Positions 1 through 64,000 of a DNA stretch of 64,000 bases are shown here, piece after piece. The DNA is from Lacunisphaera sp. (lineage in GTDB: Bacteria; Verrucomicrobiota; Verrucomicrobiia; Opitutales; Opitutaceae). The notes under the pieces were generated by a model, which ran no database searches, was not told the origin of the DNA, and saw only the letters and a list, made by a program, of their open reading frames with translations. The stretch spans positions 62,001 to 126,000 of the forward strand of contig JAQSCO010000014.1 of assembly GCA_029945445.1 (NCBI GenBank). The letters run 5' to 3'. Numbering within the stretch: the first letter of the stretch is position 1; each line of letters starts with the position of its first letter. Made by a program: the position numbers and the translations under genes.

Positions 1-2
1 GC

Positions 3-656
3 TTATTTCGCCGCCGCCAGCGCGGCGGCGGCCTCGTCGAGCCCGCCCTGCAGGCCTTGGCGCTGGTGGACGATCTCGCCTTCGCGGTTGAGGATGGTCA
101 CGAGGTTCGAGTGGGAGAACGCGCCGTCGGCCTCCTGCTTGAACTTCACGCCGAGCAGCGCGGCGAGCTCGCGCACCGCGTCGTCGCTGCCGTGCAGCAG
201 CACCCATTGTCCGTCGAGGCCGCGATCAGCGCGATACTTGGCGAGCATCGCGGGCGTGTCGCGGGCGACGTCGAAGGAAACAAGGACGAACACCGCCTCC
301 TTGCGCAGCTCGGCCGGCAGGCGCCCCTGGATGGCGAGCAGGTCGGTGACGGTCAGCGGGCACGCGTAGCCGCAGGAGACGAAGAACATGTCGAGCACGA
401 CGGGCCGGCCGCGCAGCGCGCCGAGCGGGACGGTCTTGCCGGTGTCATCAGTGAACGTGACGTCGAGCTGGTAGATCGATTCCTTGCGGAAGGGCGCGGC
501 GGCCATGGCCGCGCAGCAGGCATCCTTCTTGGGCGCTGGCTTCTCGGCGCAGCAGGCATCGGCCTCGGGCGGGGCGGCGTTGGCCGGAGTTTCGGCCGCG
601 AGCGTGAAGCCGGCGGTGGCAAGGAAGAGCGTGGCGAGGACCGTGGTGGTTTTCAT
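3..656 (-). CDS. SCO1/SenC-type copper chaperone (thioredoxin fold)
   Basis: SCO1/SenC family protein of 217 aa, exported and probably delivering copper to a respiratory copper enzyme. A signal peptide covers residues 1-21. The metal-binding CxxxC is C95-GYA-C99 and the distal copper-ligand His is H182, so all three SCO ligands are present. Between signal peptide and thioredoxin fold the linker carries two DACCA motifs (C35/C36 and C47/C48), which are not standard SCO1 features and could bind extra copper. It is the last gene of a block with nirK and the SUMF1-like gene, overlapping the latter by 4 bp (ATGA), so translation is probably coupled. Delivery of Cu to NirK is inference from the neighbourhood; SCO proteins more often serve cytochrome oxidase. 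Confidence 0.88.
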   Translation of the reverse strand: MKTTTVLATLFLATAGFTLAAETPANAAPPEADACCAEKPAPKKDACCAAMAAAPFRKESIYQLDVTFTDDTGKTVPLGALRGRPVVLDMFFVSCGYACPLTVTDLLAIQGRLPAELRKEAVFVLVSFDVARDTPAMLAKYRADRGLDGQWVLLHGSDDAVRELAALLGVKFKQEADGAFSHSNLVTILNREGEIVHQRQGLQGGLDEAAAALAAAK

Positions 657-1474
657 GGCGTGGAAGCGGTGAGGGTGACGTCTCGCGCGCAGCGGAAGCC
701 GAGCGAGGACGTGGTGTTGTTGGCCTGGAGGGAGGAGCGCAGGGCCGAGCGCATGAACGCGGCGTAGTCGCCGGTGTCCTTCGCGCCGATGGAGCCGGCG
801 CCGCAGAAGAGGTCGCGCTCGAGCCCGGTGTCGGCGCGGGACTCGCCGGTGACCATCGCGGTGTTGAAGTCGTCGACCCATTCCCAGACGAGGCCATGCA
901 GGCCGCAGGCGCCGTAGAAATTCGGCTTCGCGGTGGCGACATCGGCGAGGACGGCGGGCACGGGGCGCGCGAGCCAGGCATAGAGGTCGCGGTTGAGCGC
1001 CTCGTCCTTGCGGCCGTCGGGGCCGGTGTAACCGGCGGCGGCGGCGAACTCCCACTCGGCGATCGTGGGCAGGCGCTTGCCGGCGGCGCGGGCGTAGGCA
1101 CGCGCGGCGAACCACGAGACGCGCACGACCGGCGCGGGCAACGGGGCCTTCAGGCCGGGCTCGAGGTCGCCGGTCCAGTTTTCGAGATACGAGGAATCAG
1201 CGAACAGCTTGCTTACCTGCGAGCGCCGCCATTTGGGGTTGGCCGTGACGAAGGCGAGAAACTCCGCATTGGTGACCGGCCGGGCATCGAGGAGGAATGC
1301 GGCGACGGCGACCTGCGGGGCGTCCTTGGTGCTGCGCAGGAGCGGCGTGTAGCGGCCCGCCGGAATCGGCACCATGTCCGCGGGCGGCGCGGCGAACGTG
1401 CTTCCGGCCAACCCGAGCACGGCGAGCGCGAGGAGCGCCCGCTGGCCGGGGAGGTGTTGCCGGAAACCGTGCAT
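653..1474 (-). CDS. nirV: NirV-like SUMF1/formylglycine-enzyme-fold protein
   Basis: 273-aa exported protein of the SUMF1 (formylglycine-generating enzyme-like) fold, with a signal peptide ending near residue 28. Family landmarks are the PxTNAEFLAF segment, the RLPTIAEWEFAA motif, VWEWVDDF and the C-terminal SLGFRCAR. The region that in true formylglycine-generating enzymes holds the catalytic Cys pair reads AFMRSALRSS and has no cysteines, so sulfatase activation is unlikely. Genes of this type next to nirK are called nirV; their role in nitrite respiration is not firmly established. It lies 1 bp downstream of nirK and overlaps the SCO1 gene. The symbol rests on context plus fold. Confidence 0.8.
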   Translation of the reverse strand: MHGFRQHLPGQRALLALAVLGLAGSTFAAPPADMVPIPAGRYTPLLRSTKDAPQVAVAAFLLDARPVTNAEFLAFVTANPKWRRSQVSKLFADSSYLENWTGDLEPGLKAPLPAPVVRVSWFAARAYARAAGKRLPTIAEWEFAAAAGYTGPDGRKDEALNRDLYAWLARPVPAVLADVATAKPNFYGACGLHGLVWEWVDDFNTAMVTGESRADTGLERDLFCGAGSIGAKDTGDYAAFMRSALRSSLQANNTTSSLGFRCARDVTLTASTP

Positions 1475-1475
1475 C

Positions 1476-2993
1476 CTAGTGGTTCTGGTTGCGGATGGAC
1501 TTCACGTCGTCGCGGGTAAACGCGTCGCCCTTGTTGCCCCAGGAATTGTAGACATAGGTCAGCACGTCGGCGATCTGCTGGTCGGTGAGGACGGCCTCCT
1601 GCGGCGGCATGGCGCTGTTGATGATGACGCCGTTGACGGTGATGGGACCGGTCTGGCCCTTGAGCACGGTGCGGATCGCACGCTCGCGGTCGGCGAGCAG
1701 GTAGTCGGAGCCGGCGAGCGGCGGGAAGGCGCCGGGCAGGCCCTTGCCGTCGGGCTGGTGGCAGGCGAAGCACAGGCCCATGTAGACCTGCTTGCCCTTC
1801 TCCACCTGCATTTCCTTGGTCAGGCTGGTGATGGCGGGATTCGAGCGGATCTCGGCGAGGATCTTGGCCTTCAGCTCGGCTTCGCGCTTGGCGGAATCGG
1901 AGCCCTCCTCGGCCTGCGCGCCGAGGTAGACGGCGTCGATCTCCTTGCCGGAATAGATGACGCGGTTCTCGGGGCCGCTGACCTTGAGCATGCCGAGCGC
2001 ACCCTTGTTGAATGCGCGGGTGAGCGAGTGGTCGACGAGGATGAACGTGCCGGGAACGTCGACCTTGAACTCCACGACCGCCGCGCCGCCGGACGGCACC
2101 AGGGTGGTCTGCACGTTGGCGTTCGGCAGGCTGAGCCCGGCCTCGGGGTAGACCTTGTCGAAGATCTCGCCGATGATATGGAAGGAGGAAGTCAGGTTCG
2201 GGCCGCCGACGCCGAAGTAGATGCGGACGTGCTCGCCGACATTGGCGGTGATGGCCTTGTCGCCCACGAGCGAGCCGACGGCGCCGTTGAATACGACGTA
2301 GGGCGGGCGCTCATCGATGGCCTTGCCCATGTCGAAGGACTGCAGGCCCTCCTCGCCGTAGCGGCCGCTGGTGTAGAACTCGCCCTGCATGACGTAGTAT
2401 TCCTTGTCGACCGGCGGCAGGCCGCCCTTGGGCTCGACGAGGATGAGGCCATACATGCCATTGCCGATGTGCATCGGCACGGGGGCGGTGGCGCAATGGT
2501 AGACATAGAGGCCGGGATTCAGCGCCTGGAAGGTGAACTGCGAGCTGTGGCCGGGCGCGGTGAACGTCGAGGCCGCGCCGCCGCCGGGGCCGGTGACGGC
2601 ATGAAGGTCGATGTTGTGCGGCAGCTTCGAGGACGGGTGGTTGTTGAGGTGGAACTCGACGATGTCGCCCTCGCGGATGCGAATGAACGAGCCCGGCACC
2701 TGGCCGCCGTAGGTCCAGAAGGTGTATTCGACGCCGTCAGCCAGCTTGGCGACGACCTCGCGCACCTCGAGGTTTACGACCACGCGCGCGGAGTAGGTGC
2801 GCTTGATCGCGGGCGGCACGTGCGGCGGCGCGGTGAGGATCGCCTGCTCGACGGGGAGCGCGAGCACCTCGGTGGGAAGGATGACCGGGCCCTTGGCGTC
2901 GGCCGGGCCTTCCGCGGTCGCGTGGACCGGGAGGGCGAGCATCGCCGCGAGGCAAAGGGCGGCGGGGAGGAGATAGCGCGTGGGATTTTTCAT
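1476..2993 (-). CDS. nirK: Copper nitrite reductase with C-terminal cytochrome c domain
   Basis: Periplasmic NO-forming nitrite reductase of 505 aa, reducing nitrite to nitric oxide in denitrification. Numbering from this start: type-1 Cu ligands H126, C167, H175, M180; type-2 Cu ligands H131, H166, H322; catalytic D129 and H272. A linker near residues 350-390 leads to a class I cytochrome c with C408-FA-C411-H412 and likely axial Met462, so an electron donor is fused to the enzyme. I start at the ATG beginning MKNPTRYLL, which gives a clean signal peptide cleaved after about residue 25. An ATG 21 bp upstream (3014) is in frame, but it coincides with the transcription start predicted from the upstream FNR-type box. 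It heads a block with nirV and the SCO1 gene. No nor or nos genes are in the window. Confidence 0.95.
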
Positions 2994-3048
2994 GGAGAAG
3001 GAATTCGGTTGCATGGAGCCAGCTTACTCCCGGATGGCGCCGCTTGCA

Positions 3049-3062
3049 TTGACGCAGGTCAA
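3049..3062 (-). promoter_or_regulatory. FNR/NNR/DNR-type box upstream of nirK
   Basis: The plus strand reads TTGACGCAGGTCAA, a perfect TTGAC-N4-GTCAA palindrome of the Crp/Fnr superfamily type bound by NO- or oxygen-responsive regulators. With the classical class II position (-41.5), transcription of nirK would start at 3014. A candidate -10 (TAAGCT) lies at the right distance. It falls in the short gap after the YwiC-like gene, so nirK has its own promoter. The binding protein is not in the window. Confidence 0.7.
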
Positions 3063-3073
3063 GGAGCAGGCGT

Positions 3074-3868
3074 CTACGGGTGGAAACCCGTATAAGCCGC
3101 GGCCAGTGCGCCCACTTGGATTGTGCCGAGCCCGGCCTCGAGGAGGCCAACGCGTCGGGCGGACCATGTCGGACGAAAGGCGCTGACCAGCCAGCAGCCA
3201 CGGGCCCAAAGGAGGACACCGAGCACGATGGCCACGGGCGGCACGAGTTGCCAATGGCTGAGCGCGCCAATGAAAACCAGCGCTAGCGTGACGGCGGCCA
3301 GCGCCGGGAACGCGCCGGCGGACAGTCCCTTTCTGGTCCGCAGGTAGGTGCGCACGATGAGGACCGTCGGCACGCTGCGCGCGAGCGCGAGGCCGGCGAG
3401 CGCGAGGGCGGACGCGGGCGTCCAGCCGGCGAGAGTCGCGAGCGCTGCAGGCACCAGGGCGAAGGCAGCGCTGCCGGCCACCTCGGCCGCGGCGGCCCGC
3501 GAATCCCCCTGGGCGTCAAACCAGGCGAACAGCGCACCGAGTGGCGCGGCGAGCACCAGCGGCCACAAGGGCGCCCAGCCGGCGAACCCGAGCGTCTCGA
3601 GAAAACCGGCAAGCACCAGGCTGGAAAACATCAGCACGGTTCGCCGGGCTGCGTCGCGCGGCGGTGTAGCCGCCGGAGCCAGCGCAGCCTTCAGGGGACG
3701 GCGCGCCAAAAAACCGGCGAAGGCCGCCGTGGCCAGTGCGCCGCCGGCGAATGACGGGGCAACCAGCAGGCCCAGCGCCAGCGGCTCGAGCACCAGCGAC
3801 CACGAGCCGTGTTCCTTGGGCAGGAAAGCGGCAGGCGCCGACAGGGCGGAGGGGGCGGGCTCGTGCAT
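3074..3868 (-). CDS. YwiC-like integral membrane protein
   Basis: 264-aa polytopic membrane protein with about eight hydrophobic segments. The KEHGSW motif at residues 18-23 opens the first segment and is the hallmark of the YwiC-like family (compare Bacillus YwiC, encoded near the nitrate respiration genes). The biochemical role is unknown. I chose the ATG at 3868 rather than one 48 bp further upstream, because the upstream start lies within a regulatory palindrome (3903-3916) and the family motif follows soon after the later start. It is upstream of nirK on the same strand and shares the same type of FNR-like box, so co-expression under denitrifying conditions is likely. Confidence 0.8.
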   Translation of the reverse strand: MHEPAPSALSAPAAFLPKEHGSWSLVLEPLALGLLVAPSFAGGALATAAFAGFLARRPLKAALAPAATPPRDAARRTVLMFSSLVLAGFLETLGFAGWAPLWPLVLAAPLGALFAWFDAQGDSRAAAAEVAGSAAFALVPAALATLAGWTPASALALAGLALARSVPTVLIVRTYLRTRKGLSAGAFPALAAVTLALVFIGALSHWQLVPPVAIVLGVLLWARGCWLVSAFRPTWSARRVGLLEAGLGTIQVGALAAAYTGFHP

Positions 3869-3902
3869 GCCGCCAGTATCGGCGCAAACACCGGCCGCCG
3901 CC

Positions 3903-3916
3903 TTGACCTGGGTCAA
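3903..3916 (-). promoter_or_regulatory. FNR/NNR/DNR-type box upstream of the YwiC-like gene
   Basis: The sequence TTGACCTGGGTCAA is a second TTGAC-N4-GTCAA palindrome. Its centre lies 41.5 bp from the A of the start codon at 3868. A good -10 (GATACT, 3875-3880 on the minus strand) is spaced correctly. The geometry is the same as at nirK. Confidence 0.7.
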
Positions 3917-3949
3917 CAGCGCGGAACAAACCCGGCGCTTCCAGTCGGA

Positions 3950-4750
3950 TCAGAGCAGCCGGTGGTCGCGGGCCCAGCGCACGAACTCCTGCTCCAGCTG
4001 GTCGAAGGACTCGATCACGAACAGCGTCTCCTGGAAGTGCCAGATGTCGTAGGGTTGCGCCGCGAGCGTCTCGGGCCGGTAGGCGACCTTCTTCACCTTG
4101 TCCGTCAGGCTGTGCTGCGTCTCGCCGGAGGAGGAGATGATGCCGTTGCCGTAGATGCGCGGGCCGCCGGGGTTCTTGATCAGGCCGAACTCGACGGTGA
4201 ACCAGTAGATGCGCGTCAGGCCCTCCTCAACGGCGGGGTCCTGGCACGCGAGCGCGGCCTGGCCGATCTTTTGGTAGAAATTGGCGAAGCGCGGGTGCAT
4301 GATCATCGGCGTGTGGCCGTAGATGTCGTGGAAGCAGTCGGGGGCCGGCGTGTAGTCGAGCTCGGCGCGGCTGCGGATGTAGTCGGTGCAGGGGAAAATG
4401 CGGCGCGCGAGGTAGGAGAAGAAATCGTGGGCGTCGAGCAGGCCCGGCGTGCGGGCGATCTGCCAGTTGGTGGCCTGCTGCAGCTTGCGCGAGACATCGG
4501 CCAGGGCGGGGATGCGGTTCCGCTCGAGGTCGAGCGCGAGCAGCCCGGTGAGGAACTCGTCGGCGGCGCGGCCGGGCAACAGGGCTTCCATGCGGTTGTA
4601 GAGCGTGCGCCAGACCTCCTGTTCGTCGGCGGTGTAGGCCGGATACCGGCACGCGTCGCCCACCGGCAGGGGCGCGGTGAGCTTGTGCGGGATGCAGCGC
4701 GGGTCGTCGGCGCCGGTGGGGGTTGCGGTGGGCGGGGGAGTGTTCTGCAT
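3950..4750 (-). CDS. phhA: Phenylalanine 4-monooxygenase
   Basis: Pterin-dependent aromatic amino acid hydroxylase of 266 aa, converting phenylalanine to tyrosine with tetrahydropterin and O2. This is the usual bacterial single-domain length without an ACT regulatory domain. The iron facial triad is complete: H141 and H146 in CFHDIYGHTP and E187 in IYWFTVEFGL. It is the first step of the Phe/Tyr catabolic genes that continue on the opposite strand with HPPD and homogentisate dioxygenase. A pterin carbinolamine dehydratase (PhhB) is not nearby. Confidence 0.95.
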   Translation of the reverse strand: MQNTPPPTATPTGADDPRCIPHKLTAPLPVGDACRYPAYTADEQEVWRTLYNRMEALLPGRAADEFLTGLLALDLERNRIPALADVSRKLQQATNWQIARTPGLLDAHDFFSYLARRIFPCTDYIRSRAELDYTPAPDCFHDIYGHTPMIMHPRFANFYQKIGQAALACQDPAVEEGLTRIYWFTVEFGLIKNPGGPRIYGNGIISSSGETQHSLTDKVKKVAYRPETLAAQPYDIWHFQETLFVIESFDQLEQEFVRWARDHRLL

Positions 4751-4872
4751 GCGCCCAGTTTGCCCGCTTCCGGTGCGGAATCGAAGCCAAACCGGCCAAA
4801 TACTCCGTTAGGGCTATGGCTGGGCGGCGAGTCCCTTCGCCGCCACGGCGCCGAACGGAGTCCGCACCCGGC

Positions 4873-5850
4873 CTACGCGCCGCCGATGGGCGGGGTCGTC
4901 TCGCCGGGCTTGGGCTCGGGCGGGCGGGGCTTGCGGCGGTCGATGCCGTCCCACTTTTTCGGCGCCGGCGGGGCGTTGTGCACCAGCGTTTCCGCATAGC
5001 GCAGGGGCACCTTGGCCGCGAGGAAGAGAAACGGCAAGGCGGCGAACAGGGCCAGCGCGGAGGTGTTTGGCGTGAGGCCGCCGCAGAGTGCGGCGGAGAG
5101 GGACATCACCACGATGGCCAGCCAGATGAGGGCGCTGGCGAGGCTGGGCCAGACGAGCAGCTTCAGCCACCAGCGGGCGGGCCGGTGCGACTGCCAGAGG
5201 GCGACGGCCGACAGCGCGAGCACGGTGCTGAAGAGCAGGATGCCGGAGAGGCCCGCGGTAACGATGCTTCCGATGGTGTGGAAAACTGCATCCGGCACGC
5301 CGAAGATCTTCGTGACCATGCGGGCGAGCTTGGTGCCGGCGTCGGTCGGGTTGAACGGGTCGTCCGGCTGGTAGAGGCGGCTGAAGCGCCGGGCCTCGAG
5401 GTGCTGGTAATGGGCGAGGTAGACGGCGGCGCGCGCCTTTTGCATGACCGGGTCGACGCGCTTCAGGGTGGAGGAGCGCAGCACCTGCGGCGTGCCATCC
5501 GGGGCCACGCCGTAGAATTCCCCGAACTCCTGCCGCAGCTGGAGCTTGGCGCTGGTGACGTTGAAGGGCTCGGCGGCCGAGAAAAAGCCCCAGCCATATT
5601 CGCTGTCGCCGAGCCGGTTGGCAAAAATGCGGATCAGTGCGACCGGATGCTGTTCCAAGGCAACATAGGTGAGCTGGTAGTTGAGGCGGCTCCAGGCGGG
5701 CCCGAACTCCGACCAGAAAGTGTCGAGGCCGAGCACGGCGGTGCAGCCGGCGGCGAGGAGCACGAGGGCGACCTTGGTCTCGCGCCAGAGCTCACGGCGC
5801 AGCCACTGGCGGAAGGTTTCCGTGCGGCCGGGTGGGAGGGGCTGGCTCAT
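4873..5850 (-). CDS. Uncharacterised membrane protein
   Basis: 325-aa protein I do not assign to a named family. One N-terminal membrane segment (about residues 26-47) is followed by a roughly 140-residue soluble stretch, presumably external. Three further hydrophobic segments lie between about residues 190 and 285, and a Pro-rich, charged tail (KKWDGIDRRKPRPPEP) ends the protein. The soluble part has no Cys pairs or obvious catalytic motif. It sits between phhA and the LuxR-type regulator on the same strand; a functional link to aromatic catabolism cannot be shown. Confidence 0.6.
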   Translation of the reverse strand: MSQPLPPGRTETFRQWLRRELWRETKVALVLLAAGCTAVLGLDTFWSEFGPAWSRLNYQLTYVALEQHPVALIRIFANRLGDSEYGWGFFSAAEPFNVTSAKLQLRQEFGEFYGVAPDGTPQVLRSSTLKRVDPVMQKARAAVYLAHYQHLEARRFSRLYQPDDPFNPTDAGTKLARMVTKIFGVPDAVFHTIGSIVTAGLSGILLFSTVLALSAVALWQSHRPARWWLKLLVWPSLASALIWLAIVVMSLSAALCGGLTPNTSALALFAALPFLFLAAKVPLRYAETLVHNAPPAPKKWDGIDRRKPRPPEPKPGETTPPIGGA

Positions 5851-5900
5851 GGGGCGAGTGGAACAGAATTACCGGGGGTTGTCACGTAGCGCATGCAGGT

Positions 5901-6485
5901 TCAACGGTTGAGCAGGGCGGCCACGCGGGTGCGGCCGCGCACCGCAAGCTTGGCGAAGATGGCGGCGAGCTGCGTCTTGATCGTGAGCGGACTGCGGTGC
6001 AGCTCGGCGGCAATCTCGGAGGTGCGCAGGCCCTCGCGCACCCGCATGGCCACCTCGCGTTCGCGCTCGGTCAGGCGCGCGAGCAGGGCGACTGCGCCGG
6101 GGGAGAGCGGCCGGTGCCGGTCGCCGCGCGGGCGGCGGTAGTCGAGCTGGATGTGGAACGCCGGGGCGCCCGCGCCGGGCGCGTAGTGGAGCTTGATACG
6201 CGCGTGCAGCCCGCGGGTGTTGTCGCTCACGACCTTGGCCGGGGCCGCCTCGGCGCGCAGTTCCTCGCAGCCCGCAAGCAGCGCGTCGGGCACGCGGAAG
6301 GCGCTGCGGGCGCGCACGGCGGCGGCGTGGCGTTCGCCGTGATTCCAGACGGCACAGGCGCGCGCCGCCTCGTCGTTGAACCACAGCGGGCGGCAGGCGG
6401 CGTCGAGCAGGAGCAGCCCGACGGGCACGTCCTCCAGCATGGCGAGCACATGGTCGAGGGGGATGGGGAGGCTGGAGGTGGGCAC
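5901..6485 (-). CDS. LuxR-type transcriptional regulator with PAS-like sensor
   Basis: The C-terminal 65 residues form a LuxR/GerE helix-turn-helix (LTEREREVAMRVREGLRTSEIAAEL, then an HRSPLTIKTQ recognition-helix region). The N-terminal half looks like a PAS domain (MLEDVPVGLLLLDAACRPLWFNDEA). No receiver domain is present, so it probably senses a small molecule directly. I take a GTG start at 6485, giving 195 aa. The only upstream ATG (6602) would add a low-complexity extension running through the palindrome at 6543-6558. It is divergent from the HPPD gene and is the obvious candidate regulator of the aromatic catabolic genes; that is inference. Confidence 0.75.
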   Translation of the reverse strand: MPTSSLPIPLDHVLAMLEDVPVGLLLLDAACRPLWFNDEAARACAVWNHGERHAAAVRARSAFRVPDALLAGCEELRAEAAPAKVVSDNTRGLHARIKLHYAPGAGAPAFHIQLDYRRPRGDRHRPLSPGAVALLARLTEREREVAMRVREGLRTSEIAAELHRSPLTIKTQLAAIFAKLAVRGRTRVAALLNR

Positions 6486-6542
6486 GCGGCGGATAGGCTG
6501 AATGGAGTAAATGACTGACGCCGCGGGCGGCGCAAGGTCGTT

Positions 6543-6558
6543 TACGCCGTCCGGCGTA
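6543..6558. promoter_or_regulatory. Candidate operator palindrome between regulator and HPPD gene
   Basis: TACGCCGTCCGGCGTA is a perfect inverted repeat with 7-bp arms and a 2-bp centre. It lies in the divergent gap between the LuxR-type regulator and the HPPD gene, as expected for a dimeric regulator's site. No second copy was noticed by eye in the window. Confidence 0.45.
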
Positions 6559-6664
6559 TGGCCGCGCCCGGGGCAACGGAGTAGAGTGGCGTTCCATTCC
6601 ACGCCCTGCGGCCTTCGCCATGCCTATGGCTGACAGGGCCGCCCCCCCCCACACCCACCCACGC

Positions 6665-7780
6665 ATGAGCCGCACCTTTTTTGAAAAACCCGTTGAACGC
6701 AAAACCGGCGTGAATCCGCTCGGGCTGCGCGGCTTCGACCACATTGAGTTCTACGTCGACAACGCCGACCAGTGGCGCGACTTCTTCGTCAACAAATACG
6801 GCATGACGCCGCGCGCCTACGGCGACAACTCGACCGGGCTGCCTGGCCGCCGCGCGCACGTCGTCGGGCAGGGCCGCGTGAACTTCGTCGTCAGTGAGCC
6901 GCAGGGCGCGGGCCCTGAGGCCGACTTCATCCGCCACCACCTCGACGTGCACGGCTGCGGCGTGCGCGACGTGGCCTTCAAGGTGAAGGACGCCAAGCTC
7001 GCCTTCACCGAGGCGCAGCGCCGCGGGGCCAACGCCGTGCGCGGGCTCTCCGAGGGCCCCAACATCGCCCACGCGGCCATCGCCGCCTACGGCGACACGA
7101 TCCATAGCTTCGTCGAGCGGCGCGGCCACGGCGAGTTCATGCCGGGCTTCCAGAACGTTCCCGGCGGCATCGACGACCGCGAGATCAACTTCGCGATGAT
7201 CGACCATGTCGTCGCCAACGTGGAAAGCATGGACGAGTGGGTGACCTACTACGAGCAGGTGTTCGGCTTCGACCTGTTCATGCACTTCGACATCAACACC
7301 GGCCGTTCCGCGCTGATGTCCAAGGTCGTCAGTTCGACCGACGGCTGGGTGAAGCTCCCGATCAACGAGCCCTCGTCGGCCAACTCGCAGATCCAGGAAT
7401 TCCTCGACCAGTACAAGGGCGCCGGCGTCCAGCACATCGCGCTGCTCACGCCCGACATCACCAACACCATCGAGGAGATGCGGAAGATGGGGCAGGAGTT
7501 CCTCGACGTGCCCGACAGCTACTATGACGGCAGCTTTGACGAGCGGGTCGGGCAGATCCAGGAGGACAAGGAGGCGCTCAAGAAACTCAAGATCCTCGTC
7601 GACCGGGACAACGAGAGCGGCTACCTGCTCCAGCTTTTCACCAAGTGCGTCTTCGCGCGGCCGACGCTGTTCTTCGAGGTCATCCAGCGGCGCGGCCGCT
7701 CGATCGGCTTCGGCGAGGGCAACTTCCGCGCACTGTTCGAGGCCATCGAGCGCGAGCAGGCCCGCCGCGGCACCCTGTAA
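6665..7780 (+). CDS. hppD: 4-hydroxyphenylpyruvate dioxygenase
   Basis: Fe(II) dioxygenase of 371 aa that converts 4-hydroxyphenylpyruvate to homogentisate, the second committed step of tyrosine degradation. Two glyoxalase-fold halves are visible. The C-terminal half holds the iron triad H181 (IDHVVANV), H257 (VQHIALLT) and E338 (LFFEVIQ). The N-terminal half starts with GFDHIEFYV. The start is the ATG giving MSRTFFEKP; an ATG 45 bp earlier lies in a C-homopolymer-rich leader and adds nothing conserved. It is followed by hmgA on the same strand after about 100 bp. The tyrosine aminotransferase needed upstream is not in the window. Confidence 0.96.
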   Translation: MSRTFFEKPVERKTGVNPLGLRGFDHIEFYVDNADQWRDFFVNKYGMTPRAYGDNSTGLPGRRAHVVGQGRVNFVVSEPQGAGPEADFIRHHLDVHGCGVRDVAFKVKDAKLAFTEAQRRGANAVRGLSEGPNIAHAAIAAYGDTIHSFVERRGHGEFMPGFQNVPGGIDDREINFAMIDHVVANVESMDEWVTYYEQVFGFDLFMHFDINTGRSALMSKVVSSTDGWVKLPINEPSSANSQIQEFLDQYKGAGVQHIALLTPDITNTIEEMRKMGQEFLDVPDSYYDGSFDERVGQIQEDKEALKKLKILVDRDNESGYLLQLFTKCVFARPTLFFEVIQRRGRSIGFGEGNFRALFEAIEREQARRGTL

Positions 7781-7881
7781 AAAAGGCCAGAAGCCAGAGG
7801 TGTGAGGCCCGAGGACGCCTGACTTGCTGCCGGAAGATTTCCCTCTAGCCTCTCGCCTCAAGCCTTCAGCCTCCATTCCCC

Positions 7882-9066
7882 ATGCCCCAATACCTCAAGC
7901 TCGGCGCGCTGCCCCGGAAACACCACATCAAGTTCCCGCGGGACCCCGCCGCGAGCTACAAGGGCGAGGGCCTGCACTACGAGCATGTCGTCACGACCGA
8001 GGGTTTCGACCGCGCCTACAGCATTCTTTATCACCTGAAACCGCCGACGCGCGTGAAGAGCGTCGAGCTGTTCAAGGAATTCTCGCTCAAGCCCGCCGCG
8101 CCCACACCCCTCCGTCACCATCACCTCAAGTCCGCCGGCCTGGCCCGCGCCGGCGACCCCTACACCGGCCGCGTGCCGCTGATGTTCAACGCCGACATCG
8201 GCGCCTACCGCTGCCGCCCGGCGACGACGATGGACAAGGGCTACGATTTCTACCGCAACGGCCAGAGCGACGACGTCATCTTCGTCTGGGCGGGCGGCGG
8301 CTGGCTCGAGTCGCAATACGGCCGGCTCCGCTACAAGCAGGACGACTACATCGTGATTCCGCGCGGCACCATTTACCGGCTCGTGCCCGACGACATTGCG
8401 AAGGAGGACTATCTCATCATCGAGTCCACCCATCCGGTCCGCATCCCGGAACGCTACCTGCACAAGGAGGGCCAGATCCGCATGGGCGCGCCCTACAGCG
8501 AGCGCGATTTCCACGGGCCGACGGAGATCATCGCGCAAGACCAGGACGGCGATTTCGCGGTGCTCACGAAGGACCGCACGCGTTTCACGCGCAACATCAT
8601 GGCGGGCCATCCGCACGATGTCGTGGGCTGGGACGGCTACCTTTATCCGTTCACCTTCAACGCGAATGATTTTGAGCCGATCACCGGCACCGTCCACCTG
8701 CCGCCCCCGATCCACCAGACTTTCGAGATCAACGGCTTTGTGATCTGCACCTTCGCGCCGCGTTACCTCGACCACCACCCCGAGGCGGTCAAGGTGCCGT
8801 GGGCGCACGACAACACCGAGGCCGACGAGGTGCTCTTCTACGTGCGCGGCAACTTCGGCTCGCGCAAGGGCGTCGAGCCCGGCTCGTTCACCCTCCACCC
8901 GCAGGGCATCCCGCACGGCCCGCACCCCGGCACGACGCTCGCCAGCATGAACGCGCCGCGCACCGAGGAGCTCGCCGTGATGTTCGACACGCAGTTCCCG
9001 CTCGAGCTGACCGCCGAGGCGCTCGCACTGGACGACCCGAACTACCCGCTGAGCTGGCTCGGCTGA
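7882..9066 (+). CDS. hmgA: Homogentisate 1,2-dioxygenase
   Basis: 394-aa cupin-type dioxygenase of the shorter bacterial homogentisate dioxygenase group, which opens the ring of homogentisate to maleylacetoacetate. The likely iron ligands are H309 in VPWAHDNTEADE, a Glu in the same segment (E313 or E316) and H345 in PQGIPHGPHPG. The 36-residue spacing between the two histidines equals that of the human enzyme (H335/H371). The gene follows HPPD directly, which supports the substrate assignment. Confidence 0.93.
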   Translation: MPQYLKLGALPRKHHIKFPRDPAASYKGEGLHYEHVVTTEGFDRAYSILYHLKPPTRVKSVELFKEFSLKPAAPTPLRHHHLKSAGLARAGDPYTGRVPLMFNADIGAYRCRPATTMDKGYDFYRNGQSDDVIFVWAGGGWLESQYGRLRYKQDDYIVIPRGTIYRLVPDDIAKEDYLIIESTHPVRIPERYLHKEGQIRMGAPYSERDFHGPTEIIAQDQDGDFAVLTKDRTRFTRNIMAGHPHDVVGWDGYLYPFTFNANDFEPITGTVHLPPPIHQTFEINGFVICTFAPRYLDHHPEAVKVPWAHDNTEADEVLFYVRGNFGSRKGVEPGSFTLHPQGIPHGPHPGTTLASMNAPRTEELAVMFDTQFPLELTAEALALDDPNYPLSWLG

Positions 9067-9073
9067 ACGATCG

Positions 9074-9142
9074 CACAGGAGGCGATAGAGAAAACAGAGT
9101 TCTTGGCTTGGCCTTTCTCCATGCCCTCCGTTTCCTCCTGTG
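9074..9142. repeat. Palindromic repeat, CACAGGAGG family, copy 1
   Basis: CACAGGAGG at 9074-9082 pairs with CCTCCTGTG at 9134-9142 around an AACAGAG-containing core. A second copy of the same design lies at 44611-44676. It fills most of the gap between hmgA and the flavin-reductase-like gene. Confidence 0.6.
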
Positions 9143-9146
9143 AATC

Positions 9147-9752
9147 ATGGTAATTGATTTTCAAAAGCTCGCCCCGCGCGAATCCTATCCGTGGCTGATC
9201 AACGCGATCAACCCGCGGCCCATCGCCTGGGTCTCGACCATCTCCGCCGCCGGTAAGACCAACCTCGCGCCGTTCTCGTTCTTCCAGGGCATCTGCGCCA
9301 GCCCGCCGACGCTGATGTTCACCGGCGCCAATGACCGCACCGGCAAGATGAAGGACAGCGTCGTCAACGTGGAGCAGGTGCCGGAGTTTGTGGTCAACAT
9401 CGTGCCCTATGCGCTGCGTGAGCCGATGAACCTCACCTCCGCGCCACTGCCGCACGGCGAGAGCGAGTTCGAGCATTTTAACATCGCCACGGCGCCGTCG
9501 ACGCTGGTGAAGCCGCCGCGCGTCGCCGCCTCGCCGGTGTCGTTCGAGTGCAAACTCGACCGCATTGTCCGCATCGGCGAGGGCCCGCTGGCGGGGAATG
9601 TCGTGTTCGGCACCATTCTCTGCGCGCACGTCGACGAGTCCGTCGTGACCGGCGGCGCGCTCGATCCCAGGAAGCTCGACACCATCGGCCGCATGGGTGG
9701 CGACTACTACACCCGCACCACGGAACTCTTCACGATCAAACGCCCGACCTGA
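9147..9752 (+). CDS. Flavin reductase-like (FMN-binding split-barrel) protein
   Basis: 201-aa protein of the flavin reductase-like/DIM6-NTAB domain family. Family-typical features are the N-terminal NAINPRPIAWVSTIS segment, the FSFFQGICASPPTLMF flavin-contact region and the internal FVVNIVPYALREPMN. Members bind FMN; some are reductase partners of monooxygenases. The tight position between hmgA and the thiolase suggests a job in aromatic acid breakdown, but the exact reaction is unknown. A fumarylacetoacetase role is not supported: the fold is unrelated. Confidence 0.82.
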   Translation: MVIDFQKLAPRESYPWLINAINPRPIAWVSTISAAGKTNLAPFSFFQGICASPPTLMFTGANDRTGKMKDSVVNVEQVPEFVVNIVPYALREPMNLTSAPLPHGESEFEHFNIATAPSTLVKPPRVAASPVSFECKLDRIVRIGEGPLAGNVVFGTILCAHVDESVVTGGALDPRKLDTIGRMGGDYYTRTTELFTIKRPT

Positions 9753-9760
9753 TTTTTCCC

Positions 9761-10939
<1,179 letters not shown>

Positions 10940-10941
10940 CC

Positions 10942-11427
10942 ATGGCCATTGAGATCACCCCGATGCGCGGGCGCGCGGACTGCGAGTGGGCGGCGCAGCT
11001 CATGGCGTCCTCGGAGCCGTGGCTGACGCTCGGGCGCGACCACGCCACCGTTTTGCACCTGCTGCGGAATCCTGCGAAGGACGTGTTCCTCGTGCGCACG
11101 AAAAGCGAGCGCGCCGGGTTTCTGGTCCTCGATCTCAACGGTCCGCTGGGCGGCTACATCCAGACCATCGGGATCACCCCGGAAAAACGCGGCGCGGGCC
11201 TTGGCACCGCGGCGCTGCGCTGGGCCGAGAAATACATCTTCGCCTCCCAGCCCAACATTCTGCTGTGCGTCTCCTCGTTTAACCGTGGGGCCGCCCGTCT
11301 CTACCGGCGACTGGGCTACGCGGTGGTTGGACGTTTGCCCGACTATATCGTCGCCGGTCACGACGAGATCCTCCTCCGCAAGACCCGCGGACCGCTTTCC
11401 CCGACCAGACGACGCGCCAAAAATTAA
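10942..11427 (+). CDS. GNAT-family N-acetyltransferase
   Basis: 161-aa GCN5-related acetyltransferase. The acetyl-CoA-binding motif A ([15 protein letters not shown]) lies at about residues 75-89, and the motif B region is [14 protein letters not shown]. The substrate is unknown. The start codon is 2 bp after the thiolase stop and the CoA-transferase follows 16 bp after this gene, so it sits inside the aromatic/ketone-body operon. It may modify one of the neighbouring enzymes, which is speculative. Confidence 0.85.
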
Positions 11428-11443
11428 CGAAGCTCTCCAGCCC

Positions 11444-12802
11444 ATGAGTAAAGTCTACCCCAACGCCAAGGCCGCCCTCGAGGGCCTGCTGCACGACAAC
11501 ATGACGTTCGCCGCGGGCGGGTTCGGCCTCTGCGGCATTCCGGAAAACCTCATCGTCGCGCTGCGCGACAGCGGCGTGAAGGGCCTGACCATCGTCGGGA
11601 ACAACGCCGGCGTGGACGGTTTCGGTATGGGTATCCTGCTCACGACGCGGCAGGTGAAGAAGGTCATGGCCTCCTACGTGGGCGAGAACAAGGAGTTCGA
11701 GCGCCAGGTGCTGGCCGGCGAACTTGAGCTCGAACTCATCCCGCAGGGCACGCTCGCCGAGCGGTTGCGCGCGGGTGGGGCGGGCATCCCGGGTTTCTAC
11801 ACGCGCACCGGGTTCGGCACGAAGCTGGCCGAGGGCAAGGAAACAAAAATTTTTGACGGCAAGGAATACGTGCTCGAGCCGGGCATCAAGGCCGAGGTTT
11901 CGCTCGTGAAGGCGTGGAAGGGCGACAAGTCCGGCAACCTCGTCTTCCGGAAGACCGCGCGGAACTTCAACCCGATGATCGCGACCTGCGGCAAGATCTG
12001 TGTCGCCGAGGTCGAGGAACTCGTCGAGGTCGGCGCGCTCGAGCCCGACTCGATCCACACGCCGGGCATCTACGTCGACCGCATCATCCAAGGCGTGAAT
12101 TACGAGAAGCGCATCGAGTTCCGCACGGTGCAGGGGAGTGCGGCGTCCAAGAAGGAGTCGCCCATCCGTGAGCTGATGGCGCGGCGCGCCGCGCAGGAGT
12201 TGCGCGACGGCTATTACGTCAACCTTGGGATCGGTATCCCGACGCTTGTGGCGAACTTTATCCCCCCGGGCATGAACGTGACGCTGCAGTCCGAGAACGG
12301 CCTGCTCGGCATCGGCCCGTTCCCGGCGGAGGACAAGGTCGACGCCGACCTGATCAACGCCGGCAAGCAGACCATTTCGACGATCCCCGGCTCGGCGTTC
12401 TTTTCGAGTTCCGACTCTTTCGCGATGATCCGCGGCGGGCACATCGACCTGTCGATCCTCGGCGCGCTCGAGGTCGCGGACAACGGCGACATCGCGAACT
12501 GGATGGTCCCGGGCAAAATGGTCAAGGGCCCCGGCGGCGCGATGGACCTCGTCGCCGGCGTGCGGCGCGTCGTGGCCGTCATGGAGCACTGCGCGAAGGA
12601 CGGCAGCCCGAAGATCCTCAAGTCGTGCACGCTGCCAATCACCGGCAAGGCGGTCGTCAGCCTGATCATCACCGACCTCTGCGTCTTCGAGGTGAAGCCG
12701 AGCGGCGGCGGTCTCGTGCTCGCGGAACTGCACCCGGGCGTCACGGTCGAAGACATCCGCGCCAAGACCGGCGCCCCCTTTGCCGTCTCCTTGCGCACAT
12801 GA
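11444..12802 (+). CDS. scoAB: Fused succinyl-CoA:3-ketoacid CoA-transferase (A+B subunits)
   Basis: 452-aa class I CoA-transferase, expected to move CoA from succinyl-CoA to acetoacetate. Residues 1 to about 228 correspond to subunit A ([16 protein letters not shown], then [11 protein letters not shown]) and residues about 240-452 to subunit B. The catalytic Glu is E284 in [12 protein letters not shown]. Most bacteria encode the two parts as separate scoA and scoB genes; here a roughly 10-residue linker joins them, as in mitochondrial SCOT. It is the last gene of the aromatic catabolic run. An acetate-type specificity cannot be excluded from sequence alone. Confidence 0.9.
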
Positions 12803-12826
12803 TCGCCCTGAAGACATCCTCGATCC

Positions 12827-12896
12827 TTAGTATACTATTAGTTGACAACGAGTGGAGCCGTGCCGCCGGCGACTATGTCAACTAATAGTATACTAA
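12827..12896. repeat. Long AT-rich inverted repeat with variable core, copy 1
   Basis: Perfect 21-bp arms (12827-12847 and 12876-12896; left arm begins TTAGTATACTATTAGTTGAC) flank a 28-bp GC-rich core. The outer TTAGTATACTA part is itself nearly palindromic. A second copy with 20 identical arm bases but a different core is at 26535-26601. The AT-rich arms stand out from the GC-rich surroundings. It lies between the CoA-transferase and the M13 peptidase and has no T-tract. Confidence 0.8.
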
Positions 12897-13023
12897 CGGC
12901 CGGGAGATCGGATGGCTTGCCACTGGCTGGGATTTCACGGGCCGCCTGTGCCGCCCGCGGAGGCCCGCGCCACTGCTTTGTTGCCATGGGCGGGTGCCGT
13001 CCTATTTTCGCCTCCTTTCCCCT

Positions 13024-15072
13024 ATGAAACTCCATCCCCTCCTGCTCGCGACCGGCCTTGTCCTGCTGTCGCTCCCGTCGCTGCGCGCGGCGGATCTCCC
13101 CGCTCCCCCCAAGCCCGTGGCGCCCCGCTTCAGCGCGGCCAACATGGACCGCTCCATCGACCCGCGCGTCGATTTCGCCCGTTACGCCTGGGGCAGCTGG
13201 TCGAAGGCCAACCCGATCCCGGCGGACAAGTCCCGCTGGGGCGCCTTCAACGAGCTGGACCAATACAACCAGACCGCACTGAAGGGCATTCTCGAGACCG
13301 CCGCCGCCAAGTCGCACGAGCCCGGCTCGCTCGAACAGAAGGTCGGTGATTTCTACGCTTCGGCCATGAACACCGCGGCCATCGATGCCGCCGGGCTCAA
13401 GCCGATCGAGACCGACCTCGCGCAGGTCGCGGCCATCGTCTCCCCGGCCGACCTCGCCCGCGCGGTCGCCAGCCTGCACAACCAGCAGGTCGGCGCACTG
13501 TTCAACGTGGGCGTCGCCCCCGACGAGAAGAACAGCGTGCTGAACGTGCTGCAGGCCTTCCAAGGCGGCCTGAGCCTGCCGAGCAAGGAATACTATTTCG
13601 CAGCGCAGTACGAGAAGCAGCGCACCGGTTTCGCCGCCCACGTCGCCAAGATCTTCATGCTGGCCGGCGACACGCCGGAGGCCGCCGCCGCCGGGGCCAA
13701 GACCGTGTTCGAGGCCGAAAAGTCGCTCGCGGCCAACGCCCGCACCCCGATCGAGCTCCGCGATTCGCTCGCCAATTACAACAAGATGCCCACCGCCGAA
13801 CTCGCCGCCAAACTGCCGGCGCTTCCGTTCGCACTCTATCTGGGCGAGCGCGGCATCGGCGGTCCCGCCGCGGCCGACATCATCGTCGGCCAGCCGAAAT
13901 TCTTCGAGGGCCTGCAGGAGCAGCTCGCCGCGCGCTCGCTCAGCGACTGGAAGACCTACCTGCGTTACCACATCCTGCGCGCGGACGCCGCCTTCCTCGC
14001 GGCCCCGTTTGAGGCGGAGCGGTTCCGCTTCTACAGCACGGAACTGCAGGGCACGCCCGCCATGGAGCCCCGCTGGCAGCGTTCCGCCCGCATCGTGGAC
14101 GGCGAGATCGGCGAGGCCCTCGGCCAGCTCTACGTCGCCCAATATTACCCGCCAGAGGCCAAGGCGAAGATGGACCGGATGATCAAGAACATCGTGGACG
14201 TCATGCACGACCGCCTGGGCCAGCTCGACTGGATGACCGCGGAGACGCGCCAGAAGGCACTGGCGAAATTCGACCGCTTCTACGCCAAGGTCGGCCATCC
14301 GGAAAAATGGCGCGACTACTCGACGGTCAAGGTCGGGCCCGGCGGCTATTTCGCGAACATCCGCGCCGCGAATGAATTCGAGGACAAGCGCAACATCGCG
14401 AAACTCGGCCAGCCCGTGGACAAGACCGAGTGGTTCATGTCCCCGCCGACGGTGAACGCCTACTTCGACCCGACGGCCAACAACATCAACTTTCCCGCCG
14501 GCATCCTGCAGCCGCCGTTCTTCGACTTCACGCTCGACGACGCCGTCAACTATGGCGGCATCGGCGCCGTCATCGGCCACGAGATCACGCACGGTTTCGA
14601 CGATCAGGGCTGCCACTATGACGGCAACGGCAACCTGTCAGACTGGTGGACGGAGGCGGACACCAAGGAGTTCAAGGCCCGCGCCCAGAAGATGGTGGAC
14701 CAATACAACGGCTACGAGGTGCTGCCGGGCGTGCACGTCAAGGGCGAGCTGACCCTTGGCGAAAACATCGCCGACCTCGGCGGCATCACGCTCGCCTACG
14801 AGGCGCTCGAGCGCTCGCTCGCCGGCAAGGAGCGCAAGAAGATTGATGGGCTCACCGAGGAGCAGCGCTTCTTCCTCGCGTGGGCGCAGGTCTGGCGCAC
14901 GAACATCCGCGACGCCGAGCAGCAGCGTCGGGTCAACGTCGACCCGCACGCCCCCGGCTGGTGCCGCACCATCGGGCCGCTGGTGAACTTCCAGCCCTTC
15001 TACGAAGCCTTCGGCATCAAGGAAGGCGACCCGATGTGGGTGCCGCCGGAGAAGCGCGCCAAGATCTGGTGA
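13024..15072 (+). CDS. M13 family zinc metallopeptidase (neprilysin/PepO-like)
   Basis: 682-aa exported gluzincin. The N-terminal signal peptide (to about residue 22, LPSLRAADL) is followed by the M13 N-domain starting MDRSIDPRVDFARYAWG. Catalytic motifs are HEITH (H519, E520, H523) and GENIADLGG with the third zinc ligand E580. The protein ends with the family's typical C-terminal Trp (AKIW). It probably degrades peptides in the periplasm. The gene stands alone, with a strong terminator after it. Confidence 0.95.
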   Translation: MKLHPLLLATGLVLLSLPSLRAADLPAPPKPVAPRFSAANMDRSIDPRVDFARYAWGSWSKANPIPADKSRWGAFNELDQYNQTALKGILETAAAKSHEPGSLEQKVGDFYASAMNTAAIDAAGLKPIETDLAQVAAIVSPADLARAVASLHNQQVGALFNVGVAPDEKNSVLNVLQAFQGGLSLPSKEYYFAAQYEKQRTGFAAHVAKIFMLAGDTPEAAAAGAKTVFEAEKSLAANARTPIELRDSLANYNKMPTAELAAKLPALPFALYLGERGIGGPAAADIIVGQPKFFEGLQEQLAARSLSDWKTYLRYHILRADAAFLAAPFEAERFRFYSTELQGTPAMEPRWQRSARIVDGEIGEALGQLYVAQYYPPEAKAKMDRMIKNIVDVMHDRLGQLDWMTAETRQKALAKFDRFYAKVGHPEKWRDYSTVKVGPGGYFANIRAANEFEDKRNIAKLGQPVDKTEWFMSPPTVNAYFDPTANNINFPAGILQPPFFDFTLDDAVNYGGIGAVIGHEITHGFDDQGCHYDGNGNLSDWWTEADTKEFKARAQKMVDQYNGYEVLPGVHVKGELTLGENIADLGGITLAYEALERSLAGKERKKIDGLTEEQRFFLAWAQVWRTNIRDAEQQRRVNVDPHAPGWCRTIGPLVNFQPFYEAFGIKEGDPMWVPPEKRAKIW

Positions 15073-15096
15073 GGGTAAATCCTGACCGCTCTTTCG

Positions 15097-15129
15097 AGCC
15101 CGTGCCGTGCGGCACGGGCTTTTTATTTT
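15097..15129 (+). terminator. Rho-independent terminator of the M13 gene
   Basis: A 10-bp perfect stem (AGCCCGTGCC/GGCACGGGCT) with a GTGC loop is followed by TTTTATTTTA. It lies at the junction of convergent genes and probably serves the plus-strand transcript. Confidence 0.9.
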
Positions 15130-17155
15130 ACGCCGCCGGCGGCTTCGGCAGCAGCCTGGCCACCACGACCAGCAGCACGATCACCACCAGTGAGAGCGAG
15201 CCCCAGAGCAGGAAACGGCGGTCGAGGCTGAACAGGCTCTTCCTGGCGGCGGGATTCTCCTCGCCGGCGGCGATCTGCGCGACGTTGCGGCTGGCGGTGA
15301 GTAGTTTCACGGCGACCAGGCTGAGATCGTAGCGCGGCGCGACGGCCGTGGCGTTCCCGTAGGCCAGCGCATACCCATCGGTCTCCGCGGCCTTGAAGAC
15401 AAGCCGCACCACCGGGTAGGTGGTCTGCACGGTGCCAAGCGCGATGGCCGGGTTGTCGCCGTTGTCGGCCTCGAGCCAAAGCGTGTCGGTGTGCGGCTGG
15501 TCCCACAATTCGATGGCGCGGGTCTCCGGCACGCCGGGTTCGGGCGTGCGGCTCCACTCGTCGGCCGCCAGCGGCTTTTCCTGCCGGTTGCCGTTCGGGC
15601 CCGCCGAAATCTCAAAGACGCGGAACTGCCGCGAGAAGAGGGGCGTCTTCGAGCTGAGGATCAGGCGGCGCAGCGGGAGATTGGCCTGCGGCAGCGTGAT
15701 GCGCCACCGGCTCAGCGCCGGACGCTTCGGGTCGGGCGTGGCCACCGGCGTCAGCGTCAGCGACCGGGCCAGCACGGGCTGCTCGAGCACGTAGGGAATC
15801 TGGTTGCCGGCGCGCAGCAGGCGCAGGTCGGCGAAGTCGGGCCGGGCCCGCGCGAGCGCCTCGGGGTCGAGCTCGAGTTCCTGCACACCGGCGCGGGCCA
15901 TCTGCACCGGTTTGCGGTAAAGCCATTCCTTCGCGTCGAGCGGTGCGCCGGCGAGCGGCACATCGGGCAGCGGCGGCTCGGCGAGGGAGTCGCGCGGATG
16001 GTAATTGGGCGTCGCCTCCAGCGCGCCCGGCACCACCGCGGTCGCGGCGGCCGTGCGCATCTCGCCGGCGAATGCGGCGAGGTCGTACCGCGGCGCGGCG
16101 GCCTGGGCATTGCCCGAGAGCAGGGTGTAATTCCCCGCCGCGGGCGCGAGGAAGAGCAGGTTGACGGGATGCTGCCGCGCCGACACGCCGTCGAGCGCGA
16201 GCGGCGGCGAGTCGCCGTTGTGGATGTGCACGAGCAGCTCGCGCGTGGGCGGCGGGAAATCCAGCGGCACGTTGAGCTGGGCTTGCGCCGGCGCGCCGTC
16301 GAGGGCGACGCGGTAGATCGTGCCCGTGCCGACCGGGCGCTCGCTGGGGACATCGCCGCGCACCTCGCGGATGGCGATCGTGACGCGGCGCATGAACAAC
16401 GGGTCCTTCGCCTCGAGGCCGAGCTCGGCCAGCGGCACTTGGCGGCCGTCGAGGGTGACTGTCAGCACGGTTTCGCCGGCAAACTCGTCGCGCCGCGTGA
16501 TGGCGGCCCCGACCGGCACGAGGACCGGGGGCGCGGCGCGGGCCGGGGCGGGCCGGAGGCTGGCGCCGGTGAAGGCGACCCGGCGGGAACGAAAATCATC
16601 GAGCGTCACCCGCACGAACGCCGCGGCGCGGCGGGGCAGCGCCAGGCGCAGCTGCTCCGCGCCAAACTGGCGGAACACCGGCACGGCGGACCCGATGGAT
16701 TCCCAGGCCTGGCCGTCGGCGGAGATCTCGATGTGCGCGGCCTTGAGGAAGAAGGGGACGGAGGTTTCAAGCGTGACCGATTCCAGCAAATCCTGGGTGC
16801 CCGTCTCGACGAGCAGCTGCGTAGCGTCGGTGCCGGGCTCGGTGTGAAAGGAGCGGGGGCGGATCACCCGGGCCTGCTCAAAGGCCGTCGAGTGCCCCGG
16901 GGAGGACAGATCGTGATCGAGGAGATAGGCGGTCTCCTGGCCCTGCGCGTCGATCAGCCGCAGGTCGGTGAGCCCCGGCTGCGCGGTGTCAAAGGTTGCG
17001 GCGGGCACGGCAATTTTCACGAGCCCGGGTGCGGCCACGGGCACCGGCTGCCGGTGCGTCCATTCGGTCGGTGTGACAGCGGCCGCGAGGGGAGCGGCGC
17101 CGGCCGCGAGGAGCAGCGTGACCAGGCTAAGGGAGGGGAGGGGGAGTCTTTTCAT
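15128..17155 (-). CDS. DUF3999 family exported/membrane-anchored protein
   Basis: 675-aa protein with a signal peptide (residues 1-25), two similar halves each opening with a short EWTHRQPV or EWLYRKPV segment followed by LRLI/LRLL, and one C-terminal membrane helix (LLWGSLSLVVIVLLVVVARLL). This matches DUF3999, regularly encoded with a DUF2339 protein. The bulk of the chain would be periplasmic. Function is unknown; the beta-rich halves suggest a carbohydrate- or wall-binding scaffold. It overlaps the upstream DUF2339 gene by 29 bp. Confidence 0.82.
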   Translation of the reverse strand: MKRLPLPSLSLVTLLLAAGAAPLAAAVTPTEWTHRQPVPVAAPGLVKIAVPAATFDTAQPGLTDLRLIDAQGQETAYLLDHDLSSPGHSTAFEQARVIRPRSFHTEPGTDATQLLVETGTQDLLESVTLETSVPFFLKAAHIEISADGQAWESIGSAVPVFRQFGAEQLRLALPRRAAAFVRVTLDDFRSRRVAFTGASLRPAPARAAPPVLVPVGAAITRRDEFAGETVLTVTLDGRQVPLAELGLEAKDPLFMRRVTIAIREVRGDVPSERPVGTGTIYRVALDGAPAQAQLNVPLDFPPPTRELLVHIHNGDSPPLALDGVSARQHPVNLLFLAPAAGNYTLLSGNAQAAAPRYDLAAFAGEMRTAAATAVVPGALEATPNYHPRDSLAEPPLPDVPLAGAPLDAKEWLYRKPVQMARAGVQELELDPEALARARPDFADLRLLRAGNQIPYVLEQPVLARSLTLTPVATPDPKRPALSRWRITLPQANLPLRRLILSSKTPLFSRQFRVFEISAGPNGNRQEKPLAADEWSRTPEPGVPETRAIELWDQPHTDTLWLEADNGDNPAIALGTVQTTYPVVRLVFKAAETDGYALAYGNATAVAPRYDLSLVAVKLLTASRNVAQIAAGEENPAARKSLFSLDRRFLLWGSLSLVVIVLLVVVARLLPKPPAA

Positions 17156-20135
17156 TGCTGGGCTGGAAGCGTTGGTAGGCGAAGGAGGCGAGGATGGCGA
17201 TGACGGCGACCGCGAAGAGCGCGCCGATGCGGTAGAGCGCCTCGAGCCGCGCCAGGTCGTGCAGAAAGAGCTTGAGCAGCGTCACACTGAGCAGCGCGAT
17301 GGCGGCGTAGCGCGCGGCCTTCTGCTGTTGCCAGATGCCCGCGCCGAGCAGCCCGAGGGCGAAGAGCGCCCACGCAATGGTGTAGGTCATGTCGCGACCG
17401 AAGTTGCCGGAGAACTGGAAAGTGAGCGTGCGCGCGCCCGGGCGCGTGAAGTAGTCGGCGACCTCGATGTTGAGCAGGAGGAAGGCGAGGATGGTGCCGA
17501 GGGTGTTGAGCAGCGGCGGGGCCCGGAAGCCCAGCACGCCGTCACGGGGCGGGGCGGTCAGCTGCGCGCCGGCGAAAAGCGCGGCGGTCGCGATCCCGTA
17601 GGCGTAGAGATACCAGTTGAAAATCGCGGTGTCGCCGCGCACATGGTAGCCGAGCACGGCGGGATTGAGCGCGAGCCGCGCGAAGGCGGTGACGAGCAGC
17701 ACGGCGCCCACGGCGCGGAGGCCGGGGTGCGGCACGCGGTGGAAGAGCCAGAGCAGGGCCGCGCCCTCGAGGGCCCACGCGACCGTGAGCCATTGCCGGT
17801 CGAACTGGAGCGGGAAGATCAGCGTGATGAAGAACAGCGCCACGCCGCCGAACCAGGCGAGCTGGTTGAGGCGCTTGGGCTCGTCCGCCGGCCCCGCTTT
17901 CAGGACCAGCGCGAGGCTGGCCAGCGGCGCGAGCGCGAAGGCGGCGGGCACGAGCCCGGGAAAATCATTCGGCCAGGCGAACGTGATGCAGCGGTTGATG
18001 ATCAGGAAGTGCGCGATCCCGCTCAGCGCCGCCACGGCCCAGGGTCCGGTGAGTTTTGCGAAATCACGCCGGAACAGGAAGGGATACGCGGCGAACGCGA
18101 CGTAGAATCCGACATACCACGGGAGCGGGAGCGCCGCTTCGTCGAAGTTGAAGTGCCGGCCATGCCACGCATATTCGAGCCCCGCCATGCCGGCGAGGGC
18201 GCACGCGGGCAGCCACTCGATGACCAGCAGCTTGGCCAGCCCGAGCGTGAGCACCACCAGCAGCAGGCCGAGACCAAAGACCGCGGACGGATCGGGCACC
18301 GGCAGCCGGGCACACACCATGACGAGCAGCAGGAAGGGGAGCAGCGACGAGAACGCCGGGATCTGCGCGCGCGCGTCGCCGAAGATCCGCGAGGTGCCCG
18401 CCGCAGGCAGCCGGTCGCCGAGTTTGCGCACCAGCCAGATGCTGGCGGCGAAGAAGAACACCGCAAAGCCGCCGATCACCAGCAGCAGCGACGGTTCGAC
18501 GGCCACCGCCACCGGCACCCGGAAGATGCATAGCGCCGCGGCAAGCAGCGTCAGGACGAGCACCACACCCACGGCGAGGAGCGAGGCGCTCAGCAACGCG
18601 AGCCCGATGACGATGAGGTCGATGAGCAGGATGGCCGGCCAGATGAAGAACGGCACCGGATCGAGCTTGAGAATGGGCAGCAGCAACAGGAGCAGGGTGA
18701 GCGGCGCGAAGAGCTGGCTCCACCACCCGGGGCTCGCGGCGGGCCGGTGGCGCTCCAGCAGCAGCGGGAAGGCGGTGTGCAGGACCGCGAACAACAGGCA
18801 GGCCGTCAGCGACCACGGCAGCAGCTCGTCGGTGAGGTTCTGCCCCGTCCAGAACGCCAGCAGCGCGAAGGCGGCCAGGCCCGACGCGAGGTGAAGGCGC
18901 GGCATGCTGTCGTCGCGCCAGGTGTGAGCCAGCAGCAGCCCGTCAAGGAGCAGCACATAGCCGAGGTAAAGCGGGGCGCGCGCGGCGAAGGCGGGGTATT
19001 CGAGGAAGAAGAGGCCGAACCCGAAACCCACGAATGGCAGGGCCGCCGCGGTCCACGAGAAAACCGGGCTGCTCTGCCCGCGTCGCCGGGCGAGCTCGGC
19101 GGCGAGCTGGTAGAGCACGCTGAAGCCGAGGCACACCGTCATCGCGACCGGGCCCTTCTCCGCGGTGAAGAACTTATCGGCCCAGCCCATCAGCATGACC
19201 ACGGTGCCGGCGGCGCTGAGCGGCACGAGGTATTCCCAGCCGGTGGCGAGCACGACGGCGATGAGGCCGGCATCAAGCAGCGCGAGGTAGCCGAAGAGCC
19301 CCGGCGGGTTGTCCACGCCGGTCGAAAGCAGCCAGGGGGTCAGGAAACCGCCGAGCAGGCCGAGGATGGCGACCACCTGCGCCTCCAGCCGCACGGCGAG
19401 GAAGAACGCGGTCGTGGTGATGAGCGCCATCACGAGGAACATCGCGACCGGCCCGAGAAAATCGTAATGGTCCTTCCCGCACATGACGGTGACCGCGTAG
19501 AGCGAGACCACGCCCGCGGCGATGAGGCTCTGGGCGGTGACGGCGTATTTTATCTCCCGCGTGAGCCGCAGTCCGCCGACGACCAGGCCGGCACCGAACA
19601 CGAAGCCCATGGCGACCCGCACCTCGTTGGGAATCCAGCCGTGGTCAATGGAGTATTTGACGAAGAACGCCACGCCGAGGAACAGCGCCAGCGCGCCGAG
19701 CCACGCGAAGAGCTTGGCGCCCATGAACTGTTCCCAATTGATGGCCGGCTTGCGCGACTCCGGCGGCGGCACGTAGACGGGGCGCGGGGGTTGAAGCGCG
19801 ATGACCGGTGGCAGCGGCGGCTCAGGCATTTCCGCGACCGGTGCCGGTTTGACGGGCGGGGGCGGCGCGACCACGACGGGCGCGGGTGGCGGCACCACCG
19901 CGGGACGGGCGGCCGGTGCCGGCGTGGGTTCCGCCTTGGCCGGGGCAACGGGCGCCGCCACGACGGTGCGGAGCTTGGCCTGCGCCTCCTTGAGTTCCTG
20001 CTCCAAAACGCCAATCCGGTAGTTCAACAGTTCCTGTTCCTGCGCTTGGCCGCGGATCCGGATGATGGTCCAGATCGGCAGGATGACCAGGGCGGCCACC
20101 AGATAGAGGACAAGCAGGATGATCAGGGATTCCAT
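17127..20135 (-). CDS. DUF2339 giant polytopic membrane protein
   Basis: 1002-aa protein. One N-terminal membrane segment is followed by a short coiled coil (about residues 29-57, QEQELLNYRIGVLEQELKEAQ), a Pro/Ala/Val-rich linker (about 60-135), and then more than twenty consecutive hydrophobic helices to the C-terminus. This is the DUF2339 architecture. No transport signature or catalytic motif is evident. The DUF2339-DUF3999 pair is recurrent across Gram-negative bacteria and probably forms one envelope complex of unknown function. Confidence 0.85.
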   Translation of the reverse strand: MESLIILLVLYLVAALVILPIWTIIRIRGQAQEQELLNYRIGVLEQELKEAQAKLRTVVAAPVAPAKAEPTPAPAARPAVVPPPAPVVVAPPPPVKPAPVAEMPEPPLPPVIALQPPRPVYVPPPESRKPAINWEQFMGAKLFAWLGALALFLGVAFFVKYSIDHGWIPNEVRVAMGFVFGAGLVVGGLRLTREIKYAVTAQSLIAAGVVSLYAVTVMCGKDHYDFLGPVAMFLVMALITTTAFFLAVRLEAQVVAILGLLGGFLTPWLLSTGVDNPPGLFGYLALLDAGLIAVVLATGWEYLVPLSAAGTVVMLMGWADKFFTAEKGPVAMTVCLGFSVLYQLAAELARRRGQSSPVFSWTAAALPFVGFGFGLFFLEYPAFAARAPLYLGYVLLLDGLLLAHTWRDDSMPRLHLASGLAAFALLAFWTGQNLTDELLPWSLTACLLFAVLHTAFPLLLERHRPAASPGWWSQLFAPLTLLLLLLPILKLDPVPFFIWPAILLIDLIVIGLALLSASLLAVGVVLVLTLLAAALCIFRVPVAVAVEPSLLLVIGGFAVFFFAASIWLVRKLGDRLPAAGTSRIFGDARAQIPAFSSLLPFLLLVMVCARLPVPDPSAVFGLGLLLVVLTLGLAKLLVIEWLPACALAGMAGLEYAWHGRHFNFDEAALPLPWYVGFYVAFAAYPFLFRRDFAKLTGPWAVAALSGIAHFLIINRCITFAWPNDFPGLVPAAFALAPLASLALVLKAGPADEPKRLNQLAWFGGVALFFITLIFPLQFDRQWLTVAWALEGAALLWLFHRVPHPGLRAVGAVLLVTAFARLALNPAVLGYHVRGDTAIFNWYLYAYGIATAALFAGAQLTAPPRDGVLGFRAPPLLNTLGTILAFLLLNIEVADYFTRPGARTLTFQFSGNFGRDMTYTIAWALFALGLLGAGIWQQQKAARYAAIALLSVTLLKLFLHDLARLEALYRIGALFAVAVIAILASFAYQRFQPSNEKTPPPLP

Positions 20136-20372
20136 GGAGAAGGGGGGCTGGTGTTCAGAATACCAGAGGCGCGTCGACGGCCGTTAATCGAATAATGCGA
20201 TGCGGGCCATTGGCCAGAACGATGCGGACCGGCGGACCGACAGGGCGGATGCTCATGCGAGGGAGAAAAGGTGGCCCGAAGTGTCTGCAGTAAATCGATT
20301 GCGGCGCTGACTGGCAAGCGTGCTGACGCAGTTTGGCTTGCCGCGGGCGCGGGGCATCGGCGTCATGGGCGC

Positions 20373-21350
20373 ATGAGTCAGACGGTCTGGACCAACCATG
20401 GTTTCCGCCCCGAGGCGCTCGAGCTGTTCAAGCAGGGGCTCGCCGCGGCCGGTCACCGGCTCGTCCATTCCCCGAAAGCCTCGGCCTCGGTGCTCGCCGC
20501 CGGCGCGGTCGACCCGACGCTGGCGGAGGCGGACATCGCCTTCGGCCAGCCCGACGTCGCCGACACCATCCGGCTGCCGCGGCTGCGCTGGGTGGCGCTG
20601 ACCACCGCCGGCTACACGCGCTACGACCGGGATGATTTCCGTAAAGCCATGGCGGCCCGCGGCACGGTGGTGACCAGTTCCTCGGGCGTGTTTGCCGACC
20701 CGTGCGCCCAGCAGATGCTCGCCGGCATGCTCGCGCTCGCGCGCAACCTGCCCGCGCAGCTCCGCAACCAGGCCGGCCCGCGCGAGTGGCGCTACCTCGA
20801 GGACCGTTTCACCGCCACGGTGCTCACCGGGCAGAGCGTACTCCTGCTCGGCTTTGGCGCCATCGGCCGGCGGCTGGCGGAACTGCTGGCGCCTTTCGGC
20901 GGAAAGGTGACGGCTTACCGGCGCACGCCGCGCGGCGACGAAGGCATCGCGATCGTGACCGAGGCCGGGCTCGCGCCCGCCCTGGCCGCCGCCGACCAGG
21001 TGGTGAACCTGCTCCCGGATTCGTCGGCGACGCAGGGGTTCATGAACGCCGCGCGCTTCGCAGCGATGAAACGTGGCGCTCGTTTCTATAATGTCGGCCG
21101 GGGCACTACCGTCGACCAAGCCGCATTGATCGCCGCGTTGACGTCAGGCCAGCTGGGCGGCGCCTACCTCGACGTGATGGAACCCGAGCCGCTGCCGCCG
21201 GAGGATCCGTTGTGGTCGGCGCCGAATTGTTTCCTCACCTGCCACATCGGCGGCGGCACCCGCGATCAGGACGAGAAGCTGGTGCGGCAGTTTCTGGAAA
21301 ACCTGCGGCGATTCCAGGCGGGCGAGCCCCTGATCGACCGCATCATCTGA
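20373..21350 (+). CDS. D-isomer-specific 2-hydroxyacid dehydrogenase
   Basis: 325-aa NAD(P)-dependent dehydrogenase of the glyoxylate/hydroxypyruvate reductase superfamily. The Rossmann motif is GFGAIGRR (about residues 164-171) and the substrate-domain SSGVFADP region is present. Conserved NVGRGTTVDQAAL and the catalytic-His region TCHIGGGTRDQDE follow, then a short C-terminus. The exact substrate is not predictable. The ATG giving MSQTVW was chosen since the upstream extension is low-complexity. The 237-bp gap before it carries nothing I can assign. Confidence 0.88.
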   Translation: MSQTVWTNHGFRPEALELFKQGLAAAGHRLVHSPKASASVLAAGAVDPTLAEADIAFGQPDVADTIRLPRLRWVALTTAGYTRYDRDDFRKAMAARGTVVTSSSGVFADPCAQQMLAGMLALARNLPAQLRNQAGPREWRYLEDRFTATVLTGQSVLLLGFGAIGRRLAELLAPFGGKVTAYRRTPRGDEGIAIVTEAGLAPALAAADQVVNLLPDSSATQGFMNAARFAAMKRGARFYNVGRGTTVDQAALIAALTSGQLGGAYLDVMEPEPLPPEDPLWSAPNCFLTCHIGGGTRDQDEKLVRQFLENLRRFQAGEPLIDRII

Positions 21351-21418
21351 GAAGGGCAGGACGGGTCCTTCGGACGAGCCGCGGCTCAGCGGGGATGATT
21401 CGCCCGACCTGTTGCGAG

Positions 21419-22711
21419 CTACTGCCTGTAGATCTTGCCGGCCTTCATGACGAAGCTGACCTTCGTCATCAGGCTGATGTCGGCGAGCGGGTCGCCGGGC
21501 ACGGCGACGAGGTCGGCGAACTTGCCGGGCTCGACGGTGCCGAGTTCCTTCTCCATCTCGAGCAACTGCGCGGCGTTGAGCGTGGCGGCCTGGATGGCTT
21601 TCATCGGCGGCATGCCGGCCTCGACCATGTAGATGAATTCCTTGGCGTTGTCGCCGTGCGGGGCGACGCCTTGGTCGGTGCCGAAGGCGATCTTCACGCC
21701 GGCAGTATAGGCGCGGGCGAAGGTGGCCTGGATGAGCGGTCCGATGGCGGCGGCCTTGGGGCGCACAATGGTCGGGAAATAGCCGTCGAGCTTGGACTTC
21801 TCGGCGACGAAGCGGCCGGCACTGATGGTGGCGACATACCACGTGCCCTTCGCCTTCATGAGCGCAATGGTCTCGTCGGACATGAACGTGCCGTGCTCGA
21901 TCGACCACACGCCGGCGCGGATGGCGCGCTGCATGCCCTCGTCGCCGTGGGCATGGGAGGCGACCCGGAGGCCGTAGTCCTTGGCCGTCGACACCACGGC
22001 GGCGAGTTCCTCCTCGGTGTAGAGCGGGGCCTGGCCGCTCTTGGCGAGGCTCAACACGCCGCCGGTGGACGAGACCTTGATGAAGTCGGCGCCGTCCTTG
22101 TAGCGCTGGCGCACAATGGCGCGCAGCTGGTCGGGACCGTTGCCGACCGCGGTGTTGGTGGGGGCGAGCACTTCCTGGAGCTGCGTGTTGAGGCCGTTGG
22201 TGCCGTCGCCGACGTGGCTGCCAGTGGTGCCGACGCTGCCGGCGGCGTAGATGCGCGGGCCGTCGACCCAGCCCTTGGCGATGGCGTCGCGCAGCGCGAG
22301 GTTGAGTTTGTCGCTGGCGCCGCAGTCGCGGACCGTGGTGAAGCCGGCCAGAAGGGTGCGCTTGGCGTAGACGGTGGAGCGCAGCGCGACATCCGCGGGA
22401 TTCAGGTAAAAGCGCTCGGCATAACCGGCCTGACCGGACTGCTCGCTGGTGAGATGGACGTGCATGTCCATCAGGCCGGGCATCACGGTGGCAGCCTTGA
22501 GGTCGATGACGGTGTCGCCCGCAACGGACACGGTGTAGCCGTCGGCGAGGCCGGTGATGCGATCGCCGTCGACGGTGATGGTCACGGCCTTGCGCAGGGT
22601 ATCGGCGCGGCCGTCGATCAGCGAGCCGGCGTAAACGAGGGTCTTGGCGTGGGCGAGGGTGGCCGCGAGCAGGACGGCCCCCGCGAGGACGGGGCGGTAG
22701 GGGATAAGCAT
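21419..22711 (-). CDS. Exported amidohydrolase (imidazolonepropionase-like)
   Basis: 430-aa metal-dependent amidohydrolase with a signal peptide (to about residue 22, LAHA). Metal-site motifs in order are [18 protein letters not shown] with the bridging Lys, ASHAHG, SIEHGTF and GTDQGV. The closest recognisable group is the secreted imidazolonepropionase-like/Xaa-Pro (prolidase-type) amidohydrolases, so a dipeptide or cyclic amide is a likely substrate. It converges on the 2-hydroxyacid dehydrogenase gene. Confidence 0.9.
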
Positions 22712-22796
22712 AACTTTTTCTGGCGGTGCGGCCGGCCTCCGGCAATAGTCAACTCACCGTATCGGCAACCCCGGGACCTCCTGGATTGTATTTACC

Positions 22797-22822
22797 GGGA
22801 ATAAGCCCAATCCCCGCGACTC
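22797..22822 (+). promoter_or_regulatory. Candidate ECF-sigma promoter of the bufferin precursor gene
   Basis: GGGAATAA at 22797-22804 is followed after exactly 14 bp by ACTC (22819-22822). The same two blocks with the same 14-bp spacing recur upstream of the DoxX gene (25221-25246). The arrangement resembles an ECF sigma -35/-10 pair. It would give a leader of about 100 nt before the precursor gene. Confidence 0.5.
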
Positions 22823-22931
22823 TTATCCGCCAACTACCCGAGGCTATTGCTTCCCACACTTTCAATCCGCATGGCCGGCAAGGTGCCGCGCCGTGTCGGA
22901 TGAAAACCAACCCACAAAATCCGCGTATCAC

Positions 22932-23228
22932 ATGAATAAATCCACCCGTCTCCTCATCACGGCCGCCGCCATGGCCGGCCTGTATACCGGCGTCCTCGCC
23001 ACGAAATCCTTCGCCGCCGACACCGCCGGCAAGGAAGACACCGCCAAGAAGGATGCCGCCAAGCACGACTGCAAGGGCAAGAACTCCTGCAAGGGCCAGG
23101 GCGGCTGCGGCGCCAGCGACAATGGCTGCAAGGGCAAGAACTCCTGCAAGGGCAAGGGCGGCTGCTCGTCCGCGATGGGCGAAAAGCACGACGCCGACGC
23201 CAAGAAGAAGGAAGACGCCAAGAAATAA
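22932..23228 (+). CDS. bufA: Bufferin-type (BufA2-like) Cys-rich RiPP precursor
   Basis: 98-aa precursor: signal peptide (to about residue 29, KSFAAD), a Lys/Asp-rich spacer and a duplicated Cys module. C47-KGKNS-C53-KGQGG-C59 is followed after six residues by C66-KGKNS-C72-KGKGG-C78, then a charged tail. CKGxNxCKGxGGC motifs mark periplasmic bufferin-type metallophores, in which a DUF692 enzyme converts Cys to thiooxazole-type heterocycles that bind copper. The ATG beginning MNKSTRLL gives the proper signal peptide. It is followed by tandem terminators and then the DUF692, DUF2063 and DoxX genes. The copper ligand role is known for the family and inferred here. Confidence 0.85.
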   Translation: MNKSTRLLITAAAMAGLYTGVLATKSFAADTAGKEDTAKKDAAKHDCKGKNSCKGQGGCGASDNGCKGKNSCKGKGGCSSAMGEKHDADAKKKEDAKK

Positions 23229-23241
23229 TTTAGCGCCACTC

Positions 23242-23280
23242 CCGGCCGGACTCCCACGCGGGCCCGGCCGGTTTTGCTTT
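23242..23280 (+). terminator. First terminator after the bufferin precursor gene
   Basis: CCGGCCGG at 23242-23249 pairs with CCGGCCGG at 23264-23271 across a 14-base loop and is followed by TTTTGCTTT. It probably limits read-through into the modification genes. Confidence 0.6.
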
Positions 23281-23282
23281 CC

Positions 23283-23310
23283 GAGGCCGGCGCCACACCC
23301 GGCCTCTTTT
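23283..23310 (+). terminator. Second terminator after the bufferin precursor gene
   Basis: The stem GAGGCCGG (23283-23290) / CCGGCCTC (23299-23306) has an 8-base loop and a TTTT tail. Together with the preceding hairpin it forms a tandem terminator, which would make the precursor more abundant than its enzymes. Confidence 0.75.
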
Positions 23311-23377
23311 ATTACCGGTTTTGCCCTCCGCGCCGCCAGCCGCAGGCTGGGGCGTCCGTTTTGCTCCGCCTCCCTTC

Positions 23378-24232
23378 ATGCCCGCCAATCCCTTCAACGG
23401 CCAGACCGACTACGGCATCGGCATCGGCCTGCGTGTCCCGCACTACGCGCACATCCTCGAGCAGAAGCCGGTCGTGGACTGGTTCGAGATCATCTCGGAA
23501 AATTTCATGGTCGACGGCGGCCGGCCGCTCGAGGTGCTCGACGACATTCTGGAGCAATACCGCGTCGTGCAGCACGGCGTCTCGATGTATTTCGGCTCGG
23601 CCGACAAGCCTGACCGCACCCACCTGAAAAAACTCAAGGCGCTCGTCAAGCGCACCAAGACCCCGTGGCTCTCCGACCACCTCTGCTGGGGCAGCGTCGA
23701 CGGCACCTACACGCACGACCTGCTGCCGATGCCCTACACCTTCGCGTCGGCGAAGCACACCGCGGAGAAAATCAAGATGGTCCGCGATTATCTCGAGGTG
23801 CCCATTTGCGTCGAGAACGTCAGCAGCTATGCCGAGTTTCACGTCTCCGAGATGACCGAGTGGGAATTCCTCACCGAGGTCGTCGAGCGGGCCGACTGCG
23901 GAATCCTCCTCGACGTGAACAATATTTACGTCTCCGCGCAGAACCACGGCTTCAATCCCTACGCCTACGTCAACGGCGTGCCGCATCACCGCGTGGGCCA
24001 GATGCACGTCGCCGGCCACACCAAGTTCGAGAAATACATCCTCGATACGCACGATCACCCCGTGCTCGACCCGGTGTGGAAGCTCTACGCCCACGCCACC
24101 AAGCTCTGCGGCGTGACCGCCACGCTCCTCGAGTGGGACGACAAGATCCCGTCGTTTCAGGAAGTCCACGACGAGGCCCTCAAGGCCAATGAATTCATCG
24201 ACGGCGCGAAGCAGGCGCCGCGCAAAAAATGA
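23378..24232 (+). CDS. bufB: DUF692 RiPP-modifying enzyme (MbnB/BufB/HvfB-like)
   Basis: 284-aa TIM-barrel protein of the DUF692 (MbnB/TglH-like) family, which uses a multinuclear iron centre to oxidise Cys residues of a precursor peptide. Candidate ligands in the family order are H66, H101, E146 (in VENVSSY), D179/N182 (LLDVNN), H210, the DTHDH cluster at 223-227 and E252. The start at MPANPFNG drops a non-conserved 19-residue extension. It overlaps the DUF2063 gene by 4 bp (ATGA), as expected for the two-protein modifying complex. The likely substrate is the Cys-rich precursor upstream. Confidence 0.9.
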   Translation: MPANPFNGQTDYGIGIGLRVPHYAHILEQKPVVDWFEIISENFMVDGGRPLEVLDDILEQYRVVQHGVSMYFGSADKPDRTHLKKLKALVKRTKTPWLSDHLCWGSVDGTYTHDLLPMPYTFASAKHTAEKIKMVRDYLEVPICVENVSSYAEFHVSEMTEWEFLTEVVERADCGILLDVNNIYVSAQNHGFNPYAYVNGVPHHRVGQMHVAGHTKFEKYILDTHDHPVLDPVWKLYAHATKLCGVTATLLEWDDKIPSFQEVHDEALKANEFIDGAKQAPRKK

Positions 24233-25158
24233 GCCGCATCCTCGCCACCGGCCTCAAGGCCCCGCCGCCGCACGCGCCGCGCCGACTCGCGACGACTGCG
24301 GATGTCCTGAAACTGCAGCGGCTGATGACGCACCTGCTCGTGCGCCCGCTGACCAAGCAGGACGGCCTGCAACCGACCTGGATCGACGGCCGCCCGACGG
24401 CCGCGGTCGCCGCCGAGTTCATCAAGTCCAATGACCGGCTCACGTCCTTCGAGCGGCTCCAGCTCTACAACCGGATGTATTGGTTCCGGCTGCTCGACAT
24501 CATGCACGATGACAATCCCGGGCTGCGGGCCCTGCTCGGGGAGAAAAAGTTCACCCGGTTAACCGAGGCCTATCTCGCGAAATATCCCTCGCGGTCCTTC
24601 ACGCTGCGCAACCTCGGCTCGCGGCTCGCGCAGTTCATCCGGGAACAGCCGCGCCTCACGGCGCCACACACCGCGCTTGCGCACGCGGTCACGCGTTTCG
24701 AGTGGGCGCAGACCGTGGCCTTCGACGAGGGCGCGCATCCCGGGCTCACGGCCGCTGATTTGAAGCGCACGCCGCCGGCGCGCCTGAAGATCGCTCTACA
24801 GCCCTATCTCTCACTGCTCGCGCTGGACTGGCCGGTGGACGACTACGTCATCGCGGTTAAGCAGCGCGACGCGCTCCGCGGTGCGGCGAGCAATGCCGTC
24901 GATTCCGCCCGCGTCGTGCCACGCAGCCGCCAGGTCGCGCGTCCGCGGCGCGGCCGGATTTACCTCGGCGTGCACCGCTACCACCACCGGCTTTTCTACA
25001 AGCGGCTCGAGCGTCCGGCGTTTCTTATTCTCACCGCGCTCGCCGCCGGCCGGCCGCTGGCGTCGGCCGTCACCGCCGGCGGCCGCGGCGTGAAGCCCGC
25101 ACAGGTCAGCGGGTGGTTCGCCACGTGGATGGAACTCGGCTGGCTGTGCCGGCGGTGA
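24229..25158 (+). CDS. bufC: DUF2063 RiPP-modification partner (BufC/HvfC-like)
   Basis: 309-aa protein. The N-terminal part (about residues 25-130: LQRLMTHLL, then FERLQLYNRMYWFRLLDIMHDDNPGLRALLG) is the DUF2063 domain, originally labelled DNA-binding but in these loci the partner that presents the precursor to the DUF692 enzyme. The C-terminal part is a helical domain ending in a winged-helix-like stretch. Translational coupling to the DUF692 gene supports a complex. Confidence 0.88.
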   Translation: MSRILATGLKAPPPHAPRRLATTADVLKLQRLMTHLLVRPLTKQDGLQPTWIDGRPTAAVAAEFIKSNDRLTSFERLQLYNRMYWFRLLDIMHDDNPGLRALLGEKKFTRLTEAYLAKYPSRSFTLRNLGSRLAQFIREQPRLTAPHTALAHAVTRFEWAQTVAFDEGAHPGLTAADLKRTPPARLKIALQPYLSLLALDWPVDDYVIAVKQRDALRGAASNAVDSARVVPRSRQVARPRRGRIYLGVHRYHHRLFYKRLERPAFLILTALAAGRPLASAVTAGGRGVKPAQVSGWFATWMELGWLCRR

Positions 25159-25220
25159 GGCCTGCGGGAGGACCCAGCTCCCGCTGGGCCGCGGCCTATC
25201 GGGAGATAGGTCCACCATGC

Positions 25221-25246
25221 GGGAATAATTTCCGCGCCCGCAACTC
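25221..25246 (+). promoter_or_regulatory. Candidate ECF-sigma promoter of the DoxX gene
   Basis: GGGAATAA (25221-25228) then, after 14 bp, ACTC (25243-25246), identical in both blocks and spacing to the site upstream of the bufferin precursor. The start codon at 25255 is so close that the transcript would be nearly leaderless. Confidence 0.5.
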
Positions 25247-25254
25247 CCACCGCC

Positions 25255-25716
25255 ATGCAACTCCGCCCTTTGCTCGCCAAGTTCGATGCCCTAGCGTCCT
25301 GCCTCCAGTCGCCGCTGCTGCTCGTTATCCGCCTCTACTGGGGCTGGTCCTTCGCGCAGACCGGCTGGGGCAAGCTCATGAACCTGGAGAGAACCACGGC
25401 GTTTTTCACCGAACTGGGCCTGCCGATGCCGAAGCTCAACGCCATCGCCGCGGGCTCGACTGAATGCTTCGGCGGCCTGCTGCTCGCCGTCGGCCTCTTT
25501 GCGCGTCCGGCCTCGGTGCCGCTCATCTTTACGATGATCGTCGCCTACGCCACCGCCGACAAGGAGGCGGCGCAGGCGATCTTCAGCGACCCGGACAAAT
25601 TCCTCGGCGCCGCGCCGTTCCTGTTCCTGCTGGCTTCGCTGGTCGTGCTGGCGTTCGGCCCGGGCAAGCTCTCGCTCGACGCGCTGTTGTTCAGGAAGCC
25701 GGCGGCTGGTGCGTGA
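25255..25716 (+). CDS. bufD: DoxX family membrane protein (BufD/HvfD-like)
   Basis: 153-aa DoxX/DoxD family protein with four hydrophobic helices and the family features RLYWGWSFAQTGWGKLMNL and GSTECFGGLLLAVGLFARPAS. DoxX proteins are the usual fourth gene of bufferin/Hvf operons, where they are thought to support redox or maturation steps in the membrane. It is 96 bp after the DUF2063 gene and has its own copy of the ECF-like promoter, suggesting co-regulation rather than simple read-through. Confidence 0.85.
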   Translation: MQLRPLLAKFDALASCLQSPLLLVIRLYWGWSFAQTGWGKLMNLERTTAFFTELGLPMPKLNAIAAGSTECFGGLLLAVGLFARPASVPLIFTMIVAYATADKEAAQAIFSDPDKFLGAAPFLFLLASLVVLAFGPGKLSLDALLFRKPAAGA

Positions 25717-25728
25717 CCGGCGCGCCGC

Positions 25729-26424
25729 TCAAGCCTTCACGACCTGGGTGCCGGCGATGAGGTCGTGAATGCAACGCTTGTCGTCGCGGAAGATGAAGCA
25801 GAGGTCGACCAAGGTGTAGATACCGCCGATCATCGGGATGGCGCCAATGATCCCGTTGACGAACGCGCGGAGCAGCCAGACTTTCACGAACCCTGGGTTG
25901 GATTCGTCGGGGTAGGTCACGATCTTGATGCCGAGAAATTTTTTCCCGAGGGTCTGGCCCCGGGTGACGAGCAGGTAGATCTGGATGATCACCAGGGCGA
26001 GGATACTGACCCCGAGCACCACGAGGCCGGCGACCATCAGTGCCGGATTGGGGCTGCGGGTTCCCTTGGAGAGCACGCCGGCGGCAAGCATCATGCCACC
26101 TCCGGGCAGGGCGAGGGCGCAGCCGATCAGGGCGTCGAGTATCACCGCCCCCAGCCGCTCCCAGCGGCCGGCGAGTTCGCCCCCGGTCGCGGCGCCCACC
26201 GCATCCGCGGTGCTGCCCGGAGCCAGCGTGGGGGCGGCTGCAGGTGACGGCATCGTTTCGCCGCCGGCGAATTCCGCGAATTCCCCCAAGGGTTTCCATT
26301 CTGTCTCGCCGTCGCGGCGGGCCTTGGTCTGCCGGTTGGCGCGCCCGCCGGTGATCCACGCCGCAATCTTGTCGGCCGCCACCGGCCCGTATTCCTTTCC
26401 GTCCGCGCCCAGGATGGTGAACAT
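25729..26424 (-). CDS. GYF_2-RDD membrane protein
   Basis: 231-aa protein. An N-terminal GYF_2-type domain (MFTILGADGKEYGPVAADKIAAWITGG, about residues 1-50) is followed by an Ala/Pro linker and a C-terminal RDD domain with three hydrophobic helices, including VILDALIGCALALP, YLLVTRGQTLGKKFLGIKIV and a final DLCFIFRDDKRCIHDLIAGTQVV. GYF_2 modules are thought to bind peptides and RDD domains are membrane modules of unclear function. The start at MFTILG is set by the GYF domain; the open frame further upstream is non-conserved and runs to an inverted repeat. Confidence 0.82.
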   Translation of the reverse strand: MFTILGADGKEYGPVAADKIAAWITGGRANRQTKARRDGETEWKPLGEFAEFAGGETMPSPAAAPTLAPGSTADAVGAATGGELAGRWERLGAVILDALIGCALALPGGGMMLAAGVLSKGTRSPNPALMVAGLVVLGVSILALVIIQIYLLVTRGQTLGKKFLGIKIVTYPDESNPGFVKVWLLRAFVNGIIGAIPMIGGIYTLVDLCFIFRDDKRCIHDLIAGTQVVKA

Positions 26425-26534
26425 AGTGGCGGCAGGCTGCCCGCCCGGCGGCGCGAGGTCAACGCCGCACTCGCCCCAACACCCGGGCCGTGGCCCCAGT
26501 CCACCCGATCCAGCTCCCTCCCACTCCCGAGCCA

Positions 26535-26601
26535 TAGTATACTATTAGTTGACAATGAAAACTGGGGGCCGCCCGTGGGTATGTCAACTAATAGTATACT
26601 A
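26535..26601. repeat. Long AT-rich inverted repeat with variable core, copy 2
   Basis: Arms of 20 bp (26535-26554 and 26582-26601) are identical to those at 12827-12896 and flank an unrelated 27-bp GC-rich core. Both copies share short conserved edges of the core (an A after the left arm and TA before the right arm). It lies between the divergent 5' end of the GYF-RDD gene and the 3' end of rsgA. Confidence 0.8.
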
Positions 26602-26634
26602 AGGCTCGGGAGAGCGGGCCCGCCTTTGGCGTGT

Positions 26635-27717
26635 TCATTCCTCGCCGGATTTTTCGCGGACGCGCTGGCGAAGGCTCTTGGTGAGCTTCTTGTGGTGGGA
26701 CTTGTGCTGCTGCTGGGCGGCGCGGTCCACGCGCCGGACCTCGTGGGCGGTGGCGCGGCCCATGCGCAGGTAACTCTGCCAGCGGGCCCCCTCGAGCGTG
26801 CCGTCGGCCAGCGCCGCCTGGATGGCGCAGCCGGGCTCGACGGTGTGGCTGCAGTCGCCGAAACGGCACTGCGCGGCGAGGGCGGCGACGTCCGCGAAGG
26901 CCGTCGCGACGCCCGCGGCCGCGTCCCACGGCTGCAGTTCGCGCATGCCGGGCGTGTCGATGACGATCACGCCGTTCGGCGCCACCAGCAGTTCGCGTTG
27001 CGTCGTCGTGTGGCGGCCCTTGCCATCGACGTCGCGCACGTCCCCGGTGTTCTGCAGGTTTTCGCCGACGAGGCGGTTGATCAGGGTGGATTTCCCGACG
27101 CCCGATGAGCCGAGCAGGGCGATGGTCGAGCCAGGCGTGAGGTAAGACGCGAGGGCCTTCAGGCCGCGACGCGTCTGCGCGCTGACGAGAAAGACCGGCA
27201 CCGCCGGCGCGACGGTGGCGATCTCGGCCGGGATTTGCCCGGCGTCCTCGTCGGCGAGGTCGGCCTTGTTGAGCAGAATGACCGGCTGCGCGCCGCTGGA
27301 CCAGGCGGCGGCGAGATAGCGCTCGAGGCGGTGCAGGTGGTAGTTCCCGTCGAGCGCGCTGACGAGGAACACGGTGTCGACGTTGGCGGCGACGATCTGC
27401 TCGACCTCCTCGAGGCCGGCGGCCTTGCGGGAAAATTTCGTGCGGCGCGGGAGGACGGCGTGGATATAGACGCGGGTTTCCTCACCCTCCTGCGGGGTCA
27501 CCGCCACCCAGTCGCCGATCGCGGGAAAGTCAGCCTGGGCCTTGGCCGTGTTGATGAACTTGCCCGAGCACGCGCCGAGCTTGGCGCCGAACTCGCCCGT
27601 GACCTCGTAGTAACCCTTGAGTTCGAGCGTGACGCGGCCGGGCACGCAGCCCTCCGCCGCGAGGGGTGCGAAGGCCGCCGCGAAGTGGTCGTTCCAGCCG
27701 AGTTCAGCCAGCGTCAT
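26635..27717 (-). CDS. rsgA: Ribosome small-subunit-dependent GTPase A
   Basis: 360-aa circularly permuted GTPase that helps late maturation of the 30S subunit. Motif order is the permuted one: NKAD at 150-153 (G4), GSSGVGKST at 203-211 (G1), DTPG at 254-257 (G3). A C-terminal zinc knuckle (C284, C289, H291, C297) and a basic tail follow. An N-terminal OB-fold occupies about residues 25-95. The gene overlaps the YhbY-like gene by 14 bp, a sensible pairing of two ribosome-assembly factors. Confidence 0.96.
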   Translation of the reverse strand: MTLAELGWNDHFAAAFAPLAAEGCVPGRVTLELKGYYEVTGEFGAKLGACSGKFINTAKAQADFPAIGDWVAVTPQEGEETRVYIHAVLPRRTKFSRKAAGLEEVEQIVAANVDTVFLVSALDGNYHLHRLERYLAAAWSSGAQPVILLNKADLADEDAGQIPAEIATVAPAVPVFLVSAQTRRGLKALASYLTPGSTIALLGSSGVGKSTLINRLVGENLQNTGDVRDVDGKGRHTTTQRELLVAPNGVIVIDTPGMRELQPWDAAAGVATAFADVAALAAQCRFGDCSHTVEPGCAIQAALADGTLEGARWQSYLRMGRATAHEVRRVDRAAQQQHKSHHKKLTKSLRQRVREKSGEE

Positions 27718-28018
27718 CGGCGAGCAGCTTGGAGCCTTCGGCGCCGGCGCGCCAGAACAGAGCCGTGTGGCCGACCGCGCCGACGCACTCGCTGCCGGTG
27801 GCCGCGGCCAGCGCGGTATGCAGGGCCGCGCGCGCGTGCCGGTCCTGGCCGCCGCTGAAACGCAGCTTCACCAGCTCGCGTTTTGCCAGCTCGCGGTCGA
27901 GCTGCGCCACAACGGCGGGAGCGGCGCCCTCGCGGCCGATGTGCTGGGTGTCGGGCATCGTCTGGCCAAGGCCGCGGAGTTTGGTGCGCTGGGCGCCGGT
28001 GAGGGCGGTGGGATTCAT
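27704..28018 (-). CDS. yhbY: YhbY/CRM-domain RNA-binding protein
   Basis: 104-aa single CRM (CRS1-YhbY) domain. It opens LTGAQRTKLRGLGQTM, has the GREG loop in place of the usual G-x-x-G core (HIGREGAAPAV) and continues LAKRELVKLRFSG. YhbY binds pre-50S ribosomal RNA. Length matches the family. It is translationally coupled to rsgA. Confidence 0.9.
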   Translation of the reverse strand: MNPTALTGAQRTKLRGLGQTMPDTQHIGREGAAPAVVAQLDRELAKRELVKLRFSGGQDRHARAALHTALAAATGSECVGAVGHTALFWRAGAEGSKLLADDAG

Positions 28019-28060
28019 CCGTTCCGACTAAGGGCCCGCCCGCCCGAGGCCAAGGTGTTT

Positions 28061-29023
28061 CTACGCCGCCAGCACCTCGGCGAACATCGCCCGGGCCACG
28101 TTGCTGCCCGAGAGGATGATACCGACGCGCTGGCCGCGCAGCGTTTCGCGCTCCTGCAGCAGGGCCGCGAGGGCGGCGGCACCCGCGCCCTCGGCGACGT
28201 TGTGGGTATCGGAGAACAGCGCGCGCATCGCGGCCCCGACTTCGGTATCGGCGACCTGCACGACATGGTCCGTGCCGGCCAACATGGCCTGCAACGCCTC
28301 CGCGTGCGGCGTGCGGCAGGCGAGGCAATCGGCGAGCCGCGGGTTGGCCGCGTGGGAGATGGCGCGGCGGGCGGCGAACGACAGGGCATACATGGGCGCG
28401 TGCGCCGAGACGACGCCGACGACCCTGGTGCGCAAGCCGAGCGCATCGCGCGCGGCCATCACGCCGCAGATGCCCGAGCCCATGCCGATGGGCACGTAGA
28501 CGGTGGCGAGCGGCGGCGCGCCGCGGAAAAACTCCAGCGCATAAGTCGCGACGCCGGGAATGAGCCCGCGGTCCATCGACGGCATGGCGAACAGGCCGTG
28601 CTCGGCAGCCAGCCGCTGCGAATGTTCGAGCGCCGATTGGAAATCCTCCCCGTGCTCGACCAGTTCCGCGCCGAGCGCGCGCATCGCGGCGTTCTTCTCC
28701 GGGTCATTGCCCTTGGGCACGACAATCACCACGCGCAGGCCGTGGCGGCGCGCGGCGAAGGCGACGGATTGCCCGTGGTTGCCCCGGGTGGCGGCGATGA
28801 CCCCGCGCAGGCCGGGTTGCGCGCGCTTGAGCCGGTCGAAGAACACGAGCCCGCCGCGGACCTTGAACGCACCGAGCGGCGTGTGGTTCTCGTGCTTGAC
28901 CCAGACCTCGAGCCCGGTGCGGGCGTTGAGCAGCGGCCAGCTGATCTGCGGGGTCGGCGGCATCACCTGGTGGATGAGGGCGGCGGCGGATTCGATTTCC
29001 GGGAGGGAGGGCAGAGAGAACAT
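28061..29023 (-). CDS. Threonine/serine dehydratase-like PLP enzyme
   Basis: 320-aa fold-type II PLP enzyme. The cofactor Lys is K54 in HTPLGAFKVRGG, the substrate loop is ATRGNHGQSVAF, and a Gly-rich phosphate loop (IGMGSGICG) follows. There is no C-terminal ACT regulatory domain, so it resembles catabolic threonine dehydratase or serine racemase-type proteins rather than biosynthetic IlvA. The ATG giving MFSLPSLPEI was chosen because the upstream in-frame extension is arginine-rich shadow sequence. Confidence 0.88.
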   Translation of the reverse strand: MFSLPSLPEIESAAALIHQVMPPTPQISWPLLNARTGLEVWVKHENHTPLGAFKVRGGLVFFDRLKRAQPGLRGVIAATRGNHGQSVAFAARRHGLRVVIVVPKGNDPEKNAAMRALGAELVEHGEDFQSALEHSQRLAAEHGLFAMPSMDRGLIPGVATYALEFFRGAPPLATVYVPIGMGSGICGVMAARDALGLRTRVVGVVSAHAPMYALSFAARRAISHAANPRLADCLACRTPHAEALQAMLAGTDHVVQVADTEVGAAMRALFSDTHNVAEGAGAAALAALLQERETLRGQRVGIILSGSNVARAMFAEVLAA

Positions 29024-29219
29024 GACCCGGGAAGCCGAAACCCTGCCGGCGCGGGCGTCAACCCGCGCCCCACGGTATCGGTGGTTTTTCCCGCAATGAG
29101 TCCCGGGGGCCGCGAGCCGCCGAAAAGCCCCAAAAGGAGTATATGGCCCCCGCAACCCGTGCCTGACTTTGGGCAAAGAATGCTGAGAGCGAAGGCGCTG
29201 CGTGGATTATGCTAGGGGC

Positions 29220-30041
29220 ATGCTGCTCAAGGCCCACCGATCCTTGCCGGTGGGGAAAGTCAGTCCGACCAACCTCCCCGCGCCCGCCGTCATCCGTCCC
29301 ACCCCGCCCGGAGCCGCCGCCTTGCGTTCGGCGCAAGCCAAACCGGCCTTCCACTACCATGGCGTCCCGCGCGCGTCGCGCCTCTACTGGATGGCGGCTG
29401 CCTTGGTCTCGATCGGCCTGCATGCCGGATTGATCCTGGGCTTCAACCGCCATGTGGTCCCCCCAAAAGTGGCGCCGCGAAAGGACGAGGTGATCGAGAT
29501 GATCGCGATGCCCGACCTGCATGAGGATGAGGAAAAGAAGGTCGAGGAGTTGAATGACGATGAGCCCGCGCCGCCCAGCGTCCAGGTGCCCACGCTGCAG
29601 GACGTGCCCCTGAGCCTGACCGAGTCGACCTTCACGCAGCTGATCGATCCCACCGTGCCGACGAAGATCGAGGGAGCCGGCAGTGTCATGGCCATCCCGC
29701 TCAACATCCAGCGCGGCAAGCCGGATGTGAGCGGCATCAAGGATCTCTTCAACATCGCGGACCTCGACCGCAAGCCCGAGCCCATCGTGCAGACGCCACC
29801 GGTTTTCCCCTACGAGTTGAAGCAGACGACGACCGAGGCGCGGGTCCGGGTCGGCTTCATCGTGACCTCCAAGGGCGACGTGATCATGCCCTATATAATT
29901 TCCAGCACCCATCCCGGTTTCGAGCGTTCCACCCTGGATGCGGTATCGAAATGGAAGTTCAAGCCGGGCCAGCGCGGCGGCCGCAAGGTCAACACCCGCG
30001 TGGAGCAGCCGATCGACTTCCAGGTGTCCGAGGGCGATTGA
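29220..30041 (+). CDS. TonB-like energy transducer
   Basis: 273-aa protein with a long N-terminal cytoplasmic stretch (residues 1-55), one membrane helix (about 56-76, YWMAAALVSIGLHAGLILGF), an acidic/Pro region and a C-terminal TonB domain (about 185-268; VGFIVTSKGDVIMP and STLDAVSKWKFKPG). It would couple inner-membrane energy to outer-membrane receptors. No exbB/exbD are adjacent. The ATG start is preferred over an in-frame GTG 18 bp earlier. Confidence 0.85.
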   Translation: MLLKAHRSLPVGKVSPTNLPAPAVIRPTPPGAAALRSAQAKPAFHYHGVPRASRLYWMAAALVSIGLHAGLILGFNRHVVPPKVAPRKDEVIEMIAMPDLHEDEEKKVEELNDDEPAPPSVQVPTLQDVPLSLTESTFTQLIDPTVPTKIEGAGSVMAIPLNIQRGKPDVSGIKDLFNIADLDRKPEPIVQTPPVFPYELKQTTTEARVRVGFIVTSKGDVIMPYIISSTHPGFERSTLDAVSKWKFKPGQRGGRKVNTRVEQPIDFQVSEGD

Positions 30042-30056
30042 CGCAGGCGGACTCTG

Positions 30057-30755
30057 CTACGTCGCCGCGAACGTGCCCGGCGGCACCTCGCGCCACTGGC
30101 CGACGGGCAGGCCGCCCAGTTCGAGCGGACCAAAACGCGCGCGGTGCAACGCGAGGACCTCCACGCCCTGACTCGCGAACATCCGGCGCACCTGGTGGTA
30201 GCGCCCCTCGGTCAGCGTCAGCTCGGCCTCGCGTGGTGAAAGGATTTTCAATGCGGCGGGCGCGCACGGGTCCTTCTCATCCTTGAGCAGGAGGGTGCCG
30301 CTGGCGAAAAGCGGGATGAGCGCGCGCGAAACCTCGGCGCTCAGCGTGGCGCGGTAGACTTTCGGCACCTTGTGCTTCGGCGAGGTCAGCCGGTGCACGA
30401 GCTCAGTCTGGTCGGTGAGCAGCAGCAGGCCGCTCGTGTCCTTGTCGAGCCGGCCGATGCTCGTGACCGCGGGGTTGCGCCCGCGCCAGCGCAGCGGGAG
30501 CAGCGAATAGACATTCGGGCCCTCGCGTTCGTCGTGGGAGCAGACGAGCCCGGCCGGCTTGTGCAGCAGGAGCAGCAGGCCGTCGGGGTGGTCGAGCGGC
30601 TCGCCGTCGACGCGGACGTCGGCGGGGTCGGCCTTGGCGCCAAAATCATCCACCACCACGCCGCGCACGGTCACCCGGCCGGCCTGGATCCAGGCGCGCG
30701 CCTCGCGGCGGGAGCAATAGCCGAGGTTGGCGAGGAGTTGGTCGAGCCGGCGCAT
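30057..30755 (-). CDS. RsuA/RluB-family pseudouridine synthase
   Basis: 232-aa enzyme. An N-terminal S4 RNA-binding domain (MRRLDQLLANLGYCSRREARAWI) is followed by the RsuA-type catalytic domain with the catalytic Asp in GRLDKDTSGLLLLT and the LTLTEGRYHQVRRMFA motif. It probably modifies a single uridine in 16S or 23S rRNA; which one cannot be said. The start at MRRLDQ is fixed by the S4 domain. Confidence 0.93.
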   Translation of the reverse strand: MRRLDQLLANLGYCSRREARAWIQAGRVTVRGVVVDDFGAKADPADVRVDGEPLDHPDGLLLLLHKPAGLVCSHDEREGPNVYSLLPLRWRGRNPAVTSIGRLDKDTSGLLLLTDQTELVHRLTSPKHKVPKVYRATLSAEVSRALIPLFASGTLLLKDEKDPCAPAALKILSPREAELTLTEGRYHQVRRMFASQGVEVLALHRARFGPLELGGLPVGQWREVPPGTFAAT

Positions 30756-30813
30756 GGGGCCACTCACGGTGGAAATTTGTCGTCCGGCAAGCCGGTTCGC
30801 GCGTAGTAGAGGC

Positions 30814-31935
30814 ATGCTCAAAGTGTTGCTCCTCCTGCTGGCGCTGCTGGCGGCCCTCGTGTCGCTGCTCACGCTGGTGCGCGCGCCGGACTATGTGTGG
30901 ACCTGGAAGCTGGCGATTGCCGTGAGCGAGTTCGGCCACTGGCTTGTGCTGCTGCCGCTCGCGCTGGCCTTGGTCGCTTGCCTCGGCTCGGCGGGCGCAG
31001 GGCGAATCGGCACCCTCATCCTGTGCGGGCTGGCGACCACGGCCTTGCTGCGGCCGGCGTTCAGCGCCTGGCGGCTGGACCCAGGGGCGTTTTCCTGGGC
31101 GCGGCTCTATGCGCATGCGTCGCCCGCACCGGTAATAGTGCGGACGGAGGTCTTCGCCCGGCCGGAAGGACAGGAGTTGAAGGTGGATTTCTATTCGCCG
31201 GCCTACGCGAAGGACGTCCGGGAAAAACCGCGGCCCTGCCTCGTCGTCATCCACGGCGGCGGCTGGGACGGCGGCGACCGCACGCAGCTCGCCGAGTGGA
31301 ATGCCCGGTTCGTCGCGCAGGGCTGGGCCGTGGCGGCTGTCAGCTACCGGCTCGCGCCGCAATTCATCTGGCCGGCGCAGCGCGACGACGTGCTCGCCGC
31401 CGTCGCGTGGCTCAAGGCGAACGCCGTGCGCCTGGGCATCGACCCGACGCGGCTTGTGCTGCTCGGGCGTTCCGCCGGCGGGCAGCTCGCCGCCGCGGTC
31501 GGCTACGGCGCGCACGACCCCGCGATCCGCGGCGTCATTGCGCTCTACGCACCGCACGACATGCCGTTCGCGTGGTCGGTCTCGCGCGAGGACGATGCCC
31601 TGAACTCCATCAAGCTCATGCGGCAGTATTTCGGCGGCCCGCCCGACACGCCCGAGCGACGCGCGCGTTACGAGTCGGCGAGCGGACAATTGCTCGCGAC
31701 GAAGGATTCCCCGCCGACCCTGCTGATCCACGGCGTGCCCGACACGCTTTCCTGGTATCGGCACAGCGAGCGGCTGGCCGCCCGGCTGCGGGAGCTCGGC
31801 GTGGCGCACACGCACCTACAACTGCCGTGGGCGACGCACGGGTTTGATTTCAACCCCGACGGGCCCGGCGGTCAGCTGGCCGACCACGCCATTGCGCAGT
31901 TTCTGGCCGCGAATGGGCCGGCCCGGCGGCGCTGA
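30814..31935 (+). CDS. Membrane-anchored alpha/beta hydrolase (HSL/esterase type)
   Basis: 373-aa protein. Three hydrophobic helices in residues 1-85 anchor a C-terminal alpha/beta hydrolase of the hormone-sensitive-lipase group, with oxyanion motif HGGGW at 147-151, nucleophile S220 in GRSAGG, and the His of WATHGF near the end. A carboxylesterase acting at the membrane or periplasm is likely; substrate unknown. It is divergent from the pseudouridine synthase gene. Confidence 0.88.
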   Translation: MLKVLLLLLALLAALVSLLTLVRAPDYVWTWKLAIAVSEFGHWLVLLPLALALVACLGSAGAGRIGTLILCGLATTALLRPAFSAWRLDPGAFSWARLYAHASPAPVIVRTEVFARPEGQELKVDFYSPAYAKDVREKPRPCLVVIHGGGWDGGDRTQLAEWNARFVAQGWAVAAVSYRLAPQFIWPAQRDDVLAAVAWLKANAVRLGIDPTRLVLLGRSAGGQLAAAVGYGAHDPAIRGVIALYAPHDMPFAWSVSREDDALNSIKLMRQYFGGPPDTPERRARYESASGQLLATKDSPPTLLIHGVPDTLSWYRHSERLAARLRELGVAHTHLQLPWATHGFDFNPDGPGGQLADHAIAQFLAANGPARRR

Positions 31936-31936
31936 A

Positions 31937-33667
31937 TCATTTGCCGCGCATGGCCGCGACCTGCCTGGGCGTGACCGTGTTGGCCGCGGGGGAGAAGTTC
32001 CTCCGCAGGTAGTTCACCAAGCTCGCGATCTCCTCGTCGTTGTAGGCGAGGGCGAAGGGCGGCATGATGTTGTTGAACTTCTCGCGGTCGGCCGGCAGCA
32101 CGGCGGCGGGGCCGCGCAGGATCACATCGATCAGGCGGCGCGCATCGCCGGCGACGACGGCGCTGCCGATGAGCGGCGGCTGCATGCCGGGCACGCCGCT
32201 GCCGTTGGGCATGTGGCACGCGGCGCAGACCTGCAGGAAGATTTTCCCGCCGGGCGTGTCGGCCCCGATGGGCGGCGGGGTTTGCGCGGCGACGGTCACG
32301 GGCGACGGGCCCGCAGTAGCGGGCGCGGACTCGCCGGTGTAGATAATGCGCCAGATGCGGCCCTTCTCCGTCTCGCTTACGTAGAGCGAACCGTCGGGGC
32401 CGACGGCGACGCCGCCCGGCCGGAAGCGCGCGTCCCGGGTGTTCGTGAAATAATCCACGCCCGCAAAGCCATCCGCGAAGGTCTCGTAGGCGCCGGTGGG
32501 CAGGCCCTTCGCGTCGAACGGCACGAAGGCGATCTTGTAGCCGGCCTGCGCGCGCGGCGCTCGGTTCCATGAGCCGTGGAAGGCGACGAACAGGCCGTTG
32601 CGGTAGTGCGCGGGGAACTGCGTGCCGCTGTAGAGCGTCATCTGCAGCGGCGCCCAGTGCGCGGGAAACGCGACGACGGGCTGGTCGAACCGCGGGTTGT
32701 CGTCGCGCTTGCGGTTGTCGCCGCCGTATTCCGGGCCGACCATGCGCGCCTTCTTGATGGGATCCCAGTAGGTGTAGGGCCAGCCGAGGTCGGCGCCCTC
32801 CTTCAGCCGGTGCATCTCCTCGGCGTCGCGCTCGGCGTTGTCGAGGTCGTCGTAATACGCGGGCGCGATCGTGTTCATCTGGTCGCGGCCCATCATCACC
32901 ATGAAGAATTCGTGCGCGGTCGGGTGCCAGGCGAGCGCGAGCGAATGGCGGTGCCCGGTGGAGAAGCGGACGCCGTCGGCCTGCGTCTGGTTGAGCTTGT
33001 GCGGGTCGAAGCGCCAGAAACCGCCGTAGGTTTTCTGGAATTCCTCCACCTCCGCCGGCGTCTTGCCCTTGGCCCCGAGGCGGCGGTCGCCGTCACTGTA
33101 GACGTTGTAGGGCGAGCCGACCTCGACGATCATCCGGCCCCGGTCGTCGAAGGCGAAGGCCTTGGCGTCGTGGTCTTTTTCGGCGGGCAGGTCCCGCACC
33201 ACGGTCTGCATCCCGCCGCTGGGCAAGAGTTCACCGAAGACGTAGGGGTAGCGGTAGACGGCGGTGCGGCTCGAGTGGTAGAGCCACGCGTCGTGGATCA
33301 TGATGTGGGTGCCGCCGTCGCCGGGGCCGAATTCCTTGATCATGTCCGCGCGGCCGTCGCCGTCGGTGTCGCGCAGGGCCAGGATGCCGCCGTGAAGGAG
33401 CTTGGCGTAGAGGTCGCCGTTGGGCGCGACGGTGATGAAGCGCAGGTGCTCGTCATTCTTGCCGGATTTGCGGCCGACGACGAGGTTGTCCGCGACGACG
33501 AGCGCGCGGAAGCCGGGCGGCAGGCTGATGCCGCCGTCGTCGGGATCGGGCTTGGGCAGGGCGCCCGCCTGCGCCAAGGCTTCGGCGCGGCAAGCCACGG
33601 TCGGGTTGAGCGCCAGCAGGACGACGCCGACGAGCAAAAGAGAGGGGGTGTGGAGCAGCTTTGACAT
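31937..33667 (-). CDS. PQQ-type sugar/sorbosone dehydrogenase with C-terminal cytochrome c
   Basis: 576-aa exported protein. After a signal peptide (to about residue 28) comes a sorbosone dehydrogenase-like beta-propeller (LPPGFRALVVADNL, WHPTAHEFFMV, EGADLGWPYTYWDP, FVAFHGSWNR, PGGVAVGPDGSLYVSETEKGRIWRI) and then a class I cytochrome c with CAACH. It likely oxidises a sugar or alcohol with PQQ and passes electrons to its own haem. PQQ synthesis genes are not in the window, so the cofactor is inferred from the family. It is convergent with, and 1 bp from, the hydrolase gene. Confidence 0.88.
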   Translation of the reverse strand: MSKLLHTPSLLLVGVVLLALNPTVACRAEALAQAGALPKPDPDDGGISLPPGFRALVVADNLVVGRKSGKNDEHLRFITVAPNGDLYAKLLHGGILALRDTDGDGRADMIKEFGPGDGGTHIMIHDAWLYHSSRTAVYRYPYVFGELLPSGGMQTVVRDLPAEKDHDAKAFAFDDRGRMIVEVGSPYNVYSDGDRRLGAKGKTPAEVEEFQKTYGGFWRFDPHKLNQTQADGVRFSTGHRHSLALAWHPTAHEFFMVMMGRDQMNTIAPAYYDDLDNAERDAEEMHRLKEGADLGWPYTYWDPIKKARMVGPEYGGDNRKRDDNPRFDQPVVAFPAHWAPLQMTLYSGTQFPAHYRNGLFVAFHGSWNRAPRAQAGYKIAFVPFDAKGLPTGAYETFADGFAGVDYFTNTRDARFRPGGVAVGPDGSLYVSETEKGRIWRIIYTGESAPATAGPSPVTVAAQTPPPIGADTPGGKIFLQVCAACHMPNGSGVPGMQPPLIGSAVVAGDARRLIDVILRGPAAVLPADREKFNNIMPPFALAYNDEEIASLVNYLRRNFSPAANTVTPRQVAAMRGK

Positions 33668-33793
33668 CGACCGCGAGTCTGGCCGCCTGCGCCGCGGAGG
33701 CAAGCGACACGCGGCTTCCATCGGTGGGCGCACCGCGGGGCGAGAGATTAGGCTGGCGTCCAGAGAGGGGATGCGGGATGCGTTTCACCTACT

Positions 33794-35323
33794 ATGGCCA
33801 ACTGGGAATACAAAGTCATCAGCAGCGGGAAGGGCGGATTCGCCTCCCCGGCCCTGATGGAGAAATTTATCAATGACCTCGGGCAGGAACAGTGGGAGAT
33901 CATCAATTTCCACACCGCGCCCGACAATGCCCTCGCGTTCACCGGCCTCGCCCGGCGTCCGGTCATGCGCGACTGGACGCTCGAGGACGCCGCCGCGGCT
34001 GCCGCGCGCACCGAGACGGACAAGCTGCGCGTGGAGTTCGAGGCCAAGTTCAAGGCCGTCACCACCGGCGCCGCCGCCCCCACCGAGGCGGAGGACCGCG
34101 CCGAGACCCTCATCGAGGAGAAGGCCGCGGCCGACGACGGCTTCCGCCGCCCGAAGGACACCGAGCGCGACGGCGACCCCGATGCGCCCGAGGGCGACTG
34201 GGACAAGCTCGCGGCGGAGGATGAGCTGCCGACCTTCTTCGACGCCCTGAAGCCCCATATGCGCAACAACCAGCGCGGCCCCGGCCAGTCGGTCGGCGTG
34301 GATTTCCTTGCGAAGAAATGGAAGCTCGAGGAAGCCGAGATCCGCAGCGCGCTCGTCGAGTGCGGGATGCAGATCCCCGCCGATGAGAACGCCAAGCCCG
34401 TCTACGTCGAATACGACGGCGACCTCTTCTGGGTGAACATCAACCGCCGCGGCGAGACCTGGATCAACACCCGGGAGAAACCCGACCCGGTGTTCCGCAT
34501 CGTGGCCGGCACGCCGGTGGCCGCGGAGGACGCGCCCGCCGACACCATCCCGGCGCCCGCGCCGCGCCGCGAGGAATCCCCGCGCGAGCCGCGTCCCGCC
34601 GCCCTGGAAAGGCAGCCGCGGGAACCCCGTCAGGAAAAACCGCGGCCGGAGCCGCGCCAAGAGTCCGGCCCGCAGACCTTGCTCGCAAAAATCCGCGGCA
34701 TGATGCGCCGCAACCGCCGCGGCCACGGCTGGTCCGGCAGCTTCCCTTATCTGACCAAGGCCTTGAAGCTCGACGAGGCCGCGCTGCTCGCGCAGCTCGG
34801 CGAATTCGGGCTCCGCCTCGAAGGCGGCACGGAGCCCGTAGTCGCCGAGGAGAACGGCTTCACCTACTGGCTGAACCGGAATCAGCGCGACGAGATCTGG
34901 ATCAACGCCGAGGAAAAACGAGAGGGCGGAGGCCAGCAGTCAGAGGTCAGGGATCAGCCGGCTGTCGAGCCTGCGCGCGCTCACGAGAATCCGTCGGCCG
35001 ATGTCGGGGAGACCAAGACGCTGCCACTGGAAAATATTTTGACCGCCGTGCGCCTGCTCATGCAGCCGAAGAAGCGCGGCGAAGGCGTGACCGCGCCGGT
35101 CCCGGAACTCGCGGCCAAGCTGGAGAAGTCCGACCAGCAGGTGCTCGCGCTGCTGGCCTCGACCGGATTGCACCTGCCCGAATCACCGAAGGCCAAGCCG
35201 ACCTTTGCCGAGCACGGCGGGGAAATCTACTGGCTCAATGCGAACGCCAAGGGCCAGGTGTGGCTCAACGCCAAGCAGTCGGCCGCGACCAGGAAGGCCA
35301 AAGCGAAGAAGTCGGACGAGTGA
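33794..35323 (+). CDS. Novel protein with three copies of a winged-helix-like module
   Basis: 509-aa cytoplasmic protein I cannot assign fully. Residues 1-40 (MANWEYKVISSG) look like a DUF4177-type strand-helix unit. Three diverged copies of an 80-residue module follow at about 148-228, 294-374 and 411-495. Each has a helical half (for example LAKKWKLEEAEIRSALVECG) and a beta hairpin ending LFWVNINRRGETWIN, FTYWLNRNQRDEIWIN or IYWLNANAKGQVWLN. Modules are separated by acidic or Pro/Arg/Glu-rich linkers. The organisation suggests nucleic-acid or protein binding, not catalysis. The linker at about 377-392 comes from a short direct-repeat-rich stretch. Confidence 0.8.
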   Translation: MANWEYKVISSGKGGFASPALMEKFINDLGQEQWEIINFHTAPDNALAFTGLARRPVMRDWTLEDAAAAAARTETDKLRVEFEAKFKAVTTGAAAPTEAEDRAETLIEEKAAADDGFRRPKDTERDGDPDAPEGDWDKLAAEDELPTFFDALKPHMRNNQRGPGQSVGVDFLAKKWKLEEAEIRSALVECGMQIPADENAKPVYVEYDGDLFWVNINRRGETWINTREKPDPVFRIVAGTPVAAEDAPADTIPAPAPRREESPREPRPAALERQPREPRQEKPRPEPRQESGPQTLLAKIRGMMRRNRRGHGWSGSFPYLTKALKLDEAALLAQLGEFGLRLEGGTEPVVAEENGFTYWLNRNQRDEIWINAEEKREGGGQQSEVRDQPAVEPARAHENPSADVGETKTLPLENILTAVRLLMQPKKRGEGVTAPVPELAAKLEKSDQQVLALLASTGLHLPESPKAKPTFAEHGGEIYWLNANAKGQVWLNAKQSAATRKAKAKKSDE

Positions 35324-35329
35324 TCTTCC

Positions 35330-36946
35330 TCACGCCGGGGAAGGCGGGTTCGCCGGCGTGAACGGCTCTTCCGTCGACTGGTAGAAACGCGTGAGCATGG
35401 CGAGCTGGTCGGCGATGAGCCGGTCGGGGCGGCAGCGGGGCATCTTGCCCGCGCCGCCGGCCTGGGGCTGTTCCTTCGCCAGTCGCTCGAAGATGCCCGG
35501 CATGACCAGCCGAACCGAAGGGGCATCGAGTCCCCGCTGGGCGCGCTTCGCGGCATAGTCGGCGTTGCGACGGGCGAGCTCGGCATCCAGCTCCGGGGCA
35601 AGCACGTTGCTGGTCGGCGTCTTCATCGTGTGGGTGCGGAGCTCCACCCACCATTCGTGGCAATTGGCCGTCTTTCCCGCGGCGATGCGGTGGCTGTTGG
35701 GCGCGACATGGAAGTCGACGGCCTGCCAGCCGTTGCGGGTGCAGACCGTGAGGAGCGTGTCAACCAGCTCGCGCTCGCTCACGTGCTCGCCAAAGACGTT
35801 CAGCTGGAGCTTCGTGTTGCCGGCGAACTGCAGCCGCGGCGGATCCACCGAGAGGAAGCGCACGATGTCGCCCGGCACGTAGCGGCAGAGCCCGGCGGGC
35901 GTGGTGACGACCAGCACGTAGTCGGTGCCGGGTTGCACCTGGTCGAGCGGCAGACACTCGGCGCCGGCCTGGGCCACCGTGTCCTCTTGGAAGCGGCGCA
36001 GCGGCAGGAACTCGAAGAACACCCCGGCCTCGGTGAGCAGCCGCAGGCCGGCCGGCGTGCCGCCGTCCTGCGCGGCGTAGACACCCTCGGCCGCGGCATA
36101 GAGTTCGTGGAAGGCGACCGTCGGCCCGAGCGCGGCGCGCAGCGCCTCGTGGTAAAGCCCGAGCGCGGCGCCGGTGAAAGTGCAGCACTCGAGGTTCGGC
36201 CACACCGCCTGCAGGTGCGTCAGGCGGCGCTTGTCCGTGCTGGCGGCGGCGCGCGCGGCCAGGGCCAGCGCGCAGACCGCGGCGGGCGTGCCGCCGACCA
36301 GGGTCACATCGCGCGGGAGCATGGCCGCGACGGTGGCCGCGGTCTTTGCCGGGCCCTCGGGCAGGCGGGCGATGGCCGGCGGCGGCGCGTAGAGGTTGGC
36401 CTCGGCCCACGGGGTGAGGCAGAGCGCGAGCAAGCCGTCGAGGCTGGTGCGGTAGGCGCCCTTGTCCTCCGTGAGCGCCGTGCTGGCGCCGAGGTGCAGA
36501 TGCCGGCCGAGGAAGACGCCGGCGTGGCCGGCCCGCGCGGCGTAGAGATAGAGCGAGTCGCGCAGGCCGCGCCGGAAATGCGCCAGCATCGGCCCGGTCA
36601 CGGGCAGGAGCCGCGGTTGGTTCTTGGTCCTGCCGGCGGTCTCGACGAAAAAAAGGCAGCGGCCCGGCGCGAGCACGTCCGCCTCGCCGGCCTGCATGCG
36701 GGCGACCAGCGGCGCAAAATGCTCCGGGAGGCGCGGCGGGACCCGCACGCGGAACTGCGCGTAGGTCGTGGCGGCGGTGAGGCCGTGGCGGCGGCCGAAC
36801 TCGGTGCCCGCCGCCTGCGCCATCAACCGGGCGAACGCGGCCGCCTGCGCCCCGAGGCCGCGGCCGGCCGCCTTCAGCCGCCGGGTGAACTTCGCCACCC
36901 GGTAGCCCGCCCAGAAGTTGACCAGAAATCGCGGCGCCAGCGTCAT
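35330..36946 (-). CDS. GH3 auxin-responsive-promoter family acyl-adenylating enzyme
   Basis: 538-aa member of the GH3 family, ANL-type enzymes related to plant acyl-acid amido synthetases. Visible family stretches are the N-terminal TEFGRRHGL, FFVETAGRTKNQPRLLPVT (the adenylate-forming P-loop position, where GH3 proteins usually have a T/S-rich loop), LYAAAEGVYA, TDYVLVVTTPAGLCRYVPGDIVRF and the C-terminal FGEHVSERELVDTLL. The P-loop has fewer Ser/Thr than usual. The bacterial substrates are unknown. Convergent with the three-repeat gene. Confidence 0.85.
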   Translation of the reverse strand: MTLAPRFLVNFWAGYRVAKFTRRLKAAGRGLGAQAAAFARLMAQAAGTEFGRRHGLTAATTYAQFRVRVPPRLPEHFAPLVARMQAGEADVLAPGRCLFFVETAGRTKNQPRLLPVTGPMLAHFRRGLRDSLYLYAARAGHAGVFLGRHLHLGASTALTEDKGAYRTSLDGLLALCLTPWAEANLYAPPPAIARLPEGPAKTAATVAAMLPRDVTLVGGTPAAVCALALAARAAASTDKRRLTHLQAVWPNLECCTFTGAALGLYHEALRAALGPTVAFHELYAAAEGVYAAQDGGTPAGLRLLTEAGVFFEFLPLRRFQEDTVAQAGAECLPLDQVQPGTDYVLVVTTPAGLCRYVPGDIVRFLSVDPPRLQFAGNTKLQLNVFGEHVSERELVDTLLTVCTRNGWQAVDFHVAPNSHRIAAGKTANCHEWWVELRTHTMKTPTSNVLAPELDAELARRNADYAAKRAQRGLDAPSVRLVMPGIFERLAKEQPQAGGAGKMPRCRPDRLIADQLAMLTRFYQSTEEPFTPANPPSPA

Positions 36947-37074
36947 GTGCCCGCCAGTTAACGCGACGCGGGCGCGAACGCGAACGCGATTTTGCCCGGC
37001 GGGGAAAAATTCGGTAAACCGCGCGGCTTCGGGGTTGCCGCGGCGGGGCCGGCGCGCACTGTGGCCAAAATCCC

Positions 37075-37812
37075 ATGCCGCTGCCGCCGGTCCTCTTTGA
37101 AGACGATGCCGTGATCGCGTTCGACAAGCCGAGCGGCCTGCCCGTCGCGCCCGGGCGCGGCGGCCCGCCGGTCGAAAACCTCCTGGACCTCGTGCGCGCC
37201 AAGTGGGGCGATGAGATCGCGAACGTGCACCGCCTCGACACCGACACGAGCGGCCTCGTGCTCTACGCCAGAACCAAGCCGGCGCTGGATTTCCTCAGCG
37301 GGCAGTTCCAGTCGAAGACCGTGGTGAAGACCTACCACGCGCTCACGGTCGGCGTGCCGCCCACGGACGAGTTCACCGTCGACCTGGTGATCAAGGAGGA
37401 TGAGGGGCAGCCCGGCCGCATGTGCGTGGTCAAGAAGCACGGCAAGGCCAGCCTGACGGAGTTCACCGTCCACGAAAAATTCCCGCAGCCGGCGGGCCGG
37501 CCGAGCTTCGCCTACCTCGAGTGCCGGCCGCGCACCGGCCGCATGCACCAGGTCCAGGTGCACCTCGCCGCGTCCGGCACGCCGGTCCTCAACGACCCGC
37601 TCTACGGCGACATGACGACGCTCCTGCTCTCGAACCTCAAGCGCGGCTACAAGGGCCGCAGCGACGAGCGGCCGCTCCTCACGCGGCTGGCGCTGCACGC
37701 CGGCGCGCTGACCTTCACCCATCCGGTCTCGCGTGAGCGGCTGACGATCACGGCACCGTTGCCGAAAGATTTAGCGGTCGCGCTGAAATACCTGAGGAAG
37801 TTCGCCAAGTAG
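37075..37812 (+). CDS. RluA-family pseudouridine synthase
   Basis: 245-aa catalytic-domain-only RluA-type enzyme. The catalytic Asp is in NVHRLDTDTSGLVLYA, followed by KTYHALTVG and the RTGRMHQVQVHLAASGTPVLNDPLYG motif. There is no S4 domain, as in RluA and TruC-type enzymes. The target RNA site cannot be assigned. The gene is divergent from the GH3 gene. Confidence 0.92.
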   Translation: MPLPPVLFEDDAVIAFDKPSGLPVAPGRGGPPVENLLDLVRAKWGDEIANVHRLDTDTSGLVLYARTKPALDFLSGQFQSKTVVKTYHALTVGVPPTDEFTVDLVIKEDEGQPGRMCVVKKHGKASLTEFTVHEKFPQPAGRPSFAYLECRPRTGRMHQVQVHLAASGTPVLNDPLYGDMTTLLLSNLKRGYKGRSDERPLLTRLALHAGALTFTHPVSRERLTITAPLPKDLAVALKYLRKFAK

Positions 37813-37916
37813 TGGCAGGGAAACCCCGGTGCATCCGGGCTAATAAGCATTGTCGCATGGCGCTCGGCAGTTTACTCAAAACCCACGCTAGGGCAGCCTG
37901 TCACACCCCACCTTAA

Positions 37917-39941
37917 ATGAATCCCCCGGTCACCCACTCAGTAGATGCCGACGGCATCGGCTGGATCACCTTCGACGACCCGGCGGGCCGCGCCAATGTG
38001 TTTAATCCCGCGACCCAGGCGGCCTTGCGCGCCGCCACGGCGGCCTTTGCCGATTCGGCAGGTTCAGGGCCGGCGGCCGTTCCGCTCAAGGCCGTGGTCG
38101 TCATCAGCGCGAAGGAGAAGATCTTCATCGCCGGCGCGGACCTGAAATGGCTCTCGCGGCTGGCCGATGCCAGGGTCGCGGCGGCGGTCGCGCGCGACGG
38201 CCAGGAACTTTTCAACCAGCTCGCCGGCCTCAAGGTGCCGGTCGTGTGCGCCATCCACGGTGCGTGTGCCGGCGGCGGCTATGAGCTGGCGCTCGCGTGT
38301 GCCTGGCGCATCGCCAGCGACGCGAAGGAAACCGTGATCGGGTTGCCCGAGGTCGGTCTCGGGATGATTCCCGGGTGGGGCGGCACGACCCGTCTGCCGC
38401 TTCTCATCGGGGTGCCGGCCGCCGTCGAGCACATGCTCAAGGCCGCGCTCGTGCCGGCCGCCGCGGCGCGCGAGGCCGGGCTCGTGGACGAAGTGGTGCC
38501 CGCCGCGGAATTGAAGGCCCGCGCCAAGGCCGTGGCGCTCAAGCTGGCCGCCGGGGGTCTGTCCGCCCGCACCGCACCCGCGGCCGCACCCGCTGATTTT
38601 TTTGCGCCGCAGCGCAAGCGTGCGGCGACCCGCTCGCCCGGCCAGCCGGCGCCGCTCGCGCTGCTCGACGCCGTCGAGCAGAGTGCCGGCCAGCCGCTGG
38701 CGAAGGCGCTCGAGCTTGAGGCGGAGGCGTTCGGCCGCGTCTCCGCGGGCGAGGTCGCCAAGAACCTCATGCACGTCTTCTTCCTGAAGGACGCGGTGAA
38801 GAGGCTCACCCTGGACGCGTGGTTCACCGCGCCGGCGGCGAAAGCCGCGCCGGCCGGGCCGTTCCAGATCATCGGCATCATCGGGGCCGGCGTCATGGGC
38901 TCCGGCATTGCGCACTGGTGCGCCACGCGCGGCTTCGGCGTCATGTTGTGCGACACCGAGCGCGACGCGATCGAGCGCGCCATCACGGTCATCCGCGGGT
39001 TGTTCGACGAGATGGTGAAGCGCGGCTCGCTCACGCATGCGGCGGCGCACAAGGCGATGGGCAGCATCGGCGTCACCACCAGCCTGGAGGATTTCGACGG
39101 TTGCGACATTGTGATCGAGGCCATCGTCGAGAACGTCGCGGCCAAGCAGAAGCTTTTCGCCGAGCTGTCGCAGATCGTGCAGCCGGATTGCGTGCTCGCG
39201 TCGAACACCTCGGCGCTGCCCATCGAGGAACTGTCGGCCGGCGCGAAGGGGCCGGAGCGCATTGTCGGCCTGCATTTCTTCAACCCTGTCGGGCGCATGC
39301 CGCTCGTCGAGCTGGTCCTGAGCCCGCACACGACGCGGGCCAACGCCGACCGGGCGCTCACGTTCGTCAAGGCGCTCGGCAAGTCGCCCGTCGTCTGCAG
39401 GTCCTCGCCCGGCTTCCTCGTCACCCGCGTGCTTTTCTTCTATCTCAACGAGGCGTGCCGGCTCTGGGAGCAGGGCGTGCCCACCGAGGTCATCGACCGC
39501 GCGATGCGCGACTGGGGCTGGCCGATGGGCCCGATGCGGCTGATCGACGAGGTCGGCGTGGACGTCAGCGACTTCATCTACGGCGAGATGAAACATTATT
39601 ATCCGGACCGCTTCACCGGCGCGACCGTCTGCCACCGGATGCTCGCGGCCGGCCTGAAAGGCCGGAAGAACGGCGCGGGCAGCGGCTTTTATGCCTATGC
39701 CGGCGGCGAGACGCTCAACCCGGCCATGGCGCCGTTCGCGCCCCCGGCCGTGCAGGCGATGGACGCCAAGACCATCGCCGACCGGCTCAACGGCGTGATG
39801 ATCGCGGAGACGAAGCGCGTGCTCGCCGAGGGCGTGCTGAAGGGCCCCGACGAGGCCGACCTCGCGCTGCTGCTGGGCGCGGGGTTCCCGGCGTTCCGCG
39901 GCGGCCTGATGCGCTACGCGAAGAGCATCGGGGCGGGTTGA
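37917..39941 (+). CDS. Fused enoyl-CoA hydratase / 3-hydroxyacyl-CoA dehydrogenase (FadJ/FadB-like)
   Basis: 674-aa bifunctional beta-oxidation enzyme. Residues 1 to about 190 are the crotonase domain with oxyanion-hole stretches IFIAGADL and GACAGGGYEL and a catalytic-site Glu in GLPEVGLGMIPGWGGT. A linker and a Rossmann domain follow (IIGAGVMGSG around residues 321-330) with catalytic His in LHFFNPVGRMPLVEL, then two C-terminal 3HCDH domains. It would hydrate and oxidise short or medium enoyl-CoAs, fitting the butyryl-/crotonyl-CoA stage suggested by the mutase and acyl-CoA dehydrogenase downstream. A partner thiolase is encoded at 9.8 kb, not here. Confidence 0.93.
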   Translation: MNPPVTHSVDADGIGWITFDDPAGRANVFNPATQAALRAATAAFADSAGSGPAAVPLKAVVVISAKEKIFIAGADLKWLSRLADARVAAAVARDGQELFNQLAGLKVPVVCAIHGACAGGGYELALACAWRIASDAKETVIGLPEVGLGMIPGWGGTTRLPLLIGVPAAVEHMLKAALVPAAAAREAGLVDEVVPAAELKARAKAVALKLAAGGLSARTAPAAAPADFFAPQRKRAATRSPGQPAPLALLDAVEQSAGQPLAKALELEAEAFGRVSAGEVAKNLMHVFFLKDAVKRLTLDAWFTAPAAKAAPAGPFQIIGIIGAGVMGSGIAHWCATRGFGVMLCDTERDAIERAITVIRGLFDEMVKRGSLTHAAAHKAMGSIGVTTSLEDFDGCDIVIEAIVENVAAKQKLFAELSQIVQPDCVLASNTSALPIEELSAGAKGPERIVGLHFFNPVGRMPLVELVLSPHTTRANADRALTFVKALGKSPVVCRSSPGFLVTRVLFFYLNEACRLWEQGVPTEVIDRAMRDWGWPMGPMRLIDEVGVDVSDFIYGEMKHYYPDRFTGATVCHRMLAAGLKGRKNGAGSGFYAYAGGETLNPAMAPFAPPAVQAMDAKTIADRLNGVMIAETKRVLAEGVLKGPDEADLALLLGAGFPAFRGGLMRYAKSIGAG

Positions 39942-39942
39942 G

Positions 39943-39999
39943 GGTGGAGCGCGCTGACCGCAGCGCGCTTGCAGCGTCCTGGGGTCAGGCCGCTCCACC
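39943..39999. repeat. Palindromic repeat, GGTGGAGCG family
   Basis: GGTGGAGCG (39943-39951) pairs with CGCTCCACC (39991-39999), with inner GCTGACC/GGTCAG complementarity. A related half-element sits inside the mutase gene (48393-48422). It starts right after the FadJ-like stop codon and may terminate transcription without a T-tract. Confidence 0.65.
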
Positions 40000-40093
40000 T
40001 TCAGCCAAAGGAATCAATGCGGGCGGGCCGCTGGGTGCGCCCTGAAAAATCCATTGCGACGGGGTGGATTTTCGGCGATTCTACCCCACATCC

Positions 40094-43000
40094 ATGGCCC
40101 ACGCCGCCACGCTGAACAAGGAACAGAAACGCCATTTGCTGCTGACGATGCTCGAGAGCCGTCAGGGCGACCTGCGCGAGGAAAGCCTGAACCGGCAGGG
40201 CAAGGGGCATTTCCACGTCTCGGGCCGCGGACACGAGGCGCTGGCGGCCGTCGGCGCGCAGCTGCGCGACAGCGATTTCCTCGCGCCGTATTACCGCGAC
40301 CGCGGCCTGTGCATGGGCCGCGGCCTGACCACGCGCCACCTCGCGCTGGAATATTTCGCCAAGCGCGACTCGGCCTCGCGCGGCCGCATGATGCCGTCGC
40401 ACTTCTGCTCGCGCGAACTGAACATCGTCAGCGTGCCCACGCCGACCGGCGCCCAGCTCCTGCCGGCCTGCGGCCTCGCGTGGGGCCTGCAACTCGACCA
40501 GAAGGACGGCATCGTGGTCACCTGCATCGGCGACGCCGCGACACGGCAGGGCGATTTCTACGAGGCGCTCAGCTTCGCGCTCGAGAAGAAACTCCCGGTG
40601 CTTTTCGTCGTCGAGGACAACGCCTACGGCATCTCGACGCCGACGCGCGAGACGAACCCCCTCGCCCTCGGCGTCCTGAACAAGGTCCAGTGGCAGGTGG
40701 TCGACGGCGCGGATCCCGAGACCGTGCATGCCGCCGCGCAGACGGCGATTGCCGACCTCCGCGCGGGCAAGGGGCCGGTGTTTTTCTGGCTGAAGACGGA
40801 GCGCCTCGCGAGCCACACCAGCTCGGACGACCACACGCTTTACCGCTCGAAGGAGGACCTCGCGGCCCTCGAAAAGTTTGACCCCATCCGGCACCTCAAG
40901 GACCGCATGATCAAGGACGGCGAGCTGACCGAGAAGGAATTCGCCGCGCTCGAGACCGAGCTGAAGGAGAAGGTCCGCCGGGACTACGCCGCCGCCGAGG
41001 CGGCCGAGAACCCGCGCGCCGACGAGCTGTTCCTCGAGACCACCGGGCCGGCGCCGGAGCTGCACGAGGAGCTGTTCAAGGCCGGCACCTACCGCATGGG
41101 CGACCTCATCAACCGCACGCTGCGCGCCGGCCTCGACGCCGACCCGGGCCGCATCATCTTCGGCGAGGACGTCGAGGACCCGAAGGGCGGCGTGTTCCGG
41201 CTCACGCAGAAGCTCACGACGGATTTTCCGGGGCAGGTGTTCAACTCGCCGCTGGCCGAGTCCACCATCATCGGCCTCGCGGGCGGCCTCGCGCTCTACG
41301 GGCGGCGGCCGGTCTTTGAGATCCAGTTCATCGACTTCATCTACCCGGGCTTCAACCAACTCGTCGCGAACCTCGCCAACCTCCGCTGGCGCTCGAACGG
41401 CGAGTGGAAGGTGCCCGCGGTCTTCTACGCGCCCTACGGCGCCTACCTGCCGGGCGGCGGCATCTGGCACTCGCAGGCCAACGAGTCGGTCTTCGCGCAT
41501 TTTCCCGGGATCAACGTCGTCATCCCCAGCACGCCCGAGGATGCCGCCGGCCTGCTCTGGACCGCGATGCACGCCGAGGATATCACGCTGGTGCTCCTGC
41601 CCAAGCACATGCTCTGGGCCGAGCGCACCGTCGCCACGCCCGTCATGTCCGTCCCGTTCGGCTCCGCGCGTCGCTGCCTGGAAGGCGACGATCTCACCCT
41701 CGTCTCCTGGGGCAACACCATGGAGAAATCTTTCGAGGCCGTCGCCCAGCTGAAGGGCGAGGTCGGCGTGGACCTCATCGACTTGCGCTCCATCGCGCCG
41801 TGGGACAAGGCCGCCATCGAGGCCTCCGTGCGCAAGACCGGCCGGCTCGTCATCGTGCAGGAGGACACGGAGGCCTGTTCCGTCGGCCAGATGATCATCA
41901 CCCACATCCTGAGCCAGCCCGACCTCTGGGCCGGGCTGAAGGCGCCGCCCGTGCTCGTGGCAAAGGGCGCGGTGGTGATCGGCTACAACCCCATCTACGA
42001 ATACGCCGCGCTGCCCGATGTGGCGCGCATTACCGACGCCATCTGGCGGACGGTCTCGGTGAATGTGGCGCGCGGGGAAGTTGTCGCCGGGGTCGCTGAC
42101 CCCGGACCAGCCTCACCGAGGCCGGCTACAGTTGCGGCCGATCCGCATGGCCCGCAAAACACCGTCGTCGCCGGCACCAGCGACATCATCGTCCGCGTGC
42201 CCATCATGGGCGAGGGCCTGCGCTCGGCACGCGTGGTCGCGCTCAGCAAGCAGCCCGGCGAGGCCGTGAAGCACGACGATGTGCTTTGCGAGGTTGAGAC
42301 CGACAAGGCGGTCTACCCGATCGAGGCCTCTTTCGCCGGCACGTTCAAGGCGTGGAGGATCAAGCTCGATGACACCGTGTTGATCGGCCAGGACATCGCG
42401 CTCGTCACCGGTGATGCCGCCAGCGTCGCCGGTTTGCCCGTCGAAGGCGCCGCGGCCCAATCGGGGCATAAAGCCCCTCCTACAGTTTCGGCATCGGTTG
42501 CCAAATCCGCGCCGCTCGCCCCCGTCATTTCCTCAACCCCCTCCGGTCCCATGAAAGGCAACGTCCGTCCGCCCGCTTTGCACCCGGCCATCACCAAGCG
42601 CCTCGATACCGTCGTGCCCGCCACCATGCTGATGGACGTCCGCTGGGACGCCCTGCGCCTCGCGCGCGAGGCCGCCAAGCAGCGCGACGGCAAGGCCGCC
42701 GCGTCGCCCTCGGCGATGATGGCGTGGTGCATCGTCCGCGCGCAGGAGAAGCACGCGGCCTTCCGCTGCATCGTCAACAAGGACGGCGCCATCCTGGAGC
42801 AGGCCGATTTCGAATGCGGCGTGGCCGTCGCGCTCGAGGGCGACCGGCTCGCCACGGCGGCCATTGTCGCGGCGAACAAGCTCGCTTGGGCGGGCTTCAC
42901 CGCCGCCTACCACCGTGCGCTGGAGGAAACCCGCGCCGGCAAGCTCACCGATGTGCAGGCCCCGATGAACATCACCAGCCTCGGTGCGTTCGGCGTTGAG

Positions 43001-43213
43001 AGCGCGACGCCCATCGTGGTGCCGCCGGCCATGGCGACGATCTTCATCGGCTCGGCGCACGAGCGCCTGATCAACGCCGGCGGCGTCATCCATCCCGCCG
43101 AGGTCGTCACCCTCTCGCTCACCTTCGACCACAAGGTCGTGAATGGCGCGGGCGCCGCCGCCTTCCTGCAGGAAGCGCGGAACCAGATGGAAAGCTTCAA
43201 GCTGCCGGGCTGA
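40094..43213 (+). CDS. Single-chain branched-chain-type 2-oxoacid dehydrogenase E1alpha-E1beta-lipoyl-E2
   Basis: 1039-aa fusion. E1alpha covers residues 1 to about 325 (FHVSGRGHEA; thiamine-diphosphate motif starting G146-D147 and continuing to EDNAYGIS). E1beta runs about 333-655 (GDLINRTLRAGL, FGEDVEDPKGGVF, LLPKHMLWAE). A lipoyl domain spans about 697-770 with lipoyl-Lys K738 in ETDKA. An E2 catalytic domain spans about 830-1039 with H1013 and N1017 in DHKVVNGA; Asn in place of Asp is also known in functional E2 enzymes. No clear peripheral-subunit-binding domain is seen, and E3 is elsewhere. Branched-chain 2-oxoacids are the likely substrates given the E1 type and neighbours. Both interdomain linkers contain palindromic repeat DNA. 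The ATG giving MAHAATLNKEQK is used. Confidence 0.9.
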   Translation: MAHAATLNKEQKRHLLLTMLESRQGDLREESLNRQGKGHFHVSGRGHEALAAVGAQLRDSDFLAPYYRDRGLCMGRGLTTRHLALEYFAKRDSASRGRMMPSHFCSRELNIVSVPTPTGAQLLPACGLAWGLQLDQKDGIVVTCIGDAATRQGDFYEALSFALEKKLPVLFVVEDNAYGISTPTRETNPLALGVLNKVQWQVVDGADPETVHAAAQTAIADLRAGKGPVFFWLKTERLASHTSSDDHTLYRSKEDLAALEKFDPIRHLKDRMIKDGELTEKEFAALETELKEKVRRDYAAAEAAENPRADELFLETTGPAPELHEELFKAGTYRMGDLINRTLRAGLDADPGRIIFGEDVEDPKGGVFRLTQKLTTDFPGQVFNSPLAESTIIGLAGGLALYGRRPVFEIQFIDFIYPGFNQLVANLANLRWRSNGEWKVPAVFYAPYGAYLPGGGIWHSQANESVFAHFPGINVVIPSTPEDAAGLLWTAMHAEDITLVLLPKHMLWAERTVATPVMSVPFGSARRCLEGDDLTLVSWGNTMEKSFEAVAQLKGEVGVDLIDLRSIAPWDKAAIEASVRKTGRLVIVQEDTEACSVGQMIITHILSQPDLWAGLKAPPVLVAKGAVVIGYNPIYEYAALPDVARITDAIWRTVSVNVARGEVVAGVADPGPASPRPATVAADPHGPQNTVVAGTSDIIVRVPIMGEGLRSARVVALSKQPGEAVKHDDVLCEVETDKAVYPIEASFAGTFKAWRIKLDDTVLIGQDIALVTGDAASVAGLPVEGAAAQSGHKAPPTVSASVAKSAPLAPVISSTPSGPMKGNVRPPALHPAITKRLDTVVPATMLMDVRWDALRLAREAAKQRDGKAAASPSAMMAWCIVRAQEKHAAFRCIVNKDGAILEQADFECGVAVALEGDRLATAAIVAANKLAWAGFTAAYHRALEETRAGKLTDVQAPMNITSLGAFGVESATPIVVPPAMATIFIGSAHERLINAGGVIHPAEVVTLSLTFDHKVVNGAGAAAFLQEARNQMESFKLPG
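42087..42130. repeat. Double-hairpin repeat in the E1beta-lipoyl linker
   Basis: CCGGGGTC-GCT-GACCCCGG (42087-42105) and GCCTC-ACC-GAGGC (42110-42122) form two adjacent hairpins ending in GGCTACA. They encode residues about 665-679 of the fused dehydrogenase, between E1beta and the lipoyl domain. Confidence 0.6.
42461..42484 (-). repeat. REP-like repeat TGTAGGAGGGG, copy 1 (in lipoyl-E2 linker)
   Basis: A 24-base element that on the minus strand begins TGTAGGAGGGGC and ends GCCCCGA, able to fold on itself. It is identical to 45492-45515. It encodes residues about 790-797 of the fused dehydrogenase in the lipoyl-E2 linker. Confidence 0.75.
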
Positions 43214-43468
43214 GAAAGAATCGCGGGGACGTGCAAGGGCGGAGACACGAAATCGGGGCAAGAACCTGCCGCTGATGGGGTGGCATTCTATTCCGGGCTT
43301 CTGCGCTTCTTGTCCGCACTTGGATCAGCCCGCGGCGAATGGCGAAGCGCTTCACGGCCAAGGGGAAGGTGAGGCGGGTCGCCCGCAGCCGAGGAATGGC
43401 TGGACTGATGCGGCGAATTGGCTTCTGTTTCCGTGCGTGGAGTTCGGGCCGGCCCACGCAACTAAAAC

Positions 43469-44599
43469 ATGACCGTGTCCCCGTTGAATCTTCTCGTGAA
43501 CTCCGCCCAGCCCAAGGTTTGGAAAGTCCTCGTGATCGAGGACGACCCCCACTGGCGCTCCCTGATCGAAGTGCGCCTCGAGGGCGACGGCCACACCGTG
43601 CTGGTGGCGGCCGACGGCCTCGCCGGCCTGGCGCTCGCCGCCGAGCGGCCCGACATCATCCTTTGCGATATCGACATGCCCCGCCTCAACGGCTTCGGCG
43701 TGCTCGAGGCCCTGCGCCAGCAGCCGGCGCTGCGGGACATTCCGTTCATCTTCCTCACCGGCAAGACCACCCGCGCCGACCAGCGCAAGGGCATGGTGCA
43801 CGGCGCCGATGACTACATCACGAAGCCCTTTCAATACGAGGAACTCGTCGAGGCCATCGCGGCCGTGCTGGCCAAACGCACCGCACTCACCGCGGAACTG
43901 CGGCACCACAGCGATGAGCACCGCCGCGAGCTCACCGCCCCGTGGGCGCACGAGCTGCTCACGCCGTTGAACGGCATCCTCGGCGCCGCCGCGGTGCTCG
44001 AGTCCGAATTCGGCAGCATCAGCCGCGGCGAGCTCCGCGAGCTGGCCGCCTCCATCCGCCTCAGCGCCGTGCGGCAGCTGGCGCTGGCCCGCAAGCTCAT
44101 GCAGCACTTCCAGCTCGAGTCGCTGCGCGAGGGCGGCTGGGACGACCCCGCCGCGGCGATCGACGCCGGCGCCGGCCTCGATGACGAGGCCCAGCTGGTC
44201 GCGGCCCAGGCCGGGCGCGCCGCCGATCTGCACGTGGCCATCCAGCCGGCCGCCGTACGGATCAGCGCCGGCTGGGTCCAGCCGGCCCTGAACGAGCTGG
44301 TCGAAAACGCCTTCAAGTTTTCCTCCGCTGGCACGCCGGTCACCATTACCGGCGGCACCGTGGACGGACTCTACCGCCTCGAGGTCGCCGACCAGGGGCC
44401 CGGCATGACCGCCGACGAATGCGAGCACATCGCGGCCTTCCGGCAGTTCCGTCGCGCCAAGCAGGAACAGCAGGGCCTCGGCCTCGGCCTCGCGATCGTG
44501 CAGAACATCGCGGCCTTGCACCACGGCTCGCTCACACTCGAGCCCGGCCCCGGCGGCAAGGGCCTCCGCGCGATCCTCGAGCTGCCGCTGGCGGAGTAA
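43469..44599 (+). CDS. Receiver-histidine kinase hybrid (REC-HisKA-HATPase)
   Basis: 376-aa soluble signalling protein. A receiver domain at about residues 17-135 (VLVIEDDPHW, phospho-acceptor Asp in IILCDIDMP, FLTGK, ITKPFQYEE) is followed by a kinase part with H-box WAHELLTPLNGIL, an N-box NELVENAFKFS and G-boxes DQGPGM and QGLGLGLAIV. The receiver-first order means that it probably takes phosphate or signal from another kinase. It has no sensor or membrane segment. A paralogue with the same layout is at 51433-52551. The 255-bp gap upstream holds nothing I can identify. Confidence 0.9.
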   Translation: MTVSPLNLLVNSAQPKVWKVLVIEDDPHWRSLIEVRLEGDGHTVLVAADGLAGLALAAERPDIILCDIDMPRLNGFGVLEALRQQPALRDIPFIFLTGKTTRADQRKGMVHGADDYITKPFQYEELVEAIAAVLAKRTALTAELRHHSDEHRRELTAPWAHELLTPLNGILGAAAVLESEFGSISRGELRELAASIRLSAVRQLALARKLMQHFQLESLREGGWDDPAAAIDAGAGLDDEAQLVAAQAGRAADLHVAIQPAAVRISAGWVQPALNELVENAFKFSSAGTPVTITGGTVDGLYRLEVADQGPGMTADECEHIAAFRQFRRAKQEQQGLGLGLAIVQNIAALHHGSLTLEPGPGGKGLRAILELPLAE

Positions 44600-44610
44600 G
44601 ACGGAAAAAC

Positions 44611-44676
44611 TTCACAGGAGATAACTGAGGTAACAGAGGAGAGGGTTACTCTGTTCTCTCTGTTTCCTCCTGTGAA
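44611..44676. repeat. Palindromic repeat, CACAGGAGG family, copy 2
   Basis: TTCACAGGAG (44611-44620) pairs with CTCCTGTGAA (44667-44676), and AACAGAG with CTCTGTT inside. It is related to 9074-9142. It occupies the gap between two convergent genes and could act as a bidirectional terminator. Confidence 0.65.
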
Positions 44677-44684
44677 AGGATTTC

Positions 44685-46331
44685 TTAAACCTGCAGCACG
44701 CCGGTATGGAAACTCGCTTTCGGCGTCGGCCGGCTGGCGAGGGCGAACGCCCGGAGCAGCGTGGCGCGCGTGTCGTGCGGCTGGATGATCGCGTCGACCC
44801 AGCCGCGGGCGGCGCCGTAGCGGATGTCGGCCTGCTCGATGTAGCCGGCTTTCACCTGTTCGCGCAGCGCGGCGAGTTCCTCGGGGGTGCGTTCCTTCTT
44901 CGAGCTCTTGGCGAGAATATTGAAGACGACATCGGAAGCCTGCGCGGCGCCCATGACGGCGTATTTGCTGTGCGGCCAGGCGAAGATGAAGCGCGGGTCG
45001 AAGGCCTTGCCGCACATCGCGTAGTTGCCGGCGCCGAATGAGCCGCCGGTGATGACGGTGATCTTCGGCACGGTGGAGTTGCTGAGCGCGTTCACCATCT
45101 TCGCGCCGGAGCGGATGATGCCCGACCACTCGGCGTCCTTGCCGACCATGAAGCCCGAGACGTCCTGCAGGAACAGCAGCGGCACGCGCGTCTGGTTGCA
45201 GTCCATGATGAACCGCGCGCCCTTGTCGGCGCTGTCGGCGTAGATGACGCCCTGCATCTGCAACCCGGCGGTCTTCGACTGCACGCGCATGCGCTGGTTG
45301 GCGACGATGCCGACCGGACGGCCGCCGAGCCGGGCGAACGCGCAGACGATGCTCTTGCCGTAGTCGGCCTTGTATTCGTCGATGCTGCCCGCATCGACGA
45401 GGCACTTCATCAAATCACGGACATCGTATTCCTTGCGGCCGTCGACGGAGACGAGCTCGTAGATCTTCGATGAGGGGAATTCGGGATCGGCTGTAGGAGG
45501 GGCTTTATGCCCCGATTGTTTGGCCGTGCCGCCGTCGGACATATCGGGGCGTAAAGCCCCTCCTACAGTTTCGGAAGGGAGCAAGCCGATCAGGCTCTTC
45601 AGCCGCTTGATCGCCGCCGGATCATCCTTTTCCTTGAAATCCACCGTGCCGGAAATCTCCGCGTGCATCGCGGCGCCGCCGAGGGTCTCGGTGTCGGTCT
45701 CCTGGCCGATGGCCGCCTTCACGAGCTGCGGGCCGGCGAGGTAGAGGCCGCTGCCCTCCGTCATGAGGATCTTGTCGCAGAGCACGGGCAGGTAGGCGCC
45801 GCCCGCGACGCAGTTGCCCATAATGGCGGCGTATTGCGGGATGCCGGCGGCGGAGATGACGGCGTTGTTGCGGAAAATGCGGCCGAAGTCGTCCTCATCG
45901 GGGAAGATCTCGTCTTGCATCGGGAGGAACACGCCGGCGGAGTCGACGAGGTAGACGAGCGGCAGGTTGCACTCGAAGGCGATGCGCTGGGCGCGGAGGA
46001 CCTTCTTGCAGGTCATCGGGACGAACGCCCCGGCCTTCACGGTGGCGTCGTTGGCGACGATCATGCACGGGTGCCCGGCGATGTCGGCGACACCGGTGAC
46101 GACCCCCGCGCCGGGGAACGCGCCCCATTCCTTATACATCCCGTGCGCCGCCCAGAGGCCGCACTCGAGGAACGCCTTCGGGTCGTCAACCAGCGCCGCA
46201 ATGCGCTCGCGGACGAAGAGCCGCCCGAGCTTGTGCTGCCGCTCCTGTCCCGCCGATCCACCACCTTCACGAAGAGTGGATTCCTCCCCGGCGATTTGCT
46301 GACAGCGATCGAGAAATGGATTCGCGCTCAT
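44685..46331 (-). CDS. Acyl-CoA carboxylase beta (carboxyltransferase) subunit
   Basis: 548-aa carboxyltransferase of the propionyl-/methylcrotonyl-CoA carboxylase beta type. Family stretches are LVDSAGVFLPMQDEIFPDEDDFGRIF, IMGNCVAGGAYLPVLCDK, a second-half FLQDVSGFMVGKDAEWSGIIRSGAKM and ITGGSFGAGNYAMCGKAFDPRF. The biotin carboxylase/biotin carrier alpha subunit is not in the window. Neighbouring dehydrogenase and acyl-CoA genes favour methylcrotonyl-CoA (leucine) or propionyl-CoA as substrate. Residues about 255-280, between the two crotonase-like halves, are encoded by an inverted pair of REP-like elements. It starts by an ATGA overlap with a 49-codon ORF. Confidence 0.92.
   Translation of the reverse strand: MSANPFLDRCQQIAGEESTLREGGGSAGQERQHKLGRLFVRERIAALVDDPKAFLECGLWAAHGMYKEWGAFPGAGVVTGVADIAGHPCMIVANDATVKAGAFVPMTCKKVLRAQRIAFECNLPLVYLVDSAGVFLPMQDEIFPDEDDFGRIFRNNAVISAAGIPQYAAIMGNCVAGGAYLPVLCDKILMTEGSGLYLAGPQLVKAAIGQETDTETLGGAAMHAEISGTVDFKEKDDPAAIKRLKSLIGLLPSETVGGALRPDMSDGGTAKQSGHKAPPTADPEFPSSKIYELVSVDGRKEYDVRDLMKCLVDAGSIDEYKADYGKSIVCAFARLGGRPVGIVANQRMRVQSKTAGLQMQGVIYADSADKGARFIMDCNQTRVPLLFLQDVSGFMVGKDAEWSGIIRSGAKMVNALSNSTVPKITVITGGSFGAGNYAMCGKAFDPRFIFAWPHSKYAVMGAAQASDVVFNILAKSSKKERTPEELAALREQVKAGYIEQADIRYGAARGWVDAIIQPHDTRATLLRAFALASRPTPKASFHTGVLQV
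45492..45567. repeat. Inverted pair of REP-like repeats inside the carboxylase gene
   Basis: Two 24-base TGTAGGAGGGGC... elements face each other (45492-45515 and 45544-45567) across 28 bases, differing at one internal position. The pair can form a long hairpin. It stays in frame and encodes SETVGGALRPD and KQSGHKAPPT stretches. Confidence 0.8.
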
Positions 46332-46477
46332 GGTTTCAACAGGTGGTGGATAAGCCGCCTTGCCGCGCCGTAGCCTTGGCGAAGGCTGGCGCCCTCGCGC
46401 AAGGTCGCCTCCTGCTGCGCGATCTCATTGCAGCGGTCGAGGAGGGCAGGGGTGGGGGATGGAGTAAAGGGGTTCAC
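46328..46477 (-). CDS. Small 49-aa ORF resembling the carboxylase N-terminus
   Basis: A GTG start preceded by AGGTGA at a 7-base spacing opens a 49-codon frame. Its stop overlaps the carboxylase start as ATGA. The product contains ALLDRCNEIAQQEATLREG, which closely parallels residues about 7-24 of the carboxylase (FLDRCQQIAGEESTLREG), then a basic tail ARRLIHHLLKP. It looks like a diverged partial duplication of the 5' end of the carboxylase gene, retained as a coupled leader ORF. Expression is unproven. Confidence 0.45.
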   Translation of the reverse strand: MNPFTPSPTPALLDRCNEIAQQEATLREGASLRQGYGAARRLIHHLLKP

Positions 46478-46488
46478 GCTCCGTTCAC

Positions 46489-46878
46489 CTATTTCTTTGG
46501 GTGAAAGACTAGGTTTTTGGGCAACCTAGCTTCTGTAAGATTTTCGCCGAGCAGGTCGCCGCTTTCTATTTTCGACACTAAAACATATGGGCGGGTGCCG
46601 ATGCCGGCGCGTGTAAGAGGAACAGCAGAACCACCCACAAATTGGTCCGCTTCGAACACTCCGTTAAAGTAATAAGAACTGTTGCCAGTTTTTATGAAGA
46701 GAAGGTCCGGTCTATATGAATCGGAGGTCGCCCCTTGGGTTATAGTAATTTCGATCGATACTCCTTCATAGCTGCCGATCCAAGTGCCCATAATGCGTTT
46801 CGGCCTACTTGAATCGCATCCAGCTAGCGCCACCGATAGCAGCAAGACTAAGAAAGAGACTGAAGCGCGAAGTTTCAT
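46489..46878 (-). CDS. Small lipoprotein, AT-rich
   Basis: 129-aa lipoprotein with signal peptide and perfect lipobox LAGC (Cys about 21). The mature part has short beta-rich segments (MGTWIGSYEGVSIEITI, SSYYFNGVFEADQF) suggestive of a small beta-barrel. I recognise no family. Base composition and codon use are visibly more AT-rich than the flanking acyl-CoA genes, so it may be a recent insertion between mutase and carboxylase genes. Confidence 0.7.
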   Translation of the reverse strand: MKLRASVSFLVLLLSVALAGCDSSRPKRIMGTWIGSYEGVSIEITITQGATSDSYRPDLLFIKTGNSSYYFNGVFEADQFVGGSAVPLTRAGIGTRPYVLVSKIESGDLLGENLTEARLPKNLVFHPKK

Positions 46879-46887
46879 CGTATTCTC

Positions 46888-48717
46888 TCACACCATCGGC
46901 CTGAACTTCCCGACGACATTGGTCAGGCACGCTGTGATCTGGCCGAGGGAGCAGACCTCGACGGTGTTCACGAGCTCGCCGAAGACGTTGCCGCCGGAGC
47001 GGGCGACGTTCTCGAGCTTCTGCAGCGCGTCGGGGGATTTCTTCGTGTGCTTTTGCTTGAATGCCTTGAGGCGCGAGACTTGCAGGCGCTGCTTCGTCGG
47101 CGAGGTGCGGGCGAGGGGGACGCTCGGGAGCGGCTCGTGCGAGACGTATTTGTTGAGGCCGATGATCGGGCGCTGGCCGGCGTAAATCTGTTTCTCGTAG
47201 TTGTGGCCGGCTTCCTGGATCTTGCTGCGCTGGTAGCGCTGCTCCATCGCGGCGATGACACCACCGAGGGTGTCCATCTCGCGGAAGACATCGAGGATGC
47301 CCTTCTCGACCTGACGCTCGAGCGCGAGCAGGCCGGGCGCGCCGCCGAAGAGGTTCATCGTGTGTTTGAAGACGCCGGACTCCTCCAAAATGATCGACTG
47401 GCCGTGCGAGGCGAGGAGCGCGTATTTCTCCGTCGGCGTGGTGAACGGCTCGTCGGCGGAGTTGGAGTGGCATGAATTGGTGTAATTCATGTAGGCCATC
47501 ATCAGCTCGAGCCCGGTGCGCGTGAGGTTGTTCTGGAACTCGGCGGCGATGAGCGAGCGGCCGGAGGTCTGCGTGTGCAGCTTGAGGATCTGCGCCTTCG
47601 CGTCGGCGCCGAACACGTCGCGCATGCCGATGGCCCAGAGCCGGCGGCAGACGCGGCCGAGCACGAGGTATTCGACGTCGAGACCGCAATCCAGGAAGAA
47701 GGAAAGGCGCGGGCCGAACGCGTTGACGTCGGCACCGCGGGCCTTGAGCAGGCCGGCGTAGGTGAAGCCGTTGGAGAGGGTGAACGCAGCCTGTTGCACC
47801 GGCGTAGCGCCGGCCTCGGCGATGTGGTAGCCGGAGATGGAGACGGGATACCACTTCGGCATGTTCGGCACGCACCACTCGATCATGTCGCAGAGGAAGC
47901 GCAGCGAGGCGTCGACGGGGAAGATGACCTCGTTCTGCGCCTGCACTTCCTTGAGCATGTCGGCTTGGATGGTGCCGCGGAGGTTGGGCACGCAACCGGG
48001 ACCGAAGCGGTGCTTCGCGGCGGCGATGAACATCGCGAGGATGACCGGCGCGGGGGCGTTCATCGTCATCGAGACGGAGGCGTCGGTGCGCGTGAGGTCG
48101 AAGCCGGCGAACAAACGCGTCATGTCCTCGACCGTGTCGATCGCGACGCCGCCCTCGCCGACCTTGCCGAGCACGCCCTCATGGTCGGAGTCGAGGCCGT
48201 AAAGCGTCGGGCCGTCGAATGCGGTCGAGAGGCGCAGGCTCTTCTGGTGGCGCTGGAGGTATTTGAAGCGGGCGTTGGTGTCCTCGGCGAGACCGAGGCC
48301 GGCGAACAGGCGCATCGGCTCCTCGTTCACCTTGGCCGGGTGGCGCGGGCTGACCTCAGCACGCGGGGATTTGGCGGCCGCTGCGGATGATGCAAGCGCG
48401 CTGGGGTCAGCGCGCTCCACCTCGCGATCCAGATACATCTCGCGATACGCCGCGGTGGCGTAGGGGAACTGGCCGGGAAAACCTTGGCCGAGCAGGTATT
48501 CGGCGATGGCGCCGGGTTCGTCGGTCGACGGCAGCGCGAGACGCGGCAGCGGCGTGCCGGTGGGCGACGACGTCATCTCGATCGACGCGTGGAGCTTCGC
48601 CCACTTGGCGCGGAGCTCAGCGGCGAATTTTTCCTCCGTGCGGGCGCGGGCGACCTCGGCGGCGACGAACTTGTTGTAGGCGTCGACGGAGTCGGCGATT
48701 TTTCCGAGGGCGCTCAT
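46888..48717 (-). CDS. Isobutyryl-CoA mutase catalytic chain (split IcmF C-terminal half)
   Basis: 609-aa adenosylcobalamin mutase catalytic domain without a B12-binding domain (YPVSISGYHIAEAGATPVQQAAFTLSNGF; CHSNSADEPFTTPTEKYA). Substrate residues are of the isobutyryl-CoA mutase type: F138 in MRLFAGLG where methylmalonyl-CoA mutase has Tyr89, and Q261 in VQAQN where it has Arg207. It would interconvert isobutyryl-CoA and n-butyryl-CoA. The B12-binding/G-protein half is the next gene upstream, in the domain order of fused IcmF. Residues about 99-122 (EVERADPSALASS) come from a palindromic repeat. Start MSALGKIAD chosen; the frame stays open upstream through the repeat at 48740-48795. Confidence 0.9.
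   Translation of the reverse strand: MSALGKIADSVDAYNKFVAAEVARARTEEKFAAELRAKWAKLHASIEMTSSPTGTPLPRLALPSTDEPGAIAEYLLGQGFPGQFPYATAAYREMYLDREVERADPSALASSAAAAKSPRAEVSPRHPAKVNEEPMRLFAGLGLAEDTNARFKYLQRHQKSLRLSTAFDGPTLYGLDSDHEGVLGKVGEGGVAIDTVEDMTRLFAGFDLTRTDASVSMTMNAPAPVILAMFIAAAKHRFGPGCVPNLRGTIQADMLKEVQAQNEVIFPVDASLRFLCDMIEWCVPNMPKWYPVSISGYHIAEAGATPVQQAAFTLSNGFTYAGLLKARGADVNAFGPRLSFFLDCGLDVEYLVLGRVCRRLWAIGMRDVFGADAKAQILKLHTQTSGRSLIAAEFQNNLTRTGLELMMAYMNYTNSCHSNSADEPFTTPTEKYALLASHGQSIILEESGVFKHTMNLFGGAPGLLALERQVEKGILDVFREMDTLGGVIAAMEQRYQRSKIQEAGHNYEKQIYAGQRPIIGLNKYVSHEPLPSVPLARTSPTKQRLQVSRLKAFKQKHTKKSPDALQKLENVARSGGNVFGELVNTVEVCSLGQITACLTNVVGKFRPMV
48393..48422. repeat. Half-copy of the GGTGGAGCG repeat inside the mutase gene
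   Basis: The stretch containing GGGGTCAGCGCGCTCCACCT matches the right half of the element at 39943-39999 (GGGGTCAGGCCGCTCCACCT) with two differences. It is translated in frame within the mutase. Confidence 0.55.
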
Positions 48718-48739
48718 GAGGAAGTTGAAAGTTTGGAGC

Positions 48740-48795
48740 TGTAGGGCTGCCGCTTGTCGGCAGGCCGCGGCACGGCGACAAGTGCCGGACCTACA
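48740..48795. repeat. Palindromic repeat TGTAGGGC family, copy 1
   Basis: TGTAGGGCTGCCGCTTGTCG at the left edge and a CGACAAGTGCC...CCTACA right edge make a 56-base imperfect palindrome. The same family is at 55411-55482. It fills the gap between the B12/G-protein gene and the mutase gene, the point where a fused IcmF would have its linker. Confidence 0.7.
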
Positions 48796-48814
48796 TTTGC
48801 GAAGGGGAATCGGC

Positions 48815-50035
48815 TCACGAGGAAACCTCCATCGAGCAGGCCTTCTCGCCGCCGCGGGAAACATCGAGGCGGCCGAGCTTGGCGATGGCGGTGAAGAGTG
48901 CATCGACGCCCGGATCAAAATGCTTTGCGGCGGTCGTAGGGTGCAGCTTCTGCTCGCGGTGGTTCTGGTCGAGGCGCGCCTGGATCTCGGCCTTCGCCGT
49001 GTGCGCCATCGGATGGTCGCACTTGTTGAGGGCGACGAGATCGGCGCCGTTGAGCAGCGCGATCTTCTGGAGCTGGATGAGCCCGCCGTAGTAGGGCGCG
49101 AGGACGAACAGCGTGGCGTCGACGAGCTTGCGGCCCTTGCCGAAGATACGGAACGGGTCGCTCTCCTGGCCGACGCCGACGGATTCGACGAAGATCAGGT
49201 CGAACTCGCCGCTTTGCTTGAGGATATCGATCGCGGCCGGCGCGGCGGCGGAGAGTCCGGTCAGGTTGCCGCGCGTGGCGAGTGAACGGAAGAACACGCG
49301 GTCGTCCTGCGCATAGATCGCGCTAACGCGGTCGCCGAGGATAGCGCCGCCCGAGTCGGGGTGTGACGGATCGTTGGCGAGCAGAGCGATGCGGCCGGTC
49401 GGATTGCTGCGGAGGAAACGCGAGGTCAGCTCGTCGATGAGCGTGGACTTGCCCGCGCCGCCGGGGCCGGCGACCCCCACCACAAAACAGCGCCGGCTCT
49501 TTTGTGGCGAAGTGACAAGTGACAAGTGACGAGTGCCAAGACCGGACTCCGCAATCGTGATCGCCCGGGCGAGGGCGCGGTCACCCTTGAACTTGGCGTT
49601 CGGCTTCGCGGCGCGGGCGTAGTCTTTCTTGATCTCGGCCATCATGGCGTCGAGTGGCGTGCCCGCGAAATAGATGCGGTCTGTGCCCTGGCGCTTCATC
49701 ACGCGCTCGTCGGCCTTGGTGATCGTGCCGCCGCCGCCGCCGAAGACCGGAATGTCGCCGTTGCCGGATTTCTTCAATTGGTCGGCGACCTCCTTGAAAA
49801 AGACAATGTGCCCGCCGTTGTAGGAAGAGAGACCGACGACGTTGACGTCTTCCTGGATCGCGGCGCGCACAATGGCCGCGGCGGACTGGTGGTAGCCAAG
49901 GTAGATGACCTCGAGGCCATGGCGGGCCAGCTCGATGTTGATGGTCGTGACGGCGCTGTCGTGTCCGTCACACACCGGCACGGCGGTGAGGATGCGGAGC
50001 GGCGCGGCGGGGCGTGGGGGATGGGCTGCGGCCAT
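48815..50035 (-). CDS. B12-binding/MeaB-type GTPase fusion (split IcmF N-terminal half)
   Basis: 406-aa protein. Residues about 13-135 are a cobalamin-binding domain with lower-axial His25 in DGHDSA and the Gly-rich FGGGGGTI loop. Residues about 183-390 are a MeaB/MeaI-type G-protein (P-loop GPGGAGKST 190-198, NKCD 337-340). This order is the N-terminal two thirds of fused isobutyryl-CoA mutase IcmF; the catalytic third is the following gene. The GTPase would load and protect the cobalamin. The interdomain segment (about 163-182) is encoded partly by short direct repeats of AGTGACA. It is divergent from the acyl-CoA dehydrogenase gene. Confidence 0.9.
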   Translation of the reverse strand: MAAAHPPRPAAPLRILTAVPVCDGHDSAVTTINIELARHGLEVIYLGYHQSAAAIVRAAIQEDVNVVGLSSYNGGHIVFFKEVADQLKKSGNGDIPVFGGGGGTITKADERVMKRQGTDRIYFAGTPLDAMMAEIKKDYARAAKPNAKFKGDRALARAITIAESGLGTRHLSLVTSPQKSRRCFVVGVAGPGGAGKSTLIDELTSRFLRSNPTGRIALLANDPSHPDSGGAILGDRVSAIYAQDDRVFFRSLATRGNLTGLSAAAPAAIDILKQSGEFDLIFVESVGVGQESDPFRIFGKGRKLVDATLFVLAPYYGGLIQLQKIALLNGADLVALNKCDHPMAHTAKAEIQARLDQNHREQKLHPTTAAKHFDPGVDALFTAIAKLGRLDVSRGGEKACSMEVSS

Positions 50036-50178
50036 GTCGGGCTATAGCAAAGGGAGGAATGTCCCGGGCGCAATGACCGAGCGGCGCGGCCGGTAAAGCC
50101 GCCGGTGATTTCAACCCTTTGGCGTAGGTAAGGACACTTGCGCGACCGGGGGTCGGGTCTAGGTTGGGTAAACCCCGC

Positions 50179-51369
50179 ATGCTCCACCCCAACTCGCTGT
50201 ATTACGACCACCTGAAGCCGGAGGAACTTGCGTTCCTGAAAAAGACCGCCGACTTCGTGGCGCGCGAGATCGCGCCGCACGCCGCGGCGTGGGAAGAGAA
50301 GGAGGAGCTGCCACGCGACTTGTTCACCAAAGCCGGCCGCGCCGGGCTCATGGGCATGCTCGCGCCCAAGAGCGTCGGCGGACAGGAGCTGTCGATGCTG
50401 TGTTTCTGCCTCGCGATCGAGGAGATCGCGCGGCACTGCGGGGCGTTCGCCATGAACATGGCGGCGCACAACGCGCTCTGCGTCGGCCACCCGCTCGGCC
50501 ACGCCAGCGACGAGCTGAAGAAGAAAATTTTCCCGAGCGTGCTGAACGGCGACTGGATGGTCGCGTGGGCGCTGACCGAGCCCAACGCCGGCTCCGACAC
50601 CGGTGGCGTCGAGACGACCGCCGCGCAGTCGCCCGACGGCACGTGGCGGCTCAACGGGCATAAACTCTACATCACGATGGGCCTGCATTCCGACCGCATG
50701 GTAGTGATGGCGATCACGGGCCGCGATGAGAAGGGAAAGAAGGAATTCTCCGCGTTCTGGATCGAGACGAAGCACATCGAGCCCGTGCGCAAGGTGCCGA
50801 CCACCGGCGTCCGCGCGAGCAACACGAGCGAGTTTTATTTGAAGGACGTCCCGGCCGAGATGATCGGCGCGCGCGGCAAGGGCCAGCACGCGGCCCTCGC
50901 CTGCCTCGACGGCGGGCGGCTCGGTATCGCGGCGATGTCGATCGGGCTCGGCCGCGGGGCGGTCGAGATCGCGAAGCAGCGCATGCTCACGCGCCGGCAG
51001 TTCGGCAAACGCATCGCCGATTTTCAGGCCCTGCAGTTCCGGCTCGCTGACTGCGAGGTCGAGCTGCGCGCGGCCGAGGCCCTGCTGCTCCCGCCCTGCG
51101 TCATGCACGCGCGCGGGCAGAAGTTCAGCCTCGAGGCGTCGTTCGCCAAGCTCTACGCGTCGGAGGCCGCCTCGCGCGCGGCCAACAGCGCGCTGCAGAT
51201 CTGCGGCGGCTGGGGCTACACGCGCGACACGTCGGTCGAGCGCATGTGGCGCGACGCCCGCCTGTGCGAGATCGGCGAGGGCTCGAGCGAGGTGCAACGG
51301 CTCATCATCAGCCGCGTGGTGCTCAAGGAGGCCGAGGAGAAATACGGGCTGGCCGAGCCGAAGAAGTAA
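50179..51369 (+). CDS. Acyl-CoA dehydrogenase
   Basis: 396-aa FAD-dependent short-chain-type acyl-CoA dehydrogenase. Landmarks are WALTEPNAGSDTGG, KLYITMG, GIAAMSIGLGRGAVEIA, RRQFGKRIADFQALQF, the C-terminal QICGGWGYTRDTSVERMWRDAR and the IGEGSSEVQRLIIS segment holding the catalytic Glu region. The substrate may be butyryl-, isobutyryl- or isovaleryl-CoA; the mutase next door favours butyryl-CoA. The ATG giving MLHPNSLYY is used. The 143-bp divergent gap probably holds promoters for both directions. Confidence 0.93.
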   Translation: MLHPNSLYYDHLKPEELAFLKKTADFVAREIAPHAAAWEEKEELPRDLFTKAGRAGLMGMLAPKSVGGQELSMLCFCLAIEEIARHCGAFAMNMAAHNALCVGHPLGHASDELKKKIFPSVLNGDWMVAWALTEPNAGSDTGGVETTAAQSPDGTWRLNGHKLYITMGLHSDRMVVMAITGRDEKGKKEFSAFWIETKHIEPVRKVPTTGVRASNTSEFYLKDVPAEMIGARGKGQHAALACLDGGRLGIAAMSIGLGRGAVEIAKQRMLTRRQFGKRIADFQALQFRLADCEVELRAAEALLLPPCVMHARGQKFSLEASFAKLYASEAASRAANSALQICGGWGYTRDTSVERMWRDARLCEIGEGSSEVQRLIISRVVLKEAEEKYGLAEPKK

Positions 51370-51371
51370 TT

Positions 51372-51431
51372 TGGAGGGCGCGCGTCCCTGCGCGCCGAGT
51401 CGAACCGGCCCGCAGAGACGCGGGCCCTCCA
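51372..51431. repeat. Palindromic repeat TGGAGGGCGCG family
   Basis: TGGAGGGCGCGCGTC at the left and GACGCGGGCCCTCCA at the right form an imperfect palindrome of 60 bases. It fills the whole gap between the convergent acyl-CoA dehydrogenase and receiver-kinase genes, so may also terminate transcription. Confidence 0.7.
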
Positions 51432-51432
51432 T

Positions 51433-52551
51433 TCAAGCCATGATCGGGATGCTCGCGTGGACGGTCGTGCCCTTGCCGGGCTCGCTGTCGATGCGCAGTT
51501 CGCCGCCGAGGCGGAACATGATGCGGCGGGCGAGCGCCAGCCCAAGGCCGAGACCCTGCTGCTCAAATTTCTTGCGGTCGTGCTGCTGGAACATCCCGAG
51601 CTGCTGCAGCTGCTTGGGCGTCATCCCGCGGCCCTCGTCGGTGACGGTGAGCCGGAGCTTGCCGCCTTCGGGCTTGAAGGTCACGCGGACGGGCGAGTCC
51701 TTGCGGGAGAAGTTGAGCGCGTTGTCCACCAGTTCCTCGGCGAGCGCGGTGCATTCGGCCGGGCCGCAGCGCAGGCGCGCGCCCGCGATGTCGAGCGTGA
51801 CATCGGCGGCGCGCTTGTGGCGGTCAATGGCGGCCTTGGCGCCGGCAGTGAAGGCGTCGGTGACCTGCTGGCCCTCGAGCAACTCGGCGGGCGGGCGGTT
51901 GGGCGCGTCGAGCGCGATGATGTGGAGATAATTCCGCAGCGTGCGGTGCAGGCGCTTGGCTGAGGTGAGGATGTCGCGCAGGATCGGGCGGATCTCGTCC
52001 TTGCCGAGGTCGTCGAGTTCCTCCTCGAGCATCTCGGTGAGGCCGAAGACGCCGGCGAGCGGCGTGAAGAACTCATGCGGCAGCGTCGCGTGCAGGCTGC
52101 TGCGGAGCTGGTCGATGACGCGGTTCTCGAGATGGCGGCTGATCTCGGCGCGCTTGAGGCGGGCCGCGACGGCGCGGGTGAGGTCGCCGAGCGAGAAGGG
52201 CTTTAAAAGAAAATCGTCGGCGCCGAGCTCCATGCCGGCGCGCGGGTTGGCGTAGGACGGGTCGCCGGTCATGAGCACGAACTGCCGGTCGGCCAGCTCG
52301 GGGTCGAGGCGGAGCTGCTTGAGGAAGCCCTTGCCGTCCTGCCCGGGCATGTCGATGTCGCAGACGATGACGTCGGGCAGGTGGGTGCGGGCCAGCTCGG
52401 CGCCGAGGGCGGTGTTGGGCGCCTGCAGCGTGCGGTAGCCGAAGGCCTCGAGGCCCTCGACCAGGACGGGACGGAGGCGCTGGTCATCATCGATGACGAG
52501 CACGGTCTTGAGGCCGGCGCCGGGCGCCGGACTGGTCGGGGTTTCGGACAT
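51433..52551 (-). CDS. Receiver-histidine kinase hybrid, paralogue
   Basis: 372-aa soluble protein with the same REC-HisKA-like-HATPase layout as the gene at 43469. The receiver has VLVIDDDQRL, VIVCDIDMPG and the Lys of LLKPFSLGDL. The H-box is LPHEFFTPLAGVFG. The ATPase part has EELVDNALNFS, DEGRGM and QGLGLGLALARR. It starts at MSETPTSP, since the 42 upstream in-frame residues show no domain. The two paralogues could act in one relay, which is inference from architecture only. Confidence 0.9.
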   Translation of the reverse strand: MSETPTSPAPGAGLKTVLVIDDDQRLRPVLVEGLEAFGYRTLQAPNTALGAELARTHLPDVIVCDIDMPGQDGKGFLKQLRLDPELADRQFVLMTGDPSYANPRAGMELGADDFLLKPFSLGDLTRAVAARLKRAEISRHLENRVIDQLRSSLHATLPHEFFTPLAGVFGLTEMLEEELDDLGKDEIRPILRDILTSAKRLHRTLRNYLHIIALDAPNRPPAELLEGQQVTDAFTAGAKAAIDRHKRAADVTLDIAGARLRCGPAECTALAEELVDNALNFSRKDSPVRVTFKPEGGKLRLTVTDEGRGMTPKQLQQLGMFQQHDRKKFEQQGLGLGLALARRIMFRLGGELRIDSEPGKGTTVHASIPIMA

Positions 52552-52830
52552 GGGCCACCAGCATGAGTGATGTTGGGCGCGTGGCAATATTTCTGACCGG
52601 ATGAACGCCGTGAAGCTTGTTCGACGCGGAACGTCTGCTGGTGGGTTGGTCACACCCACAGGCTGGCCGATCTCCACCTCGCCCTCGGTTCGCGCGCCCG
52701 TTCGCGCGGCTACACCGCGGCGGTCATTGCGACGCGGGCGCCGGGCAGTCCGACGTCGTGAAGCTGCTGCGGGGGGAGGGAATGGTCCGCGGCTCCCGAA
52801 GTCCGGCTTGTCTCAGCGGCGCCGCGCGTC

Positions 52831-53937
52831 ATGCTGCGGCGCATGACGACCACGGAGGTCTCGATCCGGCCCGCAATGATCAACCATGTGATCAAGGGTC
52901 TGCTGTTCCTGGGCGGCACGCTGGGGCTGGGACTGCTGGCCGGGCAGTTCGCGTTTCTCGACGAGAAGATGCAGGAGCGCGGGGTGCAGCTCGGGTTCGG
53001 CACCGCGTTTGGGGCGGGCGCCGTGTTGTGCGGCCTGGCCACCAGCCGCAATGTCGCGGCGCTGATCTGGCGGCCCCGGCTGACGCTGAATCCCGAGGGC
53101 GTGCGGCTCCGCTGCTGGCGCGGCGTGGGGTTCACGGGATTTTTCCGGGACGTTTACCGGATGCAGGAGCACTGGATTCCGTGGGACGATTTCGGCAAGA
53201 CGGAGGCTTTCACCCACAGCGTGAACGGCATCCCGGTGGAACAGGAGCTGCGCATCCAGACCACGCGGGGGCTGGTGGCGTTCCGCTGGGACGTGTTCAG
53301 CCCGAGCGTTCCGCGCATCCAGCGCACGATCCTCGACTACATTGATGAGCAGTTTCGCGGCCCGAAGCGGGTCACGGCGCGCCTGCCCGATCTCCAGCGC
53401 TTGCGCTGGCAGCAGCCGCTGCAGCTCAAGTTTCCCGTCGTGCAGTGGTGGTGGGCGCTGCTGGCCCTGGCCGCCGGCGCGCTGGCCGGGTGGCAGGCCG
53501 AGGCCGCGGCCGGGTCGGCCGACTGGCTGGGGTTTGTCGGGTTCCTGGGCGTGCTGGGCGGGCTCACGCTGGGCAACATGTGGCGGCAGGGCCGGCGCAA
53601 CGCCGTGGTGGAATTCCGCAGTGACGGCCTCGCGCTCGGTCCCTCCGTCAATGCGCTGCAGGTCATCCCCTGGGCGGACATCCAGTTCGTGCGGCCGCAG
53701 ACCTCCACCAGCGTCACCGCCGGCGGCTCGGGCGGTCCGGCGGTGTTCAACGGGCTCGAGCTGCGCAAGCGGGACGGCAGCTACTTTAATTTCGAGGGCC
53801 TCAACGGCGCGGGGTATGAGCGGTTGCACGCGCTGCTCGAGCCACCCCTCGATGCCGTGATCGCCGCACAGCAGCGCATCGCCCACGGCGAGGCGCCCGA
53901 AGCCGCCGCCCAAGCGGCCGGCCTGGCGCCGCGCTGA
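52831..53937 (+). CDS. Uncharacterised membrane protein with PH-like segments
   Basis: 368-aa protein. Two hydrophobic segments near residues 22-42 and 52-72 are followed by a beta-rich part (LTLNPEGVRLRCWRG, IPWDDFGKTEAF), a second pair of helices near 205-255 and a second beta-rich part (VEFRSDGLALGPSVNALQVIPWADIQFV). The two beta parts resemble each other and bacterial PH-like domains, hence an internal duplication is likely. A start four codons later is equally possible. Function unknown. The 279-bp region before it contains no gene that I can support. Confidence 0.65.
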   Translation: MLRRMTTTEVSIRPAMINHVIKGLLFLGGTLGLGLLAGQFAFLDEKMQERGVQLGFGTAFGAGAVLCGLATSRNVAALIWRPRLTLNPEGVRLRCWRGVGFTGFFRDVYRMQEHWIPWDDFGKTEAFTHSVNGIPVEQELRIQTTRGLVAFRWDVFSPSVPRIQRTILDYIDEQFRGPKRVTARLPDLQRLRWQQPLQLKFPVVQWWWALLALAAGALAGWQAEAAAGSADWLGFVGFLGVLGGLTLGNMWRQGRRNAVVEFRSDGLALGPSVNALQVIPWADIQFVRPQTSTSVTAGGSGGPAVFNGLELRKRDGSYFNFEGLNGAGYERLHALLEPPLDAVIAAQQRIAHGEAPEAAAQAAGLAPR

Positions 53938-53952
53938 AGCCCGGTCCGGCGC

Positions 53953-55353
53953 TTAAAATTCCGCCGTGCCCGGCGTGCGGGCGAAGGGGATGACGTCGCG
54001 GATGTTGGCGACGCCGGTCACGAACATCAGCATACGCTCGAAACCGAGGCCGAAGCCCGCGTGCGGCACGGTGCCGTAGCGGCGCAGGTCGAGATACCAC
54101 CAGTAGTTCTTCTCGTCGAGGTGGTGCAGCACCATGCCGGCGCGAAGCTTGTCGAGGCGCTCCTCACGCTGGCTGCCGCCGATGATTTCGCCGATCCCGG
54201 GGACGAGCAGGTCCATCGCGGCGACGGTCTCGCGGCCGTCCGCGCAGCCGTCGGTCTGGCGCATATAGAACGCCTTGATCGCGCGCGGATAATTGTAGAC
54301 GGTGACCGGGCACTTGAAGTGCTCCTCGGTGAGGTAGCGCTCGTGCTCCGACTGGAGGTTGTCGCCCCACGCGACCGGATGCTCCCAGGTCTTGCCGCTC
54401 TTGCCGAGAATCTCGACGGCCTCGGTGTAGCTGCAGCGGACAAACGGCTTGTCCAACACGAAGTCGAGGCGCGCGAGCAGCTCCTGGTCGACGAACTTGG
54501 AAAAGAACTCGAGGTCGCCGGCGCAGTGGGCGCGGACGTCGCGGATGAGGTATTTCACGAACTCCTCGGCGAGGTCCATGTCGCCGTGGAGGTCGCAGAA
54601 TGCCACCTCGGGCTCGATCATCCAGAACTCGGAGGCGTGGCGCGAGGTGTGGGAGTTCTCGGCGCGGAAGGTCGGGCCGAAGGTGTAGACGTTGCTCAGC
54701 GCGCAGGCGAAGATCTCGGCCTCGAGCTGGCCGGAGACGGTGAGGAAGGTTTTCTTGCCGAAGAAATCCTTGGCGTGGTCCACGTGCTTGCCGCCTTCGG
54801 CCTTCGGCGGGTTCTCGAGGTCGAGCGTCGTCACGCGGAACATGTCGCCCGCGCCCTCGGCATCGCTGGCCGTGACGATAGGCGTGTGGACGTAATAGAA
54901 GCCCTTGTCCTGGAAAAACTGGTGGACGGCATAGGCCAGCCGGCTGCGGACGCGGAAGACGGCGCCGAAGAGGTTCGAGCGCGGGCGCAGGTGGGCGATC
55001 TCGCGCAGGAATTCCATCGTGTGGCCCTTCTTCTGGAGCGGGTAGGTGGCGTCGGCCTCGCCGAGCACGGTGAATTTTTCCGCCACGACCTCCCACTTCT
55101 GGCCGCCGCCCTTGGACTCGACGAGCTTGCCGCTGACCTCGACGGACGCGCCGGTGTTGGCCTTGGCGATGTGGACGTAGTCCGGCAGCGCGGCGTCGAC
55201 GATGACCTGGAGGCCCTTGAGGCAGGAGCCGTCGTTGAGCTCGATGAACGAGAAGGCCTTGGCATCGCGGCGGGTGCGGACCCAGCCTTGGAGGAGAATG
55301 GCGTCGGCGGGTGCGGTGGCGTTGAGGGCGTCTTTGACGAGGGTGCGGATCAT
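53953..55353 (-). CDS. asnS: Asparaginyl-tRNA synthetase
   Basis: 466-aa class IIb aminoacyl-tRNA synthetase. An N-terminal OB-fold anticodon-binding domain ([25 protein letters not shown]) is followed by the catalytic core with motif 2 [21 protein letters not shown] and motif 3 [15 protein letters not shown]. The [17 protein letters not shown] stretch and length are typical of AsnRS rather than AspRS. Start at MIRTLVKDA; the preceding in-frame extension overlaps an intergenic palindromic repeat. Confidence 0.97.
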
Positions 55354-55410
55354 GGGGAGAAGCGCGCAGCCAAGCGGTTCGCCGTGTCCGAGGCAAATCA
55401 GGAAACGCCG

Positions 55411-55482
55411 TGTAGGGCCGCCGCTTGTCGGCGGGCCGGCTGACGAACGCACCTCGGCCCGCCGTCAAGCGCCGGCCCTACA
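55411..55482. repeat. Palindromic repeat TGTAGGGC family, copy 2
   Basis: TGTAGGGCCGCCGCTTGTCG at the left edge and GCGCCGGCCCTACA at the right edge form a 72-base imperfect palindrome. It is related to 48740-48795. It lies between asnS and the acyltransferase gene. Confidence 0.7.
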
Positions 55483-55494
55483 TTGGGCGGCAAA

Positions 55495-56628
55495 TCAGGA
55501 AACGCGGGCCTCGAGCCGCGCGACCAGCCGGCGGCCGAGCGCGATGCCGGGCAGCTCGATGGCCTGCCAGGTCGCCCAGGAGATCGCCCCGGCGACGATG
55601 AGCAGCATCAGGAACGCGAGCGGCGTGACCAGCGGACCGTCGAACGGCAGGCCGTCGTGCCATTGCAGGTAGAAGAACTGCATTACGGCGAAATGCACGA
55701 AGTAGAGGCTGTAGCTGATTTTCCCGAAGAAGACGACGAGCGGGTTGACGAGCAGCGGCGACCGCAGGTGGTGCAGCGCCAGGCCGAACAGCAGGAAGGC
55801 CGTCCCATACGCCGCCGTGACAAAGAGGGACGGCGGCAGCACCGGCGGCATTTGCCAGAAGAGTGCGCCGGCGCTCAGCAGGAAGGCGGCGAGGCAGGCC
55901 CAGCCGATGCGGCGGTCGGGCCGGTCGCGGCTTTCGCGCTGCAGGTAGTAGAGCAGGATGCCGCAGGCGAAGACCGGCAGCTCCCCGAAGATCCAGAAGA
56001 ACTTGAAGTTCTCCGCGAGGTAGGCGAAGCGGGCCGGGTAGTTCGGCGTGAGCAGCGGCGCGAGCCACGCGTTCATCAGCGGGCCGAGCACGAGGGTGAT
56101 GACGAGGAGTCGCAGCGCCCACGCGCGCGTCGGGACGAATTTGAAGAGCAGCGGCAGCAGCAGGTAGAACGAAGTCTCCGCGGCGATCGACCAGCCGCCC
56201 GGCACGACCGAGTTGATGGTTTCGGGATGCCAGCCATGCAGGAAGAGGGCGGTCAGCATCACATGGGCCGAGTCCAGCCCGCGCGGCGCCCAGAAGCGCG
56301 GCCCCAGGCCGACCAGCAGCACGAAACCCACGAGGCCGACATAAAACATGGGCGCGACGCGGAAGAAGCGGCGGACGAAGAAATCAGCGACCGGCCGGCG
56401 TTCGGCCGGCCGCCGCGTTTCATTGGACAGGAACAGGGCAAAGGCGCTGGCGACGAAGAAGAGCTGCACGCCGAGCGCGCCGTTGCGACAGAGTTGGACG
56501 GCCCATTCCGAGGTTGGTTTCGTCCACTGGCCCGCGTGGGTCAGCACCACGCCGAGGATGGCGTAACCGCGCATCGCATCGATCGCGGCGAGATGCGGCG
56601 GGGCGGCGGGGGTGGGGGCGGCGGTCAT
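55495..56628 (-). CDS. Acyltransferase 3 family membrane protein
   Basis: 377-aa polytopic acyltransferase-3 protein (OafA/NodX type) with about ten membrane helices. The family start is IDAMRGYAILGVVLTHAGQ with the conserved His in the first helix, and RRFFRVAPMFYVGL follows. It likely acetylates or otherwise acylates a surface saccharide; no glycan cluster is adjacent. The start at MTAAPT is chosen by distance to the first helix. Confidence 0.88.
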   Translation of the reverse strand: MTAAPTPAAPPHLAAIDAMRGYAILGVVLTHAGQWTKPTSEWAVQLCRNGALGVQLFFVASAFALFLSNETRRPAERRPVADFFVRRFFRVAPMFYVGLVGFVLLVGLGPRFWAPRGLDSAHVMLTALFLHGWHPETINSVVPGGWSIAAETSFYLLLPLLFKFVPTRAWALRLLVITLVLGPLMNAWLAPLLTPNYPARFAYLAENFKFFWIFGELPVFACGILLYYLQRESRDRPDRRIGWACLAAFLLSAGALFWQMPPVLPPSLFVTAAYGTAFLLFGLALHHLRSPLLVNPLVVFFGKISYSLYFVHFAVMQFFYLQWHDGLPFDGPLVTPLAFLMLLIVAGAISWATWQAIELPGIALGRRLVARLEARVS

Positions 56629-56700
56629 GCGTGGGCAGCATGCGCGCGCCGGCCGCGGGGCCAATCAGAATTGAGGCGGGCAGTCAGGATTGGTGGAGGC

Positions 56701-56764
56701 GGAGTGCCCTCACTCCGCGAGGCAGGCGCAGCGCAGTCGCAAATCCGCGGGGTGAGGGCACCCC
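56701..56764. repeat. Palindromic repeat, GTGCCCTCAC family
   Basis: The left arm GGAGTGCCCTCACTCCGCG (56701-56719) and right arm CGCGGGGTGAGGGCACCCC (56746-56764) are imperfect complements. It lies between the acyltransferase and M14 genes, both on the minus strand. Confidence 0.65.
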
Positions 56765-56782
56765 GCCCCCATTCCTGCCGCC

Positions 56783-58585
56783 TCAGCGCTCAATACCGAC
56801 CGGGTAGAGCAGGTAGCGGTCGTCGTAGAATTTGCTGCGCGCGTAGAACCACTGCAGCCGCGCGGTCGGGTCCGCAGCGAACTTCGGGTCGGCGGCGAGC
56901 TTCGCCGCGAATTCGGCTTTCAGTTTTGGGTCATCCGCGAGCATCTGCTCCGCCATGGGCGCGACGACGTAGCCCTCGATGTATTCGGTGCGCTGGAGGA
57001 TCTCGTTGAAGAAACCCCACGCGCAGAGCGAGTCGTTGCTGGCGGGCTCGAGCAGGAGCACGGCCAAGTCGCCCAGCGGCTGGTCAGTGGAGATGCGCAC
57101 GGAGCCGGCGGGGAAGGTCTCGGTGCGCGGCTCGGCCTTCACATCGGCCGAGAAAGTGTAGCGTCCCTCGAAGAGGTTCTCCGTGGTGAATGGCTGCAGG
57201 CGGCGGTTCTCCAGCCGATACATATCCACGGCCACGGTGCGCGGGGCCGCGAGGGTTTCCATCGCGAGGCCGTGGGCTTTGAGGCGGGCGATGACCTCGG
57301 GCTTGGTGACCGGCACCCAGTAGGCCTTCGGCCGGCTGAGCTGGACGCCGGCCTTGGGGCTCATGACCGGCAGCGCGGGATAAACCTTGGGGGTGCCGAG
57401 CCAGCGGACCTCCTTGATGCCGGAGGCGGGCGAGACGTAGGTGTCGTAGGCGATGCCGGCGAAGTCGGCCTTCGTCACGTCCGGCTTGTCCGCGTTGATC
57501 CAATTGGCGGCAAGGACCGCGGGCCGCGCGGCCGAGTCGGCGGCGATGGCGGCGCGGAGGCTGGCGGCATTTTCCCCGACGGTGCGCAGCGCGGCCTCGA
57601 GCAGCACATAGGTGCCGAGCACGCGCTGCGGGTAAGGCTTGAGCGAGTGATTCTCGACGAGGATGGCCGGCAGGTGGCGGAGATCGCCATAGGCGTTGGA
57701 GAAGCGCGGGTCGGCGTTGCCGCCGCCGAAAATGCCCTGCGGCAGATCGCGGTCATCCACCGCCGTGTTGATCAGTTCGCCGGGGAGGTGGCCGCCGGCC
57801 GCGAGCGCGGCATCGACGGCGGGCCGCAAGTGCTGGTCCAGCCAGCGCGCGCATTGCGGCGACCACGCGGGGCCGCCGTTCTCGCCGTGGTAGCCATAGG
57901 TGATGTCGTATTGGTAATCGATGCCGTCGGTGACGTGCAGATCGAGGTAGAGGGAGGGCGACCACTTGTTCAGCAGTGCGATCATGCCCTGCATCTCGGG
58001 CGTGTCCATTTTCACGTAGTCGCGGTTGAGGTTCAGGTTCTGCGCGGTGGTGCGCCAGCCCTGGTGCACCGGGCCGCGTTGGTTGGGGCGGTTCCACTCG
58101 GAGCTGCGCTCGTGGCCGTCGGCGTTGAAAATCGGGACGAAGACGAAGTCAGCCTTGTCCAGCAGCGCGGCCTTGCCGCCGAAGGCGAGGTCGCGGAGCA
58201 GCATCAGGCCGGCGTCCTTGCCGTCGATCTCGCCCGAGTGGATGCCGGCCTGCGCGAGCAGCACGGATTTGCCGGCGCCGCCCTTGCTCGCGATGACGAC
58301 ATAGAGCGGGCGGCCCTGCGCAGTGACGCCGAATTGCTGCAGCTTCAGCAAGGGCGTCGCGGCGCAAAGTTTCTTCAGCCAGGCGACGGTCTCGTCGTAG
58401 TTCGGCGTGTCGAGCAGGCCCATCTTTTCCGCGGGGGTGATCCACGGGTTGCCGGGCTTCGCGATCAACGCCTCGCTCGCGCCGTGCCACGGCGGGGCGG
58501 GCGGCAGAAAGTCAGCCGGGCTGGCGGCGAAGGCGGCCGTGAACAGTGAGCAGCAAACGATGAACGGGCGGAGGCGTGGGCGCAT
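56783..58585 (-). CDS. M14 family zinc carboxypeptidase, exported
   Basis: 600-aa protein with a signal peptide (to about residue 21). The M14 peptidase domain has zinc ligands H116 and E119 (AGIHSGEIDG) and H217 (LYLDLHVTD) and a probable catalytic Glu E311 (ILVENHSLKP). A roughly 280-residue C-terminal region without a recognised domain follows. It probably trims peptides in the periplasm or outside. Start at MRPRLRPFIV gives the signal peptide. Confidence 0.9.
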   Translation of the reverse strand: MRPRLRPFIVCCSLFTAAFAASPADFLPPAPPWHGASEALIAKPGNPWITPAEKMGLLDTPNYDETVAWLKKLCAATPLLKLQQFGVTAQGRPLYVVIASKGGAGKSVLLAQAGIHSGEIDGKDAGLMLLRDLAFGGKAALLDKADFVFVPIFNADGHERSSEWNRPNQRGPVHQGWRTTAQNLNLNRDYVKMDTPEMQGMIALLNKWSPSLYLDLHVTDGIDYQYDITYGYHGENGGPAWSPQCARWLDQHLRPAVDAALAAGGHLPGELINTAVDDRDLPQGIFGGGNADPRFSNAYGDLRHLPAILVENHSLKPYPQRVLGTYVLLEAALRTVGENAASLRAAIAADSAARPAVLAANWINADKPDVTKADFAGIAYDTYVSPASGIKEVRWLGTPKVYPALPVMSPKAGVQLSRPKAYWVPVTKPEVIARLKAHGLAMETLAAPRTVAVDMYRLENRRLQPFTTENLFEGRYTFSADVKAEPRTETFPAGSVRISTDQPLGDLAVLLLEPASNDSLCAWGFFNEILQRTEYIEGYVVAPMAEQMLADDPKLKAEFAAKLAADPKFAADPTARLQWFYARSKFYDDRYLLYPVGIER

Positions 58586-58706
58586 GCCAGCAGGGAAAGC
58601 AGAATCTTCCGAAAGACGAAGGGAAATTACCCGTGGCCGGCACCGTCGGCGGGAAACTTTGCAGCCTTCACTTCCGGGCGGAAATTGGGATGCTCCCGGC
58701 CGACGC

Positions 58707-59987
58707 ATGAACCTGCCCCGTCCCGTTCTTTTCTGCCTTGGCCTGCTGCTCATGTCAGCCTGTGGGCACGGGGCGAAAGCCCCGCTGGTCATCACGGACT
58801 TCGGTGCGGTCGCGGGCGGCACCGCGCTGAACACCGCCGCGATCCAGGCGGCGATCGATGCCGCGGCGGCGCGCGGCGCCGGCACCGTCGTCATCCCAGC
58901 CGGAGTTTTCCGCAGCGGATCCATTTTCCTCAAGCAGGGCGTCGCCCTCCACCTCGCCGCGGGCGCGGTATTGAAGGGCTCGGAAAACATCGCCGACTAT
59001 CCGAAGCAGCCAACGCGCATTGAGGGACACTTCGAGTCTTGGCGCGTGGCGCTGGTCAACGCCTCGGGCCTGACCGGGCTGCGCATCAGCGGCCCCGGCA
59101 AGCTCGACGGCAGCGGCCCGGTCTTCTGGCGGGCGTTCTGGCAACGGCGGAAGGAAAACCCCCAGTGCACCAACCTCGAGGTCGAGCGGCCGCGGTTGAT
59201 GTTCATCGACCGCTGCACCAATGTTCGTATTACGAACATTGCGCTGGAGGACTCCGGTTTCTGGAACCTCCACCTCTACCGCTGCCGCGACGTGCTCATC
59301 GAGGGCGTCCGCATCACCATCCCGGGCGCCAGCGCCGAGCTGCGCGGCCCGAGCACCGATGGCATCGACGTGGACAGCTCGCAAAAGGTGACCATCCGGA
59401 AATGCTACATCTCGAGCAACGACGACGACATCGCCCTCAAGGGCAGCAAGGGCCCGCTCGCTGACCACGACGCCGACAGCCCGCCGGTCGAGGACATCCT
59501 CGTCGAGGATTGCGAGATCGGCGACGGCAACGGCCTCATCACCTGCGGCAGCGAGGCGACCGTGGTCCGTCGCGTGACGGCGCGCAATTGCGTGATGTCC
59601 GGCCGCGCCACCGTGCTCACGCTGAAGCTCCGGCCCGACACGCCGCAGCACTACGAGGACATCACGATCGAGAACATCAAGCTGGCCGGCGGCGGCCGCC
59701 TGCTGAACGTCGCGCCGTGGACGCAGTTCTTCGACCTGAAGGGCCTGCCTGCGCCGGCCCGCACGGTGAACAACGTCACGCTGCGCAACATCACCGGCAG
59801 CTACCACGCGCTCGGCACGCTGCGCGGCAACGCTGGCGACACCCTGCGCGACATCACGCTGGAGAACATCGCCGTGAAGCTGGCGGATGAAACCTTCGCC
59901 CCCGGCCCGGTGCAGAACCTCGTGCTGAAAAACGTTGTCGTGAACGGCCGGCCGATCGAGACACCCATGCCGGCCGCGAAGCCTTGA
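58707..59987 (+). CDS. Glycoside hydrolase family 28 (polygalacturonase-like) lipoprotein
   Basis: 426-aa right-handed beta-helix protein. A lipoprotein-type signal ends LLLMSAC. Family motifs are DFGAVAGG, STDGIDVDSS (D218, D221) and SNDDDIALK (D239-D241), which carry the catalytic acids of GH28. The usual GHG motif is replaced by TCGSEA and RIK is not clearly preserved, so activity may be on a rhamnogalacturonan or other polymer rather than plain pectate. No other polysaccharide genes are adjacent. Confidence 0.88.
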   Translation: MNLPRPVLFCLGLLLMSACGHGAKAPLVITDFGAVAGGTALNTAAIQAAIDAAAARGAGTVVIPAGVFRSGSIFLKQGVALHLAAGAVLKGSENIADYPKQPTRIEGHFESWRVALVNASGLTGLRISGPGKLDGSGPVFWRAFWQRRKENPQCTNLEVERPRLMFIDRCTNVRITNIALEDSGFWNLHLYRCRDVLIEGVRITIPGASAELRGPSTDGIDVDSSQKVTIRKCYISSNDDDIALKGSKGPLADHDADSPPVEDILVEDCEIGDGNGLITCGSEATVVRRVTARNCVMSGRATVLTLKLRPDTPQHYEDITIENIKLAGGGRLLNVAPWTQFFDLKGLPAPARTVNNVTLRNITGSYHALGTLRGNAGDTLRDITLENIAVKLADETFAPGPVQNLVLKNVVVNGRPIETPMPAAKP

Positions 59988-60076
59988 GGCTGTGCCGGGT
60001 CGAAATCTCACGGATTAGCCGGTTCGCCCGGGTTCGCGTATTTGACCGCGGGCGCGGCCGCCGCTACATCCCTCGC

Positions 60077-61426
60077 ATGAAGACCCTGCTCTCCGACGCC
60101 TCAAGCCGCGCCGTCCGCTACCTGCATGACATCCAGCACCGGGCCGTGGCGCCGGCCCCCGCGGCCATTGCCGCGCTCCGCGCGTTGGACGAGCCGCTGC
60201 CCGCCGGGCCGACTGACCCGGCGGCAACTTTGCGAGTGCTCGACGAGGTCGGCTCCCCCGCCACGATGGGCATGGCCGGCCCGCGTTTTTTCGGCTTTGT
60301 CATCGGCGGGTCGCTCCCCGTCACGCTCGCGGCCAACTGGCTCGCCGGGGCGTGGGACCAGAACGCGGCGATGGATCGCGCCACGCCGGGGGTGGCGCGG
60401 CTTGAGCAGGTCGCGCTCCGCTGGCTGCTCGACGTGCTCGGACTGCCGGCGGACGCGACCGGGGCGTTCGTCACCGGCGCGACCGTCGCCAACCAGACGG
60501 CGCTGGCCGCCGCGCGGCACGCCGTGCTCAAGCGCGTCGGCTGGAACGTCGAGGCGGATGGTCTTTTCGGGGCCCCGCCCATCACGGTCATCGTCGGCGC
60601 CGAGATTCATCCCTCGGTCACAAAATCGCTCGGCCTGGTGGGACTGGGCCGCAACCGGGTCATCAAGGTGCCGGTGGACAACCAGGGCCGCCTGCGCGTG
60701 GACAAATTACCCGCGATATCCGGTCCGACCATCGTGTGCGTGCAGGTGGGCAACGTGAACACGGGATCCTGCGACCCGGTCGGCGAAATCTGCCGCATCG
60801 CCCAGGCGGCCGGCGCGTGGGTGCACGTCGACGGAGCATTCGGACTGTGGGCGGCGGCCGCGCCGTCGCGCGCGCACCTGGTGGCCGGGCTGGCCGACGC
60901 CGACTCGTGGGCGACCGACGCCCACAAGTGGCTCAACGTGCCCTATGACTGCGGGCTGGCGTTCGTGCGCGACCCGCTGGCGCTGCAGGCCGCCATGGCG
61001 ATCACCGCCGAATACCTGCCGACGCAGACCGAGCAGCGCAACCCGTGCGACTTCACGCCCGAGCTGTCGCGCCGCGCGCGCGGCGTCGAGGTGTGGGCGG
61101 CGCTGCGCTCGCTCGGCCGGGCGGGGTTGGCGGAGATGATCGAGCGGAATTGCGCGCAGGCGCGGCGTTTCGCGGAAAAACTTTCGGCGGCCGGCTATGA
61201 AATCCTGAACGACGTGGTGCTCAACCAGGTGCTGGTTGCCTTTGGTGACGCGGAAAAAACCAAGCGCGTCATCGCGGGCATCCAGGAGGAGGGCACGTGC
61301 TGGGCGGGTGTCACGGTGTGGCAGGGCCGCACGGCGATGCGCATCAGCGTGTCGTCCTGGGCGACGACCGACACTGATGTCGACCGCAGCATTGAGGCGA
61401 TGGTGCGCGTGGCGCGCAGCGTTTGA
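60077..61426 (+). CDS. Group II PLP-dependent decarboxylase family protein
   Basis: 449-aa fold-type I PLP enzyme of the group II amino acid decarboxylase family (glutamate/aromatic/diaminobutyrate type). The cofactor Lys is K284 in TDAHKWLNVPYDCG, with VHVDGAFGLWAA upstream. The N-terminal AGPRFFGFVIGGSLP and the GATVANQTALAAAR phosphate-binding region are typical. Substrate specificity cannot be read out. It is a single-gene unit. Confidence 0.9.
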   Translation: MKTLLSDASSRAVRYLHDIQHRAVAPAPAAIAALRALDEPLPAGPTDPAATLRVLDEVGSPATMGMAGPRFFGFVIGGSLPVTLAANWLAGAWDQNAAMDRATPGVARLEQVALRWLLDVLGLPADATGAFVTGATVANQTALAAARHAVLKRVGWNVEADGLFGAPPITVIVGAEIHPSVTKSLGLVGLGRNRVIKVPVDNQGRLRVDKLPAISGPTIVCVQVGNVNTGSCDPVGEICRIAQAAGAWVHVDGAFGLWAAAAPSRAHLVAGLADADSWATDAHKWLNVPYDCGLAFVRDPLALQAAMAITAEYLPTQTEQRNPCDFTPELSRRARGVEVWAALRSLGRAGLAEMIERNCAQARRFAEKLSAAGYEILNDVVLNQVLVAFGDAEKTKRVIAGIQEEGTCWAGVTVWQGRTAMRISVSSWATTDTDVDRSIEAMVRVARSV

Positions 61427-61482
61427 GAAGTCGGAGGTTGATCGACCAGTTGGGCACGCGCCGCCGCCAAATCCGCTGGCAG

Positions 61483-61508
61483 AAAAAAGGGCCGCGATCA
61501 GGCGGCCC
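61483..61508 (-). terminator. Rho-independent terminator of the Dabb gene
   Basis: On the minus strand GGGCCGC-CTGATC-GCGGCCC is followed by TTTTTT. It lies 26 bp downstream of the Dabb-protein stop codon. Confidence 0.88.
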
Positions 61509-61533
61509 CAAGTGAGGACGCGGCAGCGTGCGC

Positions 61534-61899
61534 TCAGTTCGTGGCGTCGAACGTCGTGCTGTGGTCGCGGATGGGCAGGTAAACCTTATACCACGCCTTC
61601 TGCGCGTCGCTGTCGGTGTAGGCCTTGAAGGCATCGGCGTCGGCGAATTCCATCACGATGACGTGGGAGCGGTCGCCCTGGGCCTTGAGGGTCTTGGTCC
61701 ACACGTGCGTGATGCCCTTGTATTGGGCGGGCAACGCTTGGGCGCCGACGAGGGCGGCCTGGATCTGCTCCGGCGTGGTGCCGGCTTTCCAGGCGACGGT
61801 GACGACGTGCATGATGGACTTCGGCGCGGTGTCGGCCGCGAGGGCGGAGGTGGCGGCGAAGCCGGTGGAGAGGACGAGGGCGAGGAGGAGTTTTTTCAT
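61534..61899 (-). CDS. Exported Dabb (stress-responsive alpha/beta barrel) domain protein
   Basis: 121-aa protein with a signal peptide (to about residue 22, SALAAD) and a single Dabb domain (MHVVTVAWKAGTTPEQIQ, HVIVMEFADADAFKAYTDSDAQKAW). The domain forms dimeric barrels; function in bacteria is mostly unknown. It is followed by a strong terminator, so it is transcribed as a unit of its own or ends the unit with the upstream lipoprotein. Confidence 0.88.
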   Translation of the reverse strand: MKKLLLALVLSTGFAATSALAADTAPKSIMHVVTVAWKAGTTPEQIQAALVGAQALPAQYKGITHVWTKTLKAQGDRSHVIVMEFADADAFKAYTDSDAQKAWYKVYLPIRDHSTTFDATN

Positions 61900-61995
61900 A
61901 GGGAAGAAGATTTTTCTGAACGACGGGAGAGACCGTGCAAGTGCAAACAGCAGGAGGGGCCACTGCCGGCATGCCCAGGCGGCGCGCAGCCAAGG

Positions 61996-62523
61996 CTACG
62001 GGCGGAAGGCCCGCACGTGCTGGGTCGAGCCCTCCTGGACCGTGACCTCGAAGGCCACGCCGCCGTTCTCGTAGGTAAAGATGCGGCCGGTGGTCTTCGC
62101 GCCGAAGGAGATCACGCCGCTGCCTTGCACCGAGGTCCGGGCGGATTTGCCGGATCCGAGGGTTTGCGTGACTTCGGCCTCGCTGAGCCCCGGCCCGACC
62201 ACGGTCTGGCCGCCGGCCTTGAGCGAGTGGCCCCAGATCTCGACGACCACATTGGCAGCGTTGATGGTGACCATGGTCTCCTTGTCGGACCAGTGAACGA
62301 CGCGGGCGCTCCTGGATCCGCGAGTTTCGCTCGGTTCGCCGAGGATTTTCCTGGCCTCATCCAGCGTCTGTCCGGGACGAACGCCATCGACGGTCCACGG
62401 CGCCGTGCCCGTGTAGCGCGGGGCAGAGGCAGAGTCGGTGGCCTCGCGATAACAGGCCGGCAGCAGGGCCAGCCCGCCGAGCAGGCACGTGAAACGGAAG
62501 AGTAAGGGGGGCTGAACGGGCAT
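61996..62523 (-). CDS. Uncharacterised lipoprotein
   Basis: 175-aa protein with lipoprotein signal LALLPAC (Cys about 24). The mature part has a short segment VRPGQTLDEARKILGEPSETRG typical of SmpA/OmlA-like repeats, where a helix is followed by GxP. A second similar one is VGPGLSEAEVTQTLGSGK. Two BamE/SmpA-like units are possible but weak. Function unknown. Confidence 0.7.
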   Translation of the reverse strand: MPVQPPLLFRFTCLLGGLALLPACYREATDSASAPRYTGTAPWTVDGVRPGQTLDEARKILGEPSETRGSRSARVVHWSDKETMVTINAANVVVEIWGHSLKAGGQTVVGPGLSEAEVTQTLGSGKSARTSVQGSGVISFGAKTTGRIFTYENGGVAFEVTVQEGSTQHVRAFRP

Positions 62524-62603
62524 GAGCGATAACGCTGATTGTGTCGGACGATGCAGGAATCGGCGCCGGCGTAAAGCCGCGGGCAGGACTAGGAGGCGGC
62601 CGG

Positions 62604-63212
62604 TTAGGCCTTCTTCCTTGGGGCAGATTTTAACGTGGTGTGGAAACCCATTTCCTTGTCGGGCACGATGGGCGCCGGCGGCTGATCGAGCAGGAGCATG
62701 ATGCGCTGCAGCACGTCGGTGATGGCGATCTCGTGCGAGTCGAGGCGCGAGGTCAGCTCCTTCTCAAGGGAGGCCAGTTTCTTGGCGAGCTCGCGCGTAT
62801 CGGTGAGCAAGCCACGCATCTTGATGAAGGCACGGACGACAAACACGCTCATCTGAACGGCTTGCGCGCTGTTGAGTATATTCGCCGCCATGATGGCGCC
62901 GTGCTCGGTGAAAGCGAAGGGGAGATATTTGATATGGCGGCCGTGTTTCAAGGTCACAATTTGTGACCTTAAGATGGTATCCTCTTCATATCTGGCCTTT
63001 TGCAAATCCATAGCCTCCTTCCGCGTGAGCCCGAACATGAAGTCCGGCGGGAATTTTTCCAAGTTGCGGCGGACAGCCTGATTGAAGGCCTTGGTCGGGA
63101 CGCCGTAGAGCTTGGCGAGGTCGGCATCGAGGATCACGCGCTCGCCGCGGATGGTGTGGATGACGCTTTCGACGGACGGAACGGTAGCGGGAGATTTGCG
63201 AACGGGCGACAT
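62604..63212 (-). CDS. ORF6N domain protein
   Basis: 202-aa protein with an N-terminal ORF6N (phage KilA-N-related) DNA-binding domain: VIHTIRGERVILDADLAKLYGVPTKAFNQAV, FPPDFMFGLT, LPFAFTEHGAIMAANIL. A C-terminal coiled coil (RELAKKLASLEKELTSRLDSHE) probably drives dimerisation. Such genes are common in phage and mobile regions and as orphan chromosomal regulators. A near-palindrome upstream (63274-63294) is a candidate autoregulatory site. Confidence 0.9.
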   Translation of the reverse strand: MSPVRKSPATVPSVESVIHTIRGERVILDADLAKLYGVPTKAFNQAVRRNLEKFPPDFMFGLTRKEAMDLQKARYEEDTILRSQIVTLKHGRHIKYLPFAFTEHGAIMAANILNSAQAVQMSVFVVRAFIKMRGLLTDTRELAKKLASLEKELTSRLDSHEIAITDVLQRIMLLLDQPPAPIVPDKEMGFHTTLKSAPRKKA

Positions 63213-63273
63213 GGTGTTTGGCGGCCCGCGACGCGAACGATGCAGAAATCAGCCGCAGGGTCGAGCCGGCGGT

Positions 63274-63294
63274 GCGGTCACAAATTGTGGCCGC
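63274..63294. promoter_or_regulatory. Candidate operator upstream of the ORF6N gene
   Basis: GCGGTCACAA-A-TTGTGGCCGC is a 21-bp near-perfect palindrome (one mismatch) 62 bp upstream of the ORF6N start. Its core closely matches a perfect palindrome inside the coding region (62950-62970, AAGGTCACAA-T-TTGTGACCTT). Confidence 0.4.
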
Positions 63295-63383
63295 ATTCGC
63301 GGCGATCAGCGCCCGGCATTAATATATGCGATCTGACCCCAAACTCGGCCCTTAAACCGGGCCCTTAGCGTCGGCTACATTAT

Positions 63384-64000
63384 TTATACATCTCCGTCGG
63401 TAAGCTTATCCAATTTACATCCCAAGTTGTCTTCCAAATAGGAAATGAATCGCTCCTCCCGAACAATCACCGCTTGGAATACATGATTTCTCTGTTGCCG
63501 GAGCAGGAAATCAAGCTGCGGATGAACTTCGAATGGCGGCATGCCGATTGGTGAGACACGATCGAGCGATGTAGCGAGAATAATAATATCCGGCCTACCT
63601 CCGAAAACAGCACCGGCTCGCTCAACTGCAGAGTCAAGTAACTCGGGATCGACTGAAGGCTCTCCAATCCAATTGATCATCTTGCCGGACAAGTTGCACT
63701 TCGGGCGTTCATCAATGACAATGTCTTTCCGGGTTATCGGGAGGGATTCATTGCTAATTGCAGCAGGCGGAATGGCGGTAAAGAATAAGTCTTCAGTGAT
63801 GATCCGGATCGGCTTCTTGCGTGCGCGAAATGTCAGAGCGCGTTCAACTTTGTAACCAAAGTTACCAAATTTCCACATTGGTTCAGGAATTGAGCCGACG
63901 ACCACATAGTCCGTCTGCGTCGTCGTGGATTCTTCAATCTGAACGCCCAAATGGATTGCCAAAACCTCTACCTTGTCTCTGCCAAATTTAAACTGACCCG
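63384..64000 (-). CDS. BRCT-domain protein, N-terminus beyond window edge
   Basis: The frame is open to the right edge, so at least 205 aa are visible and the true start is outside. A BRCT domain begins at the edge (GQFKFGRDKVEVLAIHLG, then TTTQTDYVVVG and FGYKVERALTFRARKKPIRIITEDLFF). About 120 residues with no recognised family follow (for example IGEPSVDPELLDSAVERAGAVFGG and LDFLLRQQRNHVFQAVIVREERFISYLED). An in-frame TTG at 63962 is unlikely to be the start because it would cut the BRCT fold. The composition is markedly AT-rich compared with the rest of the window, suggesting acquisition. Confidence 0.7.
   Translation of the reverse strand, partial: GQFKFGRDKVEVLAIHLGVQIEESTTTQTDYVVVGSIPEPMWKFGNFGYKVERALTFRARKKPIRIITEDLFFTAIPPAAISNESLPITRKDIVIDERPKCNLSGKMINWIGEPSVDPELLDSAVERAGAVFGGRPDIIILATSLDRVSPIGMPPFEVHPQLDFLLRQQRNHVFQAVIVREERFISYLEDNLGCKLDKLTDGDV

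Follow-up and report, generated by a model that had tools for sequence, protein, structure and literature searches.

The broad captophorin/bufferin class is recognised by a Cys-rich precursor with multiple Cys-Lys motifs encoded upstream of an MNIO. Six conserved Cys mark the Buf2 precursors: 90% of them have this number, whereas those that are true duplicates carry 12 (PMC12452194). According to PMC13097082, an Asp directly after the catalytic-base Asp distinguishes the Cys-Lys MNIOs.

In the window, by which we mean the whole stretch of 64,000 nucleotides analysed, we found a locus with a precursor that has several Cys-Lys motifs upstream of an MNIO and the six conserved Cys of Buf2. The locus is probably of the Buf2 bufferin type (captophorin, Cys-Lys group) in a symmetrised variant. 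A literature search returned no text naming both "Verrucomicrobi" and "MNIO", which is compatible with the view in the sequence-only reading that such systems are little studied in this lineage, although figures and supplements of surveys may list the phylum.

Gene arrangement

The precursor, MNIO (DUF692), DUF2063 and DoxX genes follow one another in the order of bufferin clusters (Table 1), so that the bufferin-type gene set previously proposed can be read directly, as can the proposed ATGA overlap of the MNIO and DUF2063 genes (24229-24232). The locus had been taken to start at 22797, upstream of the precursor start at 22932; a longer alternative precursor frame opens with GTG at 22893. Among the 102 distinct loci with room for the downstream genes, the window included, DUF2063 lay 3' of the MNIO gene in 101 and DoxX followed in 79, indicating that the arrangement does not result from chance. 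Downstream of DoxX, relatives encode an ECF sigma factor in 17 of 79 loci and a DUF255 thioredoxin-like protein in 12 of 79. A Pfam scan of a few flanking proteins revealed no copper gene; the Buf2 locus of a Pseudomonas mandelii plasmid adjoins a MerR gene and a gene for a heavy-metal P-type ATPase.

Table 1. Features of the locus, in window coordinates
Feature	Position	Strand	Basis
Precursor gene, bufA-like, 98 aa, six Cys spaced 5-5-6-5-5	22932..23228	+	ORF, ATG start; NF050166 profile
Predicted Sec signal peptide MNKSTRLLITAAAMAGLYTGVLATKSFA	22932..23015	+	direct reading; cleavage before ADT judged by eye
G-L-Y-T-G motif inside signal peptide	22977..22991	+	sequence
Cys module 1, CKGKNSCKGQGGC, residues 47-59	23070..23108	+	direct reading; register to Pseudomonadota Buf2
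Cys module 2, CKGKNSCKGKGGC, residues 66-78	23127..23165	+	direct reading
Two GC-rich hairpins between precursor and MNIO genes	23242..23306	+	pattern search, fold
MNIO (DUF692/PF05114), BufB-type maturase, 284 aa	23378..24232	+	NF050167, PF05114, fold match 3bww
Codons of Asp254, at the position of the proposed base, and of Asp255, the signature of Cys-Lys MNIOs	24137..24142	+	alignment
DUF2063/PF09836 partner protein, PME type 1-like, 309 aa	24229..25158	+	PF09836, fold match 8hci_A
DoxX family membrane protein, 153 aa	25255..25716	+	PF07681; NF050144 HvfX below cut-off

The precursor and its two modules

Judged by sequence, the precursor begins with a basic n-region, a hydrophobic core and a cleavage-like end. 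Its six Cys form CX5CX5C twice, with GASDNG between; four CKG motifs fall within residues 47-78, while Gly comes after Cys 3 and Ser after Cys 6. The modules are identical at 38 of 39 nucleotides. The "doubled Cys module" of the sequence-only reading does not mean a doubled number of Cys, since six is usual for Buf2 and true duplicates have 12; there is thus no doubling in the published sense. It is the placement of Cys 6, five residues after Cys 5, that makes the two halves equal.

The precursor matched the BufA2 profile NF050166 over positions 12-66 of 79 at 36.9 bits (E 3.2e-09), below the cut-off of 60. Pfam gave no match up to E 1, the DUF2282 domain that marks Buf1 included, and the EGKCG repeats that mark Hvf/oxazolin peptides are absent from the sequence. 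A tblastn search of plasmids gave no match even at E 0.01, for which the low-complexity filter of BLAST may be the cause, and a literature search by motif letters matched scorpion venom and antibacterial peptides only, none of them relevant. A candidate second precursor elsewhere in the genome (L032; BufA2 match, E 0.4) comes from a frame whose composition differs and was taken as noise.

We make no claim that the module was recently duplicated at the DNA level. Across 87 loci, codons at same-residue positions of the two modules were identical at a frequency of 0.722 versus 0.604 expected from local codon usage, and this within-locus value was above the cross-locus identity of module 1 with module 2 (0.675; 0 of 500 shuffles as high). 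For 32 Opitutaceae-like loci, the corresponding values were 0.827 and 0.795 (5 of 500 shuffles). Module 2 was as alike between loci (0.721 and 0.830) as the modules were within one locus. The small within-locus excess could come from codon usage that differs between genomes and from strong bias in so short a gene; there may also be some homogenisation between modules.

Relatives of the precursor

A Cys-repeat precursor of this kind lay upstream of the MNIO gene in 121 of 123 loci, only unlike frames being found at L077 and L154; three loci (L104, L105 and L106) had been dropped for lack of an MNIO match. The six-Cys core is conserved across phyla: counted with strict patterns that do not take repeat arrays as cores, the 5-5-6-5-5 spacing occurs in 86 of 109 related precursors, from Verrucomicrobiota, Acidobacteriota and one planctomycetote. 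Within these 86, KG follows C1 in 75, C2 in 82, C4 in 69 and C5 in 82. Some relatives have CKGKDG-like repeats added to the Cys core or replacing it.

All 14 readable precursors from 15 Pseudomonadota Buf2 loci have the spacing 5-5-6-5-12, which the window precursor does not share; a plasmid locus with a DUF2282/Buf1 precursor (L191) was excluded from this count. Cys 1 to Cys 5 align in register with those of four of the Pseudomonadota precursors, Cys 6 being displaced. On NF050166, seven Pseudomonadota precursors, among them those four, reach 83-104 bits. An MNIO was found in 44 of 150 family genomes (43 over the cut-off), and NF050166 had no match over its cut-off in any of the 150 family genomes or of the 387 phylum genomes.

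The motif G[LIMFV]xxG is present in all 102 distinct related leaders, which were found without using it, and in 7 of the 87 signal-like ORF starts that served as controls, these being mechanical frames rather than verified genes; the count omits 10 of the 123 loci, in which no signal-like segment was seen. The GLxxG motif was not seen in the 14 Pseudomonadota Buf2 leaders. This invariant signal-peptide motif makes recognition of the precursor before export directly testable.

The predicted maturation enzymes

The MNIO scored 354.5 bits on PF05114, above the gathering score, and 344.1 bits on NF050167 (BufB), above the cut-off of 310. It reached 246.5 bits on the HvfB model (cut-off 360), indicating that the enzyme is Buf2-like rather than Hvf-like, and of the earlier label "Bufferin/Hvf-type" we retain the first half. 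Its fold matched 3bww (E 8.7e-21) and also TglH and MbnB. Nine residues picked from ligand motifs (H66, H101, E146, D179, N182, H210, D223, H225 and E252) do not vary among the 122 MNIOs compared and align with His/Glu/Asp positions of PDB 3bww, TglH and MbnB (3bww, 8hci and 7dz9). A lack of metal-binding residues on alignment to structures had been named beforehand as grounds for rejecting the proposal; those examined are present. D254 is found in 122 of 122 MNIOs and D255 in 114 of 122, and through the 3bww alignment the two putatively correspond to FonB 249/250. Searched at E 0.001, the genome yielded one MNIO only, and the idea of a second was dropped.

The DUF2063 protein scored 50.5 bits on PF09836, above the gathering score, and 32.3 bits on NF050145 (HvfC), below the cut-off of 142. 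Its AlphaFold model (pLDDT 93.3) matched 8hci_A/8hi7_A (8hci_A, E 8.2e-06). The 8hci entry is the TglHI complex, whose chain A we take to be TglI; 3dee was not among the 50 fold matches listed. With DUF2063 and an RRE-like, TglI-like predicted fold, the protein fits a type 1 PME partner. The DoxX protein scored 80.1 bits on PF07681, above gathering, and 72.6 bits on NF050144 (HvfX), below the cut-off of 80. In the profile searches, the BufB cut-off was passed and PF05114, PF09836 and PF07681 were above gathering, and the BufA2, HvfC and HvfX cut-offs were missed.

The second hairpin downstream of the precursor gene (23283-23306) is followed by TTTTATT and is terminator-like; the segment 23226-23330, from the window sequence alone, folded at -41.6 kcal/mol (z -2.54). 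The + strand of 22600-25900 showed no sigma-70-like promoter. According to PMC12538549, the protein of a related Microbulbifer cluster was not detected, the copper condition included. We counted these three points against the bufferin reading, as well as the missed BufA2, HvfC and HvfX cut-offs, the displaced Cys 6 and the lack of a copper gene among the scanned neighbours.

Proposed function

Taken together, the gene set, the BufB score, the ligand residues, the Cys-Lys Asp and the MNIO and TglI-like folds make a Buf2-type bufferin the most likely identity. By analogy, the DUF2063-RRE partner would bind the precursor, probably through its GLxxG signal peptide, and hand it over to the MNIO. 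The multi-iron MNIO would oxidise each Cys that precedes Lys-Gly to a 5-thiooxazole, with the loss of 4 H each. The predicted sites are Cys 1, 2, 4 and 5, with Cys 3 and Cys 6, at the module ends, free or in a disulfide; four modified Cys give a predicted mass shift of -16.1 Da. Sec export and cleavage would follow, and in the periplasm the two equal modules would hold Cu(I), possibly other soft metals, the peptide thereby buffering Cu(I). The peptide may have the two metal sites suggested in the sequence-only reading. DoxX would be accessory.

We consider it quite possible, if not our preference, that the same chemistry follows another pattern, in which thiooxazoles form either from every one of the six Cys or from the middle Cys of each module alone, with the rest in disulfides, as with the outer Cys of Buf1. 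All six Cys are modified in the EGKCG-type MmrA, and in Buf1 the central Cys alone are modified and the first and last form a disulfide. Cys 3 is followed by Lys (KS, KT, KA or KG) in at least 74 of the 86 symmetric precursors, but not in the window precursor, where Gly and Ser follow Cys 3 and Cys 6; moreover, the Asp-Lys contact modelled for BufB2-BufA2 predicts Cys-Lys sites. A role in response to another metal or stress (gold, mercury or oxidative), or in metal acquisition, instead of copper detoxification is unlikely. Operons of related type reportedly respond to gold and to oxidative stress, MerC-Buf2 fusions exist, and the ECF sigma factor and DUF255 neighbours would fit such a role, but those products that have been characterised generally bind Cu and are formed under stress, copper excess included (PMC13097082).

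The score below the curated BufA2 cut-off and the terminator-like hairpin between the two genes would suit a metallothionein-like Cys peptide that stays unmodified, with some other substrate for the MNIO. This is very improbable given the nearly constant Cys-repeat precursor upstream of the MNIO gene and the presence of this MNIO only in the genome. Slightly less probable still is a silent or decaying locus: the presence of MNIO in the family is patchy, but the frames are all intact, the ligand residues invariant and the six-Cys core conserved.

Beyond the Buf2-type assignment, we offer a tentative wider reading, which we regard as possible but doubtful. A separate bufferin branch of Verrucomicrobiota and Acidobacteriota may have a Buf2 core made of two equal CX5CX5C units, either of them forming a metal site complete in itself. 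The Opitutaceae MNIO may take open-ended CKGK(D/E)-type CX5C repeats, added to the core or replacing it; repeat number may set the number of Cys and thus tune copper capacity; and the GLxxG signal peptide may be the leader by which the partner protein recognises the precursor. The locus yields a precise prediction of the modified Cys, and the natural gradation from two modules up to long repeats offers a test of MNIO site choice and of the scaling of copper capacity.

Comparison with known systems

Methanobactin (MbnABC) and pearlin (TglAHI) systems share with this locus the MNIO fold (MbnB, TglH) and the partner fold (TglI), but their precursors are without a signal peptide and their products differ. 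The Hvf/oxazolin and EGKCG peptides (HvfA, fontiphorin, bulbicupramide) have in common an MNIO, a DUF2063 partner and Cys oxidation, with DoxX in hvf; they differ in their Lys-Cys 5-mer repeats and in a Phe at the MNIO specificity position. Buf1 bufferins share the gene set and the predicted export, whereas they have four Cys and a DUF2282 domain. With the Cys-Lys captophorins of PMC13097082, in its available text, the locus shares MNIO, PME1, a precursor with several Cys-Lys motifs and the Asp after the catalytic-base Asp; that text is mainly about Pseudomonadota, and the product of the symmetric variant is not characterised in it.

Closely similar are the Buf2/BufA2 precursors (Buf_6/12Cys, NF050166) of Pseudomonadota. 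They share with the window precursor the predicted signal peptide, six Cys of which Cys 1 to Cys 5 are spaced 5-5-6-5, CKG motifs, and MNIO and DUF2063 genes downstream. In the window precursor, Cys 6 stands 5 after Cys 5 rather than 12, the C-terminal tail around the later Cys is missing, and the first Cys lies in CKG rather than CYG, CFG, CSG or CVG; the NF050166 score (36.9, cut-off 60) and the GLxxG motif also set it apart. With this locus, the range of copper-buffering RiPPs would come to include a regularised subtype in genomes without a BufA2 profile match over the cut-off. The peptide family is known from other bacteria, and what is new is its regularised form with two equal modules.

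Gene Set of the Locus

The sequence-only reading had listed a precursor, an MNIO (DUF692), a DUF2063 protein and a DoxX protein, and all four were recovered as open reading frames on one strand; precursor, MNIO, DUF2063 and DoxX genes form the bufferin cluster core as described in PMC12452194. The window MNIO scored 344.1 bits on the BufB profile NF050167 (cut-off 310), and the precursor scored 36.9 bits (E 3.2e-09, cut-off 60) on the BufA2 profile NF050166, with positions 12–66 of 79 covered. This is the one MNIO in the whole genome (4.17 Mb, 66 contigs). Among the 80 top-ranked of over 559 matches to the window MNIO, the closest named MNIOs came from the Opitutaceae bacteria of loci L107 and L108 (90–92% identity); judged by sequence, the genome is in Opitutaceae-like company.

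Features of the window (window coordinates) and coreless repeat precursors of other genomes (locus handles)
Feature	Position or locus	Strand	Evidence	Remark
Amidohydrolase gene	21419-22711	-	ORF, Pfam	upstream of precursor, divergent
Precursor	22932-23228	+	ORF	
MNIO	23378-24232	+	ORF; Pfam/NCBIfam	
DUF2063 gene	24229-25158	+	ORF	ATGA overlap with MNIO
DoxX gene	25255-25716	+	ORF; Pfam	
RDD-family gene	25729-26535	-	ORF, Pfam	downstream of DoxX, convergent
Coreless repeat precursors	L068, L081, L092, L094, L095, L097, L103, L115, L117, L125			upstream of MNIO; six to eleven Cys

The MNIO and Its DUF2063 Partner

An AlphaFold model of the window MNIO (46 sequences, mean pLDDT 79.9) found its best fold matches in PDB 3bww (E 8.7e-21) and in TglH and MbnB entries, and phmmer aligned its HGVS, SDH, VEN, LDVNN, HVAGH, DTH and LLE motifs to matching stretches of all three. 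The DUF692 assignment of the sequence-only reading also held at the metal ligands when compared with MNIO structures: nine residues chosen from the ligand motifs were invariant in 122/122 related MNIOs. The third-site residues N175, D242 and H244 of HvfB are reported to be essential (PMC13419390) and, by our own reading of the motifs, would correspond to N182, D223 and H225 here. Cys-Lys-type MNIOs carry Asp in place of FonB Phe250, adjoining the base Asp249 (PMC13097082). Asp254-Asp255 of the window MNIO aligned to Asp-Phe of 3bww, the equivalence to FonB being drawn through 3bww, and Asp255 was kept in 114 of the 122 relatives.

For the DUF2063 protein, the model (62 sequences, mean pLDDT 93.3) gave two fold matches at E ≤0.001, both to chain A in the TglHI entries 8hci and 8hi7; because TglH occupies chain B or D in these entries, we take chain A to be the partner TglI.

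Cysteines and Leader of the Precursor

The two Cys modules had been read as a doubling, which did not stand as regards the Cys number of the family. According to PMC12452194, 90% of Buf2 precursors have six conserved Cys and the rest have twelve, as duplicated six-Cys domains, and six-Cys precursors adjoining DUF692 and DUF2063 genes are noted earlier in soil Gammaproteobacteria (PMC8692599). Six Cys is therefore the normal number.

Among 86 symmetric precursors (Cys spacing in two equal halves), Lys-Gly follows C1 in 75, C2 in 82, C4 in 69 and C5 in 82. After C3 stands Lys-Ser, -Thr, -Ala or -Gly in 74, and after C6 most often Ala-Thr, Ser-Thr or Asn-Thr (56 in total). In the window precursor C1, C2, C4 and C5 stand in CKG. 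An Asp-Lys contact has been modelled for a Cys-Lys-type MNIO (PMC13097082) and 4 H are lost per modified Cys (PMC12538549), which together predict that the window precursor would carry four thiooxazoles (-16.1 Da). A different pattern is quite possible, if not what we expect: all six Cys are modified in MmrA, an EGKCG peptide (PMC12538549), and Lys follows C3 as well in most relatives, but in the window precursor C3 (CGA) and C6 (CSS) lack it.

With leaders located by their hydrophobic segment and the motif left unused, G-[LIMFV]-x-x-G was present within the first 40 residues of 102/102 distinct leaders (113/123 loci). Of 87 other ORF starts with a signal-like segment at the same loci, mechanical frames that served as controls, 7 had the motif, and it was present in none of 14 Pseudomonadota Buf2 leaders checked by reading. 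Because the precursors are homologous, this invariance indicates constraint, not function. PMC12452194 suggests that the recognition sequence includes the signal peptide and gives preliminary results for Buf1, and the invariance of the GLxxG-type motif would fit such a role.

Distribution of the Symmetric Form

The locus sample comprised 45 genome regions, 80 named loci (the highest-ranking among over 559 that matched the window MNIO) and the window, minus three regions with no MNIO match, giving 123 loci. In this uneven sample a symmetric 5-5-x-5-5 core was found in 86 of 109 distinct precursors, window included (x = 6 in 85, 8 in 1); a 12-residue spacing occurred in none of the 109, and 23 had neither form. 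Verrucomicrobiota contributed 35 named precursors, 29 from the window's own family or genus and that of the window itself; the rest of the 86 came from Acidobacteriota (20) and Planctomycetota (1). Further same-class loci gave six matches, and all five examined were symmetric. The BufA2 profile matched in 32/150 family genomes and 16/387 phylum genomes, none over the cut-off in either set; PF05114 matched in 44 of the 150 family genomes, 43 over cut-off. The single Acidobacteriota precursor scored on the BufA2 profile reached 36.8 bits. A text search (figures and supplementary files outside its scope, the original bufferin paper covered via citing papers) found no literature joining Verrucomicrobiota with MNIO, and a search by motif letters found no relevant paper.

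In some Opitutaceae precursors the core is preceded or followed by additional CKGKDG-like Cys repeats (L064, L066, L074, L080, L085, L090, L093, L098, L102 and others), and in 10 of 109 distinct-MNIO rows, all Opitutaceae, such CX5C repeats, some with spacers, occur with no six-Cys core. Two of these coreless precursors were run on NF050166: L092 was barely seen (18.8 bits) and L081 gave no match. On an MNIO tree of 109 rows, built by a quick method, the array group (18 rows, short and irregular forms included) needed nine changes, at least three forced by well-supported branches. One supported clade (SH-aLRT 98) held eight arrays and five core-plus-repeat forms; the window was placed among the six-Cys forms, nearest L091, L082 and L107.

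Shortened precursors with 3–5 Cys adjoin MNIO genes in Acidobacteriota (L168, L178, L181, L182) and Chthoniobacter (L162). At L077 a divergent MNIO (50% identity) follows a 242-aa frame that contains NSCANLGGC and has a tail rich in Pro and Lys; this frame may represent a further type of MNIO substrate. DUF2063 and DoxX queries had no match at that locus.

Linked Genes, Hairpins and Genome Repeats

Operon variants were counted in 79 distinct loci that contain DoxX and extend at least 800 nt past it. Directly after DoxX lay an ECF sigma factor in 17 (L064, L066, L075, L101, L133, L147, L155 and others) and an exported DUF255/DsbH thioredoxin-like gene in 12 (L082, L074, L108, L103, L131 and others). 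Among representatives checked, the Pfam gathering score was exceeded by three of the sigma factors and by two of the DUF255 proteins; two candidate anti-sigma proteins, from Verrucomicrobiota loci with an ECF sigma factor, matched DUF3379 under it. PMC12452194 reports sigma and anti-sigma genes in Buf1 and their absence from Buf2 clusters; thus linkage to a sigma gene may characterise the window's bufferin branch. On a Bradyrhizobium plasmid (L195) the Buf2 gene likewise has a DUF255 gene facing it, and the DUF255/DsbH protein could keep peptide thiols reduced. At the window locus neither gene was found; the opposite-strand RDD gene follows DoxX.

The stretch that separates the window precursor from the MNIO contains two hairpins (fold z -2.54), and a T-run follows the second. 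A partial terminator, if it is one, would yield more precursor than enzyme, and co-transcription of the two genes is no more than presumed.

An inverted pair of GTATACTATTAGTTGACA was observed at 12830-12893 and again at 26537-26599. The genome has 36 exact GTATACTATTAGTTGACA sites, 32 of them in 16 inverted pairs 18–51 nt apart and four single, and the reversed pattern had 0 sites in the genome. The pairs are a REP/MITE-like palindromic element.

Comparison with Buf2 Bufferins

The Pseudomonadota set held 15 precursor loci from plasmids, 14 readable and one (L196) in which no frame could be read; one protein is entered twice, and two further entries are nearly identical. One of these loci, on a Pseudomonas mandelii plasmid (L188), is flanked on one side by a heavy-metal P-type ATPase gene and a MerR regulator and on the other by a TolC-family gene. 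All seven precursors scored passed NF050166 (83–104 bits). The spacing was 5-5-6-5-12 in 14/14 readable precursors, in a set biased toward this asymmetric form since the searches that gave 11 of the 15 loci started from an asymmetric precursor; the four found with the window MNIO were asymmetric as well.

Those features of the broad MNIO-PME1 class that could be tested are present at the window locus. Its precursor fell short of the curated BufA2 cut-off and departed from the Cys-6 register, so that we class the locus as a variant branch, not a standard BufA2 member. Whereas Pseudomonadota Buf2 precursors have the spacing 5-5-6-5-12, that of the window has 5-5-6-5-5. The locus most likely works like a Buf2 bufferin.
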